A stretch of DNA of 64,000 nt from assembly GCA_016794025.1 (NCBI GenBank), contig JAEUKX010000031.1, forward strand, positions 62,001 to 126,000, given 5' to 3'. The position numbers were made by a program, and so were the translations under genes. The notes under the pieces were generated by a model, which searched no databases, was not told where the DNA came from, and saw only the letters and a list, made by a program, of their open reading frames with translations. Shown here one piece after another: positions 1 through 64,000 of the stretch (within the stretch, counting starts at the first letter, position 1; every line of letters begins with the position of its first letter). This stretch comes from Rhodospirillales bacterium. GTDB lineage: Bacteria > Pseudomonadota > Alphaproteobacteria > CACIAM-22H2.

Positions 1-166
1 CGACAATGGTGCTGGGTGCCGGCAGGAATATCGGCGAGACAAGACCCCGGCGGACCGCGAGTTCCCAGATCGCAAGAAGCACGGCGAAGCCGATTGCCGC
101 CGCATAGCGGACAGGCATCGGCGAAAATCCGCCGCCGCGGAATGGCACGGGCCGCCGGTCATCCAT
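1..166 (-). CDS. ABC importer permease, SsuC/TauC type (partial, runs off the left edge)
   Basis: Only the N-terminal 55 codons are present. Reading leftwards from an ATG at 166 gives a short basic head, a hydrophobic segment (IGFAVLLAIWELAV) and then LPAPSTIV, a hallmark near the N-terminus of BPD_transp_1 permeases of the nitrate/sulfonate/taurine group. It would form the membrane channel of the importer whose ATPase and binding protein follow at 159-1965. Its start overlaps the end of the ATPase gene by 8 bases, so the three genes form one transcript (binding protein, ATPase, permease). The substrate cannot be told from this fragment. Confidence 0.85.
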   Translation of the reverse strand, partial: MDDRRPVPFRGGGFSPMPVRYAAAIGFAVLLAIWELAVRRGLVSPIFLPAPSTIV

Positions 167-932
167 GTGCGATCTCGCGTTCGGCATCGATTGCTTCCTC
201 GCGCACGGCCGCCCACAGCCGGTCCGCAAGAATGGACATTTCCCGCGCGGCGGCGGAGGCGGCGCGTTCGGCCTGCGGAATGCCGACCGCGACGATCTGC
301 TTGATCCGCCCGGGCCGACGCGACAGGACGCAGATCCGGTCGGCCAGCCGCAGCGCTTCATGAAGGTTGTGCGTGACGTAGACGGACGTCGTGCGTGCAG
401 CCAGCCAGAGCGCGAGAAAATCCTCCATCAGCAGCTCGCGTGTCTGCGCGTCGAGCGCGGACAGCGGCTCGTCCATCAGCAGGATCGCCGGCGAGACCGC
501 GAGTGCCCGCGCGATGCCCACCCGCTGGCGCATGCCGCCGGAGAGCTGTTTGGGGAATGCATCACGAAACTCGCCAAGCCCGGTGCGCGCGAGCGCGTCG
601 GCAACACGCGCCTCGCGCTCGCGCGCATCCAGCGGATGGTGTTCGAGCGCCAGCGACACGTTTGCGGCGACGCTGCGCCACGGCAGCAGCGCGAAATCCT
701 GGAAGACGTACGTGATCGGGTTGAGCGACCCGGCAGGAGCCGTGCCCTCGAAATAGACGCGGCCCGCCGCCGGCTCGACGAGACCGCCCATTATCCCCAG
801 CAGGGTCGATTTTCCGCAACCCGATGGCCCGACGACGGCAACACACTCGCCGTCCGCCACGGTCAGACCGATTCCGTCGAGAACGTCGAGCGAGCCGTAG
901 CGGTGCCCGACGCTTTCGCAGACGAGGCGCAC
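159..932 (-). CDS. ABC importer ATP-binding protein, SsuB/TauB/NrtD type
   Basis: The 257-residue protein is a complete ABC ATPase that powers uptake from the cytoplasmic side of the membrane. Walker A is GPSGCGKST (residues 35-43), the Q-loop glutamine is Q78, the signature LSGGM is at 130-134, Walker B ILLMDEP is at 150-156, and the H-loop histidine is in VTHNLHEAL. The length and the LSGGMRQR signature fit the nitrate/sulfonate/taurine (NitT/TauT) subfamily. It lies directly after the binding-protein gene and overlaps the permease start, so it is the middle gene of a binding protein-ATPase-permease operon. Family assignment is firm. The substrate (aliphatic sulfonate, taurine, nitrate, pyrimidine precursor or other) is open. 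Confidence 0.93.
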   Translation of the reverse strand: MRLVCESVGHRYGSLDVLDGIGLTVADGECVAVVGPSGCGKSTLLGIMGGLVEPAAGRVYFEGTAPAGSLNPITYVFQDFALLPWRSVAANVSLALEHHPLDAREREARVADALARTGLGEFRDAFPKQLSGGMRQRVGIARALAVSPAILLMDEPLSALDAQTRELLMEDFLALWLAARTTSVYVTHNLHEALRLADRICVLSRRPGRIKQIVAVGIPQAERAASAAAREMSILADRLWAAVREEAIDAEREIAHG

Positions 933-933
933 C

Positions 934-1965
934 TCAGTTCTTCGGGACGTTCAGATGGCCGCGCACGAACGAGAGGTCGACGATTTCCTTGCCGGTCACG
1001 TCCTTGCCGACGAGACCCGCCTGCTGCCAGAAGGCAATCTGGTTGTAGATGTCGCCGACATCCAGACGGCCCAGCGCGTCCACGAACGGCAGGCCAACCG
1101 CAACCAGCTCGGGCGCCTGCTGGACGGCGCGTGCCACGACCCCGATCGTTTCCGCGAAGTTCGTCCCGCGAACCTCGTTGCCGGCCGCATCGCGCTGGTT
1201 GAAGGCCGCATTGAAGTCGGACGTGCCGCGCAGGTAGCCGCGCACGAACCGCTCGACGACATCGCGCTTTTCCGCGATCGCGCGCGGACTCGTGAACAGT
1301 GCACCGAGCTGCCAGGGCGTCTCGTCACCTGCCCATGCGAGGATTCGGCCGGATCCGTCGGCCGTCAGCGCACGCGCAAGCGTCACGGGCGCCAGGATCG
1401 CATCCACCTGTCCACCCTTGAACGCCGCCTGCATATTGGGAAGCGTCTGGAGCGGCACGAGCGTGACGGCAGACAGATCGAAGCCGTATTTCTTCGCGAG
1501 CAGTCCCAGTTCGTAGTGGAAGGTGGAGCCCGTCGTCGTAATGCCCACGCGCTTGCCCGCGAAGTCGCGGACCGAGCGGAAGCCCTTTTCGTAGGCCGCG
1601 TTCGTGACCATGTAGGCGACCAGCGGAAAGCCCTTCGCCTCGCGGCTCTGCGAGGCGACGATCTTCAGCGCCCCCTTGCCCGCGAGATTGAAGAAGGAGG
1701 CGGTCAGGCCGGTCACGCCGAATTCGGTGTCGCCCGACGTGACCGCAACAGGCACCTGCTGGGCGGCAGTGAAGAACTTCAGCTCGACATCAAGACCGGC
1801 CTCGCGCCAGTAGCCGCGTTCGGCGGCGATGAAAACCGGACCGGAAGACGACAGCCGGAGGACGCCGACCGACGTTTTGCGCAGCGTCTGCGCGCGAAGG
1901 ACGGAGGGCGCGGAAAGGGCGGCGAGCGCTCCGGCAACGGCGGCGCGACGCGACAGGCGGATCAT
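934..1965 (-). CDS. ABC importer substrate-binding protein, NMT1/SsuA-like
   Basis: A 343-residue periplasmic binding protein. I chose the ATG at 1965 because GAGGG lies 9 bases upstream; this leaves an N-terminus MIRLSRRAAVAGALAAL with a twin-arginine-like signal and a cleavage region near VLRAQ. The mature part has features of the NMT1/THI5-like fold, such as AAERGYWREAGLDVEL near the start and VTSGDTEFGVTGL. Such proteins deliver small anionic or heterocyclic ligands to SsuBC/TauBC-type transporters. The gene is the first of the minus-strand operon and lies one base from the ATPase gene. The ligand is not predictable from motifs I can see. Confidence 0.9.
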   Translation of the reverse strand: MIRLSRRAAVAGALAALSAPSVLRAQTLRKTSVGVLRLSSSGPVFIAAERGYWREAGLDVELKFFTAAQQVPVAVTSGDTEFGVTGLTASFFNLAGKGALKIVASQSREAKGFPLVAYMVTNAAYEKGFRSVRDFAGKRVGITTTGSTFHYELGLLAKKYGFDLSAVTLVPLQTLPNMQAAFKGGQVDAILAPVTLARALTADGSGRILAWAGDETPWQLGALFTSPRAIAEKRDVVERFVRGYLRGTSDFNAAFNQRDAAGNEVRGTNFAETIGVVARAVQQAPELVAVGLPFVDALGRLDVGDIYNQIAFWQQAGLVGKDVTGKEIVDLSFVRGHLNVPKN

Positions 1966-2021
1966 GGCGGGCATCCCTCGTGGCAATGACGGGCCGGATT
2001 GCGGCCACGGCGGCTTGTGGG

Positions 2022-2053
2022 ACTATATGACCGGCTCACGGACGGACTGTCAA
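2022..2053 (-). promoter_or_regulatory. Putative sigma-70 promoter of the SsuABC/TauABC-like operon
   Basis: On the minus strand a perfect -35 TTGACA (2048-2053) is followed after 17 bases by TCATAT (2025-2030), which runs into TATAGT (2022-2027). The AT-rich patch is unusual for this GC-rich DNA and lies about 60 bases upstream of the binding-protein start. The exact -10 is uncertain. The remaining gap up to the mscS start at 2204 shows nothing else that I can name. Confidence 0.45.
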
Positions 2054-2203
2054 AGGGGGGCAGCGGCGCACGACGCGCTGGAACCGACGGCTGCGGATCG
2101 TCGAATCGCTGGAATTCGACGCGGAAATCCTGCATCCAGAAGCCTGCGGCTTCGGCCATCGCGGCGAGGGCCAGTTCGCGTTCGACGGGGATCGAAAGCC
2201 ACC

Positions 2204-4375
2204 ATGAGACTATTGGCAGTCCTGCTTTTCGCCGCGGCGCTGTTCGGCGCGCCTGCGCTGCACGCCCAGTCGACCCCGCCTGCGGCAACCGCCGATCTGC
2301 GCGCGGTCCCGTCGCCCGACGAGATCGAGAAGCTCATCCGCGCGATCGACGACGAACAATCCCGTCAGGCGCTGCTTGAGCAGCTGCGCACGCTCGTCGA
2401 GATCCAACGCTCCGGAAAGGTTCCGGCGCTGACGCCGGAGCCTGACAAACCCGCCGAGCAGATTGCCCGTGTCGCGAGCACCTTCACCGAACAGCTTTCG
2501 GACCAGATCGAGGACGTCACGCATGCCGTTCTCCAGGCCGCCGCCTTCCTTGCCGATGCGCCGAAGTTCCTTGCCTGGTTCGACAGCCAGATCGGCGACA
2601 GCGAGAACCGCGGGCGGCTCGTCGAGATTCTCTGGAAGCTGCTCGCGGCGCTGGCCGCCGGCTGGATGGCCGAATGGGCGACATTGCGCGCGCTCGCGCC
2701 CACCCGGACACGCATCGAGGCACGCGCCGTGGACGCGGGCTGGCGCCGCGTCTTTCCGATTTCGGCCGATGCACTCGTCGGAATCGTGCCAATAGCCGTC
2801 TTCGCGGCGGTGGCGGTCGGCACGCTCGGCTTCGTCCAACCCTCGCGCACGGCGAGCCTCGTGGCGATCTCGTTCGTCAACGCACATGTCATCGCACGCT
2901 CGGTGGCGCTGGCGGCAAATACGATCATGGCGCCGCGACACGCGCGACGACGGCCGGTGCCGGTCGACGACGAGACGGCCGTCTACGCATTCGTGTGGAT
3001 TCGGCGGGTGGCAAACATATCGGTTTACTGGTTTTTCGCGGCCCAGGCGGCCCTGCTCCTCGGCATGCCGGAGGCGGCGCACAATTTCGTCGTCAAGCTG
3101 CTCGGCGTCGTGGTGGCGATGATGGCCGTTGCCGTCATCCTCCAGAACCGCCAGCCGGTTTCCGAGGCGCTGCTCCGATCCTCGCGCGAGGGCGGCTGGA
3201 TCGCCCGCAGCCGGGCGGGATTCCTCGGCCCCGGGCTTGCCAAGTACTGGCATATCGCGGCGCTCGCCTACGTTCTGGTGGCGCTGTTCACCTGGCTGCT
3301 GCAGCCGGACGGCTTCGCCTTCATCATGCGAGCCAGCATCCTGACCTTTGTCATCGCCGCAGTGGCGCGCGCGGCCGTGCTTCTGGTCGGCTACGGGATC
3401 GACCGCGCCTTCGTCATCGCGCCCGACTTCCGCGAGCGGTTTCCGGCGCTGGAGCTCCGCGCCAACCGCTATGTGAGCTTGGGACGGCGCTTCATCGTGC
3501 TGGCAATAAGCGGTCTCGCCCTGCTCACGATCATGCAGGCTTGGGGGATCCGCACGCTTGAATACGCGGCCACGCCGACCGGGCAGCGCGTGGCTGGCGG
3601 CCTGTTCTCGATCGGCCTTGCGATCGTCGCCGCGCTTGCGGTGTGGGAATTCGCCAATGCCGGTCTCGAGCGCTACCTGACGCGCAAGGGCGAGAACGAG
3701 GCGCCGACAGAGCGCACCTCCGCGCGCGTGCGCACGCTGCTGCCGCTCCTGCAGCGGGGCCTATTCGTCCTTCTTGCGATCTTCGTGGTTCTCGTTGTTC
3801 TGAACGAGATCGGCATCAACGTGACACCCTTGCTGGCCGGCGCCGGCGTCCTCGGCCTCGCGGTCGGCCTCGGCGCGCAGAACATGGTGCGCGACCTGAT
3901 CACGGGCATCTCGATGATCCTCGAGGACGTGCTTGCCGTCGGCGATGTCGTGCAGCTCGGCGACAAGTCCGGCACGGTCGAGGCGCTCGGACTGCGGGCG
4001 ATCAAGCTGCGGTCGGGCGACGGCACGCTGCACACGATCCCGTTCGGCACGCTGACGATCATCTCGAACCAGACGAAGGATTTCGCCTACGCGACATTCG
4101 AGGTGCCCGTGCCCTATTCGGCCGATGCCGGCGAGGCGGCCGCGGCCATGCGACGCGCGTTCGAGGCGATCATGGCCGATCCGGAAATCGCGGGATTTGC
4201 CACGGGCGAATACGAGGATCAGGGCATTTCCGCATTCTCCGACGTGGGGCAGACGCTGAAGGCGCGCGTCAAGACGCTTCCCGGCAAGCAGTGGCGCGTG
4301 CGCCGCGCCTTCGATGCGCGCATCCGCGCCGAGTTCGCGGCCGCCGGAGTCCGGATCGCCTGGGACAAGGGCTAG
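2204..4375 (+). CDS. MscS-family mechanosensitive ion channel
   Basis: A 723-residue large MscS-type channel. The frame is open from 1829, but the ATG at 2204 gives a clean signal peptide (MRLLAVLLFAAALFGAPALHAQ), so it is the likely start. A periplasmic, partly coiled-coil segment follows (about residues 25-130), then a series of membrane helices, and near residue 545 a glycine/alanine-rich pore helix (AGAGVLGLAVGLGAQNMVRD). The beta-domain follows with VLAVGDVVQLGDKSGTVEAL and IPFGTLTIISNQTKD, the MscS signature region. Such channels release solutes during hypo-osmotic shock. Its stop codon overlaps that of the convergent PAS gene within a single CTAG. Confidence 0.92.
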   Translation: MRLLAVLLFAAALFGAPALHAQSTPPAATADLRAVPSPDEIEKLIRAIDDEQSRQALLEQLRTLVEIQRSGKVPALTPEPDKPAEQIARVASTFTEQLSDQIEDVTHAVLQAAAFLADAPKFLAWFDSQIGDSENRGRLVEILWKLLAALAAGWMAEWATLRALAPTRTRIEARAVDAGWRRVFPISADALVGIVPIAVFAAVAVGTLGFVQPSRTASLVAISFVNAHVIARSVALAANTIMAPRHARRRPVPVDDETAVYAFVWIRRVANISVYWFFAAQAALLLGMPEAAHNFVVKLLGVVVAMMAVAVILQNRQPVSEALLRSSREGGWIARSRAGFLGPGLAKYWHIAALAYVLVALFTWLLQPDGFAFIMRASILTFVIAAVARAAVLLVGYGIDRAFVIAPDFRERFPALELRANRYVSLGRRFIVLAISGLALLTIMQAWGIRTLEYAATPTGQRVAGGLFSIGLAIVAALAVWEFANAGLERYLTRKGENEAPTERTSARVRTLLPLLQRGLFVLLAIFVVLVVLNEIGINVTPLLAGAGVLGLAVGLGAQNMVRDLITGISMILEDVLAVGDVVQLGDKSGTVEALGLRAIKLRSGDGTLHTIPFGTLTIISNQTKDFAYATFEVPVPYSADAGEAAAAMRRAFEAIMADPEIAGFATGEYEDQGISAFSDVGQTLKARVKTLPGKQWRVRRAFDARIRAEFAAAGVRIAWDKG

Positions 4376-4887
4376 GCGCGCGCCCGGTCCCCGATCGGCA
4401 GGCTGCAGACGAGATATCCCCGCCCGTCCTCGGAACGCTCGGCGGCGACCGGCAAGATAAGACGATGCCAGAACCCGACGCGATCGTGCGGCGAGCGATG
4501 GCGCGTGGAATACGGCATCGGATGCTTCAGGCCGAGCCGGTAGACGCTCAGGAAGACGCGCGCGATCGCCGAAGGCAGATCGCTGGTGCGGCGGCCGGTC
4601 ACGTCCGAACCGAACGCCGCCGCGACCGCGCGCCCGCAGCTCGCGTAGAGAAAATCGCCGTCCGGGAGCAGGTGAAGGTCCATCAGGTTCGACGAAAGTG
4701 CGTCGATCAGCGATGCACCGAGTTCCGATCGGCGCGGTATCCCGCCATTGCGCTTGAACGAAGCGTTCCGCCACGACTTCAGCATCGCGCGCTCGCGGGC
4801 GTCGAGCAGCTCGTCTCCGGCCGGGTTCGAGATCACGCGCATCGGTTCGTCGAGCCCGTCCACGTAGATGTCGAAGATCCGCCGCAT
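4372..4887 (-). CDS. PAS-domain protein of the PAS_5 type
   Basis: This 171-residue cytoplasmic protein has no signal peptide and no output domain. The pattern WRNASFKRNGGIPRRSEL followed by LYASCGRAVAAAFGSDVTGR and RRTSDLP resembles the PAS_5 family, a single PAS-like fold common in Rhodospirillales and often of unknown role. Its start lies 6 bases after the stop of the GAF-PAS gene, so the two are probably co-transcribed. The stop TAG shares CTAG with the stop of the convergent MscS gene. A sensory or adaptor role is inferred. PAS_5 membership is from remembered pattern, not from a search. Confidence 0.6.
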   Translation of the reverse strand: MRRIFDIYVDGLDEPMRVISNPAGDELLDARERAMLKSWRNASFKRNGGIPRRSELGASLIDALSSNLMDLHLLPDGDFLYASCGRAVAAAFGSDVTGRRTSDLPSAIARVFLSVYRLGLKHPMPYSTRHRSPHDRVGFWHRLILPVAAERSEDGRGYLVCSLPIGDRARA

Positions 4888-4893
4888 CGGCGC

Positions 4894-5715
4894 CTACGCT
4901 TCCGGTCGATCGCCGATGAAGGCGTAGCCGTCGGGGGTGCCATGCACCGAAAAGCCGACCGATAGGCCCGCTCCATCGAGACGGGTGACTTGGACCGGCC
5001 TGCCGGTGCCTGCGGTCGGCGCCCAGGCGCCCGGCGGCAGACCCAACGCCTCGACGACAGGACGCCCCACAGGGTCCATGCCATCGCCGGCAAGCAGGGC
5101 AAACGCCGCATTGCAGGTTTCGATGCGGCCCGTCGGATCGGCAAAGGCGACAGGGCGGCCCAACGAATGCATCAGTGTTCCGTATCGCTCGATCGTCGCC
5201 TGCGCGCGCGCAAGCGCGGCACGCTTCGTGCGCAGCTCGATCGCATCGAGCGCCATCGCCCCAAGCATGCGCAGCCGACTTTCGCCGGCTTCATCGAGCG
5301 ACTCGCGCGGCCGGGGCGAGATCGCACACAAAGTTCCGATCCGGTAGCCTGACGGAAGCTGCAACGGAAATCCGGCATAGAACCTGATGAACGGTTCGCC
5401 GGTGACGAGCGGATTGTCGTGAAACCGGGGATCGAACGTCGCATCCTCGACCACGAAAATATCGGGTTCGTGGATTGCATGGGCACAGAAGGAGACCGAG
5501 CGCGGGGTCTCGCGCGCAGGCAGCCCGGCCGCCGCCTTGAACCACTGCCGGTCCTTGTCGACGAGCGACACTAGTGCGATGGGCACGTCGAGCAGGGCTT
5601 TCGTCAGCTCGACGATCGACTCGAACGCCTTTTCAGGCTCGGTGTCGAGCAGACCGGTCGCATGCAGGTCGGCAAGGCGCCGGGCTTCGTCGCGCGGTGT
5701 GGCGGGTTCGATCAT
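4894..5715 (-). CDS. GAF-PAS sensory protein without an output domain
   Basis: The 273-residue protein begins with the helix typical of GAF sensor proteins (DEARRLADLHATGLLDTEPE) and a GAF domain up to about residue 155, containing VSLVDKDRQWFKAAAGL and SFCAHAI, as in many cytoplasmic GAF sensors. A second, PAS-like region starts near residue 180 (RYGTLMHSLGRPVAFADPTG). The protein stops there, without a histidine kinase, GGDEF or other effector domain. It is followed after 6 bases by another PAS protein, so the two may work as partners. The ligand or signal is unknown. Confidence 0.8.
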   Translation of the reverse strand: MIEPATPRDEARRLADLHATGLLDTEPEKAFESIVELTKALLDVPIALVSLVDKDRQWFKAAAGLPARETPRSVSFCAHAIHEPDIFVVEDATFDPRFHDNPLVTGEPFIRFYAGFPLQLPSGYRIGTLCAISPRPRESLDEAGESRLRMLGAMALDAIELRTKRAALARAQATIERYGTLMHSLGRPVAFADPTGRIETCNAAFALLAGDGMDPVGRPVVEALGLPPGAWAPTAGTGRPVQVTRLDGAGLSVGFSVHGTPDGYAFIGDRPEA

Positions 5716-5782
5716 CGTTCGGTCAGCAGCCCGTCATAAAGCGGGAATAAATCAATAATCTATACAATTTTTACGACACTCG

Positions 5783-6325
5783 CTACAGATCGAACTCCTC
5801 CGGGCTTTCGGCATCGATCACGCGCCGGGCGAGCTCCAGCGCGAAGCCGGCGCGCGCCATCGTGGCCAGATGCCTGTCGCGCAGTCCGGCGCGCCGGGCC
5901 GGGTCGGCATACGGTCCGAGCCGCTTGCGACGCGCGAACAGGATGGCGGATTTCGGATCGTCGATTCCGGTCTCGGCCAGTTCGTCCAGCGCACCGGCGA
6001 CGTCGGCAGCATCCACGCCGGACAGCTGCAGGCGCTGGGCGATCCGCACGCGCGGCAAGCCGCGGCGCGCAAGGCTGGCGGCCCGCCCCTCCGCGAAGCG
6101 CCGATCGTCGACGAGACCGCGCTCGACAAGGCGCCCGACGACCGCATCGACTGCCGCCGCCGCCGCCGGCCGTTCCGCAACGCCTGCACGTACCGCGCGC
6201 TCGACAGCGCGCATCAGGACCCGGCGTACGCCTTCGGCCGGCGCGGAATATCGTTCGAGATAGCGCACTGCCGCCTTCTCGAGGCGCTCGGGCGTGGGAA
6301 CGGGGGGCGGACGCCGGTTTGCCAT
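5783..6325 (-). CDS. recX: RecX-family regulatory protein
   Basis: A 180-residue, helix-rich, very basic protein with the three-helix-repeat pattern of RecX: LEKAAVRYLERYSAP at the N-terminus, a central LVERGLVDDRRFAEGRAAS and RLQLSGVDAADVAGALDEL. RecX proteins bind RecA filaments and limit strand exchange and the SOS response. The RGLVDDRRFAE segment is the most diagnostic motif. recA itself is not in this window, which is common in alphaproteobacteria. The gene is divergent from the ABC-2 permease gene that starts 69 bases away. Confidence 0.8.
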   Translation of the reverse strand: MANRRPPPVPTPERLEKAAVRYLERYSAPAEGVRRVLMRAVERAVRAGVAERPAAAAAVDAVVGRLVERGLVDDRRFAEGRAASLARRGLPRVRIAQRLQLSGVDAADVAGALDELAETGIDDPKSAILFARRKRLGPYADPARRAGLRDRHLATMARAGFALELARRVIDAESPEEFDL

Positions 6326-6393
6326 CGACGCCTGTTTGCCATGCCGAGCGCGCGATTGCGAGGCCGGGCCAGCGCCCCTATGTTCCCCGGCGC

Positions 6394-7197
6394 ATGAAAC
6401 ACGCCCCGCTCCCTCCCCGGCGCTACGGCGCCGTCAACTGGCTCGGCCTGCAGACCCTCGTGCTGCGCGAAATCCGCCGCTTCGCAAAGGTCTATACGCA
6501 GACGGTCGCCGCCCCTGTCGTAACCACACTGCTCTTCCTTGCCGTGTTCGTGCTGGCATTGGGGAACTCGGCTGCGCCCGCAGCCGGCGGCGTGGCCTTC
6601 GCGGAATTCCTGGCGCCGGGCCTCATCATGATGGCGATGACGCAGAATGCGTTCGCCAATACGTCCAGCTCGATCGTGATCGCGAAGGTTCAGGGCAACA
6701 TCGTCGATTCGCTGATGCCGCCACTATCGGCGGCCGAACTGGTCGTCGGCTTCGCATCGGGCGGCATCGTGCGCGGCATCGTCGTGGGCGGCGTCACCGC
6801 AGCCTGCGTCCTTCCGTTCGTTCCCCTGCATGTCCACTCTGCCGGATGGATCGTTTTCAACGGCATCATGGCGTCGATGCTGCTGTCTCTTCTCGGGGTC
6901 GCCGGCGGCGTCTGGTCGGAGAAATTCGACCATATCGCGGCCGTCACCAACTTCGTCGTGACGCCGCTCGCGTTCCTCTCCGGCACGTTCTATACGGTCG
7001 ACCGGCTTCCGGAACCCTGGCACCTGATCGCGCTTTTCAACCCGTTCTTCTACATGATCGACGGCTTTCGCTATGGCTTCATTGGCCACGCGGATGCCCA
7101 TCCGTGGATCGGTGCGGCAGTTCTGGTCGCGACAAACGGGCTGCTCGGCCTCCTCTGCCTGCAGATGTTCCGCCGCGGCTACAAGCTGCGGGCGTGA
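6394..7197 (+). CDS. ABC-2 family exporter permease
   Basis: A 267-residue integral membrane protein with six predicted membrane segments and the ABC-2 pattern: an N-terminal amphipathic stretch (LQTLVLREIRRFAKVY), a first helix VAAPVVTTLLFLAVFVLAL, the conserved QNAFANTSSSIV region and a C-terminal FNPFFYMIDGFRYGFIG. This matches the YadH/NodJ-like permeases. The ATG at 6394 was chosen because the upstream in-frame extension is overlapped by the divergent recX gene and lacks family features. No partner ATPase gene is adjacent, so the ATPase must be encoded elsewhere. The substrate is unknown. Confidence 0.85.
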   Translation: MKHAPLPPRRYGAVNWLGLQTLVLREIRRFAKVYTQTVAAPVVTTLLFLAVFVLALGNSAAPAAGGVAFAEFLAPGLIMMAMTQNAFANTSSSIVIAKVQGNIVDSLMPPLSAAELVVGFASGGIVRGIVVGGVTAACVLPFVPLHVHSAGWIVFNGIMASMLLSLLGVAGGVWSEKFDHIAAVTNFVVTPLAFLSGTFYTVDRLPEPWHLIALFNPFFYMIDGFRYGFIGHADAHPWIGAAVLVATNGLLGLLCLQMFRRGYKLRA

Positions 7198-7262
7198 GCC
7201 GTTTCGGCAGCGCCCGAAGCCGCATTAATCAATTGATATAGCTGGCATATTTCCCCCAATAT

Positions 7263-7291
7263 TTGACTTTTCCTAGGGGCACCGGGATACT
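7263..7291 (+). promoter_or_regulatory. Sigma-70 promoter of argD-argF-hslO
   Basis: TTGACT (7263-7268) and GATACT (7286-7291) are separated by exactly 17 bases, a good match to the vegetative consensus. The start of transcription would be near 7298. A short stem, GCCGTC (7305-7310) with GACGGC (7316-7321), lies in the leader, followed by GAGGAGG before the GTG start. The region upstream (7198-7262) is AT-rich. Confidence 0.6.
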
Positions 7292-7345
7292 GGTCGTTTC
7301 CCGAGCCGTCTTTTCGACGGCCCGACAGAGGAGGAGTCGTTCAAC

Positions 7346-8551
7346 GTGTCGACCGCATTCCCCGCCGTGATGCCGACCTATGCGCGCGCCGAAGTGGGCT
7401 TCGAGCGCGGCGAAGGCCCGTATCTTTGGGGAACCGACGGACGACGTTATCTCGACTTCGCCTGCGGCATCGCCGTGACAGGTCTCGGCCATGCGCACCC
7501 GCATCTCGTCAAGGAAGTGGGCGCGCAGATGCACAAGGTCTGGCACACCTCGAACATCTTCCCGATCCCGCTGCAGCAGAAGCTTGCCGAGCGTCTTGTC
7601 GCCGCAACATTTGCCGACACCGTGTTCTTCACGAATTCCGGTGCCGAGGCGAACGAGTGCGGCATCAAGGTCGTGCGCAAATTCCACGCGCATTCCGGCC
7701 ATCCGGACCGGTTCCGCATCATCACGTTCGAGGGTGCCTTCCATGGCCGCACGCTCGCCACGCTGGCCGCCGGCGGGCAGCAGAAATATCTCGAAGGCTT
7801 TGGCCCGAAGGCCGACGGTTTCGACCAGGTGCCGTTCGGCGACGAGGCGGCCCTCAAGGCCGCCATCGGCACGGCCACGGCCGGCATCCTGATCGAGCCG
7901 ATCCAGGGCGAAGGCGGCGTCCGCCCGGTTCCGGTCGAGTTCCTAAAGATGCTGCGCGAACTGTGCGATGCCAGCGGCCTGCTGCTCTTCTTCGACGAGA
8001 TCCAGACCGGCATGGGACGCACGGGCAAGCTCTTCGCCCACGAATGGTCCGGGGTGACGCCGGACGTGATGTCGGTCGCCAAGGCGCTTGGCAACGGATT
8101 TCCGGTCGGTGCCTGCCTGGCGACGGCGAAGGCCGCCGCCGGGATGACCGCGGGAACGCACGGCTCGACCTACGGCGGCAATCCGCTCGCGATGGCGGCC
8201 GGCAACGCCGTGCTCGACGTGATGCTGGCGCCGGGGTTCTTCGAGCATGTCGAGCGCACCTCTGGCCATCTCAAGCAGCAGCTTGCCGGCCTCGTCGCGC
8301 GCAATCCCGACATTTTCGAAGAAGCGCGCGGCCAAGGGCTGCTGCTGGGCCTCAAGTGCAAGGTCCCCAATCAGGATGTGATCCTCGCCGTGCGCAAGCA
8401 CGGGCTGCTGACGGCCGGGGCAGGCGACAACGTCATGCGCCTTCTGCCGCCGCTTGTGGCCGAGGCAGTGCACGTGACCGAGGCGATCGAGAGGATCGAC
8501 GCCGCGTGCGCGGAATTGCGCGCGAAGGAACCTGCGCGCAAGGCCGGCTGA
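7346..8551 (+). CDS. argD: Acetylornithine/succinyldiaminopimelate aminotransferase
   Basis: A 401-residue class-III PLP aminotransferase that converts N-acetylglutamate semialdehyde to N-acetylornithine in arginine synthesis. Visible signatures are [16 protein letters not shown] at the N-terminus, [11 protein letters not shown] for phosphate binding, [13 protein letters not shown] around the PLP aspartate, and [11 protein letters not shown] with the Schiff-base lysine. The GTG start at 7346 is supported by GAGGAGG upstream; the next ATG would remove conserved residues. argF follows after 12 bases, so the two arginine genes and hslO share one transcript. Confidence 0.95.
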
Positions 8552-8563
8552 CGGAGACGGACG

Positions 8564-9493
8564 ATGAACGCGACACCCCGCCACTTTCTCGATCTCGACG
8601 TGCTTGATACAAGCGCGCTCCGGCGCATTCTCGATCTGGGGGCCGCCTACAAGGCGAAGCGCCCGCCGGGCGGACTCGAGAAGCCGCTTGCCGGCAAGAC
8701 ACTGGCGATGATCTTCGAGAAGCCGTCGACGCGCACGCGCGTGTCGTTCGAAGTCGGCATCCGCCAGCTTGGCGGCGAGGCCGTTATCCTGACGCACCAC
8801 GACACGCAGCTCGGCCGCGGCGAGACGATCGCCGACACGGCGCGCGTGCTGTCGCGGTATTGCGATGCGATCATGCTGCGCACCAACAAGGCAGCGAACC
8901 TCGCCGAGATGGTGCGACACGCGACGGTGCCGGTCATCAACGGGCTTACGGACCTCTCGCATCCCTGCCAGGTCATGGCCGATGTCATGACGATCGAGGA
9001 GCGCAAGGGCGAGATCGCCGGCAAGGTCGTCGCATGGACCGGTGATGGCAACAACGTTGCTGCCTCGTGGATCCATGCCGCGAAGCGCTTCGCCTTCGAA
9101 CTTCGCCTCGCCTGCCCCGAGCAGCTCCGCCCGTCGAGCGACGTGCTGGCATGGGCCCGGCGCGAGGGAGCGCGGATCCAGCTGCTGACGGACCCGGAAG
9201 CCGCCGTCGCCGGCGCCGATGCCGTGGTCACCGATACCTGGGTATCGATGGACCAGGAGAACGGCAGCCGCGAGAGCCGCGAAAAGCGCCACAACATGCT
9301 CGCACCCTACCGCGTCAACGAGCGCCTGATGGACCGCGCGAAGGCCGACGCGATCTTCATGCACTGCCTGCCCGCCCATCGCGGCGAGGAAGTCACCGAA
9401 GGGGTCATTGACGGACCGCGCTCGGCCGTATGGGACGAGGCGGAGAACCGGCTGCACGTGCAGAAAGGCATCCTCGCCTGGTGCATGGCTTGA
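8564..9493 (+). CDS. argF: Ornithine carbamoyltransferase
   Basis: A 309-residue enzyme that forms citrulline from ornithine and carbamoyl phosphate. The carbamoyl-phosphate motif STRTR (in [12 protein letters not shown]), the HPCQ motif ([10 protein letters not shown]) and the ornithine-binding [10 protein letters not shown] are all intact. The length is normal for anabolic OTCases. The gene follows argD closely and its last 13 bases overlap the most probable hslO start, which implies co-translation. The identity is certain from the motifs. Confidence 0.97.
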
Positions 9494-10446
9494 CGCCGAC
9501 GTTCCAGGACGACGATGTTGTCCTGCCGTTCCGGGTCGATCCTTTCGCGCTGCGCGGCCGGGTCGTCCGGCTCGGGCCCGCCCTCGATGCGATCCTGCAC
9601 CGCCACGCCTATCCACGCCTCGTCGCCGCAGCACTGGCCGAAGCGATCGCGATGGGGGCCGCACTCGCCGCTACGCTGAAATACGAAGGCGTCTTCTCGA
9701 TCCAGGCCAAGGGCGACGGGCCGCTGCGCCTGCTCGTGGCCGACATCACCTCCGGCGGGAACCTTCGCGGTTATGCGCAGTTCGATGCGGACCGCGTGAC
9801 CGCGCTCGGCGAGACGCCCGTCTCCGTCCCGCGGCTTTTCGGGTCTGGATACCTTGCCTTCACTGTCGACCAGGGTGCCGACATGGAGCGCTATCAGGGC
9901 ATCGTCGAACTCACCGGCGCAACGCTCGCCGAATGCGCGCACCACTATTTCCGCCAGTCCGAGCAGTTCGAGGCCGGCCTCAATGTCGCGGTGGCGGGCG
10001 TGCCGGATACAGACGGCCGCATCTTCTGGCGCGCCGGTGCCATCATGATTCAGCGCTTGCCGCCGGAGGATGCACAAGGTTCAGCCGAAGGCCAGGTTCC
10101 GGTCGTGCGCGATCCGGCCGAGCGCGAGGCCCAGGAGGAAGGATGGCGACGCGCCATGATCCTGATGGGCTCGGCCAAGGCGCATGAGCTTGTCGATCCG
10201 ACGCTGCCGCCATGGAAGCTCGTCGACCGACTTTTCCTGGCCGAGGGCGTGGAGATCTACCGGCCGCTGCCCCTGGCCCATCGCTGCCGGTGCAGTCCCG
10301 AACGGATGCGCGACGTCCTGCGTTCCTTGCCGCGTGCGGAGATCGAGACGATGCGCGAGGACGACGGCGCGGTTCGCCTGACCTGCGAATTCTGCAACAC
10401 GTCCCGCGCCTTCTTCGACCTCGACGAGGTCTATCGCGAGGCTTGA
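9481..10446 (+). CDS. hslO: Hsp33 redox-regulated chaperone
   Basis: The protein has an N-terminal Hsp33 domain ([15 protein letters not shown]-type helix, then [17 protein letters not shown]) and the C-terminal zinc switch: a CRC pair in [10 protein letters not shown] and a CEFC pair in LTCEFCNTS. Oxidation of these four cysteines activates the holdase. I prefer the GTG at 9481, giving 321 residues, because the homologous region begins just after it. An ATG at 9430 would add 17 residues inside argF. Translation is probably coupled to argF. Linking arginine synthesis with hslO is a common alphaproteobacterial arrangement. Confidence 0.9.
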
Positions 10447-10520
10447 TGCCCGCCGCATTTCGACCCAGATTTGCGGTTAACCGGTTCGTTGTCCCGAACG
10501 CGCCCGACAGGAGAGATGCG

Positions 10521-11129
10521 ATGTTTGCCTCCCGCCGTCACTTCCTCAGACTTGCCGGCGCAGCACTGCCTGCCGCAGCCCTTGCCGCGTGCGGCGACGC
10601 CCCCGCCCTGCCGAAGCTGCCGCCGCTGACCTATGCAAGCCTCGGCCGCTTCACCTTCGAGGCCGAACGCATCGAGGTCGTGCAGGAATACCAGCCGCCG
10701 CTGGCTCCCCCGAATGTCGAGCACCTCTTCCAGCAGCGGCCGACCGACGTGCTGCGCCAGTGGGCCAACGACCGTCTTGCCGTGACCGGACGCGGCCAGC
10801 ACTACGTGCGCTTCGTCATCGTCGACGCGCGGGTGACCGAGACGGAACTCCCGCGCTCGACCGGCGTGCGCGCGACATTCACGAACGAACAGGCCCAGCG
10901 CTATGACGGCCGCATCGAGGCGGCGATCGAGGTCCGCCAGATCCGCGGAAATTTCCGCGACGGCTTTGCAACCGCCGCCGCGACGCGCTCGCGCTCGGTC
11001 GCCGAAAACATCACGCTCAATGACCGCGAGCGCGTCTGGTACGAGATGATCGAGCAGATGATGCAAGACGTGAACTCCGAGCTTGACCGGCAGGTTCGCG
11101 CCAACATGCAGCGCTTTATGCAGATGTAA
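10521..11129 (+). CDS. Putative Tat-exported lipoprotein of unknown function
   Basis: A 202-residue protein whose ATG at 10521 follows GGAGAGATGCG. The N-terminus has a twin-arginine-like SRRHFLR and a lipobox LAAC ending at Cys24, so it should be a lipid-anchored envelope protein. The mature region (LTYASLGRFTFEAERIEV onward) has no catalytic motif that I recognise. The C-terminal part is amphipathic and helical (WYEMIEQMMQDVNSELDRQV). It stands alone between hslO and a convergent minus-strand gene. Proteins like this are widespread in alphaproteobacteria but unnamed. Confidence 0.75.
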   Translation: MFASRRHFLRLAGAALPAAALAACGDAPALPKLPPLTYASLGRFTFEAERIEVVQEYQPPLAPPNVEHLFQQRPTDVLRQWANDRLAVTGRGQHYVRFVIVDARVTETELPRSTGVRATFTNEQAQRYDGRIEAAIEVRQIRGNFRDGFATAAATRSRSVAENITLNDRERVWYEMIEQMMQDVNSELDRQVRANMQRFMQM

Positions 11130-11138
11130 ACGGCCGGC

Positions 11139-12323
11139 CTAGCCTGCCGGAGCGGTGGGCAGTTCCCGCGCGCGCTGCACCGCCTTCGCCCGCTCGTCCG
11201 GCGTCATCGCCTCGGAAAGGCCGTCCCGCCGTTTGCCGGCGCCGTTGGCGCCGCGACGTTCGGCAAGGTCGAAGTAGGCGTAGGCCTCGACCCGATTTCC
11301 TTCACTCTCGCGAAGCTGTCCGAGCGTCATGGCCGCCTGCGGATGGCCCAGTTCGCTCGCGGCGCGAAGCCGGGCATCGCCGCGCGCGGCGTCGACCGGC
11401 ACGCCTTCGCCCTTCAGGTAGACAAGACCGGCGATGTAGAGCGCCGCTGGCATCTTCTGGGCGGCCGCCAACTCGAGCCAGGCGATCGACTCTTTCGGGT
11501 CCGGCACAACATGATGCCCGAGCAGGTAGGCGATGCCGAGCTGGTACTGGACGAGCTGATCGCCCCTCTCCCCGGCCTTGCGCAGCCGCGCCACCGCCTT
11601 GTCGAGGACGGGACGGGCAAGCGCGGCAGCGCTGCCCCCGGCCGGCACCAGACCGAGGGTCTCCGCGAGGAATTGCCGGACCTCGATCAGCGCCGGCAGG
11701 TGGAAGAGGCCGGGCACGATCTTCGGGCTGTAGAGCGCCTTGAGGATGAGCCGGTCCGCCTCGGTCAGCTCGTTCGCCGCGCCCGACATGTAGGAATAGC
11801 TGAGCACGGTCTTCAGCTGGTGCGGGTGTCCGCCGAAGCCAAAGGCATGCATCATCTCGTGCAGCATGCAGCTGGGCTGGTTGATGCGGACATTGACGGT
11901 GACATCGGCCAGCTCGAAGCCCGGCGCGTTGAACTGGGTCACGCAACCGGCCGACGGCAGGTTCGCGACGACCTGGTACTCCTGCAGAAAGACGAAACGG
12001 AAATTTGACGCATCGGGCGAATCGACGAACTCGACCGGAATGCCGGCGATTGACGCGACCTCCCGAAGCCGGTCCTGGGCGATGGTCCGAAGATTCGATG
12101 TGGCGGACGGGCCGACAAAGGCGCGGATCGGCTTGACCCAGCGCACGACGGCGGCAATTGCCTTCTCGTCGGCGGCATTGGGCGTATTCGAATCCGACCA
12201 GAATGCCGCCGAATTGAAGAGCTCCAGCGCGGTGGCGAGCCGCTCTTCACCAGCCGTGTCGGCAGATGCCGGAGGAATGCACAGAAACAGCGAGACGATC
12301 GCCCACCTGACGACAGCTTTCAT
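11139..12323 (-). CDS. Secreted DUF2927-like putative zinc protease with Sel1-like repeats
   Basis: I chose the ATG at 12323, which has AGAGGG five bases upstream and gives a standard signal peptide (KAVVRWAIVSLFLCIPPASA). The first half resembles DUF2927/metzincin-like proteins and contains HEMMHAFGFGGH, near the HExxHxxGxxH zinc motif but with the last histidine one residue late. The second half has two or three Sel1/TPR-like helical repeats (LGIAYLLGHHVVPDPKES and IAGLVYLKGEGVPVD). It is probably periplasmic. Peptidase activity is inference only. A perfect inverted repeat covers its ribosome-binding site. Confidence 0.65.
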   Translation of the reverse strand: MKAVVRWAIVSLFLCIPPASADTAGEERLATALELFNSAAFWSDSNTPNAADEKAIAAVVRWVKPIRAFVGPSATSNLRTIAQDRLREVASIAGIPVEFVDSPDASNFRFVFLQEYQVVANLPSAGCVTQFNAPGFELADVTVNVRINQPSCMLHEMMHAFGFGGHPHQLKTVLSYSYMSGAANELTEADRLILKALYSPKIVPGLFHLPALIEVRQFLAETLGLVPAGGSAAALARPVLDKAVARLRKAGERGDQLVQYQLGIAYLLGHHVVPDPKESIAWLELAAAQKMPAALYIAGLVYLKGEGVPVDAARGDARLRAASELGHPQAAMTLGQLRESEGNRVEAYAYFDLAERRGANGAGKRRDGLSEAMTPDERAKAVQRARELPTAPAG

Positions 12324-12327
12324 TGGA

Positions 12328-12347
12328 ACCCTCTGAAACCAGAGGGT
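12328..12347 (-). promoter_or_regulatory. Hairpin covering the ribosome-binding site of the DUF2927-like gene
   Basis: On the minus strand ACCCTCTG, GTTT and CAGAGGGT form a perfect 8-bp stem with a 4-base loop. The right arm contains AGAGGG, the only good Shine-Dalgarno sequence for the ATG at 12323. If the transcript starts upstream, the site would be closed in the folded RNA. Confidence 0.55.
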
Positions 12348-12374
12348 GAGCCTATGCCGCAGTGCCATCAATGG

Positions 12375-13550
12375 TCAAATCGGCCGGCATGCCCACTCGG
12401 CAAGCTTTTCGAGGAACCGGTCGCACTGGGCGAGTTGGTCGCGGGTCGTGTATTCGTCCGGCCGGTGCGCGACGGCGATATCGCCGGGCCCGCAGATGAC
12501 CGTCGAAATGCCCGCATCCTGGAACTGGCCGGCCTCGCTTGCGAAAGCCACGGCGGCAGGCGCATTGGAGCCGGTGATCGCCATGGCGAGCTTCTGGGCC
12601 GGACCCTGTGCCTCGGGCCGGAAGGCCGGAACATTCGCATAGGTGCGCATGCGAACGCCGGCCTCCGGCGCTTCGGCACGGATCGCCGCGTCGAGTTCGG
12701 CCACCTTCGCCTGCGCGCGGGCGTGGATTGCCGCGGCATCGACGCCAGGCAGGGCGCGAAATTCCCAAGTCAGCCGGCATTCGCGCGGCACGATGTTGGC
12801 GGCCGTGCCGCCGGCGATCTTGCCGATGCCCACCGTCGTCCAGGGCGGGTCGAACTCGACGCCCGGCAGGGCGCCGTTCGTGCCGAGCGCACGCAGGTCG
12901 GCCTGCAGCGCATCGAGAAATGCCAGAAACCGGCCCATGGAGACGATCGCATTCGCGCCAAGGTGGGGCGCGCTGGAGTGCGCCTCGCGACCGGTCACGG
13001 TGACTTCGAAGACCCAATCGCCCTTGTGCGCGATGACGGGGCGCATCGTGCTGGGTTCACCGACCACGCACACGGCGGGGCGAGGCAGATCGACGCCGAA
13101 CAGACGGATCGCGTCCGGCGCGCCGAAGCAGCCCACTTCCTCGTCGTAGGAAAGACAGAGATGGATCGGCCGTAGGAGCGGGGCCTCGCGGAATTTCGGC
13201 ACGGCCGCAAGCGCGCAGGCGATGAACCCCTTCATGTCCGACGCGCCACGACCGAAGAGCTTCCCGTCACGCTCGGTCAGCTCGAAGGGGTCGCTGGCCC
13301 AGGTCTGGCCGGCCACCGGGACGACATCGGTGTGCCCCGACAGGACCGCCCCGCCCGAGACCGCCGGACCGATCGTGGCCAGAAGATTCGCCTTCGTGCC
13401 GTCCGCATTGGGCACAAGCCGGCTCTCGATCCCGTGCCCTGCAAGATAGGCGCGGACATCCTCGATCAGGCCGAGATTCGAGTCCGCGCTGACCGTCCGG
13501 TGCGCGACAAGGCGCGCAAGCAGGGCGACGGATTGGGCGGCAACCGCCAT
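12375..13550 (-). CDS. argE: Acetylornithine deacetylase
   Basis: A 391-residue M20-family metallohydrolase, counted from the ATG at 13550 (MAVAAQSVALLARLVAHRTV). It has the expected LSGHTDVVPV with the first metal-binding His/Asp, GRGASDMKGFIA with the bridging Asp, and SYDEEVGCFGA with the catalytic Glu and a metal Glu. The EPSTMRPVIAHKG segment is characteristic of ArgE. It removes the acetyl group from N-acetylornithine to give ornithine, which feeds argF found elsewhere in this window. It starts 10 bases after the folE stop, so it is co-transcribed with folE. Confidence 0.93.
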   Translation of the reverse strand: MAVAAQSVALLARLVAHRTVSADSNLGLIEDVRAYLAGHGIESRLVPNADGTKANLLATIGPAVSGGAVLSGHTDVVPVAGQTWASDPFELTERDGKLFGRGASDMKGFIACALAAVPKFREAPLLRPIHLCLSYDEEVGCFGAPDAIRLFGVDLPRPAVCVVGEPSTMRPVIAHKGDWVFEVTVTGREAHSSAPHLGANAIVSMGRFLAFLDALQADLRALGTNGALPGVEFDPPWTTVGIGKIAGGTAANIVPRECRLTWEFRALPGVDAAAIHARAQAKVAELDAAIRAEAPEAGVRMRTYANVPAFRPEAQGPAQKLAMAITGSNAPAAVAFASEAGQFQDAGISTVICGPGDIAVAHRPDEYTTRDQLAQCDRFLEKLAEWACRPI

Positions 13551-13560
13551 CGGCGGGCGT

Positions 13561-14181
13561 TCAGCCCGGATTGACCGGCGGATTGCCGATGATCGCGAGG
13601 AACTCCCGTCGCGTGGCAGGATCGTCGCGGAACGCGCCAAGCATGCGCGATGTGACCATCGTCACGCCCGTCTTGTGGACGCCGCGCGTGCTCATGCACT
13701 GGTGCTGGCCGCGCACGACGACCGCAACGCCCTTAGGCTGCAGCACGTGCTCGATCGTGTTGGCAATCTGCGCCGTGAGCTTCTCCTGGATCTGCATGCG
13801 CTTGGCAAACACATCGATTACGCGCGCGATCTTAGAGATGCCGACAACCCGCCGGCTCGGAAGATAGGCGACATCGACCGCACCCAGGATCGGCGCCAGA
13901 TGATGTTCGCAGAAACTCTCGAACCGGACGTCCCTGAGGACAACCATCTCGTCGTAGCCTTCGGTCTCCTCGAATGTCCGGGCCAGGATGTCGACAGGGT
14001 CCTCGCGATAGCCGGAAAACCACTCTTCATAGGCGCGCGCCACACGGCTTGGCGTATCGAGCAGGCCTTCGCGGTCCGGATCGTCGCCGGCCCAGCGGAT
14101 CAATGTGCGGACGGCCTCCTCGGCGGCAACACGGTCGGGTCGCGGCGGGACGGCGACAATCGGCTTTAGCGGTGCTTTCAC
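13561..14181 (-). CDS. folE: GTP cyclohydrolase I
   Basis: A 206-residue type-I enzyme, the first step of tetrahydrofolate synthesis (GTP to dihydroneopterin triphosphate). Visible markers are [13 protein letters not shown], with zinc ligands Cys and His, [20 protein letters not shown], and [12 protein letters not shown] with the third zinc ligand. The length is typical. The gene sits between apaG and argE on the minus strand, 34 bases after the apaG stop. The assignment is secure. Confidence 0.97.
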
Positions 14182-14215
14182 GACGCTATGAACTTTCGTT
14201 TGGGTTGGATGGCCG

Positions 14216-14608
14216 TCAATTGAGTCTGGCGCGTGCGCCGGGCGAGTCGAGCGAAAAGGCCGGTACCCGGATGTCGAACCGCTCGCCGTCGCCGGATTCC
14301 ATCTGGTAGCTGCCGACCATGATGCCGGAGGACGTGCCCAGCGGCGTGCCGGACGTGTATTCGAACGCCTCGCCCGGCTTCAGGACCGGCTGCTCGCCCA
14401 CAACGCCCGCGCCGCGCACCTCCTGCAGTCGGCCGTTGGCATCGGTGATCTGCCAGTGGCGCGAACGGAGCTGCACGGTCGCGCGTCCCAGATTCTCGAT
14501 CCGCACGTGATAGGCCCACACGAACCTGTTCTCGGCCGGCGAGGACTGCTCCTCGAGATAGGCCGGTTCGACCGTCACTCTGATTTCTCGGGTCGTTTCA
14601 GTGTACAT
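14216..14608 (-). CDS. apaG: ApaG-domain protein
   Basis: A 130-residue protein that is all ApaG domain, an immunoglobulin-like beta-sandwich. It shows [21 protein letters not shown] and the highly conserved [19 protein letters not shown] followed by GSYQM. ApaG proteins bind divalent cations or nucleotides and are linked to nucleoside-tetraphosphate metabolism and stress, but their precise job is unclear. In many alphaproteobacteria apaG lies near metZ, as here, with one membrane-protein gene between. Confidence 0.95.
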
Positions 14609-14700
14609 CGGGGTCGAGGGGTATCCGGATGGCGACCCTAGGGAGTATATGTCGCCACCTGCGGGCGGCCAACCCCGCCGACTGTATGTCCCTAAGAAAT

Positions 14701-15330
14701 TTAGCGTTTCTGTCCGTGCGGCAACTGGCCGGCGATCAGCCGATCATGCATTTTGCCGACCACAGCCAGCGCTGCCAGCGCCCCGAGCAGGGCAAACGCC
14801 ATGTCGGCCTGCGTATCCCAGGGGTCGCCCTGGGTTCCCAGGAAGTCGGTGGCCCCCTCCCCCAGCGCCACGGCGGCTGCCCATTCGATCAGCTCGTAGG
14901 CCGAACTGATCGCAAGACAGATGCTGACTACCAGAAACGCGAGCAGGCCCGCCGGCCGCGTGATCCCGAAGAGGCGGATCAGCAGCTCGCGCGCGACGAT
15001 CGCGGGAACGAAACCCTGTGCGAAGTGCCCGATCCGGTCATAGGGGTTGCGGTCAAGCGACAGCAAATCCCGGAGCACATCGCCAAGCGGGACGCGCGCG
15101 TATGTGTAGGCGGCCCCGAGCATCAGGATAAGCCCGTGCAAGGCGATCAGCCCGTACGCAAGATCGGTCAGGCGAAAGCGCTCGCGCGTGGCCAGAAGGA
15201 TCGGCCAGGCGATCAGGACGGGCGCCGTCTCCGCCAGCCAGGTCAGGCGGTCATACGGCGCAAATCCGCTCGCGACGAGGCCCGCCGCCCAGAGCACATT
15301 CAGTGCCGCGAGCGACGGGGCCATCCGCAT
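14701..15330 (-). CDS. DUF2238 (YjdF-like) membrane protein
   Basis: A 209-residue polytopic protein with about six membrane helices. The family signature is the loop [18 protein letters not shown], then [12 protein letters not shown] and [14 protein letters not shown], all conserved in DUF2238. No biochemical role is established for the family that I know of. Its ATG at 15330 lies two bases beyond the metZ stop codon, so it should be controlled by the metZ promoter and riboswitch. That position hints at a link to methionine or sulfur metabolism, but this is inference. Confidence 0.88.
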
Positions 15331-15332
15331 GC

Positions 15333-16562
15333 TCAGCGCCTTGCCTTGGCTGCTGCGGCAAGGCCGCGCTGCAGATCCTCGATAATGTCGGCGGGATCCT
15401 CGATGCCGACCGATAGCCGAAGCGAGCCCGGCCCGATCCCGAGACGCGCCTTCTCCTCGGCCGGCAGGCGCTGGTGCGTCGTGGTCGCCGGATGGCAGAT
15501 CAGGCTCTTGGCATCGCCGAGATTGTTCGAAATGCGCACCAGCTTCAGCGCATCGACGAAAGCGAATGCCGCCGCCTTGCCGCCCGCAAGGTCGAAGGCG
15601 ACGAGCGGTCCGCCGTCTTTCATCTGCCGGCGGGCCAGCGCGTGCTGGGGATGTGAACGCAGCCCCGGATAGAGCACCCGCGCAACCGGCTTCGCCTTTT
15701 CGAGAAAACGGGCAACCGCCAGTGCGTTACGCGAATGCGCCTCGACGCGCAGCGGCAGCGTCTCGAGGCCCTTCAGCAGGACCCATGCATTGAAGGCCGA
15801 AAGCGTCGGCCCGGTGTGGCGTATGAACGGCACCAGCGTGCCGTCGATCCAGGCCTTTTGCCCAAGCACGGCGCCGCCCAGCACGCGTCCCTGCCCGTCG
15901 ATATGCTTGGTTGCCGAATAGACGACGATATCGGCGCCCAGCTCGAGAGGCTTCTGCAACATCGGCGTGGCGAAGACGTTGTCGACGACGACCTTCGCGC
16001 CGACCTTCTTCGCGAGCTTCGCGACCGCACGGATATCGACGAGGTCGAGCATCGGGTTGGACGGCGATTCGAGGAACACGACATCCGTGCGCACCGAAAG
16101 CGCCTTTTTCCACTGCGCGAGGTCGGATCCGTCCACAAGGACGCTCTCTACGCCCCAGCGCGGGAGCAGTTCTGTCACGATGTAATGGCAGGATCCGAAA
16201 AGCGCACGCGACGAAACGATCCGGCTGCCGGCCCGCAGCTGGCAGGCGAGTGCTGCGAAGACCGCGGACATCCCGCTGGTCGTCCCCTTGCACGCTTCGG
16301 CGCCTTCAAGGGCGGCAAGCCGTGCCTCGAACATCGCGACCGTCGGGTTGCCGAACCGGGAATAGACGAACCGCTGGTCCTCGGGCTTGGCGGGCGTGGT
16401 GAAGGCACGCTCGGCCTCGTTCGCGCTTGCGTAAACGAATCCCGACGTCAGGAACATTGCTTCGCCGGTCTCCGACCATTGCGAGCGCTCGGTCCCGCCG
16501 TGGATCAGCGTCGTACGCCCGCGCCAGGCCGGATCGGCCGAAAATTCGTTCTTCTTCGCCAT
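15333..16562 (-). CDS. metZ: O-succinylhomoserine sulfhydrylase
   Basis: A 409-residue PLP enzyme of the Cys/Met-metabolism family that makes homocysteine directly from O-succinylhomoserine and sulfide. The start at 16562 (MAKKNEFSADPAWRGRTTL) has GGGGTG six bases upstream. Key motifs are VYSRFGNPTVAMFEARLAAL, SGMSAVFAAL, and the PLP lysine in YSATKHIDGQGRVLGGAVLG. The direct-sulfhydrylation assignment (MetZ rather than MetB) follows from the alphaproteobacterial SAM-II riboswitch in the leader and from overall sequence features. A downstream DUF2238 gene shares the transcript. Confidence 0.93.
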   Translation of the reverse strand: MAKKNEFSADPAWRGRTTLIHGGTERSQWSETGEAMFLTSGFVYASANEAERAFTTPAKPEDQRFVYSRFGNPTVAMFEARLAALEGAEACKGTTSGMSAVFAALACQLRAGSRIVSSRALFGSCHYIVTELLPRWGVESVLVDGSDLAQWKKALSVRTDVVFLESPSNPMLDLVDIRAVAKLAKKVGAKVVVDNVFATPMLQKPLELGADIVVYSATKHIDGQGRVLGGAVLGQKAWIDGTLVPFIRHTGPTLSAFNAWVLLKGLETLPLRVEAHSRNALAVARFLEKAKPVARVLYPGLRSHPQHALARRQMKDGGPLVAFDLAGGKAAAFAFVDALKLVRISNNLGDAKSLICHPATTTHQRLPAEEKARLGIGPGSLRLSVGIEDPADIIEDLQRGLAAAAKARR

Positions 16563-16573
16563 AGCGACACCCC

Positions 16574-16606
16574 AAAACAAAAGCCCCGGCCTCTGGCTCG
16601 GGGCTT
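16574..16606 (-). terminator. Intrinsic terminator in the metZ leader
   Basis: Reading the minus strand, AAGCCCCG pairs with CGGGGCTT (8 bp), with an inner GCC-AGA-GGC stem, followed by TTGTTTT. It lies between the SAM-II aptamer and the metZ ribosome-binding site. It could end transcription early, so it is the likely expression platform or a basal attenuator. Confidence 0.8.
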
Positions 16607-16636
16607 CTCGACGGGCTTGCGCTCGCGAAACGCTCC

Positions 16637-16697
16637 GACCTTTTAGCGGTTTCTTTAACGTGGTCCGCAAGCCGGCCGGCCCAAATCACCACGAATG
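16637..16697 (-). ncRNA. SAM-II riboswitch upstream of metZ
   Basis: The minus strand carries the conserved SAM-II core in order: CGTGGTGATTTG, GCCGGCCGGCTTGC, ACCACGTTAAA and GCTAAAAGG. GTGGT pairs with ACCAC to form P1, and the AAA-rich 3' end with GCTAAAAGG forms the pseudoknot region. This class binds S-adenosylmethionine and is known from alphaproteobacterial metA, metX and metZ leaders. Here it would repress metZ and the downstream DUF2238 gene when SAM is plentiful. The match was made by eye against the known consensus. Confidence 0.95.
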
Positions 16698-16703
16698 ACG
16701 CGC

Positions 16704-16733
16704 ACCCTATTCGAGGGGGTGCAAAGCTGTCAA
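16704..16733 (-). promoter_or_regulatory. Promoter of metZ
   Basis: A perfect -35 TTGACA (16728-16733, minus strand) is followed after 18 bases by TAGGGT (16704-16709), a weak -10. Transcription would begin just before the SAM-II aptamer, which fits a short riboswitch leader. The -35 lies only 9 bases from the divergent -35 of the tRNA-Gly promoter. Confidence 0.6.
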
Positions 16734-16742
16734 GCGCATGGC

Positions 16743-16771
16743 TTGCCCGCCGCCGGGTCCCCAAATATAGT
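16743..16771 (+). promoter_or_regulatory. Promoter of tRNA-Gly
   Basis: TTGCCC (16743-16748), a 17-base spacer and TATAGT (16766-16771) form a good vegetative promoter. The start would fall near 16778, 12 bases before the tRNA. The discriminator region is very GC-rich (CGGCCCGCCG), typical of stable-RNA promoters under stringent control. Confidence 0.6.
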
Positions 16772-16789
16772 CGGCCCGCCGCGCGTCGG

Positions 16790-16863
16790 GCGGGTGTAGT
16801 TCAATGGTAGAACGGCAGCTTCCCAAGCTGCATACGAGGGTTCGATTCCCTTCACCCGCTCCA
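16790..16863 (+). tRNA. tRNA-Gly (anticodon CCC)
   Basis: The acceptor stem GCGGGTG (16790-16796) pairs with CACCCGC (16853-16859). The anticodon arm is GCAGC, loop TTCCCAA, GCTGC, giving anticodon CCC. The T arm is GAGGG TTCGATT CCCTT. The discriminator is T16860 and the CCA end is encoded at 16861-16863. The gene lies 34 bases before tcuA, without a terminator that I can see between them. Confidence 0.97.
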
Positions 16864-16897
16864 TCCGCCCGCCCCATCGACATCCGGGATAGTGCCC

Positions 16898-18319
16898 ATG
16901 GCGGATGCCGCCGAACAATTCGACGTCGTCATCGCCGGGGGCGGGAACGCCGCACTTTGCGCGGCGATCGCCGCCCGCCGGGCAGGCGCATCGGTCGTCG
17001 TGCTCGAAGGCGCACCCCGGTTCTATCGCGGCGGCAACACCCGCCACACCCGCAACATGCGCTGCGCGCACGATACCGCGACCGCGACGCTCACCGGCCC
17101 CTACACCGAGGATGAGTTTTTCGACGACATCCTGAAGGTGACCGAAGGCAAGACCGACAAGCCCCTGGCACGCATGATGGTCGCGCGGTCGAAGGACATG
17201 CTCGACTGGATCCAGGCGCAGGGCGTTCGCTTCCAGCCGTCTCTGGGCGGCACACTCAGTCTCGGACGGACGAATTCGTTCTTTCTCGGCGGCGGGCGTG
17301 CGATGCTCAATTCGCTCTACCGCACGGCGGAATCGCTCGGTGTCGTCACGCGTTTCGAAAGCGAAGTCGTCGCGATCGACTCCGGCGGCGGCGCATTCGA
17401 AGGCGTCACGGTCCGAACGAACGGCCAAGAAAGGCGGGTGCGCGGCCGCGCGTTCGTTGCTGCCGCAGGCGGCTTCGAGGCGAATATCGACTGGCTGCGC
17501 GAGGGCTGGGGCACGCCCGCCGACAATTTCCTGATCCGGGGTACGCCGTACAACAAGGGGCACGTGCTGCGCATGCTGCTCGATGCCGGCATGGCGCCTG
17601 TCGGCGATCCCACGCAGTGCCACGCCGTCGCCATCGACGCGCGCGCGCCAAGATTCGACGGCGGGATCATCACACGCCTCGACTGCGTGGTTTTCGGTAT
17701 CGTGGTAAACCGCGAGGCGAAGCGGTTCTACGACGAAGGCGAAGATGTCTGGCCCAAGCGCTACGCCATCTGGGGCCGGCTGGTGGCAAGGCAACCCGGC
17801 CAGATTGCCTACATCGTTTTCGACTCCCGCTCGCTCCGGCTTTTCATGCCGTCGCTCTATCCGCCGATCCAGGGCGCGACCATCGAGGAACTCGCGGGCA
17901 AGCTCGAACTCGACGGCGCGACGCTGCGCGCGACCGTCGAGGAATTCAACGCGGCGGTCCGCCCCGGCACATTCAATCCCGACATTCTCGACGACTGCCG
18001 CACGGAGGGCGTGTCGCCGCCCAAATCGCACTGGGCGCGCACGATTGCCGAAGCACCGTTCTACGCCTATCCGGTCCGGCCGGGGATCACCTTCACCTAT
18101 CTCGGCGTCCGCGTGGATGCGCAGGCCCGCATCCAGCGCGCGAACGGAGATGCGTGTGCGAACATGTTCGCGGCGGGCGAGATCATGGCCGGCAACGTGC
18201 TCGGCCACGGCTACGCGGCCGGGATCGGAATGACGATCGGCAGCGTCTTCGGGAAGCTCGCCGGCGAAGGCGCCGCAGCGGCCGCACTCGGGGCCGCGGA
18301 TGGGGTGCAGGTCGCATGA
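16898..18319 (+). CDS. tcuA: FAD-dependent tricarballylate dehydrogenase-like protein
   Basis: A 473-residue flavoprotein of the fumarate reductase/succinate dehydrogenase flavoprotein superfamily. It has an N-terminal Rossmann motif GGGNAA (residues 14-19), RGGNTRHTRNMRCAHD, which is typical of TcuA, and a C-terminal FAD-binding AGEIMAGNVLGHGYAAGIGM. TcuA oxidises tricarballylate to cis-aconitate. The ATG at 16898 was preferred over a GTG six bases upstream. Its stop overlaps the tcuB start as ATGA. It heads a six-gene unit with a TRAP importer. The exact substrate in this organism is inferred from family and context. Confidence 0.88.
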   Translation: MADAAEQFDVVIAGGGNAALCAAIAARRAGASVVVLEGAPRFYRGGNTRHTRNMRCAHDTATATLTGPYTEDEFFDDILKVTEGKTDKPLARMMVARSKDMLDWIQAQGVRFQPSLGGTLSLGRTNSFFLGGGRAMLNSLYRTAESLGVVTRFESEVVAIDSGGGAFEGVTVRTNGQERRVRGRAFVAAAGGFEANIDWLREGWGTPADNFLIRGTPYNKGHVLRMLLDAGMAPVGDPTQCHAVAIDARAPRFDGGIITRLDCVVFGIVVNREAKRFYDEGEDVWPKRYAIWGRLVARQPGQIAYIVFDSRSLRLFMPSLYPPIQGATIEELAGKLELDGATLRATVEEFNAAVRPGTFNPDILDDCRTEGVSPPKSHWARTIAEAPFYAYPVRPGITFTYLGVRVDAQARIQRANGDACANMFAAGEIMAGNVLGHGYAAGIGMTIGSVFGKLAGEGAAAAALGAADGVQVA

Positions 18320-19431
18320 ACACGATCGAACATGGCTCACCCGCACTGGCGGAAGCCGACCGCCTGATGACGGTCTGCAATTCGTGCCGATACTGCGAGG
18401 GGCTCTGCGCCGTGTTTCCGGCAATGGAAGCGCGCCGGGCGTTCGCCGACGCCGATCTCGACTATCTTGCAAATCTTTGCCACGCCTGCGGCGCCTGTCA
18501 TGCCGACTGCCAATACGCGCCGCCGCACGAATTCAACGTCAATGTTCCACGCGTGCTGGCCGACGTCCGCGAGGAGAGCTATGCGCGCTATGTCTGGCCG
18601 AAAGCCTTTGCGCCGCTTTTCGCGCGCAACGGGCTTGCGGTCGCGCTCGCGCTCGCTCTGAGCGTTGCGGCCTTCATCGCGGGCTTCGTCGCGATCGGCG
18701 ATCCGCAGGCACTATGGGCGGCCGGCTCCGAGCCGGGCGCGTTCTATCGCGTGATGCCGCACAACACGATGGCCGGGCTCTTCGGTCTGGCCGGCGCCTA
18801 TTCGCTCGCGGCGCTGACCTTTTCGCTTTTCAAATTCTGGCGTGAGACCGGTGCTGCTTCGGCCGGTGCGTTCGACTGGCCGTCCCTATGGCAGGCGACG
18901 AAGGACGCCGCACGTCTGCGGTATCTCGACGGTGGCGGCGCGGGGTGCACGGTCGATACGACGGGTACGCCCGACCGGCGGCGGATCGCACATCACGCAA
19001 CTTTCTACGGCTTCCTATTGTGCGCCGCAGCAACGGCTGTGGCGACCGTGTACCACTTCATTCTCGGTCGCGAGGCACCCTATCCGTGGTGGGATATTCC
19101 GGTGGTTCTCGGCACCTTCGGCGGAATCGGCCTGATCATCGGGCCCATCGGGTTGCTGCACATGCGTCAATCGCGCAGCCCGTTGCTGACCGGCACGCGC
19201 CAGACCGGCATGGATACAGGCTTTCTGGCAATGCTGGTCCTTGTCGCCGCGAGTGGCCTGGCCCTGCTTGTCCTGCGTGCGACCCCCGCGATGGGGCTGC
19301 TGCTTGCCTTCCATTTGGGCACCGTATTTTCGCTGTTTGTAACGATGCCGTATGGGAAGTTCGTCCACGGCCTGTACCGTTTCATGTCGCTTGTCAGGTA
19401 TTCCCATGAAATGCGACTAATGCGCTCATAA
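18316..19431 (+). CDS. tcuB: Tricarballylate-utilisation Fe-S/membrane protein
   Basis: This 371-residue protein has two N-terminal 4Fe-4S cysteine clusters, CNSCRYCEGLC (residues 21-31) and CHACGACHADC (55-65), then a membrane part with about six helices and histidines that could ligate haem or quinone. TcuB is thought to pass electrons from reduced TcuA to the quinone pool. A translational ATGA overlap with tcuA supports a functional pair. The length and order of domains match known TcuB (CitB) proteins. The start was set by the overlap; the open frame extends much further upstream inside tcuA but out of frame with any family feature. Confidence 0.9.
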   Translation: MNTIEHGSPALAEADRLMTVCNSCRYCEGLCAVFPAMEARRAFADADLDYLANLCHACGACHADCQYAPPHEFNVNVPRVLADVREESYARYVWPKAFAPLFARNGLAVALALALSVAAFIAGFVAIGDPQALWAAGSEPGAFYRVMPHNTMAGLFGLAGAYSLAALTFSLFKFWRETGAASAGAFDWPSLWQATKDAARLRYLDGGGAGCTVDTTGTPDRRRIAHHATFYGFLLCAAATAVATVYHFILGREAPYPWWDIPVVLGTFGGIGLIIGPIGLLHMRQSRSPLLTGTRQTGMDTGFLAMLVLVAASGLALLVLRATPAMGLLLAFHLGTVFSLFVTMPYGKFVHGLYRFMSLVRYSHEMRLMRS

Positions 19432-19436
19432 AGCGC

Positions 19437-19460
19437 GTCCGCCGGCAAATAGCGGCGGAC
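19437..19460 (+). repeat. Hairpin between tcuB and dctP
   Basis: GTCCGCCG (19437-19444) and CGGCGGAC (19453-19460) form a perfect 8-bp stem around an 8-base loop, six bases after the tcuB stop. No T-run follows, so it looks more like an RNA-processing or stability element than a classic terminator. Confidence 0.55.
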
Positions 19461-19529
19461 ACAGCCAATTGCCAGTGACGTCGCTCGAATCTTCGGGGCC
19501 GGCGATCACGTGAAACAAGGGAGGCAAAC

Positions 19530-20537
19530 ATGAAGTTCACGCGTCGCCAGTTCACGATCGGTGCTGCCGCTACGGCGACCGCGCTCGCCTGCCCGGCGAT
19601 CGCCCAGAACGCGCCGATCGTCATCAAGTTCAGCCACGTCGCGGCCGAAGACACACCCAAGGGCAAGGGTGCGAACAAGTTCAAGGAGCTTGCCGAGAAA
19701 TACACGCAAGGCAAGGTCAAGGTCGAGCACTACCCCAACTCGCAGCTCTACAAGGACAAGGAAGAGATCGAGGCGCTCCAGCTCGGCGCGGTCCAGCTGC
19801 TTGCCCCGTCGACGGCGAAATTCGCCCCGCTCGGCGCCAAGGAGTTTGAGGCGCTCGACATGCCGTTCCTCTACCGCGACGACGCGCATTTCCAGAAGAT
19901 CGCGGCGGGTCCGGTCGGCAAGTTCCTGTTCGAGAAGCTCGAGCCCAAGGGCGTCAAGGGCCTGGGCTTCTGGGACAACGGCTTCTACTACATCACCTCG
20001 AACCGGCCGCTCGTGAAGCCGGCCGACTTCAAGGGCCTCAAGGTCCGGATCTCCGGCTCGAAGGTCGCCGACCAGTACTTCCGTGCCGTCGGCGGAATTC
20101 CGCAGATCATCGCCTTCTCCGAAGTCTATCACGCCATGCAGACGGGCGTTGTCGACGCGGGCGAGAACTCGGCGTCGAACATCCTGACGCAGAAGTTCCA
20201 CGAGGTGCAGAGCCACATCACCGGCATGAACCACGGCCACCTTCAGTACGCCGTGATCACGAACACGAAGTTCTGGGCAGGCCTGCCGAACGACATCCGC
20301 ACGCAGCTCGAAAAGGCGATGAACGAGGCGAATGTCTACACGAACTCGATCGCGCTCCAGGAAAATGTCGACGCGATGGCGGAGATCAAGAAGTCCGGCA
20401 AGACGACGGTCCGGATCCTGACGCCGGAAGAGACCAAGCCGTGGCGCGAAGCGATGATGCCCGTCTACAAGTGGGCCGAAGGCCGCGTCGGCAAGGAGAT
20501 CCTCGACCTCATCGCGAAGCAGTCCGCGGCGGTCTGA
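19530..20537 (+). CDS. dctP: TRAP transporter substrate-binding protein, DctP family
   Basis: A 335-residue periplasmic protein with a twin-arginine-like signal (RRQFTIGAAATATALACP) and the DctP fold. It has FKELAEKYTQGKVKVEHYPN near the N-terminus, FLYRDDAHFQK, the hinge GFWDNGFYYITSNRP and the substrate-contacting arginine in KGLKVRISGSK. It captures an organic acid for the fused DctQM permease that follows. A good GGGAGG site precedes the ATG. Context with tcuAB suggests a tricarboxylate such as tricarballylate or aconitate, but DctP proteins also bind many dicarboxylates and sugar acids. Confidence 0.93.
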   Translation: MKFTRRQFTIGAAATATALACPAIAQNAPIVIKFSHVAAEDTPKGKGANKFKELAEKYTQGKVKVEHYPNSQLYKDKEEIEALQLGAVQLLAPSTAKFAPLGAKEFEALDMPFLYRDDAHFQKIAAGPVGKFLFEKLEPKGVKGLGFWDNGFYYITSNRPLVKPADFKGLKVRISGSKVADQYFRAVGGIPQIIAFSEVYHAMQTGVVDAGENSASNILTQKFHEVQSHITGMNHGHLQYAVITNTKFWAGLPNDIRTQLEKAMNEANVYTNSIALQENVDAMAEIKKSGKTTVRILTPEETKPWREAMMPVYKWAEGRVGKEILDLIAKQSAAV

Positions 20538-20549
20538 CGACCGCGACGG

Positions 20550-20578
20550 CCGGGGCGGATCGATGCGATCCGCCCCGG
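20550..20578 (+). repeat. Strong hairpin after dctP
   Basis: CCGGGGCGGATCG (20550-20562), a 3-base loop and CGATCCGCCCCGG (20566-20578) form a perfect 13-bp stem 12 bases after the dctP stop. There is no T-run after it. Such structures often protect the upstream binding-protein mRNA and reduce read-through to the permease gene. Confidence 0.7.
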
Positions 20579-20615
20579 AATCGGAAAAAGAAGATTCGAT
20601 CCAACGGGCGGCAGC

Positions 20616-22634
20616 ATGAAGATTCTCGACCAACTTGAGGAACTGATCATCAAGTTCCTCATCGCGGCTGCGACGCTCGTCATCCTGGTGGCCGTCATCC
20701 ACCGGTACGGCTCGGGAATGTCGGCCGATCTCGCCGCCTGGGCGACGGCCAAAGGCATGGCCCAGCTTGCCGCCTTCTTCGATGCGATCTTCTCCTGGCT
20801 CGTTTCCTGGGACCTTTCCTGGGCCCAGGAACTTTGCATCTACATGTTCGTCTGGATGGCCAAGTTCGGCGCCGCATACGGCGTGCGTACCGGCATCCAT
20901 GTCGGCGTCGATGTCTTCGTCAACATGGTCAATCCGCGCGACCGGAAACGGACGATCCTGTTCGGCCTGTTCTGCGGCGCGCTCTTCACGGGCCTGATCG
21001 CCTCACTTGGCGCCGATTTCGTCTGGCACATCTCGCAGACCGGCCAGCATTCGAACGATCTCGAAGTGCCGATGTGGCTCGTCTACCTTGCCATCCCGCT
21101 CGGCTCTGCGCTGATGTGCTTCCGCTTCCTCCAGGTCGCCTTCTATTTCCGGCGGACGGGCGAACTTCCCCATCACGACCACGGCGCGGTCGACGGCGTG
21201 GAAGCCGATGCGAGCCAGAATACCGCCCCCATCAAGGCCGCCGCCCCCGGCGAGCGCAAGGCGCTGGGCTGGTCGCTCTTCGTGGCGCCGATCGCGCTGA
21301 CCGGCATCTGCCTGCTGCAGCATTTCGGGTTGATCGAGCTGCCCGAAGGTCTGCGCGCCGCGATGATTTTCCTGCTGCTCGTATCGATGATGCTCACCGG
21401 CATGCCGATCTCGATCGCGCTGGGCCTTACGGTGCTGATCTTCATCTTCACGATGACGGCGGTGCCGGCGCAGTCTGTCGCGCTGAAGCTCTTCACGGGG
21501 ATCGAGAAGTTCGAGATCATGGCGATCCCGTTCTTCATCCTGGCGGGCAATTTTCTTACGCACGGCGGCGTCGCCCGCCGCATGATCAACTTCGCGACGT
21601 CGATGGTCGGGCATTTCCATGGCGGCCTCGGCCTCGCCGCCGTTCTCGCCTGTGCGCTGTTCGCCGCGGTGTCCGGCTCGTCGCCCGCGACCGTCGTGGC
21701 GATCGGCTCGGTCATCCTGCCGGCCATGGTCAAGCAGGGCTTTCCGCCGCGCTTCGGCGCCGGCGTCGTCGCGACGTCCGGCGCACTCGGCATCCTGATC
21801 CCGCCGTCGATCGCGATGGTGCTGTACGCGGTCTCGACGAATACCTCGGTCGGGCAGCTTTTCATCGCCGGCATCGTGCCGGGCATCGTCCTGGCGACGC
21901 TTCTCGGCATCACGACATGGTACCGCGCACGACGCTTCGGCTATCCGCGCCAGCCAAAGGCAACGTTCACCGAGCGAGTGGACGCCTTCAAGGAATCCGG
22001 CTGGGGCCTGTTCCTCGTCGTCATCGTGATCGGCGGCATCTATACCGGCCTGTTCACGCCGACCGAAGCCGCGGCAATCAGTGCCGTCTACGCGTTCGTC
22101 ATTGCCGTCTTCGTCTACAAGGACATGCGGCTTCGCGACGTGCCGCGCGTTCTGCTCGCATCGGCGAACATGAGCGCGATGCTGCTCTACATCATCACCA
22201 ATGCGGTCCTGTTCTCGTTCGTCATGAGCAACGAGAACATTCCCCAGCAGCTTGCGCAGTGGCTGATCGAACAGGGCTTCGGCTGGATCACGTTCCTGCT
22301 CGTGGTCAACATCATCCTCCTGTTGGCCGGCAACGTGATGGAGCCATCCTCGATCATCCTCATCATGGCGCCGATCCTTTTCCCCGTCGCGACGCGCCTT
22401 GGCATCGACCCGATCCATTTCGGCATCCTGATCACGGTCAACATGGAAATCGGCATGTGCCATCCGCCAGTCGGCCTGAACCTCTACGTGGCGTCCGGCG
22501 TGGCGAAGATGGGCATCACCGAACTGACCGTCGCCGTCTGGCCGTGGCTGATGACGATGCTTGGCTTCCTGGTCGTCGTGACCTACTGGCCGGCCCTCAG
22601 CCTGTGGCTGCCGACCGTGCTCGGGATGCGCTGA
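20616..22634 (+). CDS. TRAP transporter fused small and large permease (DctQ-DctM)
   Basis: The 672-residue membrane protein fuses the two TRAP membrane subunits. Residues 1 to about 190 are DctQ-like, with four helices and the conserved WAQELCIYMFVWMAKFGAA region. After a hydrophilic linker (about 190-220) comes DctM, with LLLVSMMLTGMPISIALGL, AIPFFILAGNFLTHGG, AVSGSSPATVVAIGS and MCHPPVGLNLYV, the sodium- and substrate-binding scoop motifs. It drives secondary uptake of the acid bound by the upstream DctP. Fused QM forms are a known TRAP variant. Confidence 0.93.
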   Translation: MKILDQLEELIIKFLIAAATLVILVAVIHRYGSGMSADLAAWATAKGMAQLAAFFDAIFSWLVSWDLSWAQELCIYMFVWMAKFGAAYGVRTGIHVGVDVFVNMVNPRDRKRTILFGLFCGALFTGLIASLGADFVWHISQTGQHSNDLEVPMWLVYLAIPLGSALMCFRFLQVAFYFRRTGELPHHDHGAVDGVEADASQNTAPIKAAAPGERKALGWSLFVAPIALTGICLLQHFGLIELPEGLRAAMIFLLLVSMMLTGMPISIALGLTVLIFIFTMTAVPAQSVALKLFTGIEKFEIMAIPFFILAGNFLTHGGVARRMINFATSMVGHFHGGLGLAAVLACALFAAVSGSSPATVVAIGSVILPAMVKQGFPPRFGAGVVATSGALGILIPPSIAMVLYAVSTNTSVGQLFIAGIVPGIVLATLLGITTWYRARRFGYPRQPKATFTERVDAFKESGWGLFLVVIVIGGIYTGLFTPTEAAAISAVYAFVIAVFVYKDMRLRDVPRVLLASANMSAMLLYIITNAVLFSFVMSNENIPQQLAQWLIEQGFGWITFLLVVNIILLLAGNVMEPSSIILIMAPILFPVATRLGIDPIHFGILITVNMEIGMCHPPVGLNLYVASGVAKMGITELTVAVWPWLMTMLGFLVVVTYWPALSLWLPTVLGMR

Positions 22635-22690
22635 TCGTCCAGGCTGCGCATTCCGACTTCCGACATTCGAGCCGAACAAGAGAGACGAAC

Positions 22691-23770
22691 ATGCGCGACC
22701 TGATCGCAATACCCTGCATTTTCATGCGCGGCGGCACGTCGCGCGGCCCCTATTTCCTCGCCACCGACCTCCCGGCCGAGACGGCCGAGCGCGACCGCGT
22801 GCTGCTGGCCGCAATGGGCTCGCCCGACCCGCGCCAGATCGACGGCATGGGCGGCGCCACGACCCTCACCAGCAAGGTCGCGATCGTCTCCAAATCGAGC
22901 CAGCCCGGCTGCGACGTCGACTATCTGTTCGCCCAGGTCGACGTGTCGAAGCCGCTTGTCGACACCGCGCCGTCGTGCGGCAACATGCTGGCAGGCGTCG
23001 CGCCATTCGCCATCGAGCGGGGTCTCGTGTCGGCGAAGGACGGCAAGACGAGGGTGATGATCTACAACGTAAACACCCAGTCCCGGATCGAAGCCATCGT
23101 CGAGACACCGGGCGGAGAAGTCGCTTATACGGGCGACGCGCGCATCGACGGCGTGCCCGGCACGGCGGCGCCCATCGTCCTCAACTTCATGGACGTCGTT
23201 GGATCGGTCACGGGCAAGATGCTGCCCACCGGAAACCTGCGCGACAAGATCGACGGCGTCGACGTCACCTGCATCGACGTGGCGATGCCGATGATCCTGC
23301 TGCGGGCAGCCGATTTCGGGCTATCGGGGACCGAAGGCAAGGACGCTTTCGACGGAAACAAGGAGCGCATGGCTCGGATCGAGAAGATCCGCCTGCAAGC
23401 CGGCAAGATGATGGGGCTCGGCGACGTATCCGACAAGGTCGTGCCGAAGGTCGGCGTTCTTTCGGCGCCCACGAAAGGCGGCACGATAACCTCGCGCTAC
23501 CTGACGCCTCACGCCCTCCACGCCGCGCACGCCGTCACCGGCGGCGTCTGCGTGGCGTCGGCCTGTGCGCTCGAGGGCACGATCGCGCACGAATTCGCAA
23601 AGCCCGACGGCGCCAACCCGCGCACCGTCCTGATCGAGCATCCTTCCGGCGACATAGACGTTCTGCTGACCGTTTCGGGCAAAGGGTCCGACATGAACGT
23701 GGTCGCCGGCACGTTGCGCACGGCCCGCCTGCTGATGCGCGGCGAGATCATGGTGCCACGCGCGCGCTGA
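22691..23770 (+). CDS. PrpF/GalD/LigU-family isomerase
   Basis: A 359-residue protein of the PrpF fold (two diaminopimelate-epimerase-like halves). It begins with IPCIFMRGGTSRGPYF, the hallmark of PrpF and 4-oxalomesaconate tautomerase (GalD, LigU), and has a catalytic-cysteine-type APSCGNMLAGVAPFA. Family members move double bonds or change geometry in unsaturated tricarboxylates, including 2-methylaconitate, aconitate and 4-oxalomesaconate. Next to tcuAB, an aconitate isomerase role (trans- to cis-aconitate) is attractive. GAGAGAC before the ATG serves as ribosome-binding site. Specificity is inference. Confidence 0.85.
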   Translation: MRDLIAIPCIFMRGGTSRGPYFLATDLPAETAERDRVLLAAMGSPDPRQIDGMGGATTLTSKVAIVSKSSQPGCDVDYLFAQVDVSKPLVDTAPSCGNMLAGVAPFAIERGLVSAKDGKTRVMIYNVNTQSRIEAIVETPGGEVAYTGDARIDGVPGTAAPIVLNFMDVVGSVTGKMLPTGNLRDKIDGVDVTCIDVAMPMILLRAADFGLSGTEGKDAFDGNKERMARIEKIRLQAGKMMGLGDVSDKVVPKVGVLSAPTKGGTITSRYLTPHALHAAHAVTGGVCVASACALEGTIAHEFAKPDGANPRTVLIEHPSGDIDVLLTVSGKGSDMNVVAGTLRTARLLMRGEIMVPRAR

Positions 23771-23791
23771 ACCTTCCGTCGGGAGCGAGCC

Positions 23792-25141
23792 ATGGCAAGC
23801 ACCGTTTTCGATTCCGCCCTGTTTCGCGACATGTTCGGAACGGCGGACATGCGCGCCGTCTTCGCCGACGAGGCGCTTGTCGCCCGCTATCTAGAGGCAG
23901 AAGCCGCACTTGCGCGTGCGCAGGCGCGCCTCGGCGCCATTCCCGCCGCGGCGGCCGACGCGATCGACCGTGCTGCGCGAACGGTCAAGATCGATTTCGA
24001 GAAACTGCGGCGCGAGACGGAGATCGTCGGTTACCCGATCCTGCCACTCGTCGCCCAGCTTGCGACTGCCGCAGGTGACGCCGGCGGCTACGTCCATTGG
24101 GGCGCCACGACCCAGGACATCATGGACAGCGCCAACGTGCTGCAGTTCCGCGCGGCGCTCGCCCTCGTCGAAGCCGATCTGCGTGACCTGCGCAGGATCC
24201 TCATTGACCTCGCACGGCGCCATCGCGACACGCCGATGGCAGGCCGAACGCACCTCCAGCAGGCCCTTCCGATTACCTTCGGCTACAAGGTCGCGGTTTG
24301 GCTCTCCTCGATCGAACGGCATATCGAACGGCTGTCGCAGCTTCTCCCGCGCGTCCTGGTCGGCGAGTTTTCAGGTGCGGCGGGAACGCTCGCCTCGATC
24401 GGTCCCGGCGGGCTGGAAATGCAGCGCCTGTTTTGCGAGGAGCTGGGGCTCGGCCAGCCGGCGATCACCTGGCATGTCGCTCGCGACGGCTTCGCCGAGG
24501 CAATCGCGTTTCTCGGGCTGGTCACTGGCACGCTCGGCAAGATAGCCAGTGACGTGATGATGATGGCATCGACGGAATTCGGCGAGGTCGCAGAACCGTT
24601 CGTTCCGCACCGCGGCGCCTCGTCGACGATGCCGCAGAAGCGCAATCCGATTTCCAGCGAACTGATGCTCGCCGCCGCTAAGGGCGTGCGCCAGCAAGTC
24701 GCCGGCATGCTCGACGGCATGATTCACGATTTCGAGCGCGCGACCGGACCGTGGCATCTCGAGTGGGCAGTCGTTCCAGAATGCTTCCTGCTGACGGCGA
24801 CGGCACTGGCCAATGCACGGTTCATGCTTGGCGGACTTGTCGTCAACGCGGCGCGCATGCGCGGCAACCTGGACATCACGCGCGGCCTCATCGTGGCCGA
24901 AGCCGTAATGATGGCCGCAGCCCCCAAACTCGGCCGCCAGCGCGCGCACGATATCGTCTACGCCGCGTGCCGCACGGCGATCGAGAACGACAGGCCGCTC
25001 GCGGACGTTCTTTCGGAAGTGCCAGCGGTTGTCGAGACTTTGGGCGGCCGCGCGGCCATCGGTCGGCATTGCGATCCGGCGAACTACCTCGGTCTCTGCG
25101 GCGAAATGGTCGATCGGGCGATCGCGGCCTGCAAGGCCTGA
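23792..25141 (+). CDS. Fumarase/aspartase-superfamily lyase, PcaB/adenylosuccinate-lyase-like
   Basis: A 449-residue member of the superfamily that cleaves or forms C-N, C-O or C-C bonds next to carboxylates. The three signature regions are visible: HWGATTQDIMDSANVLQ, GRTHLQQALPITFGYK and the flexible loop GASSTMPQKRNP with the catalytic serine. The pattern HWGATTQD is closest to 3-carboxy-cis,cis-muconate cycloisomerase (PcaB), but no protocatechuate genes are nearby. It is the last gene of the tcuAB-TRAP-prpF-like unit, 21 bases downstream. A lyase step on a tricarboxylate, or hydration or amination of aconitate, would fit; neither is proven. Confidence 0.8.
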   Translation: MASTVFDSALFRDMFGTADMRAVFADEALVARYLEAEAALARAQARLGAIPAAAADAIDRAARTVKIDFEKLRRETEIVGYPILPLVAQLATAAGDAGGYVHWGATTQDIMDSANVLQFRAALALVEADLRDLRRILIDLARRHRDTPMAGRTHLQQALPITFGYKVAVWLSSIERHIERLSQLLPRVLVGEFSGAAGTLASIGPGGLEMQRLFCEELGLGQPAITWHVARDGFAEAIAFLGLVTGTLGKIASDVMMMASTEFGEVAEPFVPHRGASSTMPQKRNPISSELMLAAAKGVRQQVAGMLDGMIHDFERATGPWHLEWAVVPECFLLTATALANARFMLGGLVVNAARMRGNLDITRGLIVAEAVMMAAAPKLGRQRAHDIVYAACRTAIENDRPLADVLSEVPAVVETLGGRAAIGRHCDPANYLGLCGEMVDRAIAACKA

Positions 25142-25148
25142 TCGACGG

Positions 25149-25931
25149 TCAGTCGCCGGACCCGAGTTCGGCGCGCAGTTCGTCGAAATTGACCGAGAAC
25201 CCGGTCGCGGCGGTCATCGTCGCCCGTTCGGCCTCGCCGAGCGCATCGTATGTCGCCACCCATGCAGCGAGTATCAGCCGGATCTGCGCTGGACCGACCA
25301 GATCTCGACTGATGCCGCGGCCGGTCCGGACGACGACATTGGCCGACAGACTCACTTGCCCGGTCTGGGTATTGAGGATGCCCAGCATGTGGTTGACTCT
25401 GGCATCGAAGTGGCGGAACGCCGCCGGCAGGCGCACGAGAACCTGCCACCAGATCGGCTGGGCCGTCCGGTAGAAACGCTTCCAGTCGACGCCGTCGCGC
25501 TCGGTACACGCCGCAACGATCTTGTCGGTCTCCGCGACCAGCGCGCGCTCGAGTTCCTCGCCCAGGATTAGCCGCGCGAAGTGGCGGATCCCGTGATGGA
25601 TTTCGCGCGGCAACTTGCCCGCTTCGAAAAGCGGGGAAAGCGGCTTGCAAAGTAGACGCCCGAACGCATCCTTGCGAAGCAGGCGTGCCCAGCGATGGCG
25701 CAGTTCCTGCCCGAGCCCGGTCAGTGCCACTTCGGCGATCTTCGAGATCCGGCCGCTATTCATCATCTCGCTCATCGCGAGGTTCAGGTCGGACAGCTGG
25801 ATTGGGTCCGAATCCGTCTTGAGGCGGGCCTGGACCGTTTCGATGAAGCCGCACAGCACCTCGACCGCGAGCACCTCGAGCTTCTTCAGCTCCTCGCTAC
25901 CGGACACAGGGCCTGCTTCGGTGTCGGCCAT
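25149..25931 (-). CDS. Protein of unknown function, 260 residues
   Basis: I do not recognise this protein. It has no signal peptide or membrane helix and is mostly helical. Regions that look structured are KLEVLAVEVLCGFIETVQA, HHGIRHFARLILGEELERAL and QIRLILAAWVATYDAL. The central part is rich in basic and aromatic residues (WKRFYRTAQPIWWQVLVRL). It is encoded as a single gene facing the lyase gene, with 7 bases between stop codons. A short palindrome lies over its ribosome-binding region. Confidence 0.7.
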   Translation of the reverse strand: MADTEAGPVSGSEELKKLEVLAVEVLCGFIETVQARLKTDSDPIQLSDLNLAMSEMMNSGRISKIAEVALTGLGQELRHRWARLLRKDAFGRLLCKPLSPLFEAGKLPREIHHGIRHFARLILGEELERALVAETDKIVAACTERDGVDWKRFYRTAQPIWWQVLVRLPAAFRHFDARVNHMLGILNTQTGQVSLSANVVVRTGRGISRDLVGPAQIRLILAAWVATYDALGEAERATMTAATGFSVNFDELRAELGSGD

Positions 25932-25941
25932 GGCCGAATCC

Positions 25942-25955
25942 TCTCTGCACAGAGA
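25942..25955 (-). promoter_or_regulatory. Palindrome at the ribosome-binding region of the 260-residue gene
   Basis: TCTCTG, CA, CAGAGA is a perfect 14-base palindrome whose right arm on the minus strand merges with the AGAGAGGAT Shine-Dalgarno sequence. As RNA it would give a 5-bp stem with a four-base loop; as DNA it could be an operator. Confidence 0.35.
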
Positions 25956-26021
25956 ATTGGCTTGCGCCGTACGGCCGTCAAGTCATGCCGCAGTGCAATA
26001 TTCTGCGGCCCGGCGCATGGC

Positions 26022-27698
26022 TCACCTCTGGCGGCGACACCAGCGCCGCCAAAGCGCCCGATATATGCGCTCGTAGTCGCGGGCGTGACGGCCGGCATCG
26101 CACATCGTCGAAGAGCCGACGCACGCGCGAAGCTTCGCCCGGTCCTGCGAAGGTGCCGATGCGGCAAGCTCGGCGGCCAGGCGAGCGAATTGGGCCTCGT
26201 CATCGGCGGCCCAATCAGGCCGCCCGACCCGTGCCAGTACGGCAGAGGCCCATCGCGACATGATCGTTCGCCCGCGCAGCGCCACGACAGGCACGCCCAT
26301 CCACAGCGATTCGAATGTCGTCGTGGCGCCGTTGAATGGCGTCGTGTCGAGTGCGATGTCGATGCGGCCGTAAAAGGACAGATGCGCCGCCAGTCCCAGA
26401 TCGCCGCGGTCGAAATGAAGCCTGTCGCGCTCGATGCCGAGCTCCGCGAAACGCGCGCGGAGCGCATCGCGCATGGAGGGCTCGTCATAGCGTGTACCCG
26501 ACTTGAGGCGCAGACGGGAGCCCGGCACGGCGCGCAGCGCCGAAGCCCACAGCGTGAACGTGCGCCGCGAGAACTTCGAGGGATGGTTGGCCGACCCGAA
26601 TGTGACATAGCCATTCGTCAGGACAGGCGGTTGCGAGACAGGCGGCGCCAGGGCGAGCGGCGGATGGAAATACATGCTTCGTAGCCGCAGCAGCCGTTCG
26701 CTCGGATGGTCGTCGCCGCCGCCGGCCATCGCCGGATCGACGATCAGTCCGTCAAACGCGTCCGATCCGGTCGGAGCCGAATCGTAGATCGAGATCTGGA
26801 CGGGCGCTGGCCGGTGCAGCGCGATGCCGAGACGATTCTCGTCGAAATGCGCGGCCGATGTAACGAGCACGTCGATCCGGTCCGCGCGGATACGCCGGGC
26901 GACGGCGGCATCGTCGAGGCCAACGGTCGAAAACCAGGAATCCGCCATGGACCGGAACTTCTCCGTGACCTCGTCGACGATCGCGTTATGCGCGTAGGCG
27001 AATATCTCGTACCGGCTGCGGTCGTGGCGCGAGAACAGCGCCTCCATCGTCCGCGCGACGGAATGGAAGCGGAAGTCCGACGATACGTAGCCGATGCGCA
27101 GGCGGCGCGACGGATCGGGGTCGTTGTCGTGGCCGGCGACGGGGTCGGCCGGCGCAAGTTCGGTTGCACGGCGGCGGTTCTCGTCGCGCACGAGCTGCGG
27201 ATCGATCCCGTCCGCATAGGCCAGGGCGAGAAGGTAGGCCTTCCAGAGCAGGTCGCGCTGTTCGGTTCCCTGAGCGGCCGCAAGTGCCGCGCGGAAAGGC
27301 TCGACCGATTCCTCCGGCTTCGCCTGACCGGCCAGACATTGGCCAAGTTCATAGAGCGGCTGGGGCCTGCCCGGCATCGCCGCAGCCAGCGTGCGCCAGA
27401 TCTGCTCGGCAAGCGCGTAGCGGCCGCTCGAGCGCAGCGCGATGCCGAGGCCCGACGCCAGCATCGCGTCGCCGGGCGATCTGGCGTACGCCTCGTTGAG
27501 TATCCGGCACGCCAGGTCGGCCTCGCCGCCGGAAATCAGGAAAAGGCCGTAGTTGTAGATCACGTTGGGGTCGTCCGGCGCGCTCGCGAGAGCGCGGCCG
27601 AACAAAGCGGCCGCAAGCGCACGATCGCCTGAGTCGCGCGCGCGCATCGCCGCCGCGAACACGGTCTGCGAACCTTCGTCGAAACCGCCCGAGTTCAT
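26022..27698 (-). CDS. TPR-containing O-GlcNAc transferase, SPINDLY type
   Basis: A 558-residue protein with N-terminal TPR repeats (about residues 10-150: AAALFGRALASAPDDPNVIY, NEAYARSPGDAMLASGLG, FRAALAAAQG) and a C-terminal glycosyltransferase family 41 domain. The second part has LRIGYVSSDFRFHSV, VTFGSANHPSKFSRRTF, RLRLKSG and DIALDTTPFNGATTTFESLWMGVPVV, which bind the nucleotide sugar. GT41 enzymes add sugars to protein serine or threonine and in bacteria can modify flagellins or other surface proteins. No flagellin gene is nearby. It follows corA by 13 bases, so the two probably share a transcript. The acceptor is unknown. Confidence 0.88.
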   Translation of the reverse strand: MNSGGFDEGSQTVFAAAMRARDSGDRALAAALFGRALASAPDDPNVIYNYGLFLISGGEADLACRILNEAYARSPGDAMLASGLGIALRSSGRYALAEQIWRTLAAAMPGRPQPLYELGQCLAGQAKPEESVEPFRAALAAAQGTEQRDLLWKAYLLALAYADGIDPQLVRDENRRRATELAPADPVAGHDNDPDPSRRLRIGYVSSDFRFHSVARTMEALFSRHDRSRYEIFAYAHNAIVDEVTEKFRSMADSWFSTVGLDDAAVARRIRADRIDVLVTSAAHFDENRLGIALHRPAPVQISIYDSAPTGSDAFDGLIVDPAMAGGGDDHPSERLLRLRSMYFHPPLALAPPVSQPPVLTNGYVTFGSANHPSKFSRRTFTLWASALRAVPGSRLRLKSGTRYDEPSMRDALRARFAELGIERDRLHFDRGDLGLAAHLSFYGRIDIALDTTPFNGATTTFESLWMGVPVVALRGRTIMSRWASAVLARVGRPDWAADDEAQFARLAAELAASAPSQDRAKLRACVGSSTMCDAGRHARDYERIYRALWRRWCRRQR

Positions 27699-27711
27699 GC
27701 CTGACGTCGCT

Positions 27712-28716
27712 TCAAAGCCAGTCCGCCTTGCGAAAGCGCCAGTAGAGGACGCCGCAGATCGCCACGATCGCGCCGACGACCGCCGGGTAGCCGTAGTCCC
27801 ACCGAAGTTCCGGCATGTGCTCGAAATTCATGCCGTAGATGCCGGCGATCGCCGTCGGCACGGCGAGGATGGCGGCCCACGCCGCAAGCCGCTTCGTGAC
27901 CTCGTTCTGGCTCGAGGCGGAAAGCATCATCGCGGCATCGAACGCCGAGGCCAGGGCCTCGCGCAGGTTGTCGATCGACTCGTTCACCTGCAGCACGTGG
28001 TCGTGGACATCGTGGTAATAGGGCCGCATCTCGGCGTCGATGATGGGCAGGTTGTACCGCTCCAGCCGCGCGCAGACCTCCTGCATCGGCGAGACCGACC
28101 GGCGGAAACCGAGCAGCTCGCGCCGGAGCTGGTAGAGCCGGTTGACCTCTTCCGAGGTGAATGTCTTCGCGATGATGTGGCTTTCGATTTCCGCCACCTC
28201 TTCGGCAATGGTGTCGATCACCGGAAAGAAGTTGTCGGCCACGAAGTCCATGATCGCGTAGATCACGTAGCCCGTACCCCGCTGGAACATCGCGCGCTCG
28301 CGCTCGCAGCGTTGCCGCACGTCGCCATACGACGTCGACGGACCGTGACGTACGGCGATCACGTAGCCGCGGCCGGCAAAAAGATGCGTTTCGCCGTAGA
28401 CGATACAGGCGTCCTTCACCTGCGCCGTGCGAAGCACCATGAAGAGCGCCTCGCCGTAGAGGTCGATTTTCGGGCGCTGGTGGGAACGGTTGGCGTCCTC
28501 TACCGCGAGCGGATGCAGGCCGAAACGGTTCTGCACATGCGTCAGGATGTCGATTGACGGCTCATGCAGCCCGATCCAGACGAACTCGCCGTCCGCCAGG
28601 GCAGCCGGCCCGGCGTCCTCCACGGGGATGTCGCGGATACGCACGCCGTTGCGATAGACGGCGCACGCCACCACCATCGGGGATTCGTATTCGTTCCTCA
28701 GATCGGCAAAGGCCAT
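27712..28716 (-). CDS. corA: CorA-family divalent-cation transporter
   Basis: A 334-residue CorA-type protein with a large cytoplasmic N-terminal domain and two C-terminal membrane helices. The pore signature YGMNFEHMPEL (GMN motif) sits between them, and the C-terminus is basic (YWRFRKADWL). It would carry magnesium, cobalt or nickel. GGAGG precedes the ATG. A second, clearly different CorA gene lies at 50623-51618, so the organism has at least two. Confidence 0.93.
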   Translation of the reverse strand: MAFADLRNEYESPMVVACAVYRNGVRIRDIPVEDAGPAALADGEFVWIGLHEPSIDILTHVQNRFGLHPLAVEDANRSHQRPKIDLYGEALFMVLRTAQVKDACIVYGETHLFAGRGYVIAVRHGPSTSYGDVRQRCERERAMFQRGTGYVIYAIMDFVADNFFPVIDTIAEEVAEIESHIIAKTFTSEEVNRLYQLRRELLGFRRSVSPMQEVCARLERYNLPIIDAEMRPYYHDVHDHVLQVNESIDNLREALASAFDAAMMLSASSQNEVTKRLAAWAAILAVPTAIAGIYGMNFEHMPELRWDYGYPAVVGAIVAICGVLYWRFRKADWL

Positions 28717-28818
28717 CGGAATCCTCCGCGACGGCGGAATTCTGCACGCCCTTTCGGCATCCGTCGACCGCCCGCGATGTATACAGGCATTTTACATCCT
28801 TCGGTGCCACTTCGACGG

Positions 28819-28847
28819 TCGACACATGCTGTATGGCAGGCTATAAC
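28819..28847 (+). promoter_or_regulatory. Sigma-70 promoter of the sugar-type ABC operon
   Basis: TCGACA (28819-28824) and TATAAC (28842-28847) are separated by 17 bases and each match the consensus in five of six positions. The start would be near 28854, giving a leader of about 65 bases with GGGAGGAG before the ATG. A perfect TGTATACA palindrome at 28778-28785, about 35 bases upstream, is a possible regulator site. Confidence 0.65.
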
Positions 28848-28918
28848 CCCCGCGACACGGCCGCAATCTACCCGGCGAAGGGGGGACGGCCGCGCGGAAC
28901 AATAGGGAGGAGATTGCG

Positions 28919-30286
28919 ATGAAGCGCATTGTCGCGACGGCGGTCGTTGCCGCATTTGCCGCCCTGGGCGCCCCCGCCCAGGCACAGGAAAAACTCGAGG
29001 TCTGGTGGGTCAAGGGCTTCTACAAGGCCGAAGACGACGCGCTCTTCGAGGCGATCAAGAAGTTCGAGACCAAGACCGGCGTCAAGGTCGAGCTGTCGCA
29101 GTACGCGATTCAGGACATGATCCCGAAGACGGTCGCCGCACTCGACGCGAAGACCGTTCCGGATGTCGCCTACGCCGACGTCTATGACTTCCAGGTTACC
29201 GGCAAGTGGGCCTTCGAAGGCCGCCTCGAGGACATCTCGAGCGTCATCCAGCCGATGCTGTCGAATTTCGCGCCCAACACGGTCGAGACGACCCTGCTGT
29301 GGAACGATGTCGCGAAGAAGCGCGCCTACTACGCCTTCCCGCTCAAGCAGCAGACGATGCACATCCAGTACTGGATCGACCTGCTCAACAAGTCGGGCTT
29401 CAAGGAAAGCGACATCCCGAAGACCTGGAAGGAATACTGGTCGTTCTGGTGCGACAAGGTCCAGCCGGCCTTCCGCCGTTCCACGGGCACGCGCGGCTTC
29501 GGCATCGGCATGCCGATGGGCGTTGACTCGTCCGACTCGTTCTACTCGTTCCTGACCTTCATGGATGCCTACGGCGTCAAGCTGGTTGCCGACGACGGCA
29601 AGCTGCTCGTCGACCAGCCGGCCGTGAAGGCGGGCCTTGTCAACGCGCTCAAGGACTACACGGCGCCCTACGCCAAGGGCTGCACGCCGCCGTCGTCGAC
29701 GAGCTGGAAGGATCCCGACAACAACGTTGCCTTCCACAACCGCACGACCGTGATGACCCACAACGCGACGATCTCCATCGCCGCCAAGTGGCTCGATGAC
29801 GCGAACAATGCCGCCCTCAAGCCCGAGGAACGCGAGCTCGGCAAGAAGAACTACGAGCAGAACATCGCGACGGCCGGCTTCCCGAACCGTCCGGACGGCA
29901 AGCCGATGGTCTATCGCGCCGCCGTCAAGACGGGCGTCGTGTTCCAGGAGGCCAAGAACAAGGCGCGCGCGAAGGAGTTCGTCGCGTTCCTGCTCCAGGA
30001 AGAGAACCTGACGCCTTACGTCGAAGGTTCGCTGGGCCGCTGGTTCCCGGTCACCAAGAACGCGCAGAAGAGCGCCTTCTGGCAGGCCGATCGTCACCGC
30101 AAGGCGGTCCAGGCCCAGTTCTTCAACGGTACCGTGACGTTCGAGTTCACGAAGAACTGGAAGTTCACGATCCTCAACAACGAGAACGTCTGGGCCAAGG
30201 CCGTGAACCGGGTCGTCAACGAGAAGGTCGCTCCGGAGAAGGCGGTCGACGAGATGATCGCCCGCATCAAGCAGGTCGCCGGCTGA
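28919..30286 (+). CDS. ABC transporter sugar-type substrate-binding protein, family 1
   Basis: A 455-residue periplasmic protein with a classical signal peptide (KRIVATAVVAAFAALGAPAQAQ) and the extracellular solute-binding family 1 fold. Visible are LEVWWVKGFYKAEDDALFEAI at the start of the mature protein and many aromatic residues that stack on sugars, as in YWIDLLNKSGF and WKEYWSFWCDKV. The substrate is probably a carbohydrate, polyol or phosphorylated polyol. Two permease genes follow, but no ATPase gene. A strong hairpin after its stop would favour high levels of this binding protein. Confidence 0.9.
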   Translation: MKRIVATAVVAAFAALGAPAQAQEKLEVWWVKGFYKAEDDALFEAIKKFETKTGVKVELSQYAIQDMIPKTVAALDAKTVPDVAYADVYDFQVTGKWAFEGRLEDISSVIQPMLSNFAPNTVETTLLWNDVAKKRAYYAFPLKQQTMHIQYWIDLLNKSGFKESDIPKTWKEYWSFWCDKVQPAFRRSTGTRGFGIGMPMGVDSSDSFYSFLTFMDAYGVKLVADDGKLLVDQPAVKAGLVNALKDYTAPYAKGCTPPSSTSWKDPDNNVAFHNRTTVMTHNATISIAAKWLDDANNAALKPEERELGKKNYEQNIATAGFPNRPDGKPMVYRAAVKTGVVFQEAKNKARAKEFVAFLLQEENLTPYVEGSLGRWFPVTKNAQKSAFWQADRHRKAVQAQFFNGTVTFEFTKNWKFTILNNENVWAKAVNRVVNEKVAPEKAVDEMIARIKQVAG

Positions 30287-30292
30287 CGGCAG

Positions 30293-30332
30293 GCCGGGCT
30301 GGCCGCCGGGGTAATCCCGCGGCCAGCCCGGC
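30293..30332 (+). repeat. Strong hairpin between binding-protein and permease genes
   Basis: GCCGGGCTGGCCGC (30293-30306) and GCGGCCAGCCCGGC (30319-30332) are perfect 14-base complements around a 12-base loop, starting seven bases after the binding-protein stop. There is no T-run. The arrangement resembles hairpins after malE-like genes that stabilise the upstream message. Confidence 0.75.
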
Positions 30333-30354
30333 TCCCGGTTTTCGCGAGAACGCC

Positions 30355-31239
30355 ATGGCATCGACGCTCGCCGCCACGACTGATTCCGCCGGAATTCCCG
30401 TCGCCGCCCCGGCAGCCGCGCGCATGGCGTCGTGGCAGGTCTGGGGAGTGGTACTGCTTCTTCCCTATCTGCTCGTGTTCTTCGTCTTCGTGCTCTACCC
30501 GGTCGCCTACGGCTTCTGGCTGGGCCACAATCCCGAAAGCTATGTCGAGCTTTTCGAAGACCCGATCTTCATCAGTTCTGTCGTCAACACGGCGATCTTC
30601 CTGATCGTCGGCATCAACGTGAAGATGGCGATCGCGCTGCTGCTTTCCGGGTTCTTCGCGATCCCGCGCTGGTGGATCCGCACGCTGGGGCTCCTGTTCA
30701 TCATCCCCTGGGCCGTTCCGTCGATCCCCACGATCCTGTCGCTGCGCTTCATGCTCAACCCGGAATGGGGCGTGATCAACCAGGTCATCTACAGGCTGAC
30801 TTTCGAGGACGGGCCGAACTGGCTGAACGATCCCACGCTGGGGCTCACGCTCGCCATCGCCGTCCACATCTGGAAGTCGCTGCCCTTCTGGACGCTGATC
30901 CTTTTGGCCGGCCGGCTTGCGATCTCGAAGGAGATGTACGAGGCGGCCGCCATCGACGGTGCGTCGGCCCCGCAGCGTTTCTTCCACATTACCTGGCCTT
31001 CGATGCGCCAGCTCTACCTGACCTGCACGATCCTCTCGATGTTCTTCACGCTTGGCGACTTCAACAGCGTCTATCTGCTCACGGGCGGCGGGCCTGCCGA
31101 CCTGACGCACGTGCTCGCCACGCTCGGCATCCGCTACATCCGGCTTGACCGCGTCGACCTGGCCATGGCTTCGATCATCGTGGCGCTGCCGCTGATGCTG
31201 CCGCTGATGGTCTTCATGATGCGCCGGCTTTCGCGGTAG
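30355..31239 (+). CDS. ABC sugar transporter permease, MalF/UgpA type
   Basis: A 294-residue membrane protein with six helices and the BPD_transp_1 EAA loop that contacts the ATPase: MYEAAAIDGASAPQRFFHITWP. Other markers are LLLPYLLVFFVFVLYPVAYGF in the first helix and LTGGGPADLTHVLATLGIRYI near the end. It forms the channel with the next gene, 9 bases downstream. Confidence 0.92.
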   Translation: MASTLAATTDSAGIPVAAPAAARMASWQVWGVVLLLPYLLVFFVFVLYPVAYGFWLGHNPESYVELFEDPIFISSVVNTAIFLIVGINVKMAIALLLSGFFAIPRWWIRTLGLLFIIPWAVPSIPTILSLRFMLNPEWGVINQVIYRLTFEDGPNWLNDPTLGLTLAIAVHIWKSLPFWTLILLAGRLAISKEMYEAAAIDGASAPQRFFHITWPSMRQLYLTCTILSMFFTLGDFNSVYLLTGGGPADLTHVLATLGIRYIRLDRVDLAMASIIVALPLMLPLMVFMMRRLSR

Positions 31240-31248
31240 GCACGGCCG

Positions 31249-32085
31249 ATGCGCAGATACCTGACAGAAGCCCGCCTCCTGCTCGTCGGAATTCCCGTCC
31301 TGCTTTGGACGGTCATCCCGATCTATCACCTGCTGCTCTTCGCGCTGTCGCCGAAGGAGGCCGGCTTCCAGGGAAACCTGTGGCCGGACGAGCCGACGCT
31401 GCGGAACTTCAAGCTCGTCTTCGAGCAGAAGCACCACTACCTGATCAATTTCTGGCACCAGATGTGGAATTCGATCGTCATCGCCGTCGCGGTGGGGGTC
31501 CTGACGCTGTTCGTGGCGACGGCGGCCGCGTTCGCGATCAGCCGGCTGCGCGTTCGGGGCGGCCGCGTGATCATGAACATGGCGCTGCTGACATATTTCG
31601 TTCCCGCGGCCTTCCTAGCACTGCCGATGTACAAGGCGATGGGCACCTATGGCCTTCTCAACAGCCAGTGGGCGCTGATCCTCGCGATGGTAACCGTCGC
31701 GACGCCCTACGCGATCTGGGTGCTGAAGCAGGCCGCCGACAAGCTGCCGCTCGAGCTTGACGAGGCCGCAATCATCGACGGCGCGACGGCGCCGCAGCTC
31801 TTTCGCCACATCTTCGTGCCGTTGATGACGCCGTCGCTGATGGCGGTCGGCACCTATGCGCTGCTGCTGGCGTGGAACGAGTATCTTTACGCGTTCCTTC
31901 TGCTGTCGCGCGATGTCGACACGACGCTCGCCGTGGCGCTGGGCGCATTCCTTTCGGCCGACGACTCGCCCTGGGAGCTGCTGATGACGGCGGGCTTCAT
32001 TTACGCGCTGCCCCCCGCGGCGATCTACTACGCATTCCGGCGCTATATGGCGGCCGACCTGACGTCGGGATCGGTCAAGTCATGA
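31249..32085 (+). CDS. ABC sugar transporter permease, MalG/UgpE type
   Basis: A 278-residue second permease with the EAA loop LELDEAAIIDGATAPQLFRHI and a MalG-like N-terminus (LLVGIPVLLWTVIPIYHLLLFAL). Its stop overlaps the start of the PhyH-family oxygenase gene as ATGA, so the oxygenase is translated with the transporter and probably acts on the imported compound or a product of it. Confidence 0.92.
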   Translation: MRRYLTEARLLLVGIPVLLWTVIPIYHLLLFALSPKEAGFQGNLWPDEPTLRNFKLVFEQKHHYLINFWHQMWNSIVIAVAVGVLTLFVATAAAFAISRLRVRGGRVIMNMALLTYFVPAAFLALPMYKAMGTYGLLNSQWALILAMVTVATPYAIWVLKQAADKLPLELDEAAIIDGATAPQLFRHIFVPLMTPSLMAVGTYALLLAWNEYLYAFLLLSRDVDTTLAVALGAFLSADDSPWELLMTAGFIYALPPAAIYYAFRRYMAADLTSGSVKS

Positions 32086-32894
32086 CGCTCTCGGAATCGG
32101 AGATTGGCCGATACCGGCAGGATGGCTATGTCGTCCCATCCCTTCGCCTGTCGCCCGCGCGCGTGGCGGCATTGCGCGGCACGCTTGATCGGCTGATTGC
32201 CGAGAATCCCGGCATACGCCCCGAGCGTCTCGTAAGCGCGCATATCGAGGGCCGGAATGCAGAAGGCGTACGCGGCAGCGCGGACTTCCTCGATCTCGCC
32301 CGCGATCCCGGCATCGTCGCGGCGGTCGCCCGGCTCATCGGGCCCGACGTGATCCTGTGGGGCTGCCAGATCTTCTGCAAACCGGGCGGCAACGGCATGG
32401 AAGTCCCGTGGCATCAGGACGGCCACTACTGGCCCATCCGGCCGCTCGCGACCTGCACGGTCTGGATCGCACTCGACGAATCGAAGATCGAGAATGGCTG
32501 CCTGCGCGTGATCCCCGGCTCGCACCGCGCACGTGAACTGCACGCGCACATGCGCGAGGAACGCGAGGACGTCGTCCTCAACCAGCGTGCCGCCGACGGC
32601 ACGTTCGACGAGGCGACGGCCGTCGACATCGAACTGGAACCCGGCCAAATGTCGATGCACGACGTCTATCTGATCCACGGCTCGAACGCGAACCGGTCGC
32701 CCAAGCGCCGAGCCGGCATCGCGATCCGCTACATGCCCGGCACCTCCCTGTTCGATCGCACGATCATGCGCCCGGGCGATCAGAGCGGCTACAAGATCGA
32801 CTTCACCACTCGGCCGCTCTGGCTGCTGGCCGGGCAGGACCGAACGGGCCTGAACGATTTCCGCGTCGGCCACGCCCACGCCGTAGCGCGCTAG
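32082..32894 (+). CDS. PhyH-family Fe(II)/2-oxoglutarate-dependent dioxygenase
   Basis: A 270-residue cupin-fold oxygenase. The facial triad is visible as H111 and D113 in WHQDGHYW and H199 in LIHGSNANRS, with an arginine at 209-210 placed to bind 2-oxoglutarate. Phytanoyl-CoA-dioxygenase-like enzymes hydroxylate small metabolites, including ectoine and 2-aminoethylphosphonate, so the substrate cannot be assumed. The ATGA overlap with the permease gene and the downstream convergent RraA-like gene point to catabolism of the transporter's ligand. Its stop shares CTAG with the convergent gene. Confidence 0.85.
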   Translation: MTLSESEIGRYRQDGYVVPSLRLSPARVAALRGTLDRLIAENPGIRPERLVSAHIEGRNAEGVRGSADFLDLARDPGIVAAVARLIGPDVILWGCQIFCKPGGNGMEVPWHQDGHYWPIRPLATCTVWIALDESKIENGCLRVIPGSHRARELHAHMREEREDVVLNQRAADGTFDEATAVDIELEPGQMSMHDVYLIHGSNANRSPKRRAGIAIRYMPGTSLFDRTIMRPGDQSGYKIDFTTRPLWLLAGQDRTGLNDFRVGHAHAVAR

Positions 32895-33544
32895 AATTTT
32901 CCGTATTTCAGGTAGGCCTGTTGCGGATCCATGCCGCCGAGTATGGCCTTGCGCACGGCGTTTTCGGTGCCGACGACCTGCTCGGTGCGCGTGACAGCTT
33001 CCTCTGCCATCGCCTTGGGGATGATCACGACACCGTCGGCGTCGCCGAGCGCATAGTCGCCCGTCGATACAGTGACCGCGCCGATCGTGACGGGTGCCCC
33101 GAACGAGTCGGGCACCCAGCGCGCGCCGATATCGGCGGGCGTGGCAAAGCTGCAGAAGACCGGGAAACCCAGTTCAAGGATCATGTCGACGTCGCGGGTA
33201 CCGCCGTCGACGATGTAGCCTCGCACGCCCTTGAGCTTGAGCGCCGATGCGGAAAGCTCGCCCATCAGCGCGATTTCGTGCGTGTTGGGCTGGCACACGA
33301 TCACGGTTCCCGGCGGCGCTTTCGACAGCAGGCCGGTCCATTCAAGCAGGGTCTCGTGGCTTGATCTGGTTCGGTCGATCCGGCCGCTGACGGTCCACAC
33401 GGGCCCCGCAACCTTCCCGCCCGACGCAAGCGATCGGATGGGTGCCGGCAAGACGCAACGTTCGTGACCCATCGCGCGCAGTACGTCGTGGACGGCGGAA
33501 CTGTAGCAGCGGGCGAGACGGTCGGCGAGCGGGTCGGCAGTCAT
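32891..33544 (-). CDS. RraA-like/4-hydroxy-4-methyl-2-oxoglutarate aldolase-family protein
   Basis: A 217-residue protein of the RraA fold, starting at the ATG at 33544, which has GGAGGAA upstream. The family motif YIVDGGTRDVD, and the preceding PPGTVIVCQPNTHEIALMGEL, contain the metal- and substrate-binding residues expected in HMG/CHA aldolases. These enzymes cleave 4-hydroxy-2-oxo acids to pyruvate or decarboxylate oxaloacetate. The location opposite a PhyH oxygenase suggests a step in the same pathway. True RraA (RNase E regulator) is less likely because of the residues retained. It is divergent from paaX. Confidence 0.8.
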   Translation of the reverse strand: MTADPLADRLARCYSSAVHDVLRAMGHERCVLPAPIRSLASGGKVAGPVWTVSGRIDRTRSSHETLLEWTGLLSKAPPGTVIVCQPNTHEIALMGELSASALKLKGVRGYIVDGGTRDVDMILELGFPVFCSFATPADIGARWVPDSFGAPVTIGAVTVSTGDYALGDADGVVIIPKAMAEEAVTRTEQVVGTENAVRKAILGGMDPQQAYLKYGKF

Positions 33545-33633
33545 GCGGTTCCTCCGGATCCAGATCTGTTGCGCCACCCTTGCACGCGCACGGCTCTCGC
33601 GCCAAGTCGGACGCTCGACTATTGTGCCCGCGC

Positions 33634-34518
33634 ATGATGCGAAAAATGACTGCCAGGACGCCGGTTCGCGCCGGTTCGCTCGTCGTCACGCTTTTCGGCG
33701 ACCTGATCGCGCCTCGTGGCGGCGAGGTCGCCTATTCCGGTCTCGCCCGCATCCTGGCCGGATTCGGCATAAACGACAGCCAGCTGCGTACGGCGCTATC
33801 GCGTCTCGTCGCGGAAGAATGGCTCGTCTCGACCCGAAGGGGCCGCAATGCGTTCTATTCCCTCTCCCAGACGGGCCGGCACCGGACGGCCGAAGCCGAG
33901 GCGCGGATATATGCGGCCGAACCAGGGCCATGGAACGGCCACTGGTGCGTCGCATTGCTGCCGCCGTCGGCGGCCGGAACGCGCGATGCCGTCCGCCGGC
34001 CGCTGTCCTGGCTTGGCTTCGGCTCGATTGGTCCGCAGACCCTGATCCATCCCAGGCCCGATCCCGCGGCGATCGCCTCGCTCCTGGATGATCTTCCGCA
34101 GGATTGTCGCCCGCTGCTCGTCAACGGGGCGGCCATGCAAGCGCGCGCAGCGCGCGCATTGGTCCGCCAGGGGTGGGATCTCGACGCGCTGGGTCGCGGC
34201 TACCGGGATTTCCTCCGGGCCTTTGAACCGCTCGCACGCCGGGCGCATACGCTCCCACCCGGCGATGCGCTCGCCGGCCGGCTGCGTCTCGTCCATGCTT
34301 TCCGCCGGCTTGCCCTGCGCGATCCCGGATTGCCGGCCGAGCTGCTGCCGCGCGACTGGGTCGGCGGCAAGGCACGGCGGTTTGCAGCCGGACTCTACAG
34401 CCGCCTGCGCCCCGCTTCCGAGGCCTGGATTGACGCCAATCTCGTGAATTCCAAGGGTAAACTGCCGCCGCCGGCGGCGACGGCCCGGCGCCGCTTCGGC
34501 GGAAACGTGTCACGATAG
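33634..34518 (+). CDS. paaX: PaaX-family transcriptional regulator
   Basis: A 294-residue regulator with an N-terminal winged helix (GDLIAPRGGEVAYSGLARIL, then NDSQLRTALSRLVAEEWLV) and the PaaX central and C-terminal domains, which bind phenylacetyl-CoA (GPWNGHWCVALLPP; LALRDPGLPAELLPRDWVG). PaaX represses phenylacetate genes until phenylacetyl-CoA accumulates. It is encoded directly upstream of paaA on the same strand. The ATG at 33634 was chosen because it is the first of three close ATGs (33634, 33637, 33646); the true start is uncertain within these. Confidence 0.92.
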   Translation: MMRKMTARTPVRAGSLVVTLFGDLIAPRGGEVAYSGLARILAGFGINDSQLRTALSRLVAEEWLVSTRRGRNAFYSLSQTGRHRTAEAEARIYAAEPGPWNGHWCVALLPPSAAGTRDAVRRPLSWLGFGSIGPQTLIHPRPDPAAIASLLDDLPQDCRPLLVNGAAMQARAARALVRQGWDLDALGRGYRDFLRAFEPLARRAHTLPPGDALAGRLRLVHAFRRLALRDPGLPAELLPRDWVGGKARRFAAGLYSRLRPASEAWIDANLVNSKGKLPPPAATARRRFGGNVSR

Positions 34519-34547
34519 TTTGTTCTAGTTTCATATTTTCTGTGACA
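34508..34547 (+). promoter_or_regulatory. Putative PaaX operator upstream of paaA
   Basis: Inverted half-sites TGTCAC (34508-34513) and GTGACA (34542-34547) are separated by 28 bases. The AT-rich patch between them, including a repeated TAGTTT, is the most probable paaA promoter region. The first half-site lies within the last codons of paaX. Confidence 0.4.
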
Positions 34548-34580
34548 TATTGACCGACGCATCCGACGGGAGGATCGCGC

Positions 34581-35582
34581 ATGTATACGCAGGGTCTCGA
34601 CCAGCGCCCGGCTGATGGGGCGACCAAAGCCGGTGACGATCCCGCGGCGCTCGCGGCCTTTCAGGCGCGCGTCGACCGCGAGGAGAAGATCGAACCCAAC
34701 GACTGGATGCCGCAGGGCTACCGGCGGACGCTTGTGCGCCAGATCTCGCAGCATGCACATTCCGAAATTGTCGGCATGCTGCCGGAAGGCAACTGGATCA
34801 CGCGCGCGCCCAGCCTGCGCCGCAAGATGATCCTGCTTGCCAAGGTGCAGGATGAGGGCGGGCACGGGCTCTATCTCTATTCGGCGGCGGAAACGCTCGG
34901 CGTGCCGCGCGCCGAGATGGTGGACCAGCTTCTCGCGGGCAAGGCCAAGTACTCTTCGATCTTCAACTACCCGACCCTGACCTGGGCCGATATCGGCGCG
35001 ATCGGGTGGCTGGTCGACGGCGCCGCGATCATGAATCAGGTGCCGCTGTGCCGTTGCTCCTACGGCCCATATGCGCGCGCGATGATCCGCATCTGCCGCG
35101 AGGAAAGCTTCCATCAGCGGCAGGGCTACGAGCTGATGCTCAAGCTTGCACAAGGCACGTCCGAGCAGAAGCGGATGGCGCAGGATGCGCTCGATCGCTG
35201 GTGGTGGCCGTCGCTGATGATGTTCGGCCCTTCGGACAGGGAATCGATCCACTCCTCACAGAACATGGCGTGGAAGATCAAGCGCGTGTCGAACGACGAG
35301 CTGCGCCAGAAGTTCGTCGACGCGACGGTGCCCCAGGGCCACTATCTCGGCCTGACTTTCCCCGACCCGGAACTCCGGTTCGACGAGGCCTCGGGCCACT
35401 GGACCCATGGCCCGATCGACTGGTCGGAGTTCAACCGTATCCTTGCAGGCGACGGCCCCTGCAACCGCGAGCGCATGGCGGCGCGCCGGAAGGCGCACGC
35501 GGATGGCGCGTGGGTCCGCGAGGCGGCGGCTGCCTTCGCCGCGAAGCGTGCGCGCCGCCAGCGCGCGGAAGCGGCGGAGTAG
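34581..35582 (+). CDS. paaA: Phenylacetyl-CoA epoxidase catalytic subunit
   Basis: A 333-residue ferritin-like diiron protein that epoxidises the ring of phenylacetyl-CoA. Typical motifs are the N-terminal [42 protein letters not shown] with Glu/His metal ligands, and [14 protein letters not shown] with the second Glu/His set. It acts in the cytoplasm with PaaBC and the reductase PaaE. GGGAGGATC precedes the ATG. It is the first gene of a compact paaABCDE operon. Confidence 0.97.
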
Positions 35583-35587
35583 CTGCG

Positions 35588-35881
35588 ATGGCTGAAGACA
35601 GGAACGACTGGCCGCTTTGGGAAGTGTTCGTGCGTTCGCGCAACGGACTGGCGCACCGGCATGTGGGTTCGCTGCACGCGGTCGACGGCGAAATGGCCGT
35701 CGAGATGGCACGCGACGTCTATTGCCGCCGCGCGGAGGGCGTGAGCGTGTGGGTCGCGCGATCGGCCGACATCGTCGCCTCCGATCCCGCCCGAAAGGAC
35801 GACATGTTCGAGCCGATGGTTTCGAAGATCTACCGGCACCCGACCTTCTACGAGATACCGTCCGAAGTGAAGAATATCTGA
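35588..35881 (+). CDS. paaB: Phenylacetyl-CoA epoxidase subunit B
   Basis: A 97-residue small subunit that has WPLWEVFVRSRNGLAHRHVGSLHA and the Y/F-rich MFEPMVSKIYRHPTFYEIP, both family hallmarks. It bridges the PaaAC heterotetramers in the larger complex. It begins 5 bases after paaA and ends 2 bases before paaC. Confidence 0.95.
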   Translation: MAEDRNDWPLWEVFVRSRNGLAHRHVGSLHAVDGEMAVEMARDVYCRRAEGVSVWVARSADIVASDPARKDDMFEPMVSKIYRHPTFYEIPSEVKNI

Positions 35882-35883
35882 CG

Positions 35884-36639
35884 ATGTCCGGCGGCGCGCG
35901 ATTCGAGTACCTGCTGAGACTGGGCGATTCATGCCTGGTGCTGGGCCATCGCGTGTCCGAGTGGTGCGGTCACGCACCGGAGCTCGAGGAAGACATCGCG
36001 CTTGCCAACGTGGCGCTCGACCTGACCGGTCAGGCCGACCTGCTGCTGGGCGAAGCGGCACGCACCGAAGGCCGCGGGCGGGATGCAGATGCGCTCGCTT
36101 TCCTGCGAGATGCATGGGATTTCCGGAACCTGCTCATCTGCGAGCGGCCGAACGGCGATTTCGCGCATACGATCGTTCGCCAGTTCCTGTTCGACGCCTG
36201 GCAGGTCGAACTCTATGCGGCCCTGACCGGCTCGGGAGATTCAGCCCTCGCAGGGATTGCTGGCAAGGCCGTCAAGGAGGCCGAGTATCATCTGCGGCAC
36301 TCGGGTGAGTGGGTCGTTCGGCTCGGTGACGGCACGGCCGAAAGCCGGACGCGCGCGCAGGCGGCACTCGACGCCCTGTGGCCCTATACCGGCGAAATGT
36401 TCGAGACGGACGAGACGAGTGCGGCTCTCGCTGCCGCGCACGTGGCGCCGGACCCCGAATCGCTCCGGCCCGGCTGGACGCGCATCGTCGACAGCATCCT
36501 CGGCGAAGCGACGCTGACAAAGCCGCAAGCGGGCTGGATGCAGACCGGTGGTTTCAACGGGCGACACAGCGAGGCGCTGGGCCACATGCTGGCAACCATG
36601 CAGTTCCTGCCGCGCGCCTATCCGGGGGCAAAATGGTAG
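35884..36639 (+). CDS. paaC: Phenylacetyl-CoA epoxidase structural subunit C
   Basis: A 251-residue ferritin-like partner of PaaA, which it resembles but without a complete diiron site. The patterns RLGDSCLVLGHRVSEWCGHAPELEEDIAL, split over two helices, and KAVKEAEYHLRHSGEWV are conserved in PaaC. Its last bases overlap the paaD start by 7 bases. Confidence 0.95.
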   Translation: MSGGARFEYLLRLGDSCLVLGHRVSEWCGHAPELEEDIALANVALDLTGQADLLLGEAARTEGRGRDADALAFLRDAWDFRNLLICERPNGDFAHTIVRQFLFDAWQVELYAALTGSGDSALAGIAGKAVKEAEYHLRHSGEWVVRLGDGTAESRTRAQAALDALWPYTGEMFETDETSAALAAAHVAPDPESLRPGWTRIVDSILGEATLTKPQAGWMQTGGFNGRHSEALGHMLATMQFLPRAYPGAKW

Positions 36640-37142
36640 CGCCCGAAGCGCACGGCAACCGGATCGCCCAGGCCTGGTCGGTTCTGAACGGCGTCATGGA
36701 TCCGGAAGTGCCGGTCCTCTCGGTTGTCGACCTCGGCGTGGTGCGCGGTGTGCACGAGGATTCAGGGGAACTCCGGATCGACCTCACGCCGACCTATACC
36801 GGCTGTCCGGCGACGGCCGCGATCCAGCTCGATGTCGAGAACGCAATCGAGGCCGCGGGTCTCGGGCGCCCGACGATCCGGATCGTGACCTCGCCGGCGT
36901 GGACGACCGACTGGATGTCGGCGGATGCGCGCCGCAGGTTGCAGGAATACGGGATTGCCCCGCCGGAGCAGCCTGCACCGCAAGGCCGGCGCGCGCTCTT
37001 CGCACCCGCGCCTGCCCTCGCCTGTCCGCGCTGCGGGTCGATGCGAACGCGACGGACAAGCGAATTCGGATCGACGGCATGCAAGGCGCTTTATGCCTGC
37101 GAGGCATGCGCCGAACCATTCGAACATTTCAAGTGCATCTGA
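36633..37142 (+). CDS. paaD: PaaD, MIP18-family Fe-S maturation protein of the phenylacetate operon
   Basis: A 169-residue protein with an N-terminal DUF59/MIP18 domain (MDPEVPVLSVVDLGVVRGV, then PTYTGCPATAAIQLDV) and a C-terminal zinc- or cluster-binding tail, CPRCGS and CEACAEPFEHFKC. PaaD is needed to build the cluster of PaaE. Its start overlaps paaC and paaE begins 3 bases after it. Confidence 0.95.
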   Translation: MVAPEAHGNRIAQAWSVLNGVMDPEVPVLSVVDLGVVRGVHEDSGELRIDLTPTYTGCPATAAIQLDVENAIEAAGLGRPTIRIVTSPAWTTDWMSADARRRLQEYGIAPPEQPAPQGRRALFAPAPALACPRCGSMRTRRTSEFGSTACKALYACEACAEPFEHFKCI

Positions 37143-37144
37143 CC

Positions 37145-38218
37145 ATGCCGTTCCATTCGCTTGAGATCTCCGACCTACGCCGCGAAACACCTGACTGTGT
37201 TTCAGTCGCCTTCCGCGTGCCGCCAGAACTGGCGGCGGCGTACCGGTTTTCCCCCGGCCAGCATCTGACCCTGCGAAGCAATATCGACGGGCGCGAGGAG
37301 CGGCGCTCCTATTCGATCTGCGCGGCCCCGAACGAGGGCGAGCTTCGCGTCGCAATCAAGCGCGTGCCGGGCGGAGCCGTCTCGAATTTCGCGAACGACC
37401 GTCTTGCCGCGGGACAGCGTATCGACGTGGGCACGCCCGAAGGCCGCTTCGGCCTACAGCCGGATCCAGCAAAACGACGCACGCACGTGCTCGTGGCCGC
37501 GGGCAGCGGCATCACGCCGATCATCTCGATCGCCAAGGCCGTTCTCGGAGGAGAGCCACGTTCGCGGGTCGTCCTCGTCTACGCCAACCGGACGGTCGCA
37601 TCGATCGTCTTCCGCGAGGCACTCGAGGACCTCAAGAACCGCTACATGGCGCGCTTCTCGCTTGTCCATGTCCTCTCGCGCGAGCGGCAGGACACGCCCT
37701 TGCTTGACGGCCGGCTCGACGCCGACCGGATGACCGCATTGGCGAGAGCGCTGTTCGACGCCCCGGCCGTCGACGGCTTTTATCTGTGCGGACCCCATGC
37801 GATGGTCGAAGCGGTCCGCGGCGCGCTGCTTGCGCTTGGCGCGCAATCCGATCGCATCCATGCCGAGCTGTTCCTCGCGCCGGACGCGGCGACCGGGACG
37901 GTCGCGGCGAAGGGCGAGGTACAGCGGCGCGAAGGGGCGGCGCGGGTCACGATCGTGCGCGACGGCATCCGCCAGATATTCGAGGTTCCGTTCGACGGCC
38001 CCAGCATCCTCGATGCCGGAATAGCCAGGGGCCTGGAGCTGCCGTTCAGCTGCAAGGGTGGGGTGTGCTCGACCTGCCGGTGCCTCAAACGCGCCGGCGA
38101 GGTCGAAATGACCGCGAACTATTCACTCGAGCCCTGGGAGCTCGAAAAAGGCTTCGTCCTTGCCTGTCAGTCGCGACCGGCAAGCAGGGACATCGTCCTC
38201 GACTTCGACGAGGCGTGA
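37145..38218 (+). CDS. paaE: Phenylacetyl-CoA epoxidase reductase
   Basis: A 357-residue reductase with an FAD domain (ERRSYSICAAP), an NAD(P)H domain (VAAGSGITPIISIAK) and a C-terminal plant-type 2Fe-2S domain with CKGGVCSTCRC and a final cysteine in VLACQSRP. It transfers electrons from NADPH to the diiron centre of PaaA. It is the last gene of the operon in this window; paaG, paaZ, paaH, paaJ and paaK are not present here. Confidence 0.96.
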   Translation: MPFHSLEISDLRRETPDCVSVAFRVPPELAAAYRFSPGQHLTLRSNIDGREERRSYSICAAPNEGELRVAIKRVPGGAVSNFANDRLAAGQRIDVGTPEGRFGLQPDPAKRRTHVLVAAGSGITPIISIAKAVLGGEPRSRVVLVYANRTVASIVFREALEDLKNRYMARFSLVHVLSRERQDTPLLDGRLDADRMTALARALFDAPAVDGFYLCGPHAMVEAVRGALLALGAQSDRIHAELFLAPDAATGTVAAKGEVQRREGAARVTIVRDGIRQIFEVPFDGPSILDAGIARGLELPFSCKGGVCSTCRCLKRAGEVEMTANYSLEPWELEKGFVLACQSRPASRDIVLDFDEA

Positions 38219-38222
38219 CCCT

Positions 38223-39047
38223 TCAGCGCGCGGCGGTCGTCTTCGGGGCCGATCCGTTGAGCGCGGCATCGGCGATGACATGCGCGAGAAGCTGCGCGAT
38301 GCAATAATAGCTCGCGTCGGTCATGTGCAGCTTGTCGGCGGCAATGGCATCCTTGGCGACGATCTGGCCGGACGCCTGCCAGTGGTTCATGATCCGGAAT
38401 CGCGGGAAGATCGGCACGTCCTTGGTCCGGCTGAGCAGCATCAGGTTGTCCGAGTACTCGCGGCGGTGCGGCGCGTTGACGTAGCGCGGCGCGTTCTGCG
38501 GGCCCATCAGCATGACGTCGATCCCGTGCCCGCGCACCTTGTCGATCCCTGCCGACATGACCTCGGCGAACTGGTCGATCGGCGTGTCCTTGATCGCCGC
38601 ATTGACGCCCGCCTGCCAGATCAGGAGATCGGGTTCGGCGGCGATGACGTCCCGTTCCAGCCGCCTGAACATGTCGTTCGCCTCTTCGCCGCTTACGCCG
38701 CGATTGATGACGGTCACCGACATGTGCGGGAGCAGCGCATGGAGTTCGGCTTCCAGGCGGGCCGGGTAGGTCTGCGCCGGACTCGACGCGCCCACGCCGG
38801 CCGTCGAGGACGAACCGAGCGCGACGACGGTAAGCGTCGTGCCCTCGGCCAGCCTTCTGGCCACGCGCGGCATCGGGTAGCGCAGGCGCAACATGTCGGC
38901 CGGCACCTCGCAGCGCGGCGCGACATTCTCGGTTGCCGACCCCATTGCCGGCACGGGATGGACGGGACCTCCGGACACGGCGGACTGCGCGAGCGCGGAC
39001 GCGGTCGAACAGACGAACCAGAAGGCTGCTAGAACCCGAACGCGCAA
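38223..39047 (-). CDS. Secreted SGNH/GDSL hydrolase
   Basis: A 274-residue protein with a signal peptide (VRVLAAFWFVCSTASALAQ) and the four SGNH blocks: GSSSTAG with the serine, NRGVSGEEAND with the glycine, WQAGVNAA with the asparagine, and DKLHMTD with Asp and His. It is expected to be a periplasmic or extracellular esterase or acyl/acetyl-polysaccharide hydrolase. It is convergent with paaE, with 4 bases between stops. The substrate is unknown. Confidence 0.85.
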   Translation of the reverse strand: MRVRVLAAFWFVCSTASALAQSAVSGGPVHPVPAMGSATENVAPRCEVPADMLRLRYPMPRVARRLAEGTTLTVVALGSSSTAGVGASSPAQTYPARLEAELHALLPHMSVTVINRGVSGEEANDMFRRLERDVIAAEPDLLIWQAGVNAAIKDTPIDQFAEVMSAGIDKVRGHGIDVMLMGPQNAPRYVNAPHRREYSDNLMLLSRTKDVPIFPRFRIMNHWQASGQIVAKDAIAADKLHMTDASYYCIAQLLAHVIADAALNGSAPKTTAAR

Positions 39048-39135
39048 AAGCCGATTCCAAGTAGGTTGGACTTGGATTTAAAGTAGCCTCACAGACGCTA
39101 AGGCGCCACTAACGGCGTCAAGGGACGGAAATCAC

Positions 39136-39177
39136 ATGGAAATCCTCCTCCGGACACGGGCTCAGGAACGCGCATGA
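39136..39177 (+). CDS. Possible 13-codon leader peptide upstream of the GMC oxidoreductase
   Basis: An ATG at 39136, ten bases after a GGGACGG site, opens a 13-residue frame (MEILLRTRAQERA) whose TGA overlaps the ATG of the next gene as ATGA. This would couple translation of the oxidoreductase to the leader. It may also be chance, since no regulatory codon bias is obvious. Confidence 0.35.
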   Translation: MEILLRTRAQERA

Positions 39178-40787
39178 GCGAGGATCTTGGTCGTTACGAC
39201 TATATTGTAATCGGCGCCGGCTCGGCCGGCTGCGTGCTCGCCAATCGCCTGTCCGCCGACCCGGCAAACCGTGTCCTGCTGCTCGAGGCAGGCGGTGAGG
39301 ACGACTATGTCTGGATCCACGTGCCGATCGGCTACCTGTTCACGCACGGCAATCCGCGCGTCGACTGGTGCTTCAGGACCGAGCCCGAGCCGGGCCTCGG
39401 CAATCGCTCGCTGGGCTATCCGCGCGGCAAGGTCCTGGGTGGCTGCACGGCGATCAACGGGATGATCTACATGCGCGGCCAGGCCGCAGACTATGACCAC
39501 TGGCGCCAGCTCGGCAACCCGGGCTGGGCGTGGGACGACGTGCTGCCGTTCTTCCGTCGTTCGGAGGACAACGTGCGCTTTTCCGGCGATGCGCTGCATG
39601 GCGAAGGCGGTGAGTTCCGCGTCGAGGAGATGCGCCTGTCGTGGGAGATCCTCGACGCGTTCCGCGATGCGGCAGCGGAGACGGGAATTCCCAAGATCGA
39701 GGACTTCAACCGGGGCGACAATCACGGCTGCGCCTATTTTCAGGTGAACCAGAACCGCGGCGTGCGCTGGACGACGGCCAAGGGCTTCCTGCGGCCGGCA
39801 ATGGCACGACCCAACCTGCGCGTGGTGACCGGTGCGCACGCACGCTCCCTGCTAGTCGGGGACGGTCGCGTGACAGGCGTGACCTTCGACCGGAAGGGCT
39901 CGCCGGCGCGGGCGGACTGCACGGGCGAAGTCGTGCTCGCCGCCGGCGCGATCGGCTCGCCGCAGATCCTCCAGCTTTCAGGCATCGGCGCACCGGCCCT
40001 GCTTGCGAGCCATGGCATTGCCGTGCGACACGCGCTGACCGGCGTCGGCGAGAACCTGCAGGACCATCTGCAGATCCGCTGCGCGTACAAGGTCAGCGGC
40101 ACGAGGACGCTGAACGAGCGCGCGAATTCATGGCTCGGCAAGGCCGGAATGGCGCTGGAATACGCGCTTTTCCGGCGCGGCCCGCTGACGATGGCACCGT
40201 CGCAGCTCGGCGCCTTCGCCAGGTCCGATCCGCGCGTGGCAACCCCGGATCTCGAATATCACGTCCAGCCCCTGAGCCTCGACAGGTTCGGCGAGCCACT
40301 GCATCCGTTTCCGGCCTTCACGGCATCGGTGTGCCATCTGCGCCCGACGAGCCGCGGCCACGTGCGGATCAAGTCGTCCGATCCGCAGGCCGCACCAGCG
40401 ATCCGCCCGAACTACCTTGCGACCGACGAAGACCGGCGCGTTGCCGCCGCGGCCATCCGCCTCACCCGTCGCATTGTCGCGGCACCGGCGCTGCAGCGCT
40501 TCCGGCCCGAGGAATTCCGCCCCGGACCGGAGATCGTCGAGGATGCGGCACTCGCCGATGCAGCCGGACGCATCGGCACGACGATCTTCCATCCGGTCGG
40601 CACCTGCCGGATGGGCGCGGACGACGCCGCCGTGGTCGATGCGCGGCTGCGCCTGCGCGGGCTCGCCGGATGCCGCGTTGCAGATGCGTCGGTCATGCCG
40701 TCGATCACGTCCGGCAACACCAACGCGCCGACGATCATGATCGCCGAGAAGGCCGCCGCAATGATCCTGGAGGATGCACGCGCGTGA
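39174..40787 (+). CDS. GMC-family FAD oxidoreductase, choline/alcohol-dehydrogenase-like
   Basis: A 537-residue flavoprotein with the N-terminal FAD motif IGAGSAGCVLANRLS, the GMC signature 1 region PRGKVLGGCTAINGMIYMRG, signature 2 (GAIGSPQILQLSGIG), and the C-terminal active-site histidine in IFHPVGTCRMG followed by DASVMPSITSGNTNAP. Enzymes of this group oxidise primary or secondary alcohols, including choline and polyols. It heads a run with an ArnT-like transferase and an EamA exporter. The gene could serve in alcohol oxidation, but its own context gives no clear substrate. Confidence 0.92.
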   Translation: MSEDLGRYDYIVIGAGSAGCVLANRLSADPANRVLLLEAGGEDDYVWIHVPIGYLFTHGNPRVDWCFRTEPEPGLGNRSLGYPRGKVLGGCTAINGMIYMRGQAADYDHWRQLGNPGWAWDDVLPFFRRSEDNVRFSGDALHGEGGEFRVEEMRLSWEILDAFRDAAAETGIPKIEDFNRGDNHGCAYFQVNQNRGVRWTTAKGFLRPAMARPNLRVVTGAHARSLLVGDGRVTGVTFDRKGSPARADCTGEVVLAAGAIGSPQILQLSGIGAPALLASHGIAVRHALTGVGENLQDHLQIRCAYKVSGTRTLNERANSWLGKAGMALEYALFRRGPLTMAPSQLGAFARSDPRVATPDLEYHVQPLSLDRFGEPLHPFPAFTASVCHLRPTSRGHVRIKSSDPQAAPAIRPNYLATDEDRRVAAAAIRLTRRIVAAPALQRFRPEEFRPGPEIVEDAALADAAGRIGTTIFHPVGTCRMGADDAAVVDARLRLRGLAGCRVADASVMPSITSGNTNAPTIMIAEKAAAMILEDARA

Positions 40788-42511
40788 GGGGCGGCGACGT
40801 CGTGTCACCTGCACCTTCGTCCATCGCCGGCATGCCGTTGACAGCGACGCATCTTCTGATTCTGGCGGCATTCGCGGCCAGCGGATTCCTTGCCGGTCTG
40901 GGCGGCTATCCGCTGCTCGACAACAATGAGGGGCTCTACGCGCGCATCGCGCTGGAGATGCGCGCGAGCGGCGACTGGGTCATACCGCATCTTCTGGGGC
41001 TGCCCTATCTGGAAAAACCGCCTCTCCTGTACTGGCTGACAGCCGCTTCGTTCACCCTGATCGGCGAAACGGAATTCGCCGCCCGGCTGGCGCCGGCCCT
41101 GTCGGGCATATCGGTTGTCGGTTGCGCATATTGGCTTGGCGCGCGGAGCGGCCGCGCGCTGGAAGGATGGATCGCGGGCCTGATCATCTCGACGAGCATC
41201 GTCACGCTGGCGATCGGCCGCACGCTCTATTTCGACATGCTCTATACCGCCATCCTGTCACTTGCCCTGTCATTCGCCTATGTCGGGCTTGACCGGCGCC
41301 GGGCCGGCATGATCCGGGCGGCCGCAGCGCTTCTGGGTCTGGCGGTGCTCGCCAAAGGTCTCGTTGCCGTCGGACTTTGCGCCATCGTGCTTGCGGCGTT
41401 CCTTATGATGGCCCGTGCACCGGCTTCCGACTGGTTCCGGCTGCTCGACCCGCTTGCGATCGCGATCTTCCTTGCGGTCATCGCGCCCTGGCATGTCATG
41501 GCCGCAGTTCGGGACGACCAGTTCGCGTGGCTCTATTTCGTCAACGAGCATCTCGGCCGGCTGCTCGGAACCCGGATTCCCAAGGACTATTACAGCGGCG
41601 CGCCGTGGTACTACCTGCCCAGACTTGCCGCCTACGCCGCTCCGTGGACGCTTCTGCTGCCACTTGCATTATACCGTAGAGCCGCCGCCCAGCCGACGAC
41701 GGACAGGCTCGGCAAGTTCCTATGGAGCTGGCTGCTTGGCACGCTTGCCGTCTTCTCGTTTGCCGGCAACAAGGCGAACTACTACATGATCGTCGCAATC
41801 GTGCCGTTGGCGCTGATCATCGCCCGCCCCGTTTCGCGCTCGATCCTGGATCGCCGCATTCTGTGGACGGCAGTCATGGCCTCCCTTCTCTACGTCGCGT
41901 TTGTCGGCGGCATTTTCGCCGCGGATATGCACTGCAGATCGGACGCCGGCCAGGCCCGCCTCGTGTGCCGGGCCAGCGATCCCGCTTCCCTCCTGCCGTA
42001 TGTGGTCGCACTCGCTCTCGGCGCATTCGCCCTCGGGATCGCGACGGACAGACGGTGGCGGCTGTTTGCCCCCCTCCTCGCCATTGCATTCCTCGCCGTG
42101 CCCTTGCGCGCGACTGCCGTGCGGGTTCAGGCGGTTCTAGAGGAACAGATTTCGGAGCGGATCTTCGTCGAACGCGTCGAAGCGGTCGACGACGGGCGTC
42201 CGATTTTCGTGCTCGGGAAGCTGTCGGACGTGTCGGCCTTCGCGTTCTACTTCAAACGGCCATTCTCGATGCTCGAGAACATCGACCCCGAATTCTATTT
42301 CGCGCGCATGCGACCGGAAGCGGAGGGGCGGATCCTGAAGATGGGCGAGTTCCGGCGCATATCGGATGCCCGGCCGGTCTATGTCGTGGCGGAGAACTGG
42401 CGCGTGATCCCGCTGCCCGAGATCCCGGAGACGCCCGATCTATGTGTCGTCCTGCGGACAAGGAAGACTTCGCTTCTTTCCAATGTCCCGGCCGATTGCC
42501 CCCCGGGCTGA
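40784..42511 (+). CDS. ArnT/PMT-like membrane glycosyltransferase
   Basis: A 575-residue polytopic protein of the GT-C/GT83 type. The characteristic early loop is YPLLDNNEGLYARIALEM, with the catalytic-type acidic pair, then PYLEKPPLLYWLTAASF, both close to ArnT and related lipid-linked-sugar transferases. About eleven membrane helices precede a soluble C-terminal domain. The GTG at 40784 overlaps the previous stop as GTGA and has GGAGG 8 bases upstream. ArnT adds aminoarabinose to lipid A; the sugar and acceptor here are unknown. Confidence 0.85.
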   Translation: MRGGDVVSPAPSSIAGMPLTATHLLILAAFAASGFLAGLGGYPLLDNNEGLYARIALEMRASGDWVIPHLLGLPYLEKPPLLYWLTAASFTLIGETEFAARLAPALSGISVVGCAYWLGARSGRALEGWIAGLIISTSIVTLAIGRTLYFDMLYTAILSLALSFAYVGLDRRRAGMIRAAAALLGLAVLAKGLVAVGLCAIVLAAFLMMARAPASDWFRLLDPLAIAIFLAVIAPWHVMAAVRDDQFAWLYFVNEHLGRLLGTRIPKDYYSGAPWYYLPRLAAYAAPWTLLLPLALYRRAAAQPTTDRLGKFLWSWLLGTLAVFSFAGNKANYYMIVAIVPLALIIARPVSRSILDRRILWTAVMASLLYVAFVGGIFAADMHCRSDAGQARLVCRASDPASLLPYVVALALGAFALGIATDRRWRLFAPLLAIAFLAVPLRATAVRVQAVLEEQISERIFVERVEAVDDGRPIFVLGKLSDVSAFAFYFKRPFSMLENIDPEFYFARMRPEAEGRILKMGEFRRISDARPVYVVAENWRVIPLPEIPETPDLCVVLRTRKTSLLSNVPADCPPG

Positions 42512-42523
42512 AAGGGTCCGACC

Positions 42524-43369
42524 ATGGCGACAATCCTGCTGACATGCGTGGCGCTCGTCGCTTTCGCGGCGAACTCCTTGCTTGCGCGCGCAGCACTTGC
42601 GGACGCCGCCATCGACGCGGCGAGCTACACGGCCGTCCGGATGATTTCCGGGGCGGCAATTCTCGTTGCCGTCGTCTTCCTGCGCCGCCGCGAGGGGGCG
42701 ATCCGCGCGCGTCCGGGAAGCTGGATTTCGGCATTGGCGATCTTCGCCTATGCACTTGCCTTCTCGCTTGCGTATTTGCGCCTCGGTGCAGCGACCGGTG
42801 CCGTCATCCTTTTCGCCTGCGTCCAGGGAACGATGGTGCTGTGGGGGATCGCGCGCGCCGAGCGTCCCCATCTCTACGAGATTGCGGGCCTTGCCGTCGC
42901 CTTCGCGGCACTCCTGTGGCTGCTGCTGCCGCGCCTGGATGCGCCCGATCCGCTGGGCAGCGCGCTTATGGCGCTGGCCGGCGCGGCTTGGGGCGTCTAT
43001 TCCGTGCGCGGCCGCGGGGCAGGCGATCCCATCGATGCGACGGCCGGCAATTTCGTGCGCGCGGCAATCCTCTGCCTGCCGCTTGCCGCAGCACCGCTGT
43101 TCGGCGGCCACGCGAGCGGGCCGGGCCTTCTGCTGGCCGTCGTCTCCGGCGCGGTGACGTCCGGCCTTGGCTACGTCGTCTGGTATCGCGTACTGCCGCA
43201 CCTGACGACGACGCAGGCCGCCGCCGTGCAGCCGGCGGCCCCCGTCATCGCGGCATTCGGCGGTGTCATGCTGCTGGGCGAGCCACTGACGGCGCGCCTC
43301 ATCATCGCAAGCGCCGGCATCCTCGGCGGACTTGCGCTCGCGGCACTGAAACCCGCTGCGCGAGGTTGA
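42524..43369 (+). CDS. EamA-family (DMT) transporter
   Basis: A 281-residue protein with ten predicted membrane helices in two EamA repeats. The C-terminal repeat shows VQPAAPVIAAFGGVMLLGE, typical of the drug/metabolite superfamily. It probably exports a small metabolite. It starts 12 bases after the ArnT-like gene. Its stop codon forms one arm of a small hairpin shared with the convergent mmsA gene. Confidence 0.9.
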   Translation: MATILLTCVALVAFAANSLLARAALADAAIDAASYTAVRMISGAAILVAVVFLRRREGAIRARPGSWISALAIFAYALAFSLAYLRLGAATGAVILFACVQGTMVLWGIARAERPHLYEIAGLAVAFAALLWLLLPRLDAPDPLGSALMALAGAAWGVYSVRGRGAGDPIDATAGNFVRAAILCLPLAAAPLFGGHASGPGLLLAVVSGAVTSGLGYVVWYRVLPHLTTTQAAAVQPAAPVIAAFGGVMLLGEPLTARLIIASAGILGGLALAALKPAARG

Positions 43370-43384
43370 GGGCTACCGCCCTCA
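43367..43384. terminator. Hairpin at the eamA/mmsA convergent junction
   Basis: TGAGGGC (43367-43373), TACC and GCCCTCA (43378-43384) form a 7-bp stem that contains both stop codons, one on each strand. No T-run follows on either side, so it may slow or end transcription only weakly. Confidence 0.5.
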
Positions 43385-44875
43385 CTTCATCGTCGGCATG
43401 ACGAACTCGGCGCCCGCCCGAAGCCCTGTGGGCCAGCGGGCGGTCGTGGTCTTGAGCTTGGTGTAGAAGCCCACGCCCTCGGGCCCGTAGGCGTTGCGGT
43501 CGCCGAAGATCGAGCGCTTCCAGCCGCCGAAGCTGTGGAAGGCCATCGGCACGGGGATCGGCACGTTGACGCCGACCATGCCGGCCTGCACCTGGCTCTG
43601 GAACGTGCGGGCACTGTCGCCATCGCGCGTGAAGATTGCCGTGCCGTTGCCGAACTCGTGGTCGTTCACCAGCTTCAGCGCCTCGTCGAAGTTCTTGGCC
43701 CGCACGACCGACAGGACGGGCCCGAAGATCTCTTCCTTGTAGATGCGCATGTCCGGCTTCACGTCGTCGAACAGGCAGCCGCCGATGAAGTAGCCGTTCT
43801 CGTAGCCCTGCAGCTTCAGCCCGCGCCCGTCGACGGCAAGCTTCGCACCTTCCTTGACGCCCAGATCGACATACCCCTTCACCTTGGCGAGGTGCTCCTT
43901 GGTGACGAGCGGGCCCATTTCGCTTGCCGGGTCAATGCCGGGGCCCACCTTCAGCGCCTGCACCTTCGGCACAAGGCGTTCCATCAGCGCGTCGCCCGCC
44001 TTGCCGACCGCGACCGCGACCGAGATCGCCATGCAGCGCTCGCCGGCCGAGCCATAGCCCGCGCCCATCAACGCATCGGTCGCCTGATCCATGTCGGCGT
44101 CTGGCATGACGACCATGTGGTTCTTGGCCCCGCACAGCGCCTGCACGCGCTTTCCGCCTGCGGCACCGGTCTTGTAGACGTACTCACCGATCGGCGTGGA
44201 ACCCACGAAGCTGACCGCCTGGATCTTCGGATGGGTGAGGATCGTGTCGACGGCCTCCTTGTCGCCGTTGACGACATTGAGCACGCCGGCCGGCAAGCCG
44301 GCTTCCAGTGCAAGCTGGGCGAGGAACAGGCCGGGGCTCGGGTCCTTCTCGGACGGCTTCAGCACGAACGTGTTCCCGCAGGCAATCGCAACCGGGAACA
44401 TCCACATCGGCACCATGACGGGAAAGTTGAACGGCGTGATGCCGGCGACCACGCCCAGCGGCTGGCGCACGGAGAACGAGTCGATGTTGCGGCCCACGTT
44501 CTCGGTGAACTCGCCCTTCAGCAGGTGCGGGATGCCGCAGGCGAACTCCACCACCTCGAGCCCGCGCACGAGTTCGCCCTTGGCGTCCTCGAAGGTCTTG
44601 CCGTGCTCGGCGGTGATGAGCCTCGCGATCTCGTCGCGGTTCTTCTCCAGCACCTCCTTGAACCTGAACAGCACGCGCGCACGCATCAGCGGCGGCGTCG
44701 CGGCCCATTCCGGGAAGGCCGCGGCTGCGGCGGCAACCGTCGCGTCGACCTCGGCCGCACTTGCCAGCGCCACGCTTGCCTGCTGCTCGCCCGTCGCCGG
44801 GTTGAACACGGGCGCCACGCGCCCCGAATTGCCGGCAACCGCCTTGCCGCCGATGAAATGGCCGAGAGACTTCAT
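43382..44875 (-). CDS. mmsA: Methylmalonate-semialdehyde dehydrogenase, CoA-acylating
   Basis: A 497-residue aldehyde dehydrogenase of the MmsA type. It carries [21 protein letters not shown] at the N-terminus (quoted over 20 residues at most), [28 protein letters not shown] and the catalytic cysteine in [11 protein letters not shown]. MmsA converts methylmalonate semialdehyde or malonate semialdehyde to propionyl-CoA or acetyl-CoA in valine, pyrimidine, beta-alanine and inositol breakdown. The start at 44875 was chosen because the open frame upstream, which extends past 46 kb, lies antisense to a clear TPP-enzyme gene. It is divergent from that gene. Confidence 0.93.
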
Positions 44876-45040
44876 GGGGTTTCGCTCCGTCGATGCGCCG
44901 TGTCCGTTCCGGCGCTCTCGGCGCGAGAATAGTGCGTTGGAAGTGCCGACGCAAAGCATCAAGGCGGCGATTGACAGTCCTACACTCCGCATGGCCCGAT
45001 GGCGGATCGGGTCGGGGGAAACGGCAGGTATAGAAGCGAC

Positions 45041-46744
45041 ATGGACGGCACAGGCAACAGGCTTGGCGGCGCCGAGGCGTTCGTCAAACTCCTCGCGGCG
45101 CACGGCGTCGACACGGTCTTTGGTCTCTGCGGCGACACGAGCCTGCCGCTTTATGACGCGCTTGCGCGCCTGGGCGGGCCCGGCGGCCATGGCATCCGCC
45201 ACATCCTGACGCGCGACGAACGCTCGGCAGGCTACATGGCCGATACCTATGCCCGCCTGACGGGCAAGGTCGGCATTTGCGAGGGCCCCTCGGGCGGCGG
45301 TGCCACCTACATCCTTCCGGCGGTCGCGGAGGCGAACGAGTCTTCCGTCGCCATGATCGCCGTGACGACCGACATCTCCGTTTCCTCGCGCGGAAAGTTC
45401 ACGCTGACGGAACTGGACCAGAAATCGCTGTTCCGCCCGGTTACGAAGTGGAACACCGTCATCGACCGCGCGGCGGACATCCCGGCAAGCGTGCGGCAGG
45501 CCTTCCGCGAGGCAACCTGCGGCAGGCCCGGCGCGGTGCATCTCGGCCTTCCCTACGACGTGCAGAAGGATGCGGTCGACGAAGCCGACGTCTGGGCCGA
45601 GCCCGCGCACGCGCGCTTTCCGGCCAGACGCGCAGGGCCTGATCCGGCCGACGTGGAGAAGGTTGCCAAGGCGCTGGCGGATGCGAAGCGCCCGGTGATC
45701 GTCGTAGGCGGCGGCGTGGTCATCGCGGATGCCTTCGCCGAGCTTCGTGCGCTCGCCGAGCGGCTCGATGCGCCGGTGCTGACGACGATCTCCGGCCAGG
45801 GCGCCATCGAGGACACGCATCCGCTTTCTGCCGGCGTCGTGGGCTCGAACGGAGGCACGTTGCCCACACGCGCGCTCGTGGCCGAGGCCGACCTCGTGCT
45901 GTTCGTCGGCTGCCGTGCCGGCTCGGTCACGACCGAACGCTGGCGGTTCCCCGCAAAGGGCACGCCGGTAGTCCATGTCGACGTCGATCCGGCCGTGATC
46001 GGCGCGATCTACCCGACCAGAGCCGCCGTCGTGGCCGATGCGAAGCTGGCGCTGGGCGCCATCGTCGCGGCACTTGGAAAGGGCGGTGCCAAGGGCGATG
46101 CGGCCGCCCGCGTTTCCAGGGCACGTGCGGAACGCGCCGCCGCGTTCGAGGCGCTGGCGAAATCGGACGATCTGCCGATCAAACCCGAACGCCTTGTCGC
46201 CGAGATGGCGGCGCTCCTGCCGGACGACGCCGTGATCGTCGCCGATCCCGGCACGCCCTGCCCGTATTTCTCGGCCTTCTATCCCAAGCGGCGCACGGGG
46301 CGCTGGTTCGTGACCAACCGCGCGCACGGAGCGCTCGGCTATTCCCTGCCCGCTGTCGTCGGTGCTGCCGTCGCACGCCCGCAATCGAAGTGCGTCGCGG
46401 TCATGGGCGACGGCAGCTTCGGCTTCGCCTGCGGCGAGATGGAAACGATCGCGCGCCTCGGCCTGCCCGTGACGCTCGTGGTGGTATCGAACGCGGTCTA
46501 CGGGTGGATCAAGGCCGGTCAGAAATCCGGGTACGGCCAGCGCTATTTCTCGGTCGACTTCAACCGGACCGACCATGCGGCCGTGGCGGCGGCCTTCGGG
46601 CTGAAGAGCTGGCGCGTGGAGGATCCCGCGAAGCTCCGCGCCACGCTCGCCGAGGCCTTTGCCCACGGCGGGCCCACGCTCGTCGACGTCATCTGCCAAC
46701 CGCTCCACGAAGCAAAAGCCCCTGTCAGCGAATGGGTTGCCTGA
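45041..46744 (+). CDS. Thiamine-diphosphate-dependent enzyme, acetolactate-synthase-like
   Basis: A 567-residue TPP enzyme with three domains. The catalytic glutamate is in [20 protein letters not shown], the middle domain has [16 protein letters not shown], and the C-terminal TPP/Mg motif runs from [19 protein letters not shown] to [11 protein letters not shown]. The family covers acetolactate synthase, benzoylformate and sulfopyruvate decarboxylase and others, so the reaction is open. It is not an obvious IlvB because no regulatory subunit gene is adjacent. An Ldh2-family dehydrogenase gene follows after 2 bases. Confidence 0.85.
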
Positions 46745-46746
46745 AC

Positions 46747-47802
46747 ATGTCCGACATCTCGATCACGCCCGACAAGCTCCGTGCCCTCGCGACCGCGATA
46801 TGCCGCGCATCCGGCTCGGCCGAAGCGGAAGCCCGCATCGTTTCGGAGAACCTCGTCGATGCCAATCTGACGGGCCACGACTCGCACGGCGTGGGCATGC
46901 TGCCGATCTACATCGACGCCGTGCAGCGGGGCGTGCTGAAGCTCGGGATGACGCCCAAGGTCGTCAGCGAGACCGCCGCCACGCTTGTCGTCGACGGCCA
47001 GCGCGGATACGGCCAGACGATCATGAAGGCCGCAACCGACATGCTGTGCGACAAGGCCGCCAAGGCCGGTGCCGCCGTTCTGGCGCTGCGCGCCACGCAC
47101 CATATCGGGCGCATCGGCGCGTGGGCCGAGCAGGCGGCTGCGCGGGGGTTTGCCTCCTTCTTCGCGGTCGACGTTGCCGGCGTCGATGCCAAGGTGGCGC
47201 CGCACGGCGGACGCGAAGGGCGGCTCGGCACCAATCCGATCTGCCTCGGTATTCCGGTAAAAGGCGGGCATCCGGTCATCGCCGATATGGCGACAAGCCG
47301 GATCGCGGTCGGCAAGGTACGCGTGGCGTTCAACAAGGGCGTGCAGGTCGATCCGGGTTCGCTGATCGATGCCGCCGGCAATCCGACCACGGATCCCGGC
47401 GTGATGTTCGCGCCCGACGGCCCGACCGGCGCTCTGCTGACAATGGCCGCGCACAAGGGCTACGCATTGTCGGCGCTGGCGGAGCTCTTTTCGGGTGCCC
47501 TGGGCGGTGGCGGCACCATCGCGAGCCTGCCGCCGGAGACGCGCCGCATCACCAACAACGCGATCGCCGTCGCGATCGATCCTGCCGCACTCGGCACCGC
47601 CGACTATATCGCCGGCGAGGCGGCACGGCTGGAGGCGTGGCTCAAGTCGAGCCCCGGCGACGTCCTGCTGCCGGGCGAACCCGAGCGGCGGTCGCGTGCG
47701 GCACGCGCGGCATCCATACCCATGGACGCCGGAAACTGGACCCAGCTTGCCGATCTCGCGCGCAGCCTCGGTCTCGACCCGGATTCCTACCTGAAGGGCT
47801 AG
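46747..47802 (+). CDS. Ldh2-family malate/lactate/ureidoglycolate-type dehydrogenase
   Basis: A 351-residue NAD(P)-dependent oxidoreductase of the Ldh_2 fold. It has [19 protein letters not shown], with a conserved His pair, [16 protein letters not shown], and [11 protein letters not shown] with a substrate-binding loop. Members include malate, lactate, sulfolactate, delta-pyrroline-2-carboxylate and ureidoglycolate dehydrogenases. Because it is tightly coupled to a TPP-dependent enzyme, it may supply or use a 2-oxo acid for that enzyme. The precise substrate is not fixed. Confidence 0.88.
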
Positions 47803-47807
47803 TGCCG

Positions 47808-48722
47808 ATGGAGCCGTCCGGCAGGCTCTGGCTCGTTGCGGCACTGGCGATTCTCGCGGCAGCCGGTGCCGCAAGCGTATGGATGGCGGCGGGCGGAACA
47901 CAGGCGCCGCCGGTCGCGGCCACGCAACCGGCCGAGCCGAAACCCGCCGCAGCATCCGTCCCCGCGCCAAGTCCCGCCGCTGTCGCCACACCAGCGCCTG
48001 CTCCTGCACCGCCGCCGGCCAGCCTGCCCGCGCCGATCATCGTGGACAGTGCCGAGCGCGGCTACCCGCTCACGGCCTGGCAGATCGGGCAGACGGCGGG
48101 CGGCTGGATCGACGCACCCGCCTTCGGGTCCGAACCGCTCGACGACCGGTCTATCGTCGAAATTTCCGGCTGGGCCGGGGACAGCGAAACCGGCTGGCGT
48201 GCGCTGCGCGTGGCGATCGCCATATGCGGCACGGTCGTGGCGACCGTCCGGGCCGATCTGCCACGGCCCGAGGTCGCGCGCGCAGCCCACCCGAATCTCG
48301 GCCGGTCGGGCTGGCGCGCGAAGCTCGCCATTGCCCATGTGCCGCGCTGCGACGGTGCGCGAATCCAGGCGGTGGCCCAGATCGGCGCAAGCCGGGCAGC
48401 CCTGCCGCTGCTGGGCGAGCGGCCGATCCGCCTCGCCCCCACCGGCGGCACCCGTCCCGCCCTGCTGGCACAGCCCTCGCCGGCCCTGCCGCCCGAAGAC
48501 GACCCGCAGACACGCGTCATCAGGCTCTCAGGAAACACGAACGTCCGGCGTTGCGGCGACCTCCAGTGCGAGATCCGCGGCCGGCTTCCGGCCGGAGCGC
48601 ATCGCGCTGTCGTCGGCGAGGACACGGCCGGCTGGCTGCTGGTCGCCGTGCCGGCAAGCAACGTGACGGGCTGGATATCGAAGCAGGCCGTCGCCGGCCT
48701 GCCACCAGCCGCACGGCGCTAG
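47808..48722 (+). CDS. Membrane-anchored protein with C-terminal bacterial SH3 domain
   Basis: A 304-residue protein with an N-terminal membrane anchor (LWLVAALAILAAAGAASVWM), a long Pro/Ala-rich linker (about residues 30-78), a middle domain without a name I recognise, and a C-terminal SH3b domain (NVRRCGDLQCEIRGRL to WLLVAVPASNVTGWISKQAV). SH3b domains bind peptidoglycan or other cell-wall parts. It starts 5 bases after the dehydrogenase stop. A cell-envelope role is likely. Confidence 0.75.
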   Translation: MEPSGRLWLVAALAILAAAGAASVWMAAGGTQAPPVAATQPAEPKPAAASVPAPSPAAVATPAPAPAPPPASLPAPIIVDSAERGYPLTAWQIGQTAGGWIDAPAFGSEPLDDRSIVEISGWAGDSETGWRALRVAIAICGTVVATVRADLPRPEVARAAHPNLGRSGWRAKLAIAHVPRCDGARIQAVAQIGASRAALPLLGERPIRLAPTGGTRPALLAQPSPALPPEDDPQTRVIRLSGNTNVRRCGDLQCEIRGRLPAGAHRAVVGEDTAGWLLVAVPASNVTGWISKQAVAGLPPAARR

Positions 48723-48726
48723 GAGA

Positions 48727-49611
48727 TCAGAACTTAAATCTGCCCGTGATTCTTACGGGCATCGAGTAGCGTTCCGTCGAATCGTTGAGGCCAGCTGCCG
48801 CGGGAAGCTGGATATCTGCGTCGTTCTGGCGGTGGCGGGACGTGACGCGCAGACCGGTCTCGAAGCCAATGGCCATCCGGTCCGCCAGATTGTAGGTGAT
48901 GCCAATCTCGACACCGGCCGTCGGAGCGAACGTCCTGTCGAACAGGCGCATCTTTCCGATCGAGAAGTCCGCGCCTTCCGTCATTTTCACGCCGGTGCTC
49001 GCATTTCGAATCATCAGATCGACGTCGACCGCCGGCAGGTAGGTCACTCCGAGGGACCCGGCGACATAGGGCATGAGCGAGGAATTTGTTCGGAAATAGT
49101 GGCGATATCCCGCCTCGAACGTCGTTGCGGCGAACGCACTGGCTTTTGCGCGAATCTCGTCAAAAGACTTAAAGTTGCTTCCACCAACGACACCAGCCGT
49201 TGTATTTGCCGCGACCTGCCCGACGATCGGCGTAAGCGGGTCGGCACGCATATGCCGAGCCGTCGCGAAGATCTCCCCAAGATCGAGAATTCCATAGTTG
49301 AAGCTCAGCCCGAACTCCCGCGGAGCCTCGTACAACTTTCCGAACGATACGTCATAAAGCGAAAGGGCGGCTTTGTTCGGCACCAAGAAGCTGAGCTCGG
49401 GGCCGCCGACCGCAATCTTGATGTTGCCCGCCGCGGGCGAGCGAATTTCGGTCTGCCGCAACATGCGGCCGCCCACGGCCACATCCGTTCCTGCGAACGG
49501 CATTACCGAAACGCTGCCTGCCAGCGGCGGTGTGCGCGGGCCATCGCTCGCCTGGCCCACAGCCGGACCGGCAAGCACAATCAGTGCGGCGACGACCGAG
49601 AAAATGCGCAT
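48727..49611 (-). CDS. Outer-membrane beta-barrel-like protein (paralogue 2)
   Basis: A 294-residue protein with a signal peptide (RIFSVVAALIVLAGPAVGQA) and alternating hydrophobic strands, ending in PVRITGRFKF. The terminal phenylalanine is the sorting signal of outer-membrane barrels. The nearby phrases LMPYVAGSLGVTYLP and VEIGITYNLADRMAIGFETG align with the next gene, so the two are tandem duplicates. I chose the ATG at 49611; a TTG at 49620 overlaps the upstream stop. The function is unknown. Confidence 0.75.
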   Translation of the reverse strand: MRIFSVVAALIVLAGPAVGQASDGPRTPPLAGSVSVMPFAGTDVAVGGRMLRQTEIRSPAAGNIKIAVGGPELSFLVPNKAALSLYDVSFGKLYEAPREFGLSFNYGILDLGEIFATARHMRADPLTPIVGQVAANTTAGVVGGSNFKSFDEIRAKASAFAATTFEAGYRHYFRTNSSLMPYVAGSLGVTYLPAVDVDLMIRNASTGVKMTEGADFSIGKMRLFDRTFAPTAGVEIGITYNLADRMAIGFETGLRVTSRHRQNDADIQLPAAAGLNDSTERYSMPVRITGRFKF

Positions 49612-49616
49612 CGGGG

Positions 49617-50474
49617 TCAAAACACGATTCGGCCGGTCAGGCGGATCGGCAAGGTCCAGCGGCCGCCCGAGTCGTTGACGGTGAACAGACCGTTGTCGCC
49701 GCCGCGCAGATCGGTGTCGTTGCCGCGCATCGCGCCGACGTATCGGGCGCCGACTTCGACGCCGAGCGCCGCCTGCGGGGCCAGCGCATAGGTGGCGCCG
49801 ACCTGCATGCCGCCCGTGAAGGCATAACTTCTCTGGAATAAAGCGACCCTGCCGATCGATTCGTCGGCGCCGAGATCGTTGCGCACGAAAAGCTCGGACC
49901 CGACGGTGCTGGTGCGCGTGGCGCCGAGTGAGCCGGCAACGTACGGCAGCAGCGACCCGCTGCCGATCAGGAACTGGCGATAGCCAACCTCGCCGGCAAC
50001 GGAGCCGAAATTCTCCATCTGCGCGGACAAGGCCGCGCCGGGTGAAAACCCGTTGCCCGTGCCGACGACCGTGCCGGTTGCATTGACGGCGCCGATCACG
50101 GCGCGGCGGCCCGTCGCCCGGATATAGCGGAATCCGCCGAAGACCTCGCCGAGATCGGAGACGCCGTAGGCCATATCGAACCCGAGTTCAGCAGGCATCG
50201 AGTAGAGATCGCCGAACGTACGCGCGGCGACAGTGATATTTCCGGAGGTGTCGAAGCTGAGTTTGCCGAAGATGCTGACCGCCGGAACGTTCGCGCGCGC
50301 GGACTCGGTGAAGTTCCCGCCTAGGTCAAGCTCGGTCCCGAAATGTGGCATCACCGCGAAGCGGCCGGCGCCCGGTGCATGTCGCGGGCCGCCGTCCAAC
50401 GACTGCGCGGCACTGCCCGAAACAAGCGCAACGCACGCAAGGACGGACGTAAGGAAGATTCGGGTCGGGCGCAT
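49617..50474 (-). CDS. Outer-membrane beta-barrel-like protein (paralogue 1)
   Basis: A 285-residue paralogue of the following gene, with a signal peptide (TRIFLTSVLACVALVSGSAAQ) and a barrel-like body that ends PIRLTGRIVF. Aligned segments include LLPYVAGSLGATRTS and GATYALAPQAALGVEVGARYVGA, given here over 20 residues at most. The ATG at 50474 is preferred; AAGG lies 9-12 bases upstream. It is transcribed first, from an AT-rich region with two TGTATTACA palindromes. Role unknown; the family may be alphaproteobacterial-specific. Confidence 0.75.
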   Translation of the reverse strand: MRPTRIFLTSVLACVALVSGSAAQSLDGGPRHAPGAGRFAVMPHFGTELDLGGNFTESARANVPAVSIFGKLSFDTSGNITVAARTFGDLYSMPAELGFDMAYGVSDLGEVFGGFRYIRATGRRAVIGAVNATGTVVGTGNGFSPGAALSAQMENFGSVAGEVGYRQFLIGSGSLLPYVAGSLGATRTSTVGSELFVRNDLGADESIGRVALFQRSYAFTGGMQVGATYALAPQAALGVEVGARYVGAMRGNDTDLRGGDNGLFTVNDSGGRWTLPIRLTGRIVF

Positions 50475-50488
50475 CGGCAACCTTTGAA

Positions 50489-50497
50489 TGTATTACA
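50489..50497. promoter_or_regulatory. Operator-like palindrome TGTATTACA, proximal copy
   Basis: TGTA-T-TACA is symmetrical around its central base. The copy lies 15 bases upstream of the start of the first outer-membrane paralogue. A second identical 9-mer lies at 50578-50586. Confidence 0.45.
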
Positions 50498-50577
50498 GGG
50501 TATCAATAGTCCGTATACCTTGCCGAGAACGACATACGTCAAGCGTTGCGAGGCTATTTTTGAAAAAAATCTATAAT

Positions 50578-50586
50578 TGTATTACA
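50578..50586. promoter_or_regulatory. Operator-like palindrome TGTATTACA, distal copy
   Basis: Identical to the copy at 50489-50497, with centres 89 bases apart. Between the copies lies an AT-rich stretch with minus-strand TTGACG and TATACG, a possible promoter with a long 19-base spacer. Confidence 0.45.
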
Positions 50587-50622
50587 CATCAGGAAGAATT
50601 CTCGCGATCCCACGATTCCGAC

Positions 50623-51618
50623 TCAGAACCAGCCGCGCTTCTTGAAATAGAGATAGGGAAGGACCGCGGACGCGAGCATCAGCGCGATCGCGAGCGGGTA
50701 GCCGAATGTCCAGTCGAGTTCGGGCATATGCTTGAAGTTCATGCCGTACATCGTGCCGACGAGCGTGGGCGGCATCAGCACGACCGAGACGACCGAGAAA
50801 ATCTTGATGATGCGGTTCTGCTCGACGTTGATGAGGCCGAGCGTGGCATCGAGGAGGAAGTTGACCTTGCGGCTGTCGAAGTCGGCATGCTCCATCAGCG
50901 AGGTCAGGTCGCGGTTGAGCGTCTTGAGCCGCGAGGCGATCTCCTTCGAGCGCTTGCGCAAGTCCGCATCGATCGTCACGTCGAGGAAGCGGACGAGCCG
51001 CACAAGCCCCAGCATGCTCTCGCGCGCGGTCGAGCAGAGATCCTCGATCCGGCCGAGCTGGCTCAGCACCTGCTGGAATTCCTGTTCCTGCTCGATCTGG
51101 CGCTGCGCGGGCGCGCCGGTGCGCCCGAAGATGCCGCGCGAAATCGTGTCGAGATCGAGCCCCGCTTTCTCGAGAATATCGGCGATCCGGTCGACGAACG
51201 TCTCGAGCAGGCCCAGCAACGCCTCTTCGCCCGACGTGCAGGTGGACGGCTGCCGGACGATGCGCGTGGCGTAGGTCTGGACCGGGCGCGGATCGTTGTA
51301 GCGGACGGTCACGAGGCTGTGGTTGGCGAGGACGAACGTGAAGGCATCGGCTGTCGGATTCGTCTCGTCCGATCGCGCGAGGATCGTCGCGGTCATGTAG
51401 GCCGCGCCGTTCTCGGTATAGAGACGCGACGAAGGTTCGATCTCGAGCATCTCGGCGTGCGACGGGATTGCGAGATTGAATGTCGCGTCGACCCGCGCTC
51501 GATCCTCTTCGGTCGGTTCGAACAGATCGATCCAGACCGCCGATGTCGGCAGCTTCTCGTCGGGCGCGATCGAGCGGCGCTCGATCGTCCCGTTCATCGG
51601 GATGTACGCGAAGATCAT
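50623..51618 (-). CDS. corA: CorA-family magnesium transporter
   Basis: A 331-residue CorA protein with the pore signature YGMNFKHMPELDW between two C-terminal helices and a basic end (LYFKKRGWF). The soluble domain has AVWIDLFEPTEEDRARVDAT, close to classical CorA magnesium channels and closer than the gene at 27712-28716. The ATG is at 51618. Its upstream region is shared with divergently read gcrA. Confidence 0.94.
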   Translation of the reverse strand: MIFAYIPMNGTIERRSIAPDEKLPTSAVWIDLFEPTEEDRARVDATFNLAIPSHAEMLEIEPSSRLYTENGAAYMTATILARSDETNPTADAFTFVLANHSLVTVRYNDPRPVQTYATRIVRQPSTCTSGEEALLGLLETFVDRIADILEKAGLDLDTISRGIFGRTGAPAQRQIEQEQEFQQVLSQLGRIEDLCSTARESMLGLVRLVRFLDVTIDADLRKRSKEIASRLKTLNRDLTSLMEHADFDSRKVNFLLDATLGLINVEQNRIIKIFSVVSVVLMPPTLVGTMYGMNFKHMPELDWTFGYPLAIALMLASAVLPYLYFKKRGWF

Positions 51619-51685
51619 GGAAAGGTTCCAATTTCACGAATCCGCAGGCCGCGCAATCGCGACTTGGTTTCTACATCTTGTGAAC

Positions 51686-51694
51686 TTACCCACA
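51686..51694 (+). promoter_or_regulatory. DnaA-box-like site TTACCCACA
   Basis: One mismatch from the consensus DnaA box TTATCCACA. It lies about 18 bases upstream of the gcrA -35 element. Confidence 0.45.
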
Positions 51695-51711
51695 AGCCCT
51701 TGTAGGCGGGC

Positions 51712-51740
51712 TTGACTCGGATGCCCCCCAAGATCACAAT
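51712..51740 (+). promoter_or_regulatory. Putative gcrA promoter with GANTC site
   Basis: TTGACT (51712-51717) and CACAAT (51735-51740) are 17 bases apart. GACTC (51714-51718), a CcrM-type GANTC methylation site, overlaps the -35 element. In Caulobacter, GcrA acts at promoters with methylated GANTC sites, so self-control is possible. Confidence 0.55.
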
Positions 51741-51760
51741 ATGTTGTGGGGAAACTGGAA

Positions 51761-51769
51761 TTATCCACA
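51761..51769 (+). promoter_or_regulatory. DnaA box TTATCCACA in the gcrA leader
   Basis: A perfect consensus DnaA box 46 bases before the gcrA start. A weaker minus-strand copy (TTCCCCACA, two mismatches) is at 51745-51753. In Caulobacter crescentus DnaA stimulates gcrA transcription, which makes a cluster here meaningful. Confidence 0.6.
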
Positions 51770-51814
51770 ACCCCTAGAAGTTCATAATCCGTCGAAAAAT
51801 CAAGGGGATGGGGC

Positions 51815-52306
51815 ATGGATTGGACACCCGAGCAGATCACCGAGCTCACCCGCCTGTGGGGGGAGGGGCTGACGACGGCGGAGATCGGAAAACGTCTGGG
51901 CATCTCTAAGAATGCCGTTGTCGGCAAGGCGCATCGCCTGCATCTGCCCGCACGCCCCTCGCCGATCAAGCGCACCGGACCCCGGCCCCAGATCTTCCGC
52001 CAGGCGACAGCACGGCCTTCTCAGCCGAGCGCGCCGCGCCTCCCGCAGGCCCCGCGCGAGCCGCGCATGCCCTCCGCCGCCCAGCAGACGAGTGCTGCCG
52101 CGCTGAAGGCACTGGCCAATCAGCCGTCCGCCAAGCGCCTGCCGATGATGGCGCTGTCGGCCAGCACCTGCCGCTGGCCGATCGGCGATCCGGGCGATGC
52201 GGAGTTCCACTTCTGCGGCGAACGCTCGCTCGAAGGCAAGCCCTACTGCTCCACGCACGCATCGATCGCGTACGTCAAGATGAAGCCGAAGACCGAGGCG
52301 GCATGA
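51815..52306 (+). CDS. gcrA: GcrA cell-cycle regulator
   Basis: A 163-residue protein with the unmistakable GcrA N-terminal helix-turn-helix (MDWTPEQITELTRLWGEGL, then IGKRLGISKNAVVGKAHRL) and the C-terminal sigma-70-binding motif region (STCRWPIGDPGDAEFHFCG, CSTHASIAYVK). GcrA is a cofactor of RNA polymerase at promoters with N6-methylated GANTC in alphaproteobacteria. A strong intrinsic terminator follows at 52343-52377. The promoter region has a GANTC site and DnaA boxes. Confidence 0.97.
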   Translation: MDWTPEQITELTRLWGEGLTTAEIGKRLGISKNAVVGKAHRLHLPARPSPIKRTGPRPQIFRQATARPSQPSAPRLPQAPREPRMPSAAQQTSAAALKALANQPSAKRLPMMALSASTCRWPIGDPGDAEFHFCGERSLEGKPYCSTHASIAYVKMKPKTEAA

Positions 52307-52342
52307 TCGTCTTGCGTTCCTGATCGCCGTCCGCTTCATTCG

Positions 52343-52377
52343 GGGCGCGGAACATCGGTTCCGCGCCCTTTTTCTTT
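52343..52377 (+). terminator. Rho-independent terminator of gcrA
   Basis: GGGCGCGGAAC (52343-52353), loop ATCG, GTTCCGCGCCC (52358-52368) make a perfect 11-bp stem followed by TTTTTCTTT. It lies 36 bases after the gcrA stop and separates it from the next gene. Confidence 0.93.
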
Positions 52378-52398
52378 CCAGCGGCCTGTCCCATCGCG

Positions 52399-52953
52399 AT
52401 GCCGAATTCCGTCGCCCGCTTCGTGCTTGCAGCCTTCCTGGCCGGCATGTGTTTGTCTGCAGCGGCACAGACCCAGTCCGCGCCCGCGCGCGCCGACATT
52501 GACGGCGAGTTCGCCTGCGGCGGCGAGGCGCGCGATGCGCCTTGTGCGGTCGCGCTGTTCTTCGCCTGCGCGGCTCGACAGACCGAGGACGCATGCGCCA
52601 CGGTCGGCCTCGTCGAGATCCCCAAGCTTGTCGACCGGCCGCAGTCGATCGAGTACGCGATCGACCGGACAAGCACGATCCGGCCCGAGGATGTGACCGA
52701 CGAGCTCAGGCATCTCTCCTGGTTCCGTCCCGGCTTCTTGCTTGTCGAGGCGCAGGCCCGGCGCTGCCCGGCCGCCGGCACATGCGCGGACGAGGAGTGG
52801 GCCGACTGGCAGATCTATCTGCGGCACGAGGATGGGCGGTTCTTCGTCGTCTACTGGCGCGGCGACAGCGAGCCGGAGACGCCGCCCGATATTCCCGACG
52901 CGTTCATGGCGGCCCCCACCCAACCCCCGGCCGACCCCGAGACACCACGCTAA
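52399..52953 (+). CDS. Secreted cysteine-rich protein of unknown function
   Basis: A 184-residue protein with a signal peptide (ARFVLAAFLAGMCLSAAAQ). The mature part has about six cysteines (FACGGEARDAPCAVALFFAC, EDACATVG, RRCPAAGTCADEE), probably in disulfides, and ends in a Pro-rich tail. I do not recognise the family. It lies between the gcrA terminator and the ECF sigma gene, with about 170 bases of non-coding DNA after it that contain only a short TGTGGC/GCCACA inverted repeat. Confidence 0.7.
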   Translation: MPNSVARFVLAAFLAGMCLSAAAQTQSAPARADIDGEFACGGEARDAPCAVALFFACAARQTEDACATVGLVEIPKLVDRPQSIEYAIDRTSTIRPEDVTDELRHLSWFRPGFLLVEAQARRCPAAGTCADEEWADWQIYLRHEDGRFFVVYWRGDSEPETPPDIPDAFMAAPTQPPADPETPR

Positions 52954-53124
52954 GATCAGGCGCTGGCTCGACTTTCCGTATGGCTTGGAGTTAGCTTCGG
53001 CAGGCTCAGCCGCACCCGTTGTGGCTGATCTGCCACAGTCCCGAGAGGATGAATTGACCCTGCCGAATAATCCCGAAAGGCCGCCGTTGTCCCTGTGTCG
53101 AGCGGCATCAGGCCGGGGTGCGTC

Positions 53125-53661
53125 GTGAACGAGGACACGCTCCGCCAGATCCGCGAGGAAATGGTTGCCCTGCTGCCGCGACTCCGGCGCTTTGCGCGCG
53201 GGCTCGCGGGAGCGCCCGACCAGGCCGACGATCTGGTTCAGGCCGCGTGCGAACGCGCGCTGACCCGGATCGACCAGTACCAGCCGGGAACCCGTCTGGA
53301 CAGCTGGATGTTCCGCATCGTCCAGACGATCTGGCTCGATGACAGGCGCGCCAGCAAGGTGCGCACCGGCGAAGGCCGGATCGACGCGGAACTGGCCGGG
53401 GACGAGCTCGCTTTCGACGGCGGGCGCGGGATCGAAGCGCACATGACCTACGAGGCCGTGCGCGCGGCGATGGCAAAACTGCCGGAGGAACAGCGCGCCG
53501 TGCTGACGCTCGTCTGCGTGGAAGGCCAGAGCTACAAGGAGGCCGCAGCCGCACTGGAGATACCCATCGGCACGGTAATGAGCCGGCTCGCGCGCGCGCG
53601 CACCGCACTTGCGCGCATGCTCGGCGAAACGGGCACTTCGCTCGCCTCGCCGGCGGAATAG
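53125..53661 (+). CDS. ECF-type RNA polymerase sigma factor
   Basis: A 178-residue sigma factor with region 2 (APDQADDLVQAACERALTRI, then LDSWMFRIVQTIWLDDRR) and region 4 (LPEEQRAVLTLVCVEGQSY, then EAAAALEIPIGTVMSRLARA). I use the GTG at 53125, which has GGGGTG upstream; an in-frame GTG at 53095 lacks a ribosome-binding site. The next gene, 14 bases downstream, is a membrane anti-sigma factor, so this is a self-contained sigma/anti-sigma pair that responds to an envelope signal. Confidence 0.93.
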   Translation: MNEDTLRQIREEMVALLPRLRRFARGLAGAPDQADDLVQAACERALTRIDQYQPGTRLDSWMFRIVQTIWLDDRRASKVRTGEGRIDAELAGDELAFDGGRGIEAHMTYEAVRAAMAKLPEEQRAVLTLVCVEGQSYKEAAAALEIPIGTVMSRLARARTALARMLGETGTSLASPAE

Positions 53662-53675
53662 GGAACGGATAGGTT

Positions 53676-54716
53676 ATGGAACGCCGCTTCGACGACGAGA
53701 CACTGATGCGCTACGCCGACGGCACCGCCGCGGCGGAAGACGCCCGTGCGCTCGAAGCGGCGCTGCCTGCCGACGCTTTGCTTGCCGCGCGCGTGGCGAT
53801 GTTCCGCCGTACGGCCGAACTTGCGCGCGCGGCACTGAACGAGGTGCTGCATGAGCCCGTGCCGCAGCGCCTTGTCGACGCCATCGCGAACGCGCCGGTC
53901 GCGTATTTCGACGACGAGACGCTGATGGCCTACGCCGACGGCGCGCTCGACGCGGCAACCGGCGCGCGCGTCGCCAGGGCCGCCCGCACCGATGCGCGCA
54001 TCGCACGCCGGATCGAGGCGTTCCGCCGCACGGCGGCACTCGCGCGCGCCGCCTTTGCACCCGTCGTCGACGAACCGGTGCCCGAACGCCTGATCGCGGC
54101 GATACGCGCCGCACCGGCCGGGAATGTCGTCCACTTTCCCGCCCGCCGCGGCATCTTCCGCAAGCCGCTTGCCACCGCCGTCGCGGCCTGCGTGGCGCTG
54201 CTTGTCGTGCTCGGCGCCGGCGGCATCTTCACCGGCCGCATCCAGCCGCAGATCGGCGGGCTCGAGCTGGCCTCGACCGACCGCTGGCTCGACAACGTCG
54301 CCGGCTTCTACAACCTCGCCGAGGCGACGCAGGCGAGCGAAGGGCGCCTGCTGGTCGACTTCTCGGCCGACGACATGGGCGAGCTCGGCAAGTGGTTTGG
54401 CGCGAAGCTCAACCGCAACCTCGCGATCCCCGACCTCTCCCAGCAGGGCTTCGCGCTGCAGGGCGGGCGCATGCTCATCGTCGGCGGAAAGCCGGCCGCC
54501 CAGCTTCTCTACAAGAACGACGCGAACGAAGTGGTCGGCCTCGTGATCGCGTTCTCGGCGCGCCACGAGCAGGGCCCGCGCATCGATCGCCGCCAGGGCG
54601 TCAACGTCGTCCACTGGCATCGCGACGGCTACGCCTACGCGTTCGCGGGCAAGATCGACGGGCAGCGCCTGCGCGCGCTCGCCGACCGCGCCTGGGCCGA
54701 TCTCGAAGCGATCTGA
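53676..54716 (+). CDS. Membrane anti-sigma factor with duplicated N-terminal domain
   Basis: A 346-residue protein. Residues 5-74 and 78-147 are a gapless tandem repeat with an exact 73-residue offset; both start FDDETLM.YADG and share FRRTA.LARAA and EPVP.RL. By hand count 38 of 70 positions are identical. The repeats are cytoplasmic, then a membrane helix (about 165-185, LATAVAACVALLVVLGAGG) leads to a periplasmic domain of about 150 residues. Neither repeat has the HxxxCxxC zinc motif. It should hold the upstream ECF sigma factor at the membrane. Two sigma-binding modules in one chain is unusual. Confidence 0.85.
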   Translation: MERRFDDETLMRYADGTAAAEDARALEAALPADALLAARVAMFRRTAELARAALNEVLHEPVPQRLVDAIANAPVAYFDDETLMAYADGALDAATGARVARAARTDARIARRIEAFRRTAALARAAFAPVVDEPVPERLIAAIRAAPAGNVVHFPARRGIFRKPLATAVAACVALLVVLGAGGIFTGRIQPQIGGLELASTDRWLDNVAGFYNLAEATQASEGRLLVDFSADDMGELGKWFGAKLNRNLAIPDLSQQGFALQGGRMLIVGGKPAAQLLYKNDANEVVGLVIAFSARHEQGPRIDRRQGVNVVHWHRDGYAYAFAGKIDGQRLRALADRAWADLEAI

Positions 54717-54722
54717 CCGGCC

Positions 54723-55604
54723 TCAGAAGCCCGCAACGTCCGACGGATCGCCGGCCCGACGCTCGATCGCCGACTTGAGCTTGGCGAGCGCGCGATGCTC
54801 GATCTGACGCACGCGCTCCTTCGATATTCCAAGGCGGACGCCCAGCGCTTCAAGCGTCGTCGCATCCTCGCTCAGGCGCCGCGCGCGTATGACCACCCGT
54901 TCCCGCGCGTCGAGATCGCCGAGAGCGGCGCGCACGATCCTTGTCCGGATCCGAGCATCATGCAGCGCCATTGTCGCGGCCTCGGGATCCGGGCGCTCGT
55001 CCACGAGGCTGTCGTGCCAGTCGCCGTCCCCGTCCTCGCCTGCCGGCGCGTCGAGGGACCGGTCGCCGGCCGCCAGTCGCCCCTCCATCTCCTCGACATC
55101 CGCAAGATTCACGCGCATCAGCCGCGCGATCTCGGCGCGTTGGGCATCGCTCATGCGCTCGGCCGACGGATCGTCGAGGCGCGCGCGCAGGCGGCGCAGG
55201 TTGAAGAACAGCGCCTTGTGTGCCGAGGTCGTTCCCGTCCGGACGATCGACCAGTTGCGCAGCACGAAATCCTGGATCGCCGCGCGGATCCACCATTTGG
55301 CATAGGTGGCAAAGCGTACGTCGCGTGCAGGCTCGAAGCGCTGTGCTGCCTGAAGAAGGCCGATCTGTCCTTCCTGGATGAGATCGCCAACCGGAAGGCC
55401 ATAGTGCCGGAAGCGAAGCGCCATCGACACGACGAGGCGGCCATACGCCCCGACAAGCTCGGCAAGTGCGGTCTGGTCGCCAAGATCCCGCCAGCGCCGG
55501 GCCAGATCCTGCTCGCGCTCGCGCGCAAGCAGCGGTGCCTTCATCGCCCGCCGGATGACGAGTGAATTTGCGCGCTGCGTGTACTGATCGTCGAGATAGG
55601 CCAT
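54723..55604 (-). CDS. rpoH: RNA polymerase sigma-32 (heat-shock) factor
   Basis: A 293-residue RpoH. The start at 55604 follows GGGAG. Markers are region 2 (AYGRLVVSMALRFRHYGLPV, GDLIQEGQIGLLQAAQRF, TYAKWWIRAAIQDFVLRNWS) and the RpoH box KALFFNLRRL, with region 4 LEALGVRLGISKERVRQIEH. It directs transcription of chaperone and protease genes. Its ribosome-binding site is partly buried in a predicted hairpin (55613-55634). Confidence 0.95.
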   Translation of the reverse strand: MAYLDDQYTQRANSLVIRRAMKAPLLAREREQDLARRWRDLGDQTALAELVGAYGRLVVSMALRFRHYGLPVGDLIQEGQIGLLQAAQRFEPARDVRFATYAKWWIRAAIQDFVLRNWSIVRTGTTSAHKALFFNLRRLRARLDDPSAERMSDAQRAEIARLMRVNLADVEEMEGRLAAGDRSLDAPAGEDGDGDWHDSLVDERPDPEAATMALHDARIRTRIVRAALGDLDARERVVIRARRLSEDATTLEALGVRLGISKERVRQIEHRALAKLKSAIERRAGDPSDVAGF

Positions 55605-55612
55605 GCCGTGCT

Positions 55613-55634
55613 CCCGCGTAGCTTTACGCGCGGG
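55613..55634 (-). promoter_or_regulatory. Hairpin overlapping the rpoH ribosome-binding site
   Basis: On the minus strand CCCGCGCGTA, AAGC and TACGCGGG form an 8-bp stem with a 2-base bulge. The right arm's GGG is the start of the GGGAG Shine-Dalgarno sequence, six bases before the ATG. It could modulate rpoH translation, for example with temperature. Confidence 0.45.
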
Positions 55635-55647
55635 CCCACGGGCCGGA

Positions 55648-56475
55648 TCACCCGGCGTCGAGAATTTCGAGGATCTCGCCGTCGGGACCGAGGCTTGCGG
55701 CGAGCAGGGTGCCGCCGGAACCGCAGCCGCCATCGACGGTAAGCGTATACATGCCCGCGGTGGCGCCGGCATGTGCGGGCGAATAGCCGCGCACCACACG
55801 CGCATGCCCTTCGAACGGGGCAGAGATCGCGTCGAAGCCGCGCGAACCCCACCACAGCGCATCGCCCTGCGCGGCAAGCGGCCGCTCGGGATCAAGGCCG
55901 GCGCTGACGAAAAGAAGCCTGCCCCGGTCGTCAAATGCCGCCCGGCGCAGCGCAAGCGTCACTTCGCGATGGCCCGGCCGCGCATCCAGTCCGCGACGCA
56001 GTCCGCCCGTCCATCGCGCGAGCGCGGTTGCCCCTTCGCGCGCGGCCGCAAGACCAAGCTTCGGGTCGCCGCCATAGGCCGCGATGGTGGCGCCAAGGCC
56101 CTGCCCCAGCATCCAGCCAAGCACCTCGCCCGGATTGACCGCGAAATGGAGCTGGAGGCACTTCTGCCACATCTCCTCCTGCTGGCCGCGCAGGAAGACG
56201 ACGTCGGCGGCAAAGAAGCCGGGTTCGGCGATCGTCTCGCGTCGGAAGCGCACGATCTCGTCGACCGCCGCGCCAACCTCGTTCCCGCGGCCCAGCCAGT
56301 TCCCCAGATAGACGATGCGATCGCCCGGCTCGCGGCGCTCGGCAATGGCGGCATGCAGGCGGGCAAGGGCCGCTGCCTCGCCGTGAATGGCCGAAATCGC
56401 CCAGACGCGCCGGCAGCGACGCAGGATCGCGAAGCGCTCGCTCTTGGCCGGGCCTGAAGCCGCGTTGGTCGTCAT
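55648..56475 (-). CDS. PPP-family phosphatase-like protein with degenerate active site
   Basis: A 275-residue protein with the overall layout of calcineurin-like protein phosphatases (PPP). The metal-binding motifs are changed: GDIHG reads SAIHG (residues 28-32), GDxVDRG reads GNWLGRG (58-64), GNHE reads GQQEE (97-101), and the late GH motif reads GY. The C-terminal TVDGGCGSGGTLLAA keeps the family shape. At least three metal ligands are lost, so phosphatase activity is unlikely. It lies between carD and rpoH on the same strand, 43 bases before rpoH. A binding or regulatory role is possible. Confidence 0.75.
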   Translation of the reverse strand: MTTNAASGPAKSERFAILRRCRRVWAISAIHGEAAALARLHAAIAERREPGDRIVYLGNWLGRGNEVGAAVDEIVRFRRETIAEPGFFAADVVFLRGQQEEMWQKCLQLHFAVNPGEVLGWMLGQGLGATIAAYGGDPKLGLAAAREGATALARWTGGLRRGLDARPGHREVTLALRRAAFDDRGRLLFVSAGLDPERPLAAQGDALWWGSRGFDAISAPFEGHARVVRGYSPAHAGATAGMYTLTVDGGCGSGGTLLAASLGPDGEILEILDAG

Positions 56476-56533
56476 TCCGGCCGCACGTTATCTTGCGCGC
56501 CCGCGTCGGCCCAAACGAAAAAGCCCCGAACGA

Positions 56534-56563
56534 AAAACCCCGCCGGTCGCCCGGCGGGGTTTT
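56534..56563 (-). terminator. Rho-independent terminator of carD
   Basis: AAAACCCCGCCGG (56551-56563 on the minus strand), a 4-base loop and CCGGCGGGGTTTT (56534-56546) form a 13-bp stem, followed by further T residues and TCG. It lies 30 bases after the carD stop and would separate carD from the phosphatase-like gene. Confidence 0.9.
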
Positions 56564-56592
56564 CGCATCTGCCCGGCCGGCGGCCGAGAACT

Positions 56593-57117
56593 TCAGGCGG
56601 CCTTCAGCATCGCCTCGAGACGCTGGACGGCGGTCTCTTCCGAGATCTTCTCGACGGCTGCGAATTCGCGCACCAGACGGTCGAGGGCAGCCTGGTACAT
56701 CTGCCGCTCGCTGAACGACTGGTCGGGCTGGCCGGCGTTGCGGTGCAGGTCGCGCACGACCTCCGCAATCGCCTTCGGATCGCCCGAGTTGATCTTTGCC
56801 TCGTATTCCTGCGCCCGGCGGCTCCACATCGTGCGGCGGATGCGCGCACGCGCCTTGAGCGTGGCAAGCGCGTTCTGCATTTCCTTCTTCGTGCACAGCC
56901 GGCGCAGGCCAGAAGTCTTGGCCTTCATCATCGGCACGCGCAGGGTCATGCGGTCCTTGTCGAACTGGATGACGAAAAGGCGCAGCTTCGTCCCGGCGAT
57001 CTCCTGCGTCTCGAGACCCGTGATCTTGCCCACGCCATGCGTCGGATAAACAACGTGGTCGCCAACCGCAAAGCCCAGATCGTCCGTTTCGCGCACCGTC
57101 GTCTTGCGTAGCGTCAT
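56593..57117 (-). CDS. carD: CarD/CdnL-family RNA polymerase-binding regulator
   Basis: A 174-residue protein with an N-terminal RNA-polymerase-interaction (Tudor-like) domain (GFAVGDHVVYPTHGVGKITG; FVIQFDKDRMTLRVP) and a helical C-terminal DNA-binding domain (TMWSRRAQEYEAKINSGD; SFSERQMYQAALDRLVREFA). CdnL stabilises open complexes at rRNA and housekeeping promoters. It is essential or nearly so in alphaproteobacteria. The 380-base region upstream carries a 9-bp perfect inverted repeat. Confidence 0.95.
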   Translation of the reverse strand: MTLRKTTVRETDDLGFAVGDHVVYPTHGVGKITGLETQEIAGTKLRLFVIQFDKDRMTLRVPMMKAKTSGLRRLCTKKEMQNALATLKARARIRRTMWSRRAQEYEAKINSGDPKAIAEVVRDLHRNAGQPDQSFSERQMYQAALDRLVREFAAVEKISEETAVQRLEAMLKAA

Positions 57118-57497
57118 GGAAATGCTGCTCCTCTGGAAAACCCGTCCGTCCCGACCGAACCTGTCGTCGCCCGTCTGTCTGCCGCCCTGCCCGCCGCCCC
57201 ATCCGGGTCATCGAGCCGAAAAATCTCCCGTTCCGGCGAGCCGTTTTCGCTCGCCGAAGCCGTCGCCGGATCCTGCAACTATTTGAAATAGTTGCTAGAT
57301 CGGTCTGTTATGAAGCGGGCGCAAGGCCCGAATCAGCCCCTTCCGGGGCAAAACCGGGGTGCGACGTAATTGCCACACCCCGACAAGAAATAAGCTATCA
57401 CAAAAATGGTCAAAAAGCACGCGTTACCCGCGCGTTTTCCGCACGGCTCCGTGTCCTTTTACCAGATTCAGATCTCTTTTGGCCGTCCGGATAGGAT
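57118..57497. other. Intergenic region between fdxA and carD
   Basis: About 380 bases without a gene that I can support. It is richer in A and T than its surroundings, holds the carD promoter and leader, and contains the palindrome at 57275-57295. There is also a C-rich stretch with CCGGGGCAAAACCGGGG near 57343. No tRNA, small ORF or terminator was seen. Confidence 0.6.
57275..57295. promoter_or_regulatory. Perfect inverted repeat upstream of carD
   Basis: GCAACTATT (57275-57283), TGA, AATAGTTGC (57287-57295) is a 9-bp perfect palindrome in an otherwise GC-rich area, about 160-180 bases upstream of the carD start. It may be an operator or a leader hairpin. Confidence 0.5.
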
Positions 57498-57839
57498 TTA
57501 TGGATTACCCGAGCCCGGCTTGGGAGAAAAATGCTTCTCGTGCTTTCCGGCGACACCCTTCCAGCTGTCGGCGTCGGCAGGTGCATCCTTCTTGCGGGTC
57601 AGATTCGGCCACTGGGCAGCGAATTCGTTGTTCATCTCCGCCCACTTGGCGGCCTTGGGATCGGTATCCGGGACAATCGCCTCGGCCGGGCATTCGGGCT
57701 CGCACACACCGCAGTCGATGCATTCCTCGGCCTTGATGACGAGCATATTCTCGCCTTCGTAGAAGCAGTCGACCGGGCACACCTCGACACAGTCGGTGTA
57801 CTTGCACTTGATGCAGGCTTCGGTGACGACGTAGGTCAT
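57498..57839 (-). CDS. fdxA: 7Fe ferredoxin
   Basis: A 113-residue ferredoxin with one 3Fe-4S and one 4Fe-4S centre, as in Azotobacter FdxA. Cysteines 9, 17 and 50 fit the 3Fe cluster, and 21, 40, 43 and 46 the 4Fe cluster ([26 protein letters not shown]). The long C-terminal tail ([18 protein letters not shown]) is normal for this type. The ATG at 57839 has AGAGAG upstream. It follows the S4/helicase pair, as in many alphaproteobacteria. Confidence 0.97.
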
Positions 57840-57928
57840 CTTGCGCTCTCTTCGCGGGGCGGAATGGCGAAATCGGGAGGTCCGGTAGCACACGCGAGGC
57901 GCCGCGGGCAACCCCGCGCGCGCAAGGG

Positions 57929-58210
57929 TCAAACCGGATCGTAGAGATCGCGCCAAAGGCGGCGCGCGGCGGCTGCGTCACCGCGTCGCGGGGCAATCCC
58001 GGTCACCTCGACCGTGCGCAGCCGGCTTCCGGCCACGAAGGTCAGCACATCGCCCGCCCGCACCTGGTCGCCCTTGTCGAGCACGCGGCCCCGCGCGCGG
58101 ATCTGGCCTGCCGAAAGCGCGGCCTGCGCCAGCGCGCGTGTCCGGTAGAAGCGCGCGACCCACAGCCACATGTCGACGCGCTGGCGCGCAGCCGCCTCGG
58201 GCGTGGTCAC
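57929..58210 (-). CDS. S4-domain RNA-binding protein, HslR-like
   Basis: A 93-residue protein made of an S4 domain ([40 protein letters not shown]). HslR/Hsp15 binds stalled 50S subunits that carry a tRNA-linked nascent chain. The GTG at 58210 overlaps the stop of the helicase gene as GTGA, so its translation depends on that of the helicase. Confidence 0.9.
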
Positions 58211-60657
58211 GGCTTCTTGAGCGGTGCAAGCACGGCGAAGGGCGAGTGCATGTCGGCGGGTGGCGCCGTGCGCGCGGCCTTCGGCTTCTTCGCGATGAAC
58301 CGCCCGCCGGCCGCCGGATCGCGAAGCATGCGATAGCCCAGATCGGCGACGACCGAGGGCAGCACCGCCGCCTCGCAGTCCACGAGCCGCGCCCAGCCGG
58401 GCTCGAGCGCGAACGCGCCCCCGCGCGCGGCGACGGCAACGGCAAGCGACAGCTTCTCGAGCCGGTCGGCGCGAATGGCCAGCGGACCGGCCGGCAGGTA
58501 GAGACAGGCCTGCAGCAGTCCCGCCGCATGCGCATCGCGCCGGAAGCTGATGCGGCCTATCGGCGGCCCCTCGATTGCCGAGCCGGCATGGACCGTCCAT
58601 AGCAATGCCCGCAGCTTCGTCGAGCCATGATCCTTCAGCGCCGGCACGAAGGCGCCATAGGCGCCGACGCGCACGCCGGCGCGCCCCAGTGCCCCCAGCG
58701 TCGACCTGTCGAACATCTCGGGCGCGATGGTCATCGCAGCCGCCGGTACCGCGCCGAGGGCCGCCACAAGCTCGAACGCAAGGCCGCGTGCGGCGGGCGG
58801 CAGATCGTCACTCTCGATCCGGAAGAGCGGGGCCAGACGCGCGCGCAGCGTCGCGCCAAGCCAGTCGCCCAGCCGGCGCATCACCGCCTGGCGATGCGCC
58901 GGCTCCAGCAGATCGCTACGCCCGAGCGCGATTTCGGGCGAAACGGCGCGCGCACCGGCAGCAAGCCGTGCGACCCCGTGCCCGTTCCACAGGATGCGTC
59001 CGTCCGCCGCCAGATCGAACGCGCCGTCGGGATCGTCGACGAGCCGCGCCACACGCACGCCGATGTCGCGCCGCAGCGCGCGGTTGGCGGCCGCGCGCAC
59101 GGCCGGCGCGCCCGCTTCGAGCGTCGGGTCGGCGCGGAACTCGAATCCGTCGAGCCGGCCGGCATGGATGCCTTCCACACGCACCTCGCCGTCGGCGGCA
59201 ACCGAAGCCAGAAGGTCGCTGCCATCGGCAAGCTTGCGCACGATGACCGCATTGCGCCGGTCGACGAAACGCTGGGTCAGCCGCTCGTGCAGCGCATCGG
59301 AAAGCCTGTCTTCGACGGCGCGCGCCTTCGCCTGATGCGTCGCGGCGTCCGCCAGCCAGTCCGCACGGTGCGAAACGTAGGTCCATGTCCGGATCGCCGC
59401 GATCTTCTGCAGGAGCCGGTCGATATCGCCCTCCGGATCGTCGAGACGCGCGATCGCCTTCGCAACCCAGTCGTCCGGCAACCTGCCGTCGCGCGCGGCC
59501 AGATGGCCGAAGATCGTGCCCAGCAGCTTGGTGTGCTGGTCGGACATCTGCTTGCGGAAATCGGGGATGCGCGCGACCTCCCACAGCAGCGCCACGCGGC
59601 CCTTCGCCTTTTCGCGCAATTCGCCGTCGCGCGCGAGATGCTGGAGGGCCAGATGGTCGTCGGCATCGCGCACCCGCACCAGTTCGCCCGAGGGCGCGCG
59701 TGCGTCGAGCGAGGCGAGCAGCCCGTCGAGCGTGCGGAAATCCAGATCCGAGTTCCGCCAATAGGCATGGTTGAGCGCCGGGTACCGGTGCTCTTCGATC
59801 GCGGCAATGGCATCGGGGTCCAGCCCGCCGATGTCGGCCGTCGTGCCGAACGTGCCGTTCGACATGTTGCGCCCCGCGCGCCCGGCGATCTGGCCAAGTT
59901 CGGCCGCGGCCAGCCTGCGCATGCCGCGGCCGTCAAACTTGGCGAGTGCCGCGAAGGCGACATGGTCGATATCCATGTTGAGGCCCATGCCGATGGCATC
60001 GGTCGCCACGAGATAGTCGACGTCGCCCGACTGGTACATCTCGACCTGGGCATTGCGCGTCCGGGGGGACAGCGCGCCGAACACCAGTGCGGCCCCGCCG
60101 CGCTGGCGGCGCACAAGCTCGGCGATCTCGTAGACCTCGGCGGCCGAGAACGCCACCACGGCCGACCGGCGCGGCAGGCGCGTGATCTTGCGGGGCCCCG
60201 CGTAGGTGAGCGTCGAAAGGCGCGGACGCACGACGAACTCCGCCTCGGGAACCAGCCGGCGGATGAGGCCGCGCGCGCTCTCGGCCCCCATGAACATCGT
60301 CTCGTTCCGCCCGCGGGCGTTGAGCAGCCGGTCGGTGAAGACGTGGCCGCGCTCGCGGTCGGCGACCATCTGGATCTCGTCGACCGCAAGGAAGCCGACC
60401 TCGCGATCCATCGGCATCGCCTCGACGGTACACACGAACCAGCGCGCGGCCGGCGGCACGATGCGTTCCTCGCCGGTGACGAGTGCCACCTGACCCGCGC
60501 CCTTGGCGGCGGCGATGCGCTCGTAGTTCTCGCGCGCAAGCAGGCGCAGCGGGAAACCGATCATGCCCGTGCGGTGGCCGAGCATGCGCTCCACGGCAAG
60601 GAACGTCTTGCCGGTGTTCGTGGGCCCGAGAACCGCGGTGATCTTCGAATCGCCCAT
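58207..60657 (-). CDS. SUV3-like DEAD/DEAH-box RNA helicase
   Basis: An 816-residue helicase. Motif I is GPTNTGKTFLA, motif II is AVDEIQM (DEIQ instead of DEAD), and later motifs include VFGALSPRTRNAQVEMYQSG, VATDAIGMGLNMDIDHV and QIAGRAGRNMSNG, as in mitochondrial Suv3 and its alphaproteobacterial homologues. The long C-terminal part (about residues 450-816) is a family-specific region with no named catalytic site. The start at 60657 was chosen because the upstream frame runs antisense to a metallophosphoesterase gene. The helicase, S4 protein and fdxA probably form an RNA-metabolism locus. Confidence 0.93.
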   Translation of the reverse strand: MGDSKITAVLGPTNTGKTFLAVERMLGHRTGMIGFPLRLLARENYERIAAAKGAGQVALVTGEERIVPPAARWFVCTVEAMPMDREVGFLAVDEIQMVADRERGHVFTDRLLNARGRNETMFMGAESARGLIRRLVPEAEFVVRPRLSTLTYAGPRKITRLPRRSAVVAFSAAEVYEIAELVRRQRGGAALVFGALSPRTRNAQVEMYQSGDVDYLVATDAIGMGLNMDIDHVAFAALAKFDGRGMRRLAAAELGQIAGRAGRNMSNGTFGTTADIGGLDPDAIAAIEEHRYPALNHAYWRNSDLDFRTLDGLLASLDARAPSGELVRVRDADDHLALQHLARDGELREKAKGRVALLWEVARIPDFRKQMSDQHTKLLGTIFGHLAARDGRLPDDWVAKAIARLDDPEGDIDRLLQKIAAIRTWTYVSHRADWLADAATHQAKARAVEDRLSDALHERLTQRFVDRRNAVIVRKLADGSDLLASVAADGEVRVEGIHAGRLDGFEFRADPTLEAGAPAVRAAANRALRRDIGVRVARLVDDPDGAFDLAADGRILWNGHGVARLAAGARAVSPEIALGRSDLLEPAHRQAVMRRLGDWLGATLRARLAPLFRIESDDLPPAARGLAFELVAALGAVPAAAMTIAPEMFDRSTLGALGRAGVRVGAYGAFVPALKDHGSTKLRALLWTVHAGSAIEGPPIGRISFRRDAHAAGLLQACLYLPAGPLAIRADRLEKLSLAVAVAARGGAFALEPGWARLVDCEAAVLPSVVADLGYRMLRDPAAGGRFIAKKPKAARTAPPADMHSPFAVLAPLKKP

Positions 60658-60699
60658 CCTGCCCTTGACTCTCGGCCCTCGGCCGGGCGAATTCAAGCC

Positions 60700-61500
60700 A
60701 TGCTCATCGCCCAGATTTCCGACCTGCATATCCAGCGCGGCGGCAAGCCCGCCTACGGCGTCGTCGATACCGTTTCGATGCTGAAAAAGGCCGTCGACGC
60801 GCTGAACGCGCTCGACCCGCAGCCCGACGTCGTTCTGGCCACCGGCGACCTCGTCGAGCGCGGCTCGGCCGAGGAATACGGCATCCTCACCGAACTGCTG
60901 AAGCCGCTGAAGGCGCCGCTGCTGGTCGTGCCGGGCAACCATGATGCGCGAGGGCCCCTGGCCGAGGCCTTCCCCGATGTGGGAAAGCGCGTAGGCGACA
61001 GCGAGTTCTTCCACTATGCCGTCGACGATTTTCCGGTGCGCCTGATCGGCTACGACACGACGGTGCCCAAGCATCACCACGGCGAGGTCTGCGCGGCGCG
61101 CGCCGCGTGGCTCGACCGGACGCTCGCCGCCGGCGGCGACAAGCCCACGATGATCTTCCTGCACCACCCGCCCTTCCGCACGCGCATTGCGGTCATGGAC
61201 AAGTCGGGCCTCAGCAATTCCGACGCGATGGCCACGGTCGTGGCCAAGTATCCCAACGTCGAGCGCATCCTGTGCGGCCATCTCCATCGCGCCATCCAGG
61301 CGCGCTTTGCGGGCACGATCGCCTCGATCGCGCCCTCGACCGCCCACCAGATCGCGATGGATATCCGCGACGACGCGCCGCTGTGCTTCAACATGGACCC
61401 GCCGGGCTTCCAGCTGCATGCCTGGGCGCCGGACAACGGCATCGTGACCTATACGGTCGCGGTCGGGGATTTCGGGGAACCGATCAAGTTCCCCTGGTGA
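60700..61500 (+). CDS. Calcineurin-like metallophosphoesterase, CpdA type
   Basis: A 266-residue enzyme with the intact metal-binding set: ISDLHIQ, ATGDLVERGS, VPGNHDARG, FLHHPPF and CGHLHRA. This matches class III cyclic nucleotide phosphodiesterases (CpdA) and related phosphodiesterases. Its start is 42 bases from the divergent helicase gene. A role in cAMP hydrolysis is likely but other phosphodiester substrates are possible. Contrast with the degenerate protein at 55648-56475. Confidence 0.93.
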   Translation: MLIAQISDLHIQRGGKPAYGVVDTVSMLKKAVDALNALDPQPDVVLATGDLVERGSAEEYGILTELLKPLKAPLLVVPGNHDARGPLAEAFPDVGKRVGDSEFFHYAVDDFPVRLIGYDTTVPKHHHGEVCAARAAWLDRTLAAGGDKPTMIFLHHPPFRTRIAVMDKSGLSNSDAMATVVAKYPNVERILCGHLHRAIQARFAGTIASIAPSTAHQIAMDIRDDAPLCFNMDPPGFQLHAWAPDNGIVTYTVAVGDFGEPIKFPW

Positions 61501-61570
61501 AGGAGGGGTCTTGCGCGCCGCCGGTCCCCCGCCTAGATAGCGCGGAAAACCGGGATCTGGAGCCGCCGCA

Positions 61571-63451
61571 ATGACCGAGACGCCGACCGTCGAAACCCGC
61601 GAATTCCAGGCGGAAGTGAGCCGCCTGCTCGAGATCGTCGCCCATTCGCTCTACAGCGAGCGGCAGGTGTTCCTGCGCGAGCTGATCTCGAACGCGTCGG
61701 ACGCCTGCGACAAGCTGCGCTTTCTCGCCCAGCAGGACGCAGGCCTGACGGCAGGCGACGCCGAGTTCCGCATTGCGCTTTCCGTCGACAAGGATGCAAG
61801 CACGCTGACCGTCGCCGACAACGGGATCGGCATGGACAAGGACGAGCTCGTGGCCAATCTCGGCACGATCGCGCGCTCGGGCACGGCCGCCTTCGTCAAG
61901 GCGATGGAAGAAGGCCAGCGCAAGGATACGCCGCTCATCGGCCAGTTCGGCGTCGGCTTCTATTCGTCCTTCATGGTCGCCGACCGTGTCGTTGTCGAAA
62001 GCCGCAAGGCAGGTACGCAGGCAGCGTGGCGCTGGGAATCCGACGGCAAGGGCAGCTACGCGGTTTCGCCGGGATCGCGCGAAGCCCGCGGCACCTCGAT
62101 CACGATGCACCTGAAGTCGGATGCGGCGGAGTTCCTCGACGCCGGAAAGCTCGCCGAGATCGTGCGCCGCTATTCCGACCACATCGCCATCCCGATCGTG
62201 CTGGACGACAAGACTCTCAATCGCGCCTCGGCGCCGTGGACGCGCGCGAAAGCTGACGTCACGCCCGAACAGCACGAGGAGTTCTACCGCCACGTCGCGC
62301 ACGCGTTCGACAAGCCGTGGGGCACGCTGCACTGGCGCGCGGAAGGCAAGATCGAGTACGCCGCACTGCTCTATGTTCCCGGTTCGCGCCCGATGGACCT
62401 GTTCGCGCCGGAGCGCCGCCACGGCGTGAAGCTCTACGTGCGCCGGGTGTTTGTCAGCGAGGCGCCCGAGGGGCTGGTGCCGCGCTATCTGCGCTTCCTG
62501 CGCGGCGTCGTGGATTCCGAGGACCTGCCGCTCAATGTCAGCCGCGAGATGCTGCAGAACAACCCGGTCCTGGCGAAGATCCGCCAGAGCGTGACGGGCC
62601 GCGTGCTGGGCGAGCTGGAAAAGCGCGCCAAGGACGATGCCGAGGCCTACGGCGAGTTCTGGGCCAATTTCGGCGAGGCGATCAAGGAAGGCATTTTCGA
62701 GGACGCCGAGAACGGAAAGCGCGTGCTGGGGCTCGCCCGGTTCCGCACGAGCGCGGCGCCGGAGGCGTGGACATCGCTTGCCGACTATGTCGCGCGCATG
62801 AAGGAAGGGCAGGACGCGATCTACTATATCGCCGGCGACGACCCGAAGGCGGTCGCGACAAGCCCGCATCTGGAGGGGTTCCGCAAGCGCGGGATCGAGG
62901 TGCTGCTGCTCTCCGATCCGGTCGACGAGTTCTGGGTGGCGCAGACCGACGACTATGAAGGAAAGAAGTTCCGCTCCGTCACGCGCGGGGCAGCCGATCT
63001 TGCCAAGTTCGCCGAGACCGAGAAGAAGGACGATGCGAAGCCCGAAGACGCGCCCGACATCGCGCCGCTGCTCGCCCTGTTCCGTCTGGCGCTGGGCGAT
63101 TCGGTCAAGGACGTGCGCGCGAGCGAGCGGCTGGCCGAAAGCGCCGTCTGTCTTGTCGCCGACGATGCCGACATCGACATCCATCTCGAGCGGATGCTGC
63201 GCCAGCACAAGCAGCTCAAGGCCATTTCCAAGCGCATCCTCGAGGTGAACCCGTCGCACGCGCTGATAAAGGCGCTGGCCGAGACGGTTCGCGCGAGGGG
63301 CGAGAATCAGGCCGTCCAGGCGCGCGTGAACGAGGTCGCCAAGCTGCTGCTCGACCAGGCGCGGATCGTGGAAGGCGAGCGGCTCGACGATCCCGCCGAT
63401 TTCGCGCGGCGCATGGCGGCCGCATTGGCCGAAGGCTTCGCGCCGGGCTAA
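61571..63451 (+). CDS. htpG: Hsp90-family chaperone HtpG
   Basis: A 626-residue ATP-dependent chaperone with the GHKL ATP-binding domain (ELISNASDACDKLRFLAQ; DNGIGMDKDEL; QFGVGFYSSFMVAD), a middle domain (YVPGSRPMDLFAPERRHGVK) and a C-terminal dimerisation domain. The length is normal. ATG at 61571, after a GC-rich non-coding stretch. It belongs functionally with rpoH and hslO in this window. Identity is certain. Confidence 0.98.
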   Translation: MTETPTVETREFQAEVSRLLEIVAHSLYSERQVFLRELISNASDACDKLRFLAQQDAGLTAGDAEFRIALSVDKDASTLTVADNGIGMDKDELVANLGTIARSGTAAFVKAMEEGQRKDTPLIGQFGVGFYSSFMVADRVVVESRKAGTQAAWRWESDGKGSYAVSPGSREARGTSITMHLKSDAAEFLDAGKLAEIVRRYSDHIAIPIVLDDKTLNRASAPWTRAKADVTPEQHEEFYRHVAHAFDKPWGTLHWRAEGKIEYAALLYVPGSRPMDLFAPERRHGVKLYVRRVFVSEAPEGLVPRYLRFLRGVVDSEDLPLNVSREMLQNNPVLAKIRQSVTGRVLGELEKRAKDDAEAYGEFWANFGEAIKEGIFEDAENGKRVLGLARFRTSAAPEAWTSLADYVARMKEGQDAIYYIAGDDPKAVATSPHLEGFRKRGIEVLLLSDPVDEFWVAQTDDYEGKKFRSVTRGAADLAKFAETEKKDDAKPEDAPDIAPLLALFRLALGDSVKDVRASERLAESAVCLVADDADIDIHLERMLRQHKQLKAISKRILEVNPSHALIKALAETVRARGENQAVQARVNEVAKLLLDQARIVEGERLDDPADFARRMAAALAEGFAPG

Positions 63452-63498
63452 CGCCAAGGCGATTGAATCGCGCGGCGGGCGAGGCTTAAGTGGAGCAT

Positions 63499-64000
63499 AT
63501 GCCCGAAGCCTCGCGCGACCGCCACTCGCCCTTCCCGCCCGACGCGCCCACGCGCGCCGATGCCAAGGCGATGGATGCGCGCGATCCGCTGGCCGGCGCG
63601 CGCGACCAGTTCCGGCTGCCGCAGGGGCTCATCTATCTCGACGGGAATTCGCTGGGTGCCCTGCCTCGCCGCGCGCCGGACCGCGTGTTCGAGGTGATGC
63701 GACTGCAGTGGGGCGAGGACCTGATCGCGGGCTGGACCCGACATGGCTGGATGGATCTTCCGCTGCGCGTGGGCAGCAAGATCGGCGAACTCGTCGGCGC
63801 GCCAGACGGCACGCTCGTCGCCTGCGACACGACGACTCTCAATCTCTACAAGCTGCTTGCCGCCGCACTCGCCGAACGGCCCGACCGGCGCACGGTCGTC
63901 TCGGAACGGGGCAATTTCCCGACCGATCTCTATGTCGCCGAGGGCCTGTTCCGCACACTCGGACAGGGACATCGGCTGAAGCTCGCCGACCGGGCCGAGG
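63499..64000 (+). CDS. kynU: Kynureninase (partial, runs off the right edge)
   Basis: The first 167 codons of a PLP enzyme that cleaves kynurenine to anthranilate and alanine. The N-terminus has LIYLDGNSLGALPRRAPDRV, then WTRHGWMDLPLRVGSKIGEL and VACDTTTLNLYKLLAAAL, as in KynU. GGAG lies four bases before the ATG at 63499. The catalytic lysine would lie beyond the window. Its presence suggests the tryptophan kynurenine pathway. Confidence 0.92.
   Translation, partial: MPEASRDRHSPFPPDAPTRADAKAMDARDPLAGARDQFRLPQGLIYLDGNSLGALPRRAPDRVFEVMRLQWGEDLIAGWTRHGWMDLPLRVGSKIGELVGAPDGTLVACDTTTLNLYKLLAAALAERPDRRTVVSERGNFPTDLYVAEGLFRTLGQGHRLKLADRAE

Follow-up and report, generated by a model that had tools for sequence, protein, structure and literature searches.

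The gcrA locus and its promoter elements

The window analyzed here, a stretch of 64,000 nucleotides, comes from a Tagaea-like Rhodospirillales draft genome; among named congeners, Tagaea sp. CACIAM 22H2 (locus L082) is the closest. It contains gcrA and a divergently oriented corA-like gene, which have a common intergenic region at 51619–51814. The genes and sequence elements are as follows.

50623–51618, minus strand: corA-like Mg2+ transporter gene, divergent from gcrA (Pfam PF01544, E = 7.4e-50)
51638–51642, unstranded: second GANTC (GAATC), outside the core promoter; position not generally conserved
51686–51695, plus strand: upstream predicted DnaA box, TTACCCACA followed by A (box at 51686–51694), with one mismatch; TTACCCACAA is invariant in 11/11 congeners
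51692–51703, unstranded: dyad ACAA-GCCC-TTGT over the upstream DnaA box, including CAA-N4-TTG; ACAA-N4-TTGT occurs in 11/11 congeners
51712–51717, plus strand: predicted -35 element TTGACT, from a promoter scan and the family alignment
51714–51718, unstranded: GANTC (GACTC), the CcrM target, on the -35 element; TTGACTC also occurs in congeners and in genera g2, g3, g4, and g6
51735–51740, plus strand: predicted -10 element CACAAT; CAC[AT]A[TG] in nearly all aligned family members
51736–51747, unstranded: second dyad ACAA-TATG-TTGT, in the -10/start region; present in 9/11 congeners, with related dyads there in other families
51745–51753, minus strand: weak reverse box TTCCCCACA, with two mismatches; unconserved and so unsupported as a part of the promoter
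51761–51770, plus strand: downstream perfect DnaA box, TTATCCACA followed by A (box at 51761–51769); exact in 10/11 congeners
51815–52306, plus strand: gcrA coding sequence, 163 amino acids (Pfam PF07750, E = 1.9e-38, residues 1–157)

The preliminary description had proposed a cluster of DnaA boxes around a promoter carrying a GANTC site, and all of the elements that it named for the gcrA promoter were recovered within 51619–51814 at the coordinates listed here. The combination TTGACT–17 bp–CACAAT (51712–51740) has nine of 12 consensus matches (shuffled sequences give 0.2 such promoters) and was the sole sigma-70-like promoter detected in 51560–51840. The upstream box starts 26 bp 5′ of the start of the -35 element, with a predicted center at approximately -57, and the downstream box covers approximately positions +14 to +22 relative to the predicted transcription start; the three box-like sites together span 84 bases. 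Because GACTC and TTGACT share four bases, both CcrM-target adenines are inside the -35 hexamer, the predicted methylated residues being A51715 on the plus strand and the partner of T51717 on the minus strand. Two dyads of the NtrX type (CAA-N2–5-TTG) are present in the gcrA promoter, at 51693–51702 and 51737–51746. No full CtrA site (TTAA-N7-TTAA) was found, and TTAA does not occur anywhere in 51619–51814; such full sites are present in seven of 87 other gcrA upstream regions.

The full-length GcrA orthologues among the congeners are 83–96% identical. In the relatives, the genes upstream of gcrA vary, and the boxes travel with gcrA, not with one particular neighbor. Early replication of gcrA is plausible because dnaA is located approximately 53 kb away in G006 and approximately 153 kb away in G004, two congeners; the GC skew data are weak, locating the origin only loosely, close to gcrA in G006 and more distant in G004. 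Shortly 3′ of gcrA, an ECF-type sigma factor gene was noted at 53095–53661, followed by an ORF of 346 amino acids (53676–54716) that could, as a guess, be its anti-sigma partner.

Conservation of the DnaA boxes within the genus

In terms of number alone, the boxes are at the chance level. The window contains three boxes with ≤1 mismatch (2.5 expected) and 50 with ≤2 mismatches (47.5 expected), and the 14 genome-wide occurrences of the perfect box are the same as for its reversed control. These counts would fit a chance gathering of short motifs, an explanation that is contradicted by the conservation of the sites. Among the 11 genomes of the genus set, which includes that of the window, the other ten are 57–85% identical to it in the aligned columns of the region. 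Nevertheless, TTACCCACAA, at the upstream box, is invariant in all 11, and TTATCCACAA, at the downstream box, has one substitution in a single genome (exact in 10/11, the remaining one being TTTTCCACAA). Together with the ribosome-binding-site stretch, the two good boxes are the most highly conserved 10-mers of the intergenic region, with mean identities of 1.00 and 0.99, where the region averages 0.65; in a permuted-column control (2000 trials), the best 10-mer had a 95% point of 0.945 and a maximum of 0.991. With this genus-wide invariance, and with the near-constant spacing and class-wide enrichment described below, a chance origin of the cluster is hardly credible; the position and conservation of the boxes are confirmed to be beyond chance. 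The proposed cluster thus stands for its two good boxes, conserved in 11/11 genomes, but not for its third member: the reverse box occurs at a chance-level frequency and lacks conservation, and was rejected as a functional DnaA site.

The two-box composite TTAYCCACAA-N50–78-TTWTCCACAA is found at gcrA in 11/11 congeners. Away from gcrA, it has one match in 23 family genomes, 5′ of a lexA-like gene of G008.

As a separate observation, the promoter of a lexA-like gene situated behind moeA (L113 1500–1690, contig C9 of the window's genome; L218 2620–2820) has a perfect DnaA box directly 5′ of a TTGAC -35 element, plus a LexA-type site, GAAC-N7-GAAC. The combination is present in six of 11 congeners, with LexA assigned from the translation by eye, and our literature search found no paper naming both a DnaA box and a lexA promoter. 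Two further sites were noted in the window's genome: inverted DnaA boxes, ATCCACAA-GGGA-TTGTGGAT, 5′ of a pentapeptide-repeat protein gene (L116 1485–1510, contig C66), and a cluster of three DnaA-box-like sites lying between a uvrC-like gene and those that follow it (L120 1486–1522, contig C90).

Geometry of the promoter across the family

The distance from the start of the -10 element to the start of the downstream box is 26 bp in g1 (the genus of the window), g2, g6, and one species of g4, and 28 bp in the other g4 species. The stretch between the two is mostly unconserved despite this near-constant distance. On the other side of the promoter, the upstream box starts 26–28 bp before the -35 element in the genus of the window and 30 bp before it in g3. 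Genera g5 and g7 have kept gcrA, and no good boxes were found there at the corresponding place. The Acetobacteraceae-type loci fetched (within L042–L110) mostly have one same-strand TT[TGA]TCCACA, located approximately 95–116 bp 5′ of the start codon; a GANTC often follows approximately 15 bp beyond this single box. In four Acetobacteraceae with a recognizable TTGAC, the distance between the box and the -35 element is 38 bp, which exceeds that in Tagaea by approximately one helical turn.

These positions bear on the sign of the control. An upstream box near -57 fits the position of an activator, and a box at +14 to +22 fits that of a roadblock or limiter. DnaA might instead act as a repressor only, with both boxes bracketing the promoter and hindering the polymerase, so that gcrA would rise once DnaA is drawn to newly copied DNA. 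The perfect downstream box, kept in most genera of the family (g1, g2, g4, and g6) at its near-constant distance past the predicted start, is consistent with this; at +14, such a box might serve repression alone. However, gcrA of Caulobacter crescentus, which has one DnaA box, is activated by DnaA (PMC3193534), and in the Acetobacteraceae the box occupies the upstream position, which resembles that of an activator; we therefore regard repression alone as rather unlikely.

The -10/start region itself (51734–51749 in the window) is a dyad in several families, its variants being TCACAATATGTTGTRG in the genus of the window, TCACTATATATAGTAG in g5, and CTACYGTATNTNGTAG in the Acetobacteraceae; the count for TAC-N8-GTA is 15 (3.2 expected).

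DnaA boxes at gcrA across the Alphaproteobacteria

We collected the upstream regions of gcrA (-250 to -1) from the genus, from named genomes, and from a sample of the class spread over families. The loci were picked by GcrA similarity, the class matches fetched being the better-scoring ones, and a motif was used to place the start codons; thinning at 80% identity over the first 60 residues left 87 regions, and stretches at -600 to -350 served as controls (n = 84). The exact box TTATCCACA is present in 15 of the 87 regions, compared with 0.15 in shuffled sequences (never more than one) and 0/84 controls. For TT[ATG][TC]CCACA, the corresponding numbers are 37/87, 1.0, and 1/84. DnaA boxes at gcrA are thus enriched approximately 100-fold across the Alphaproteobacteria, and in an unbiased count of 6-mers in these regions, TCCACA ranks top.

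An earlier survey reported DnaA motifs at gcrA in few species, without taxonomic conservation, and concluded that the Caulobacter DnaA–GcrA–CtrA wiring is not conserved throughout the alphaproteobacteria (Brilli et al. 2010; PMC2877005). Our counts disagree with that survey for the step from DnaA to gcrA. Because of the 11/11 conservation and the class-wide enrichment, the link between replication start and gcrA looks like widespread wiring, not a peculiarity of Caulobacter. The control of gcrA by DnaA put forward in the preliminary description is, as a prediction, well supported by the conservation within the genus, the near-constant spacing in the family, and this enrichment. Control of gcrA by the replication initiator thereby becomes a general rule open to test across the class.

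A composite of DnaA box and inverted repeat

The upstream box is overlapped by ACAA-N4-TTGT in 11/11 congeners, with variable bases in the N4 gap. When dyads of all 64 trimers were scanned at gaps of 0–12 in the 87 regions, CAA-N4-TTG was the most enriched (23/87, compared with 3.5). A TTG occurs exactly 5 nt past 22 of 78 DnaA boxes and at most two times at any other offset; TTWTCCACAA-N4-TTG is therefore a rigid composite that recurs at gcrA boxes, a count to which shared ancestry may partly contribute. In whole genomes, exact boxes followed by TTG show some excess of N4 away from gcrA as well, and most of those inspected sit within ORFs. Inverted pairs of DnaA boxes with N4 were also considered as a general alphaproteobacterial rule and rejected, since TCCACAA-Nx-TTGTGGA has no N4 preference (two of 17 genomic places). 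Because these inverted pairs lack the preference and the inspected places away from gcrA are mostly in ORFs, the N4 composite looks linked to gcrA, with its exclusivity unproven.

The invariance and class-wide rank of this dyad, and its fixed offset from the boxes, could mean that what is conserved is chiefly a binding site for some other dimeric factor reading CAA-N4-TTG, such as NtrX, and that the likeness to a DnaA box comes from overlap. In Sinorhizobium meliloti, NtrX binds CAAN2–5TTG at gcrA and represses it (PMC9223101). Against this, the downstream box of the genus of the window has no TTG partner and is still almost perfectly conserved, and it is the whole 9-mer TTATCCACA that is conserved and enriched, beyond CACAA alone. 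We consider a site for another factor, with the likeness to a DnaA box due to overlap, distinctly improbable. More tentatively than our preferred reading of DnaA control, a DnaA box followed by N4 and TTG may form a composite operator common to gcrA promoters throughout the class, where DnaA and a second reader of the palindrome (NtrX-like or new) would compete or cooperate on overlapping DNA. If so, replication start and a second signal would be integrated at one element of 17 bp.

GANTC on the -35 element and methylation

GACTC coincides with the -35 element (TTGACTC) in four of the 11 congeners: the genome of the window, G007, G008, and G005. Three others (G002, G003, and G004) carry TTGACTTG; in these, GACTC follows 9 bp beyond and lies only in the spacer between -35 and -10. 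The remaining four (G001, G006, G009, and G010) have TTGACGG and a promoter without GANTC. In the family, TTGACTC is the -35 element in five genera (that of the window, g2, g3, g4, and g6); because it is common to these genera with unrelated spacers, it was probably in the family ancestor. In g7, the element is TTGACAG or TTGACGG. The GcrA protein tree of the family left the genus unresolved, so that no count of GANTC losses could be derived from it.

A match to the RAMA domain (PF18755), by which CcrM was recognized, was found in 11/11 genus genomes, and the window has fewer GANTC sites than expected (116, compared with 330). Class-wide, GANTC is mildly enriched upstream of gcrA (0.74 per 150 bp, compared with 0.49). 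As a class-wide rule, GANTC on the -35 element was rejected: TTGANTC just mildly exceeds shuffled sequences, and TTGAC is followed by TC at five places in 36 regions.

Thus, in the comparison of close relatives, the boxes of the preliminary description held up, and its GANTC site did so only in part. Its suggestion that the methylation state also sets gcrA expression is favored by the RAMA domain, the depletion of GANTC, and the five genera with TTGACTC, but the site is off the -35 element in seven of 11 congeners. With four congeners whose promoter lacks any GANTC and three whose only promoter GANTC is in the spacer, methylation cannot be essential; methylation control that varies among lineages is plausible.

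Self-control of gcrA had also been suggested. GcrA could act through the methylated GACTC on the -35 element, compatibly with DnaA control and in addition to it. The geometry is as at P1 of C. crescentus ctrA, where GcrA covers the -35 element and the adjacent GANTC (PMC3667746), and TTGACTC recurs in five genera; however, the seven congeners without GACTC on the -35 element still have GcrA and the CcrM domain. Furthermore, the gcrA promoter of Agrobacterium tumefaciens is less active when methylated even in Escherichia coli, which has no GcrA or other alphaproteobacterial regulators (PMC11514494). This result would fit m6A within the -35 element disturbing sigma, and because the effect occurs in E. 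coli, self-control by GcrA, which we judge to be unlikely, is no more probable than a direct effect of methylation on sigma.

Proposed control of gcrA and comparison with known systems

On balance, we consider it moderately likely that gcrA has a sigma-70 promoter controlled by DnaA, at which the upstream box helps, the downstream box limits, and CcrM methylation of the -35 element adds a layer. That DnaA binds, whether each box activates or limits, and how methylation acts are inferred from the sequences. DnaA at the upstream box (center approximately -57) would help RNA polymerase to start gcrA, and DnaA at the strong box at approximately +14 to +22 would limit or time it. In the species of the window, full methylation of the CcrM site would weaken the promoter, and hemi-methylation after passage of the fork would relieve it; methylation would be a second layer, dispensable at the scale of the genus. 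Because natural gcrA promoters differ in whether the -35 element carries GANTC, they offer many cases in which the inputs of DnaA and of methylation can be told apart.

The locus resembles gcrA of C. crescentus in having DnaA boxes in the promoter of this replication-linked master regulator. One box is reported there (PMC3193534), whereas the core promoter here has a box on either side, both on the same strand, with a near-constant distance from the start to the downstream box, and the full CtrA site of the Caulobacter-type gcrA promoter is absent. The ctrA P1 promoter (PMC3667746) similarly has a GANTC by the -35 element, a place protected by GcrA on hemi-methylated DNA; in our case, the gene is gcrA itself, and binding of GcrA is putative. 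As in the NtrX-bound gcrA promoter of S. meliloti (PMC9223101), CAA-Nx-TTG dyads are present, but here N4 is fixed and the upstream dyad is fused to a DnaA box. With gcrA of A. tumefaciens (PMC11514494), the locus has in common GANTC at gcrA, so that a response to methylation would be expected here, but that promoter has six GANTC sites in 250 bp, whereas here a single one in the core, on the -35 element, is lost in some congeners. DnaA-controlled gcrA is itself already known; the layout, in which two boxes bracket the promoter, is new, and the methylation site varies among lineages.
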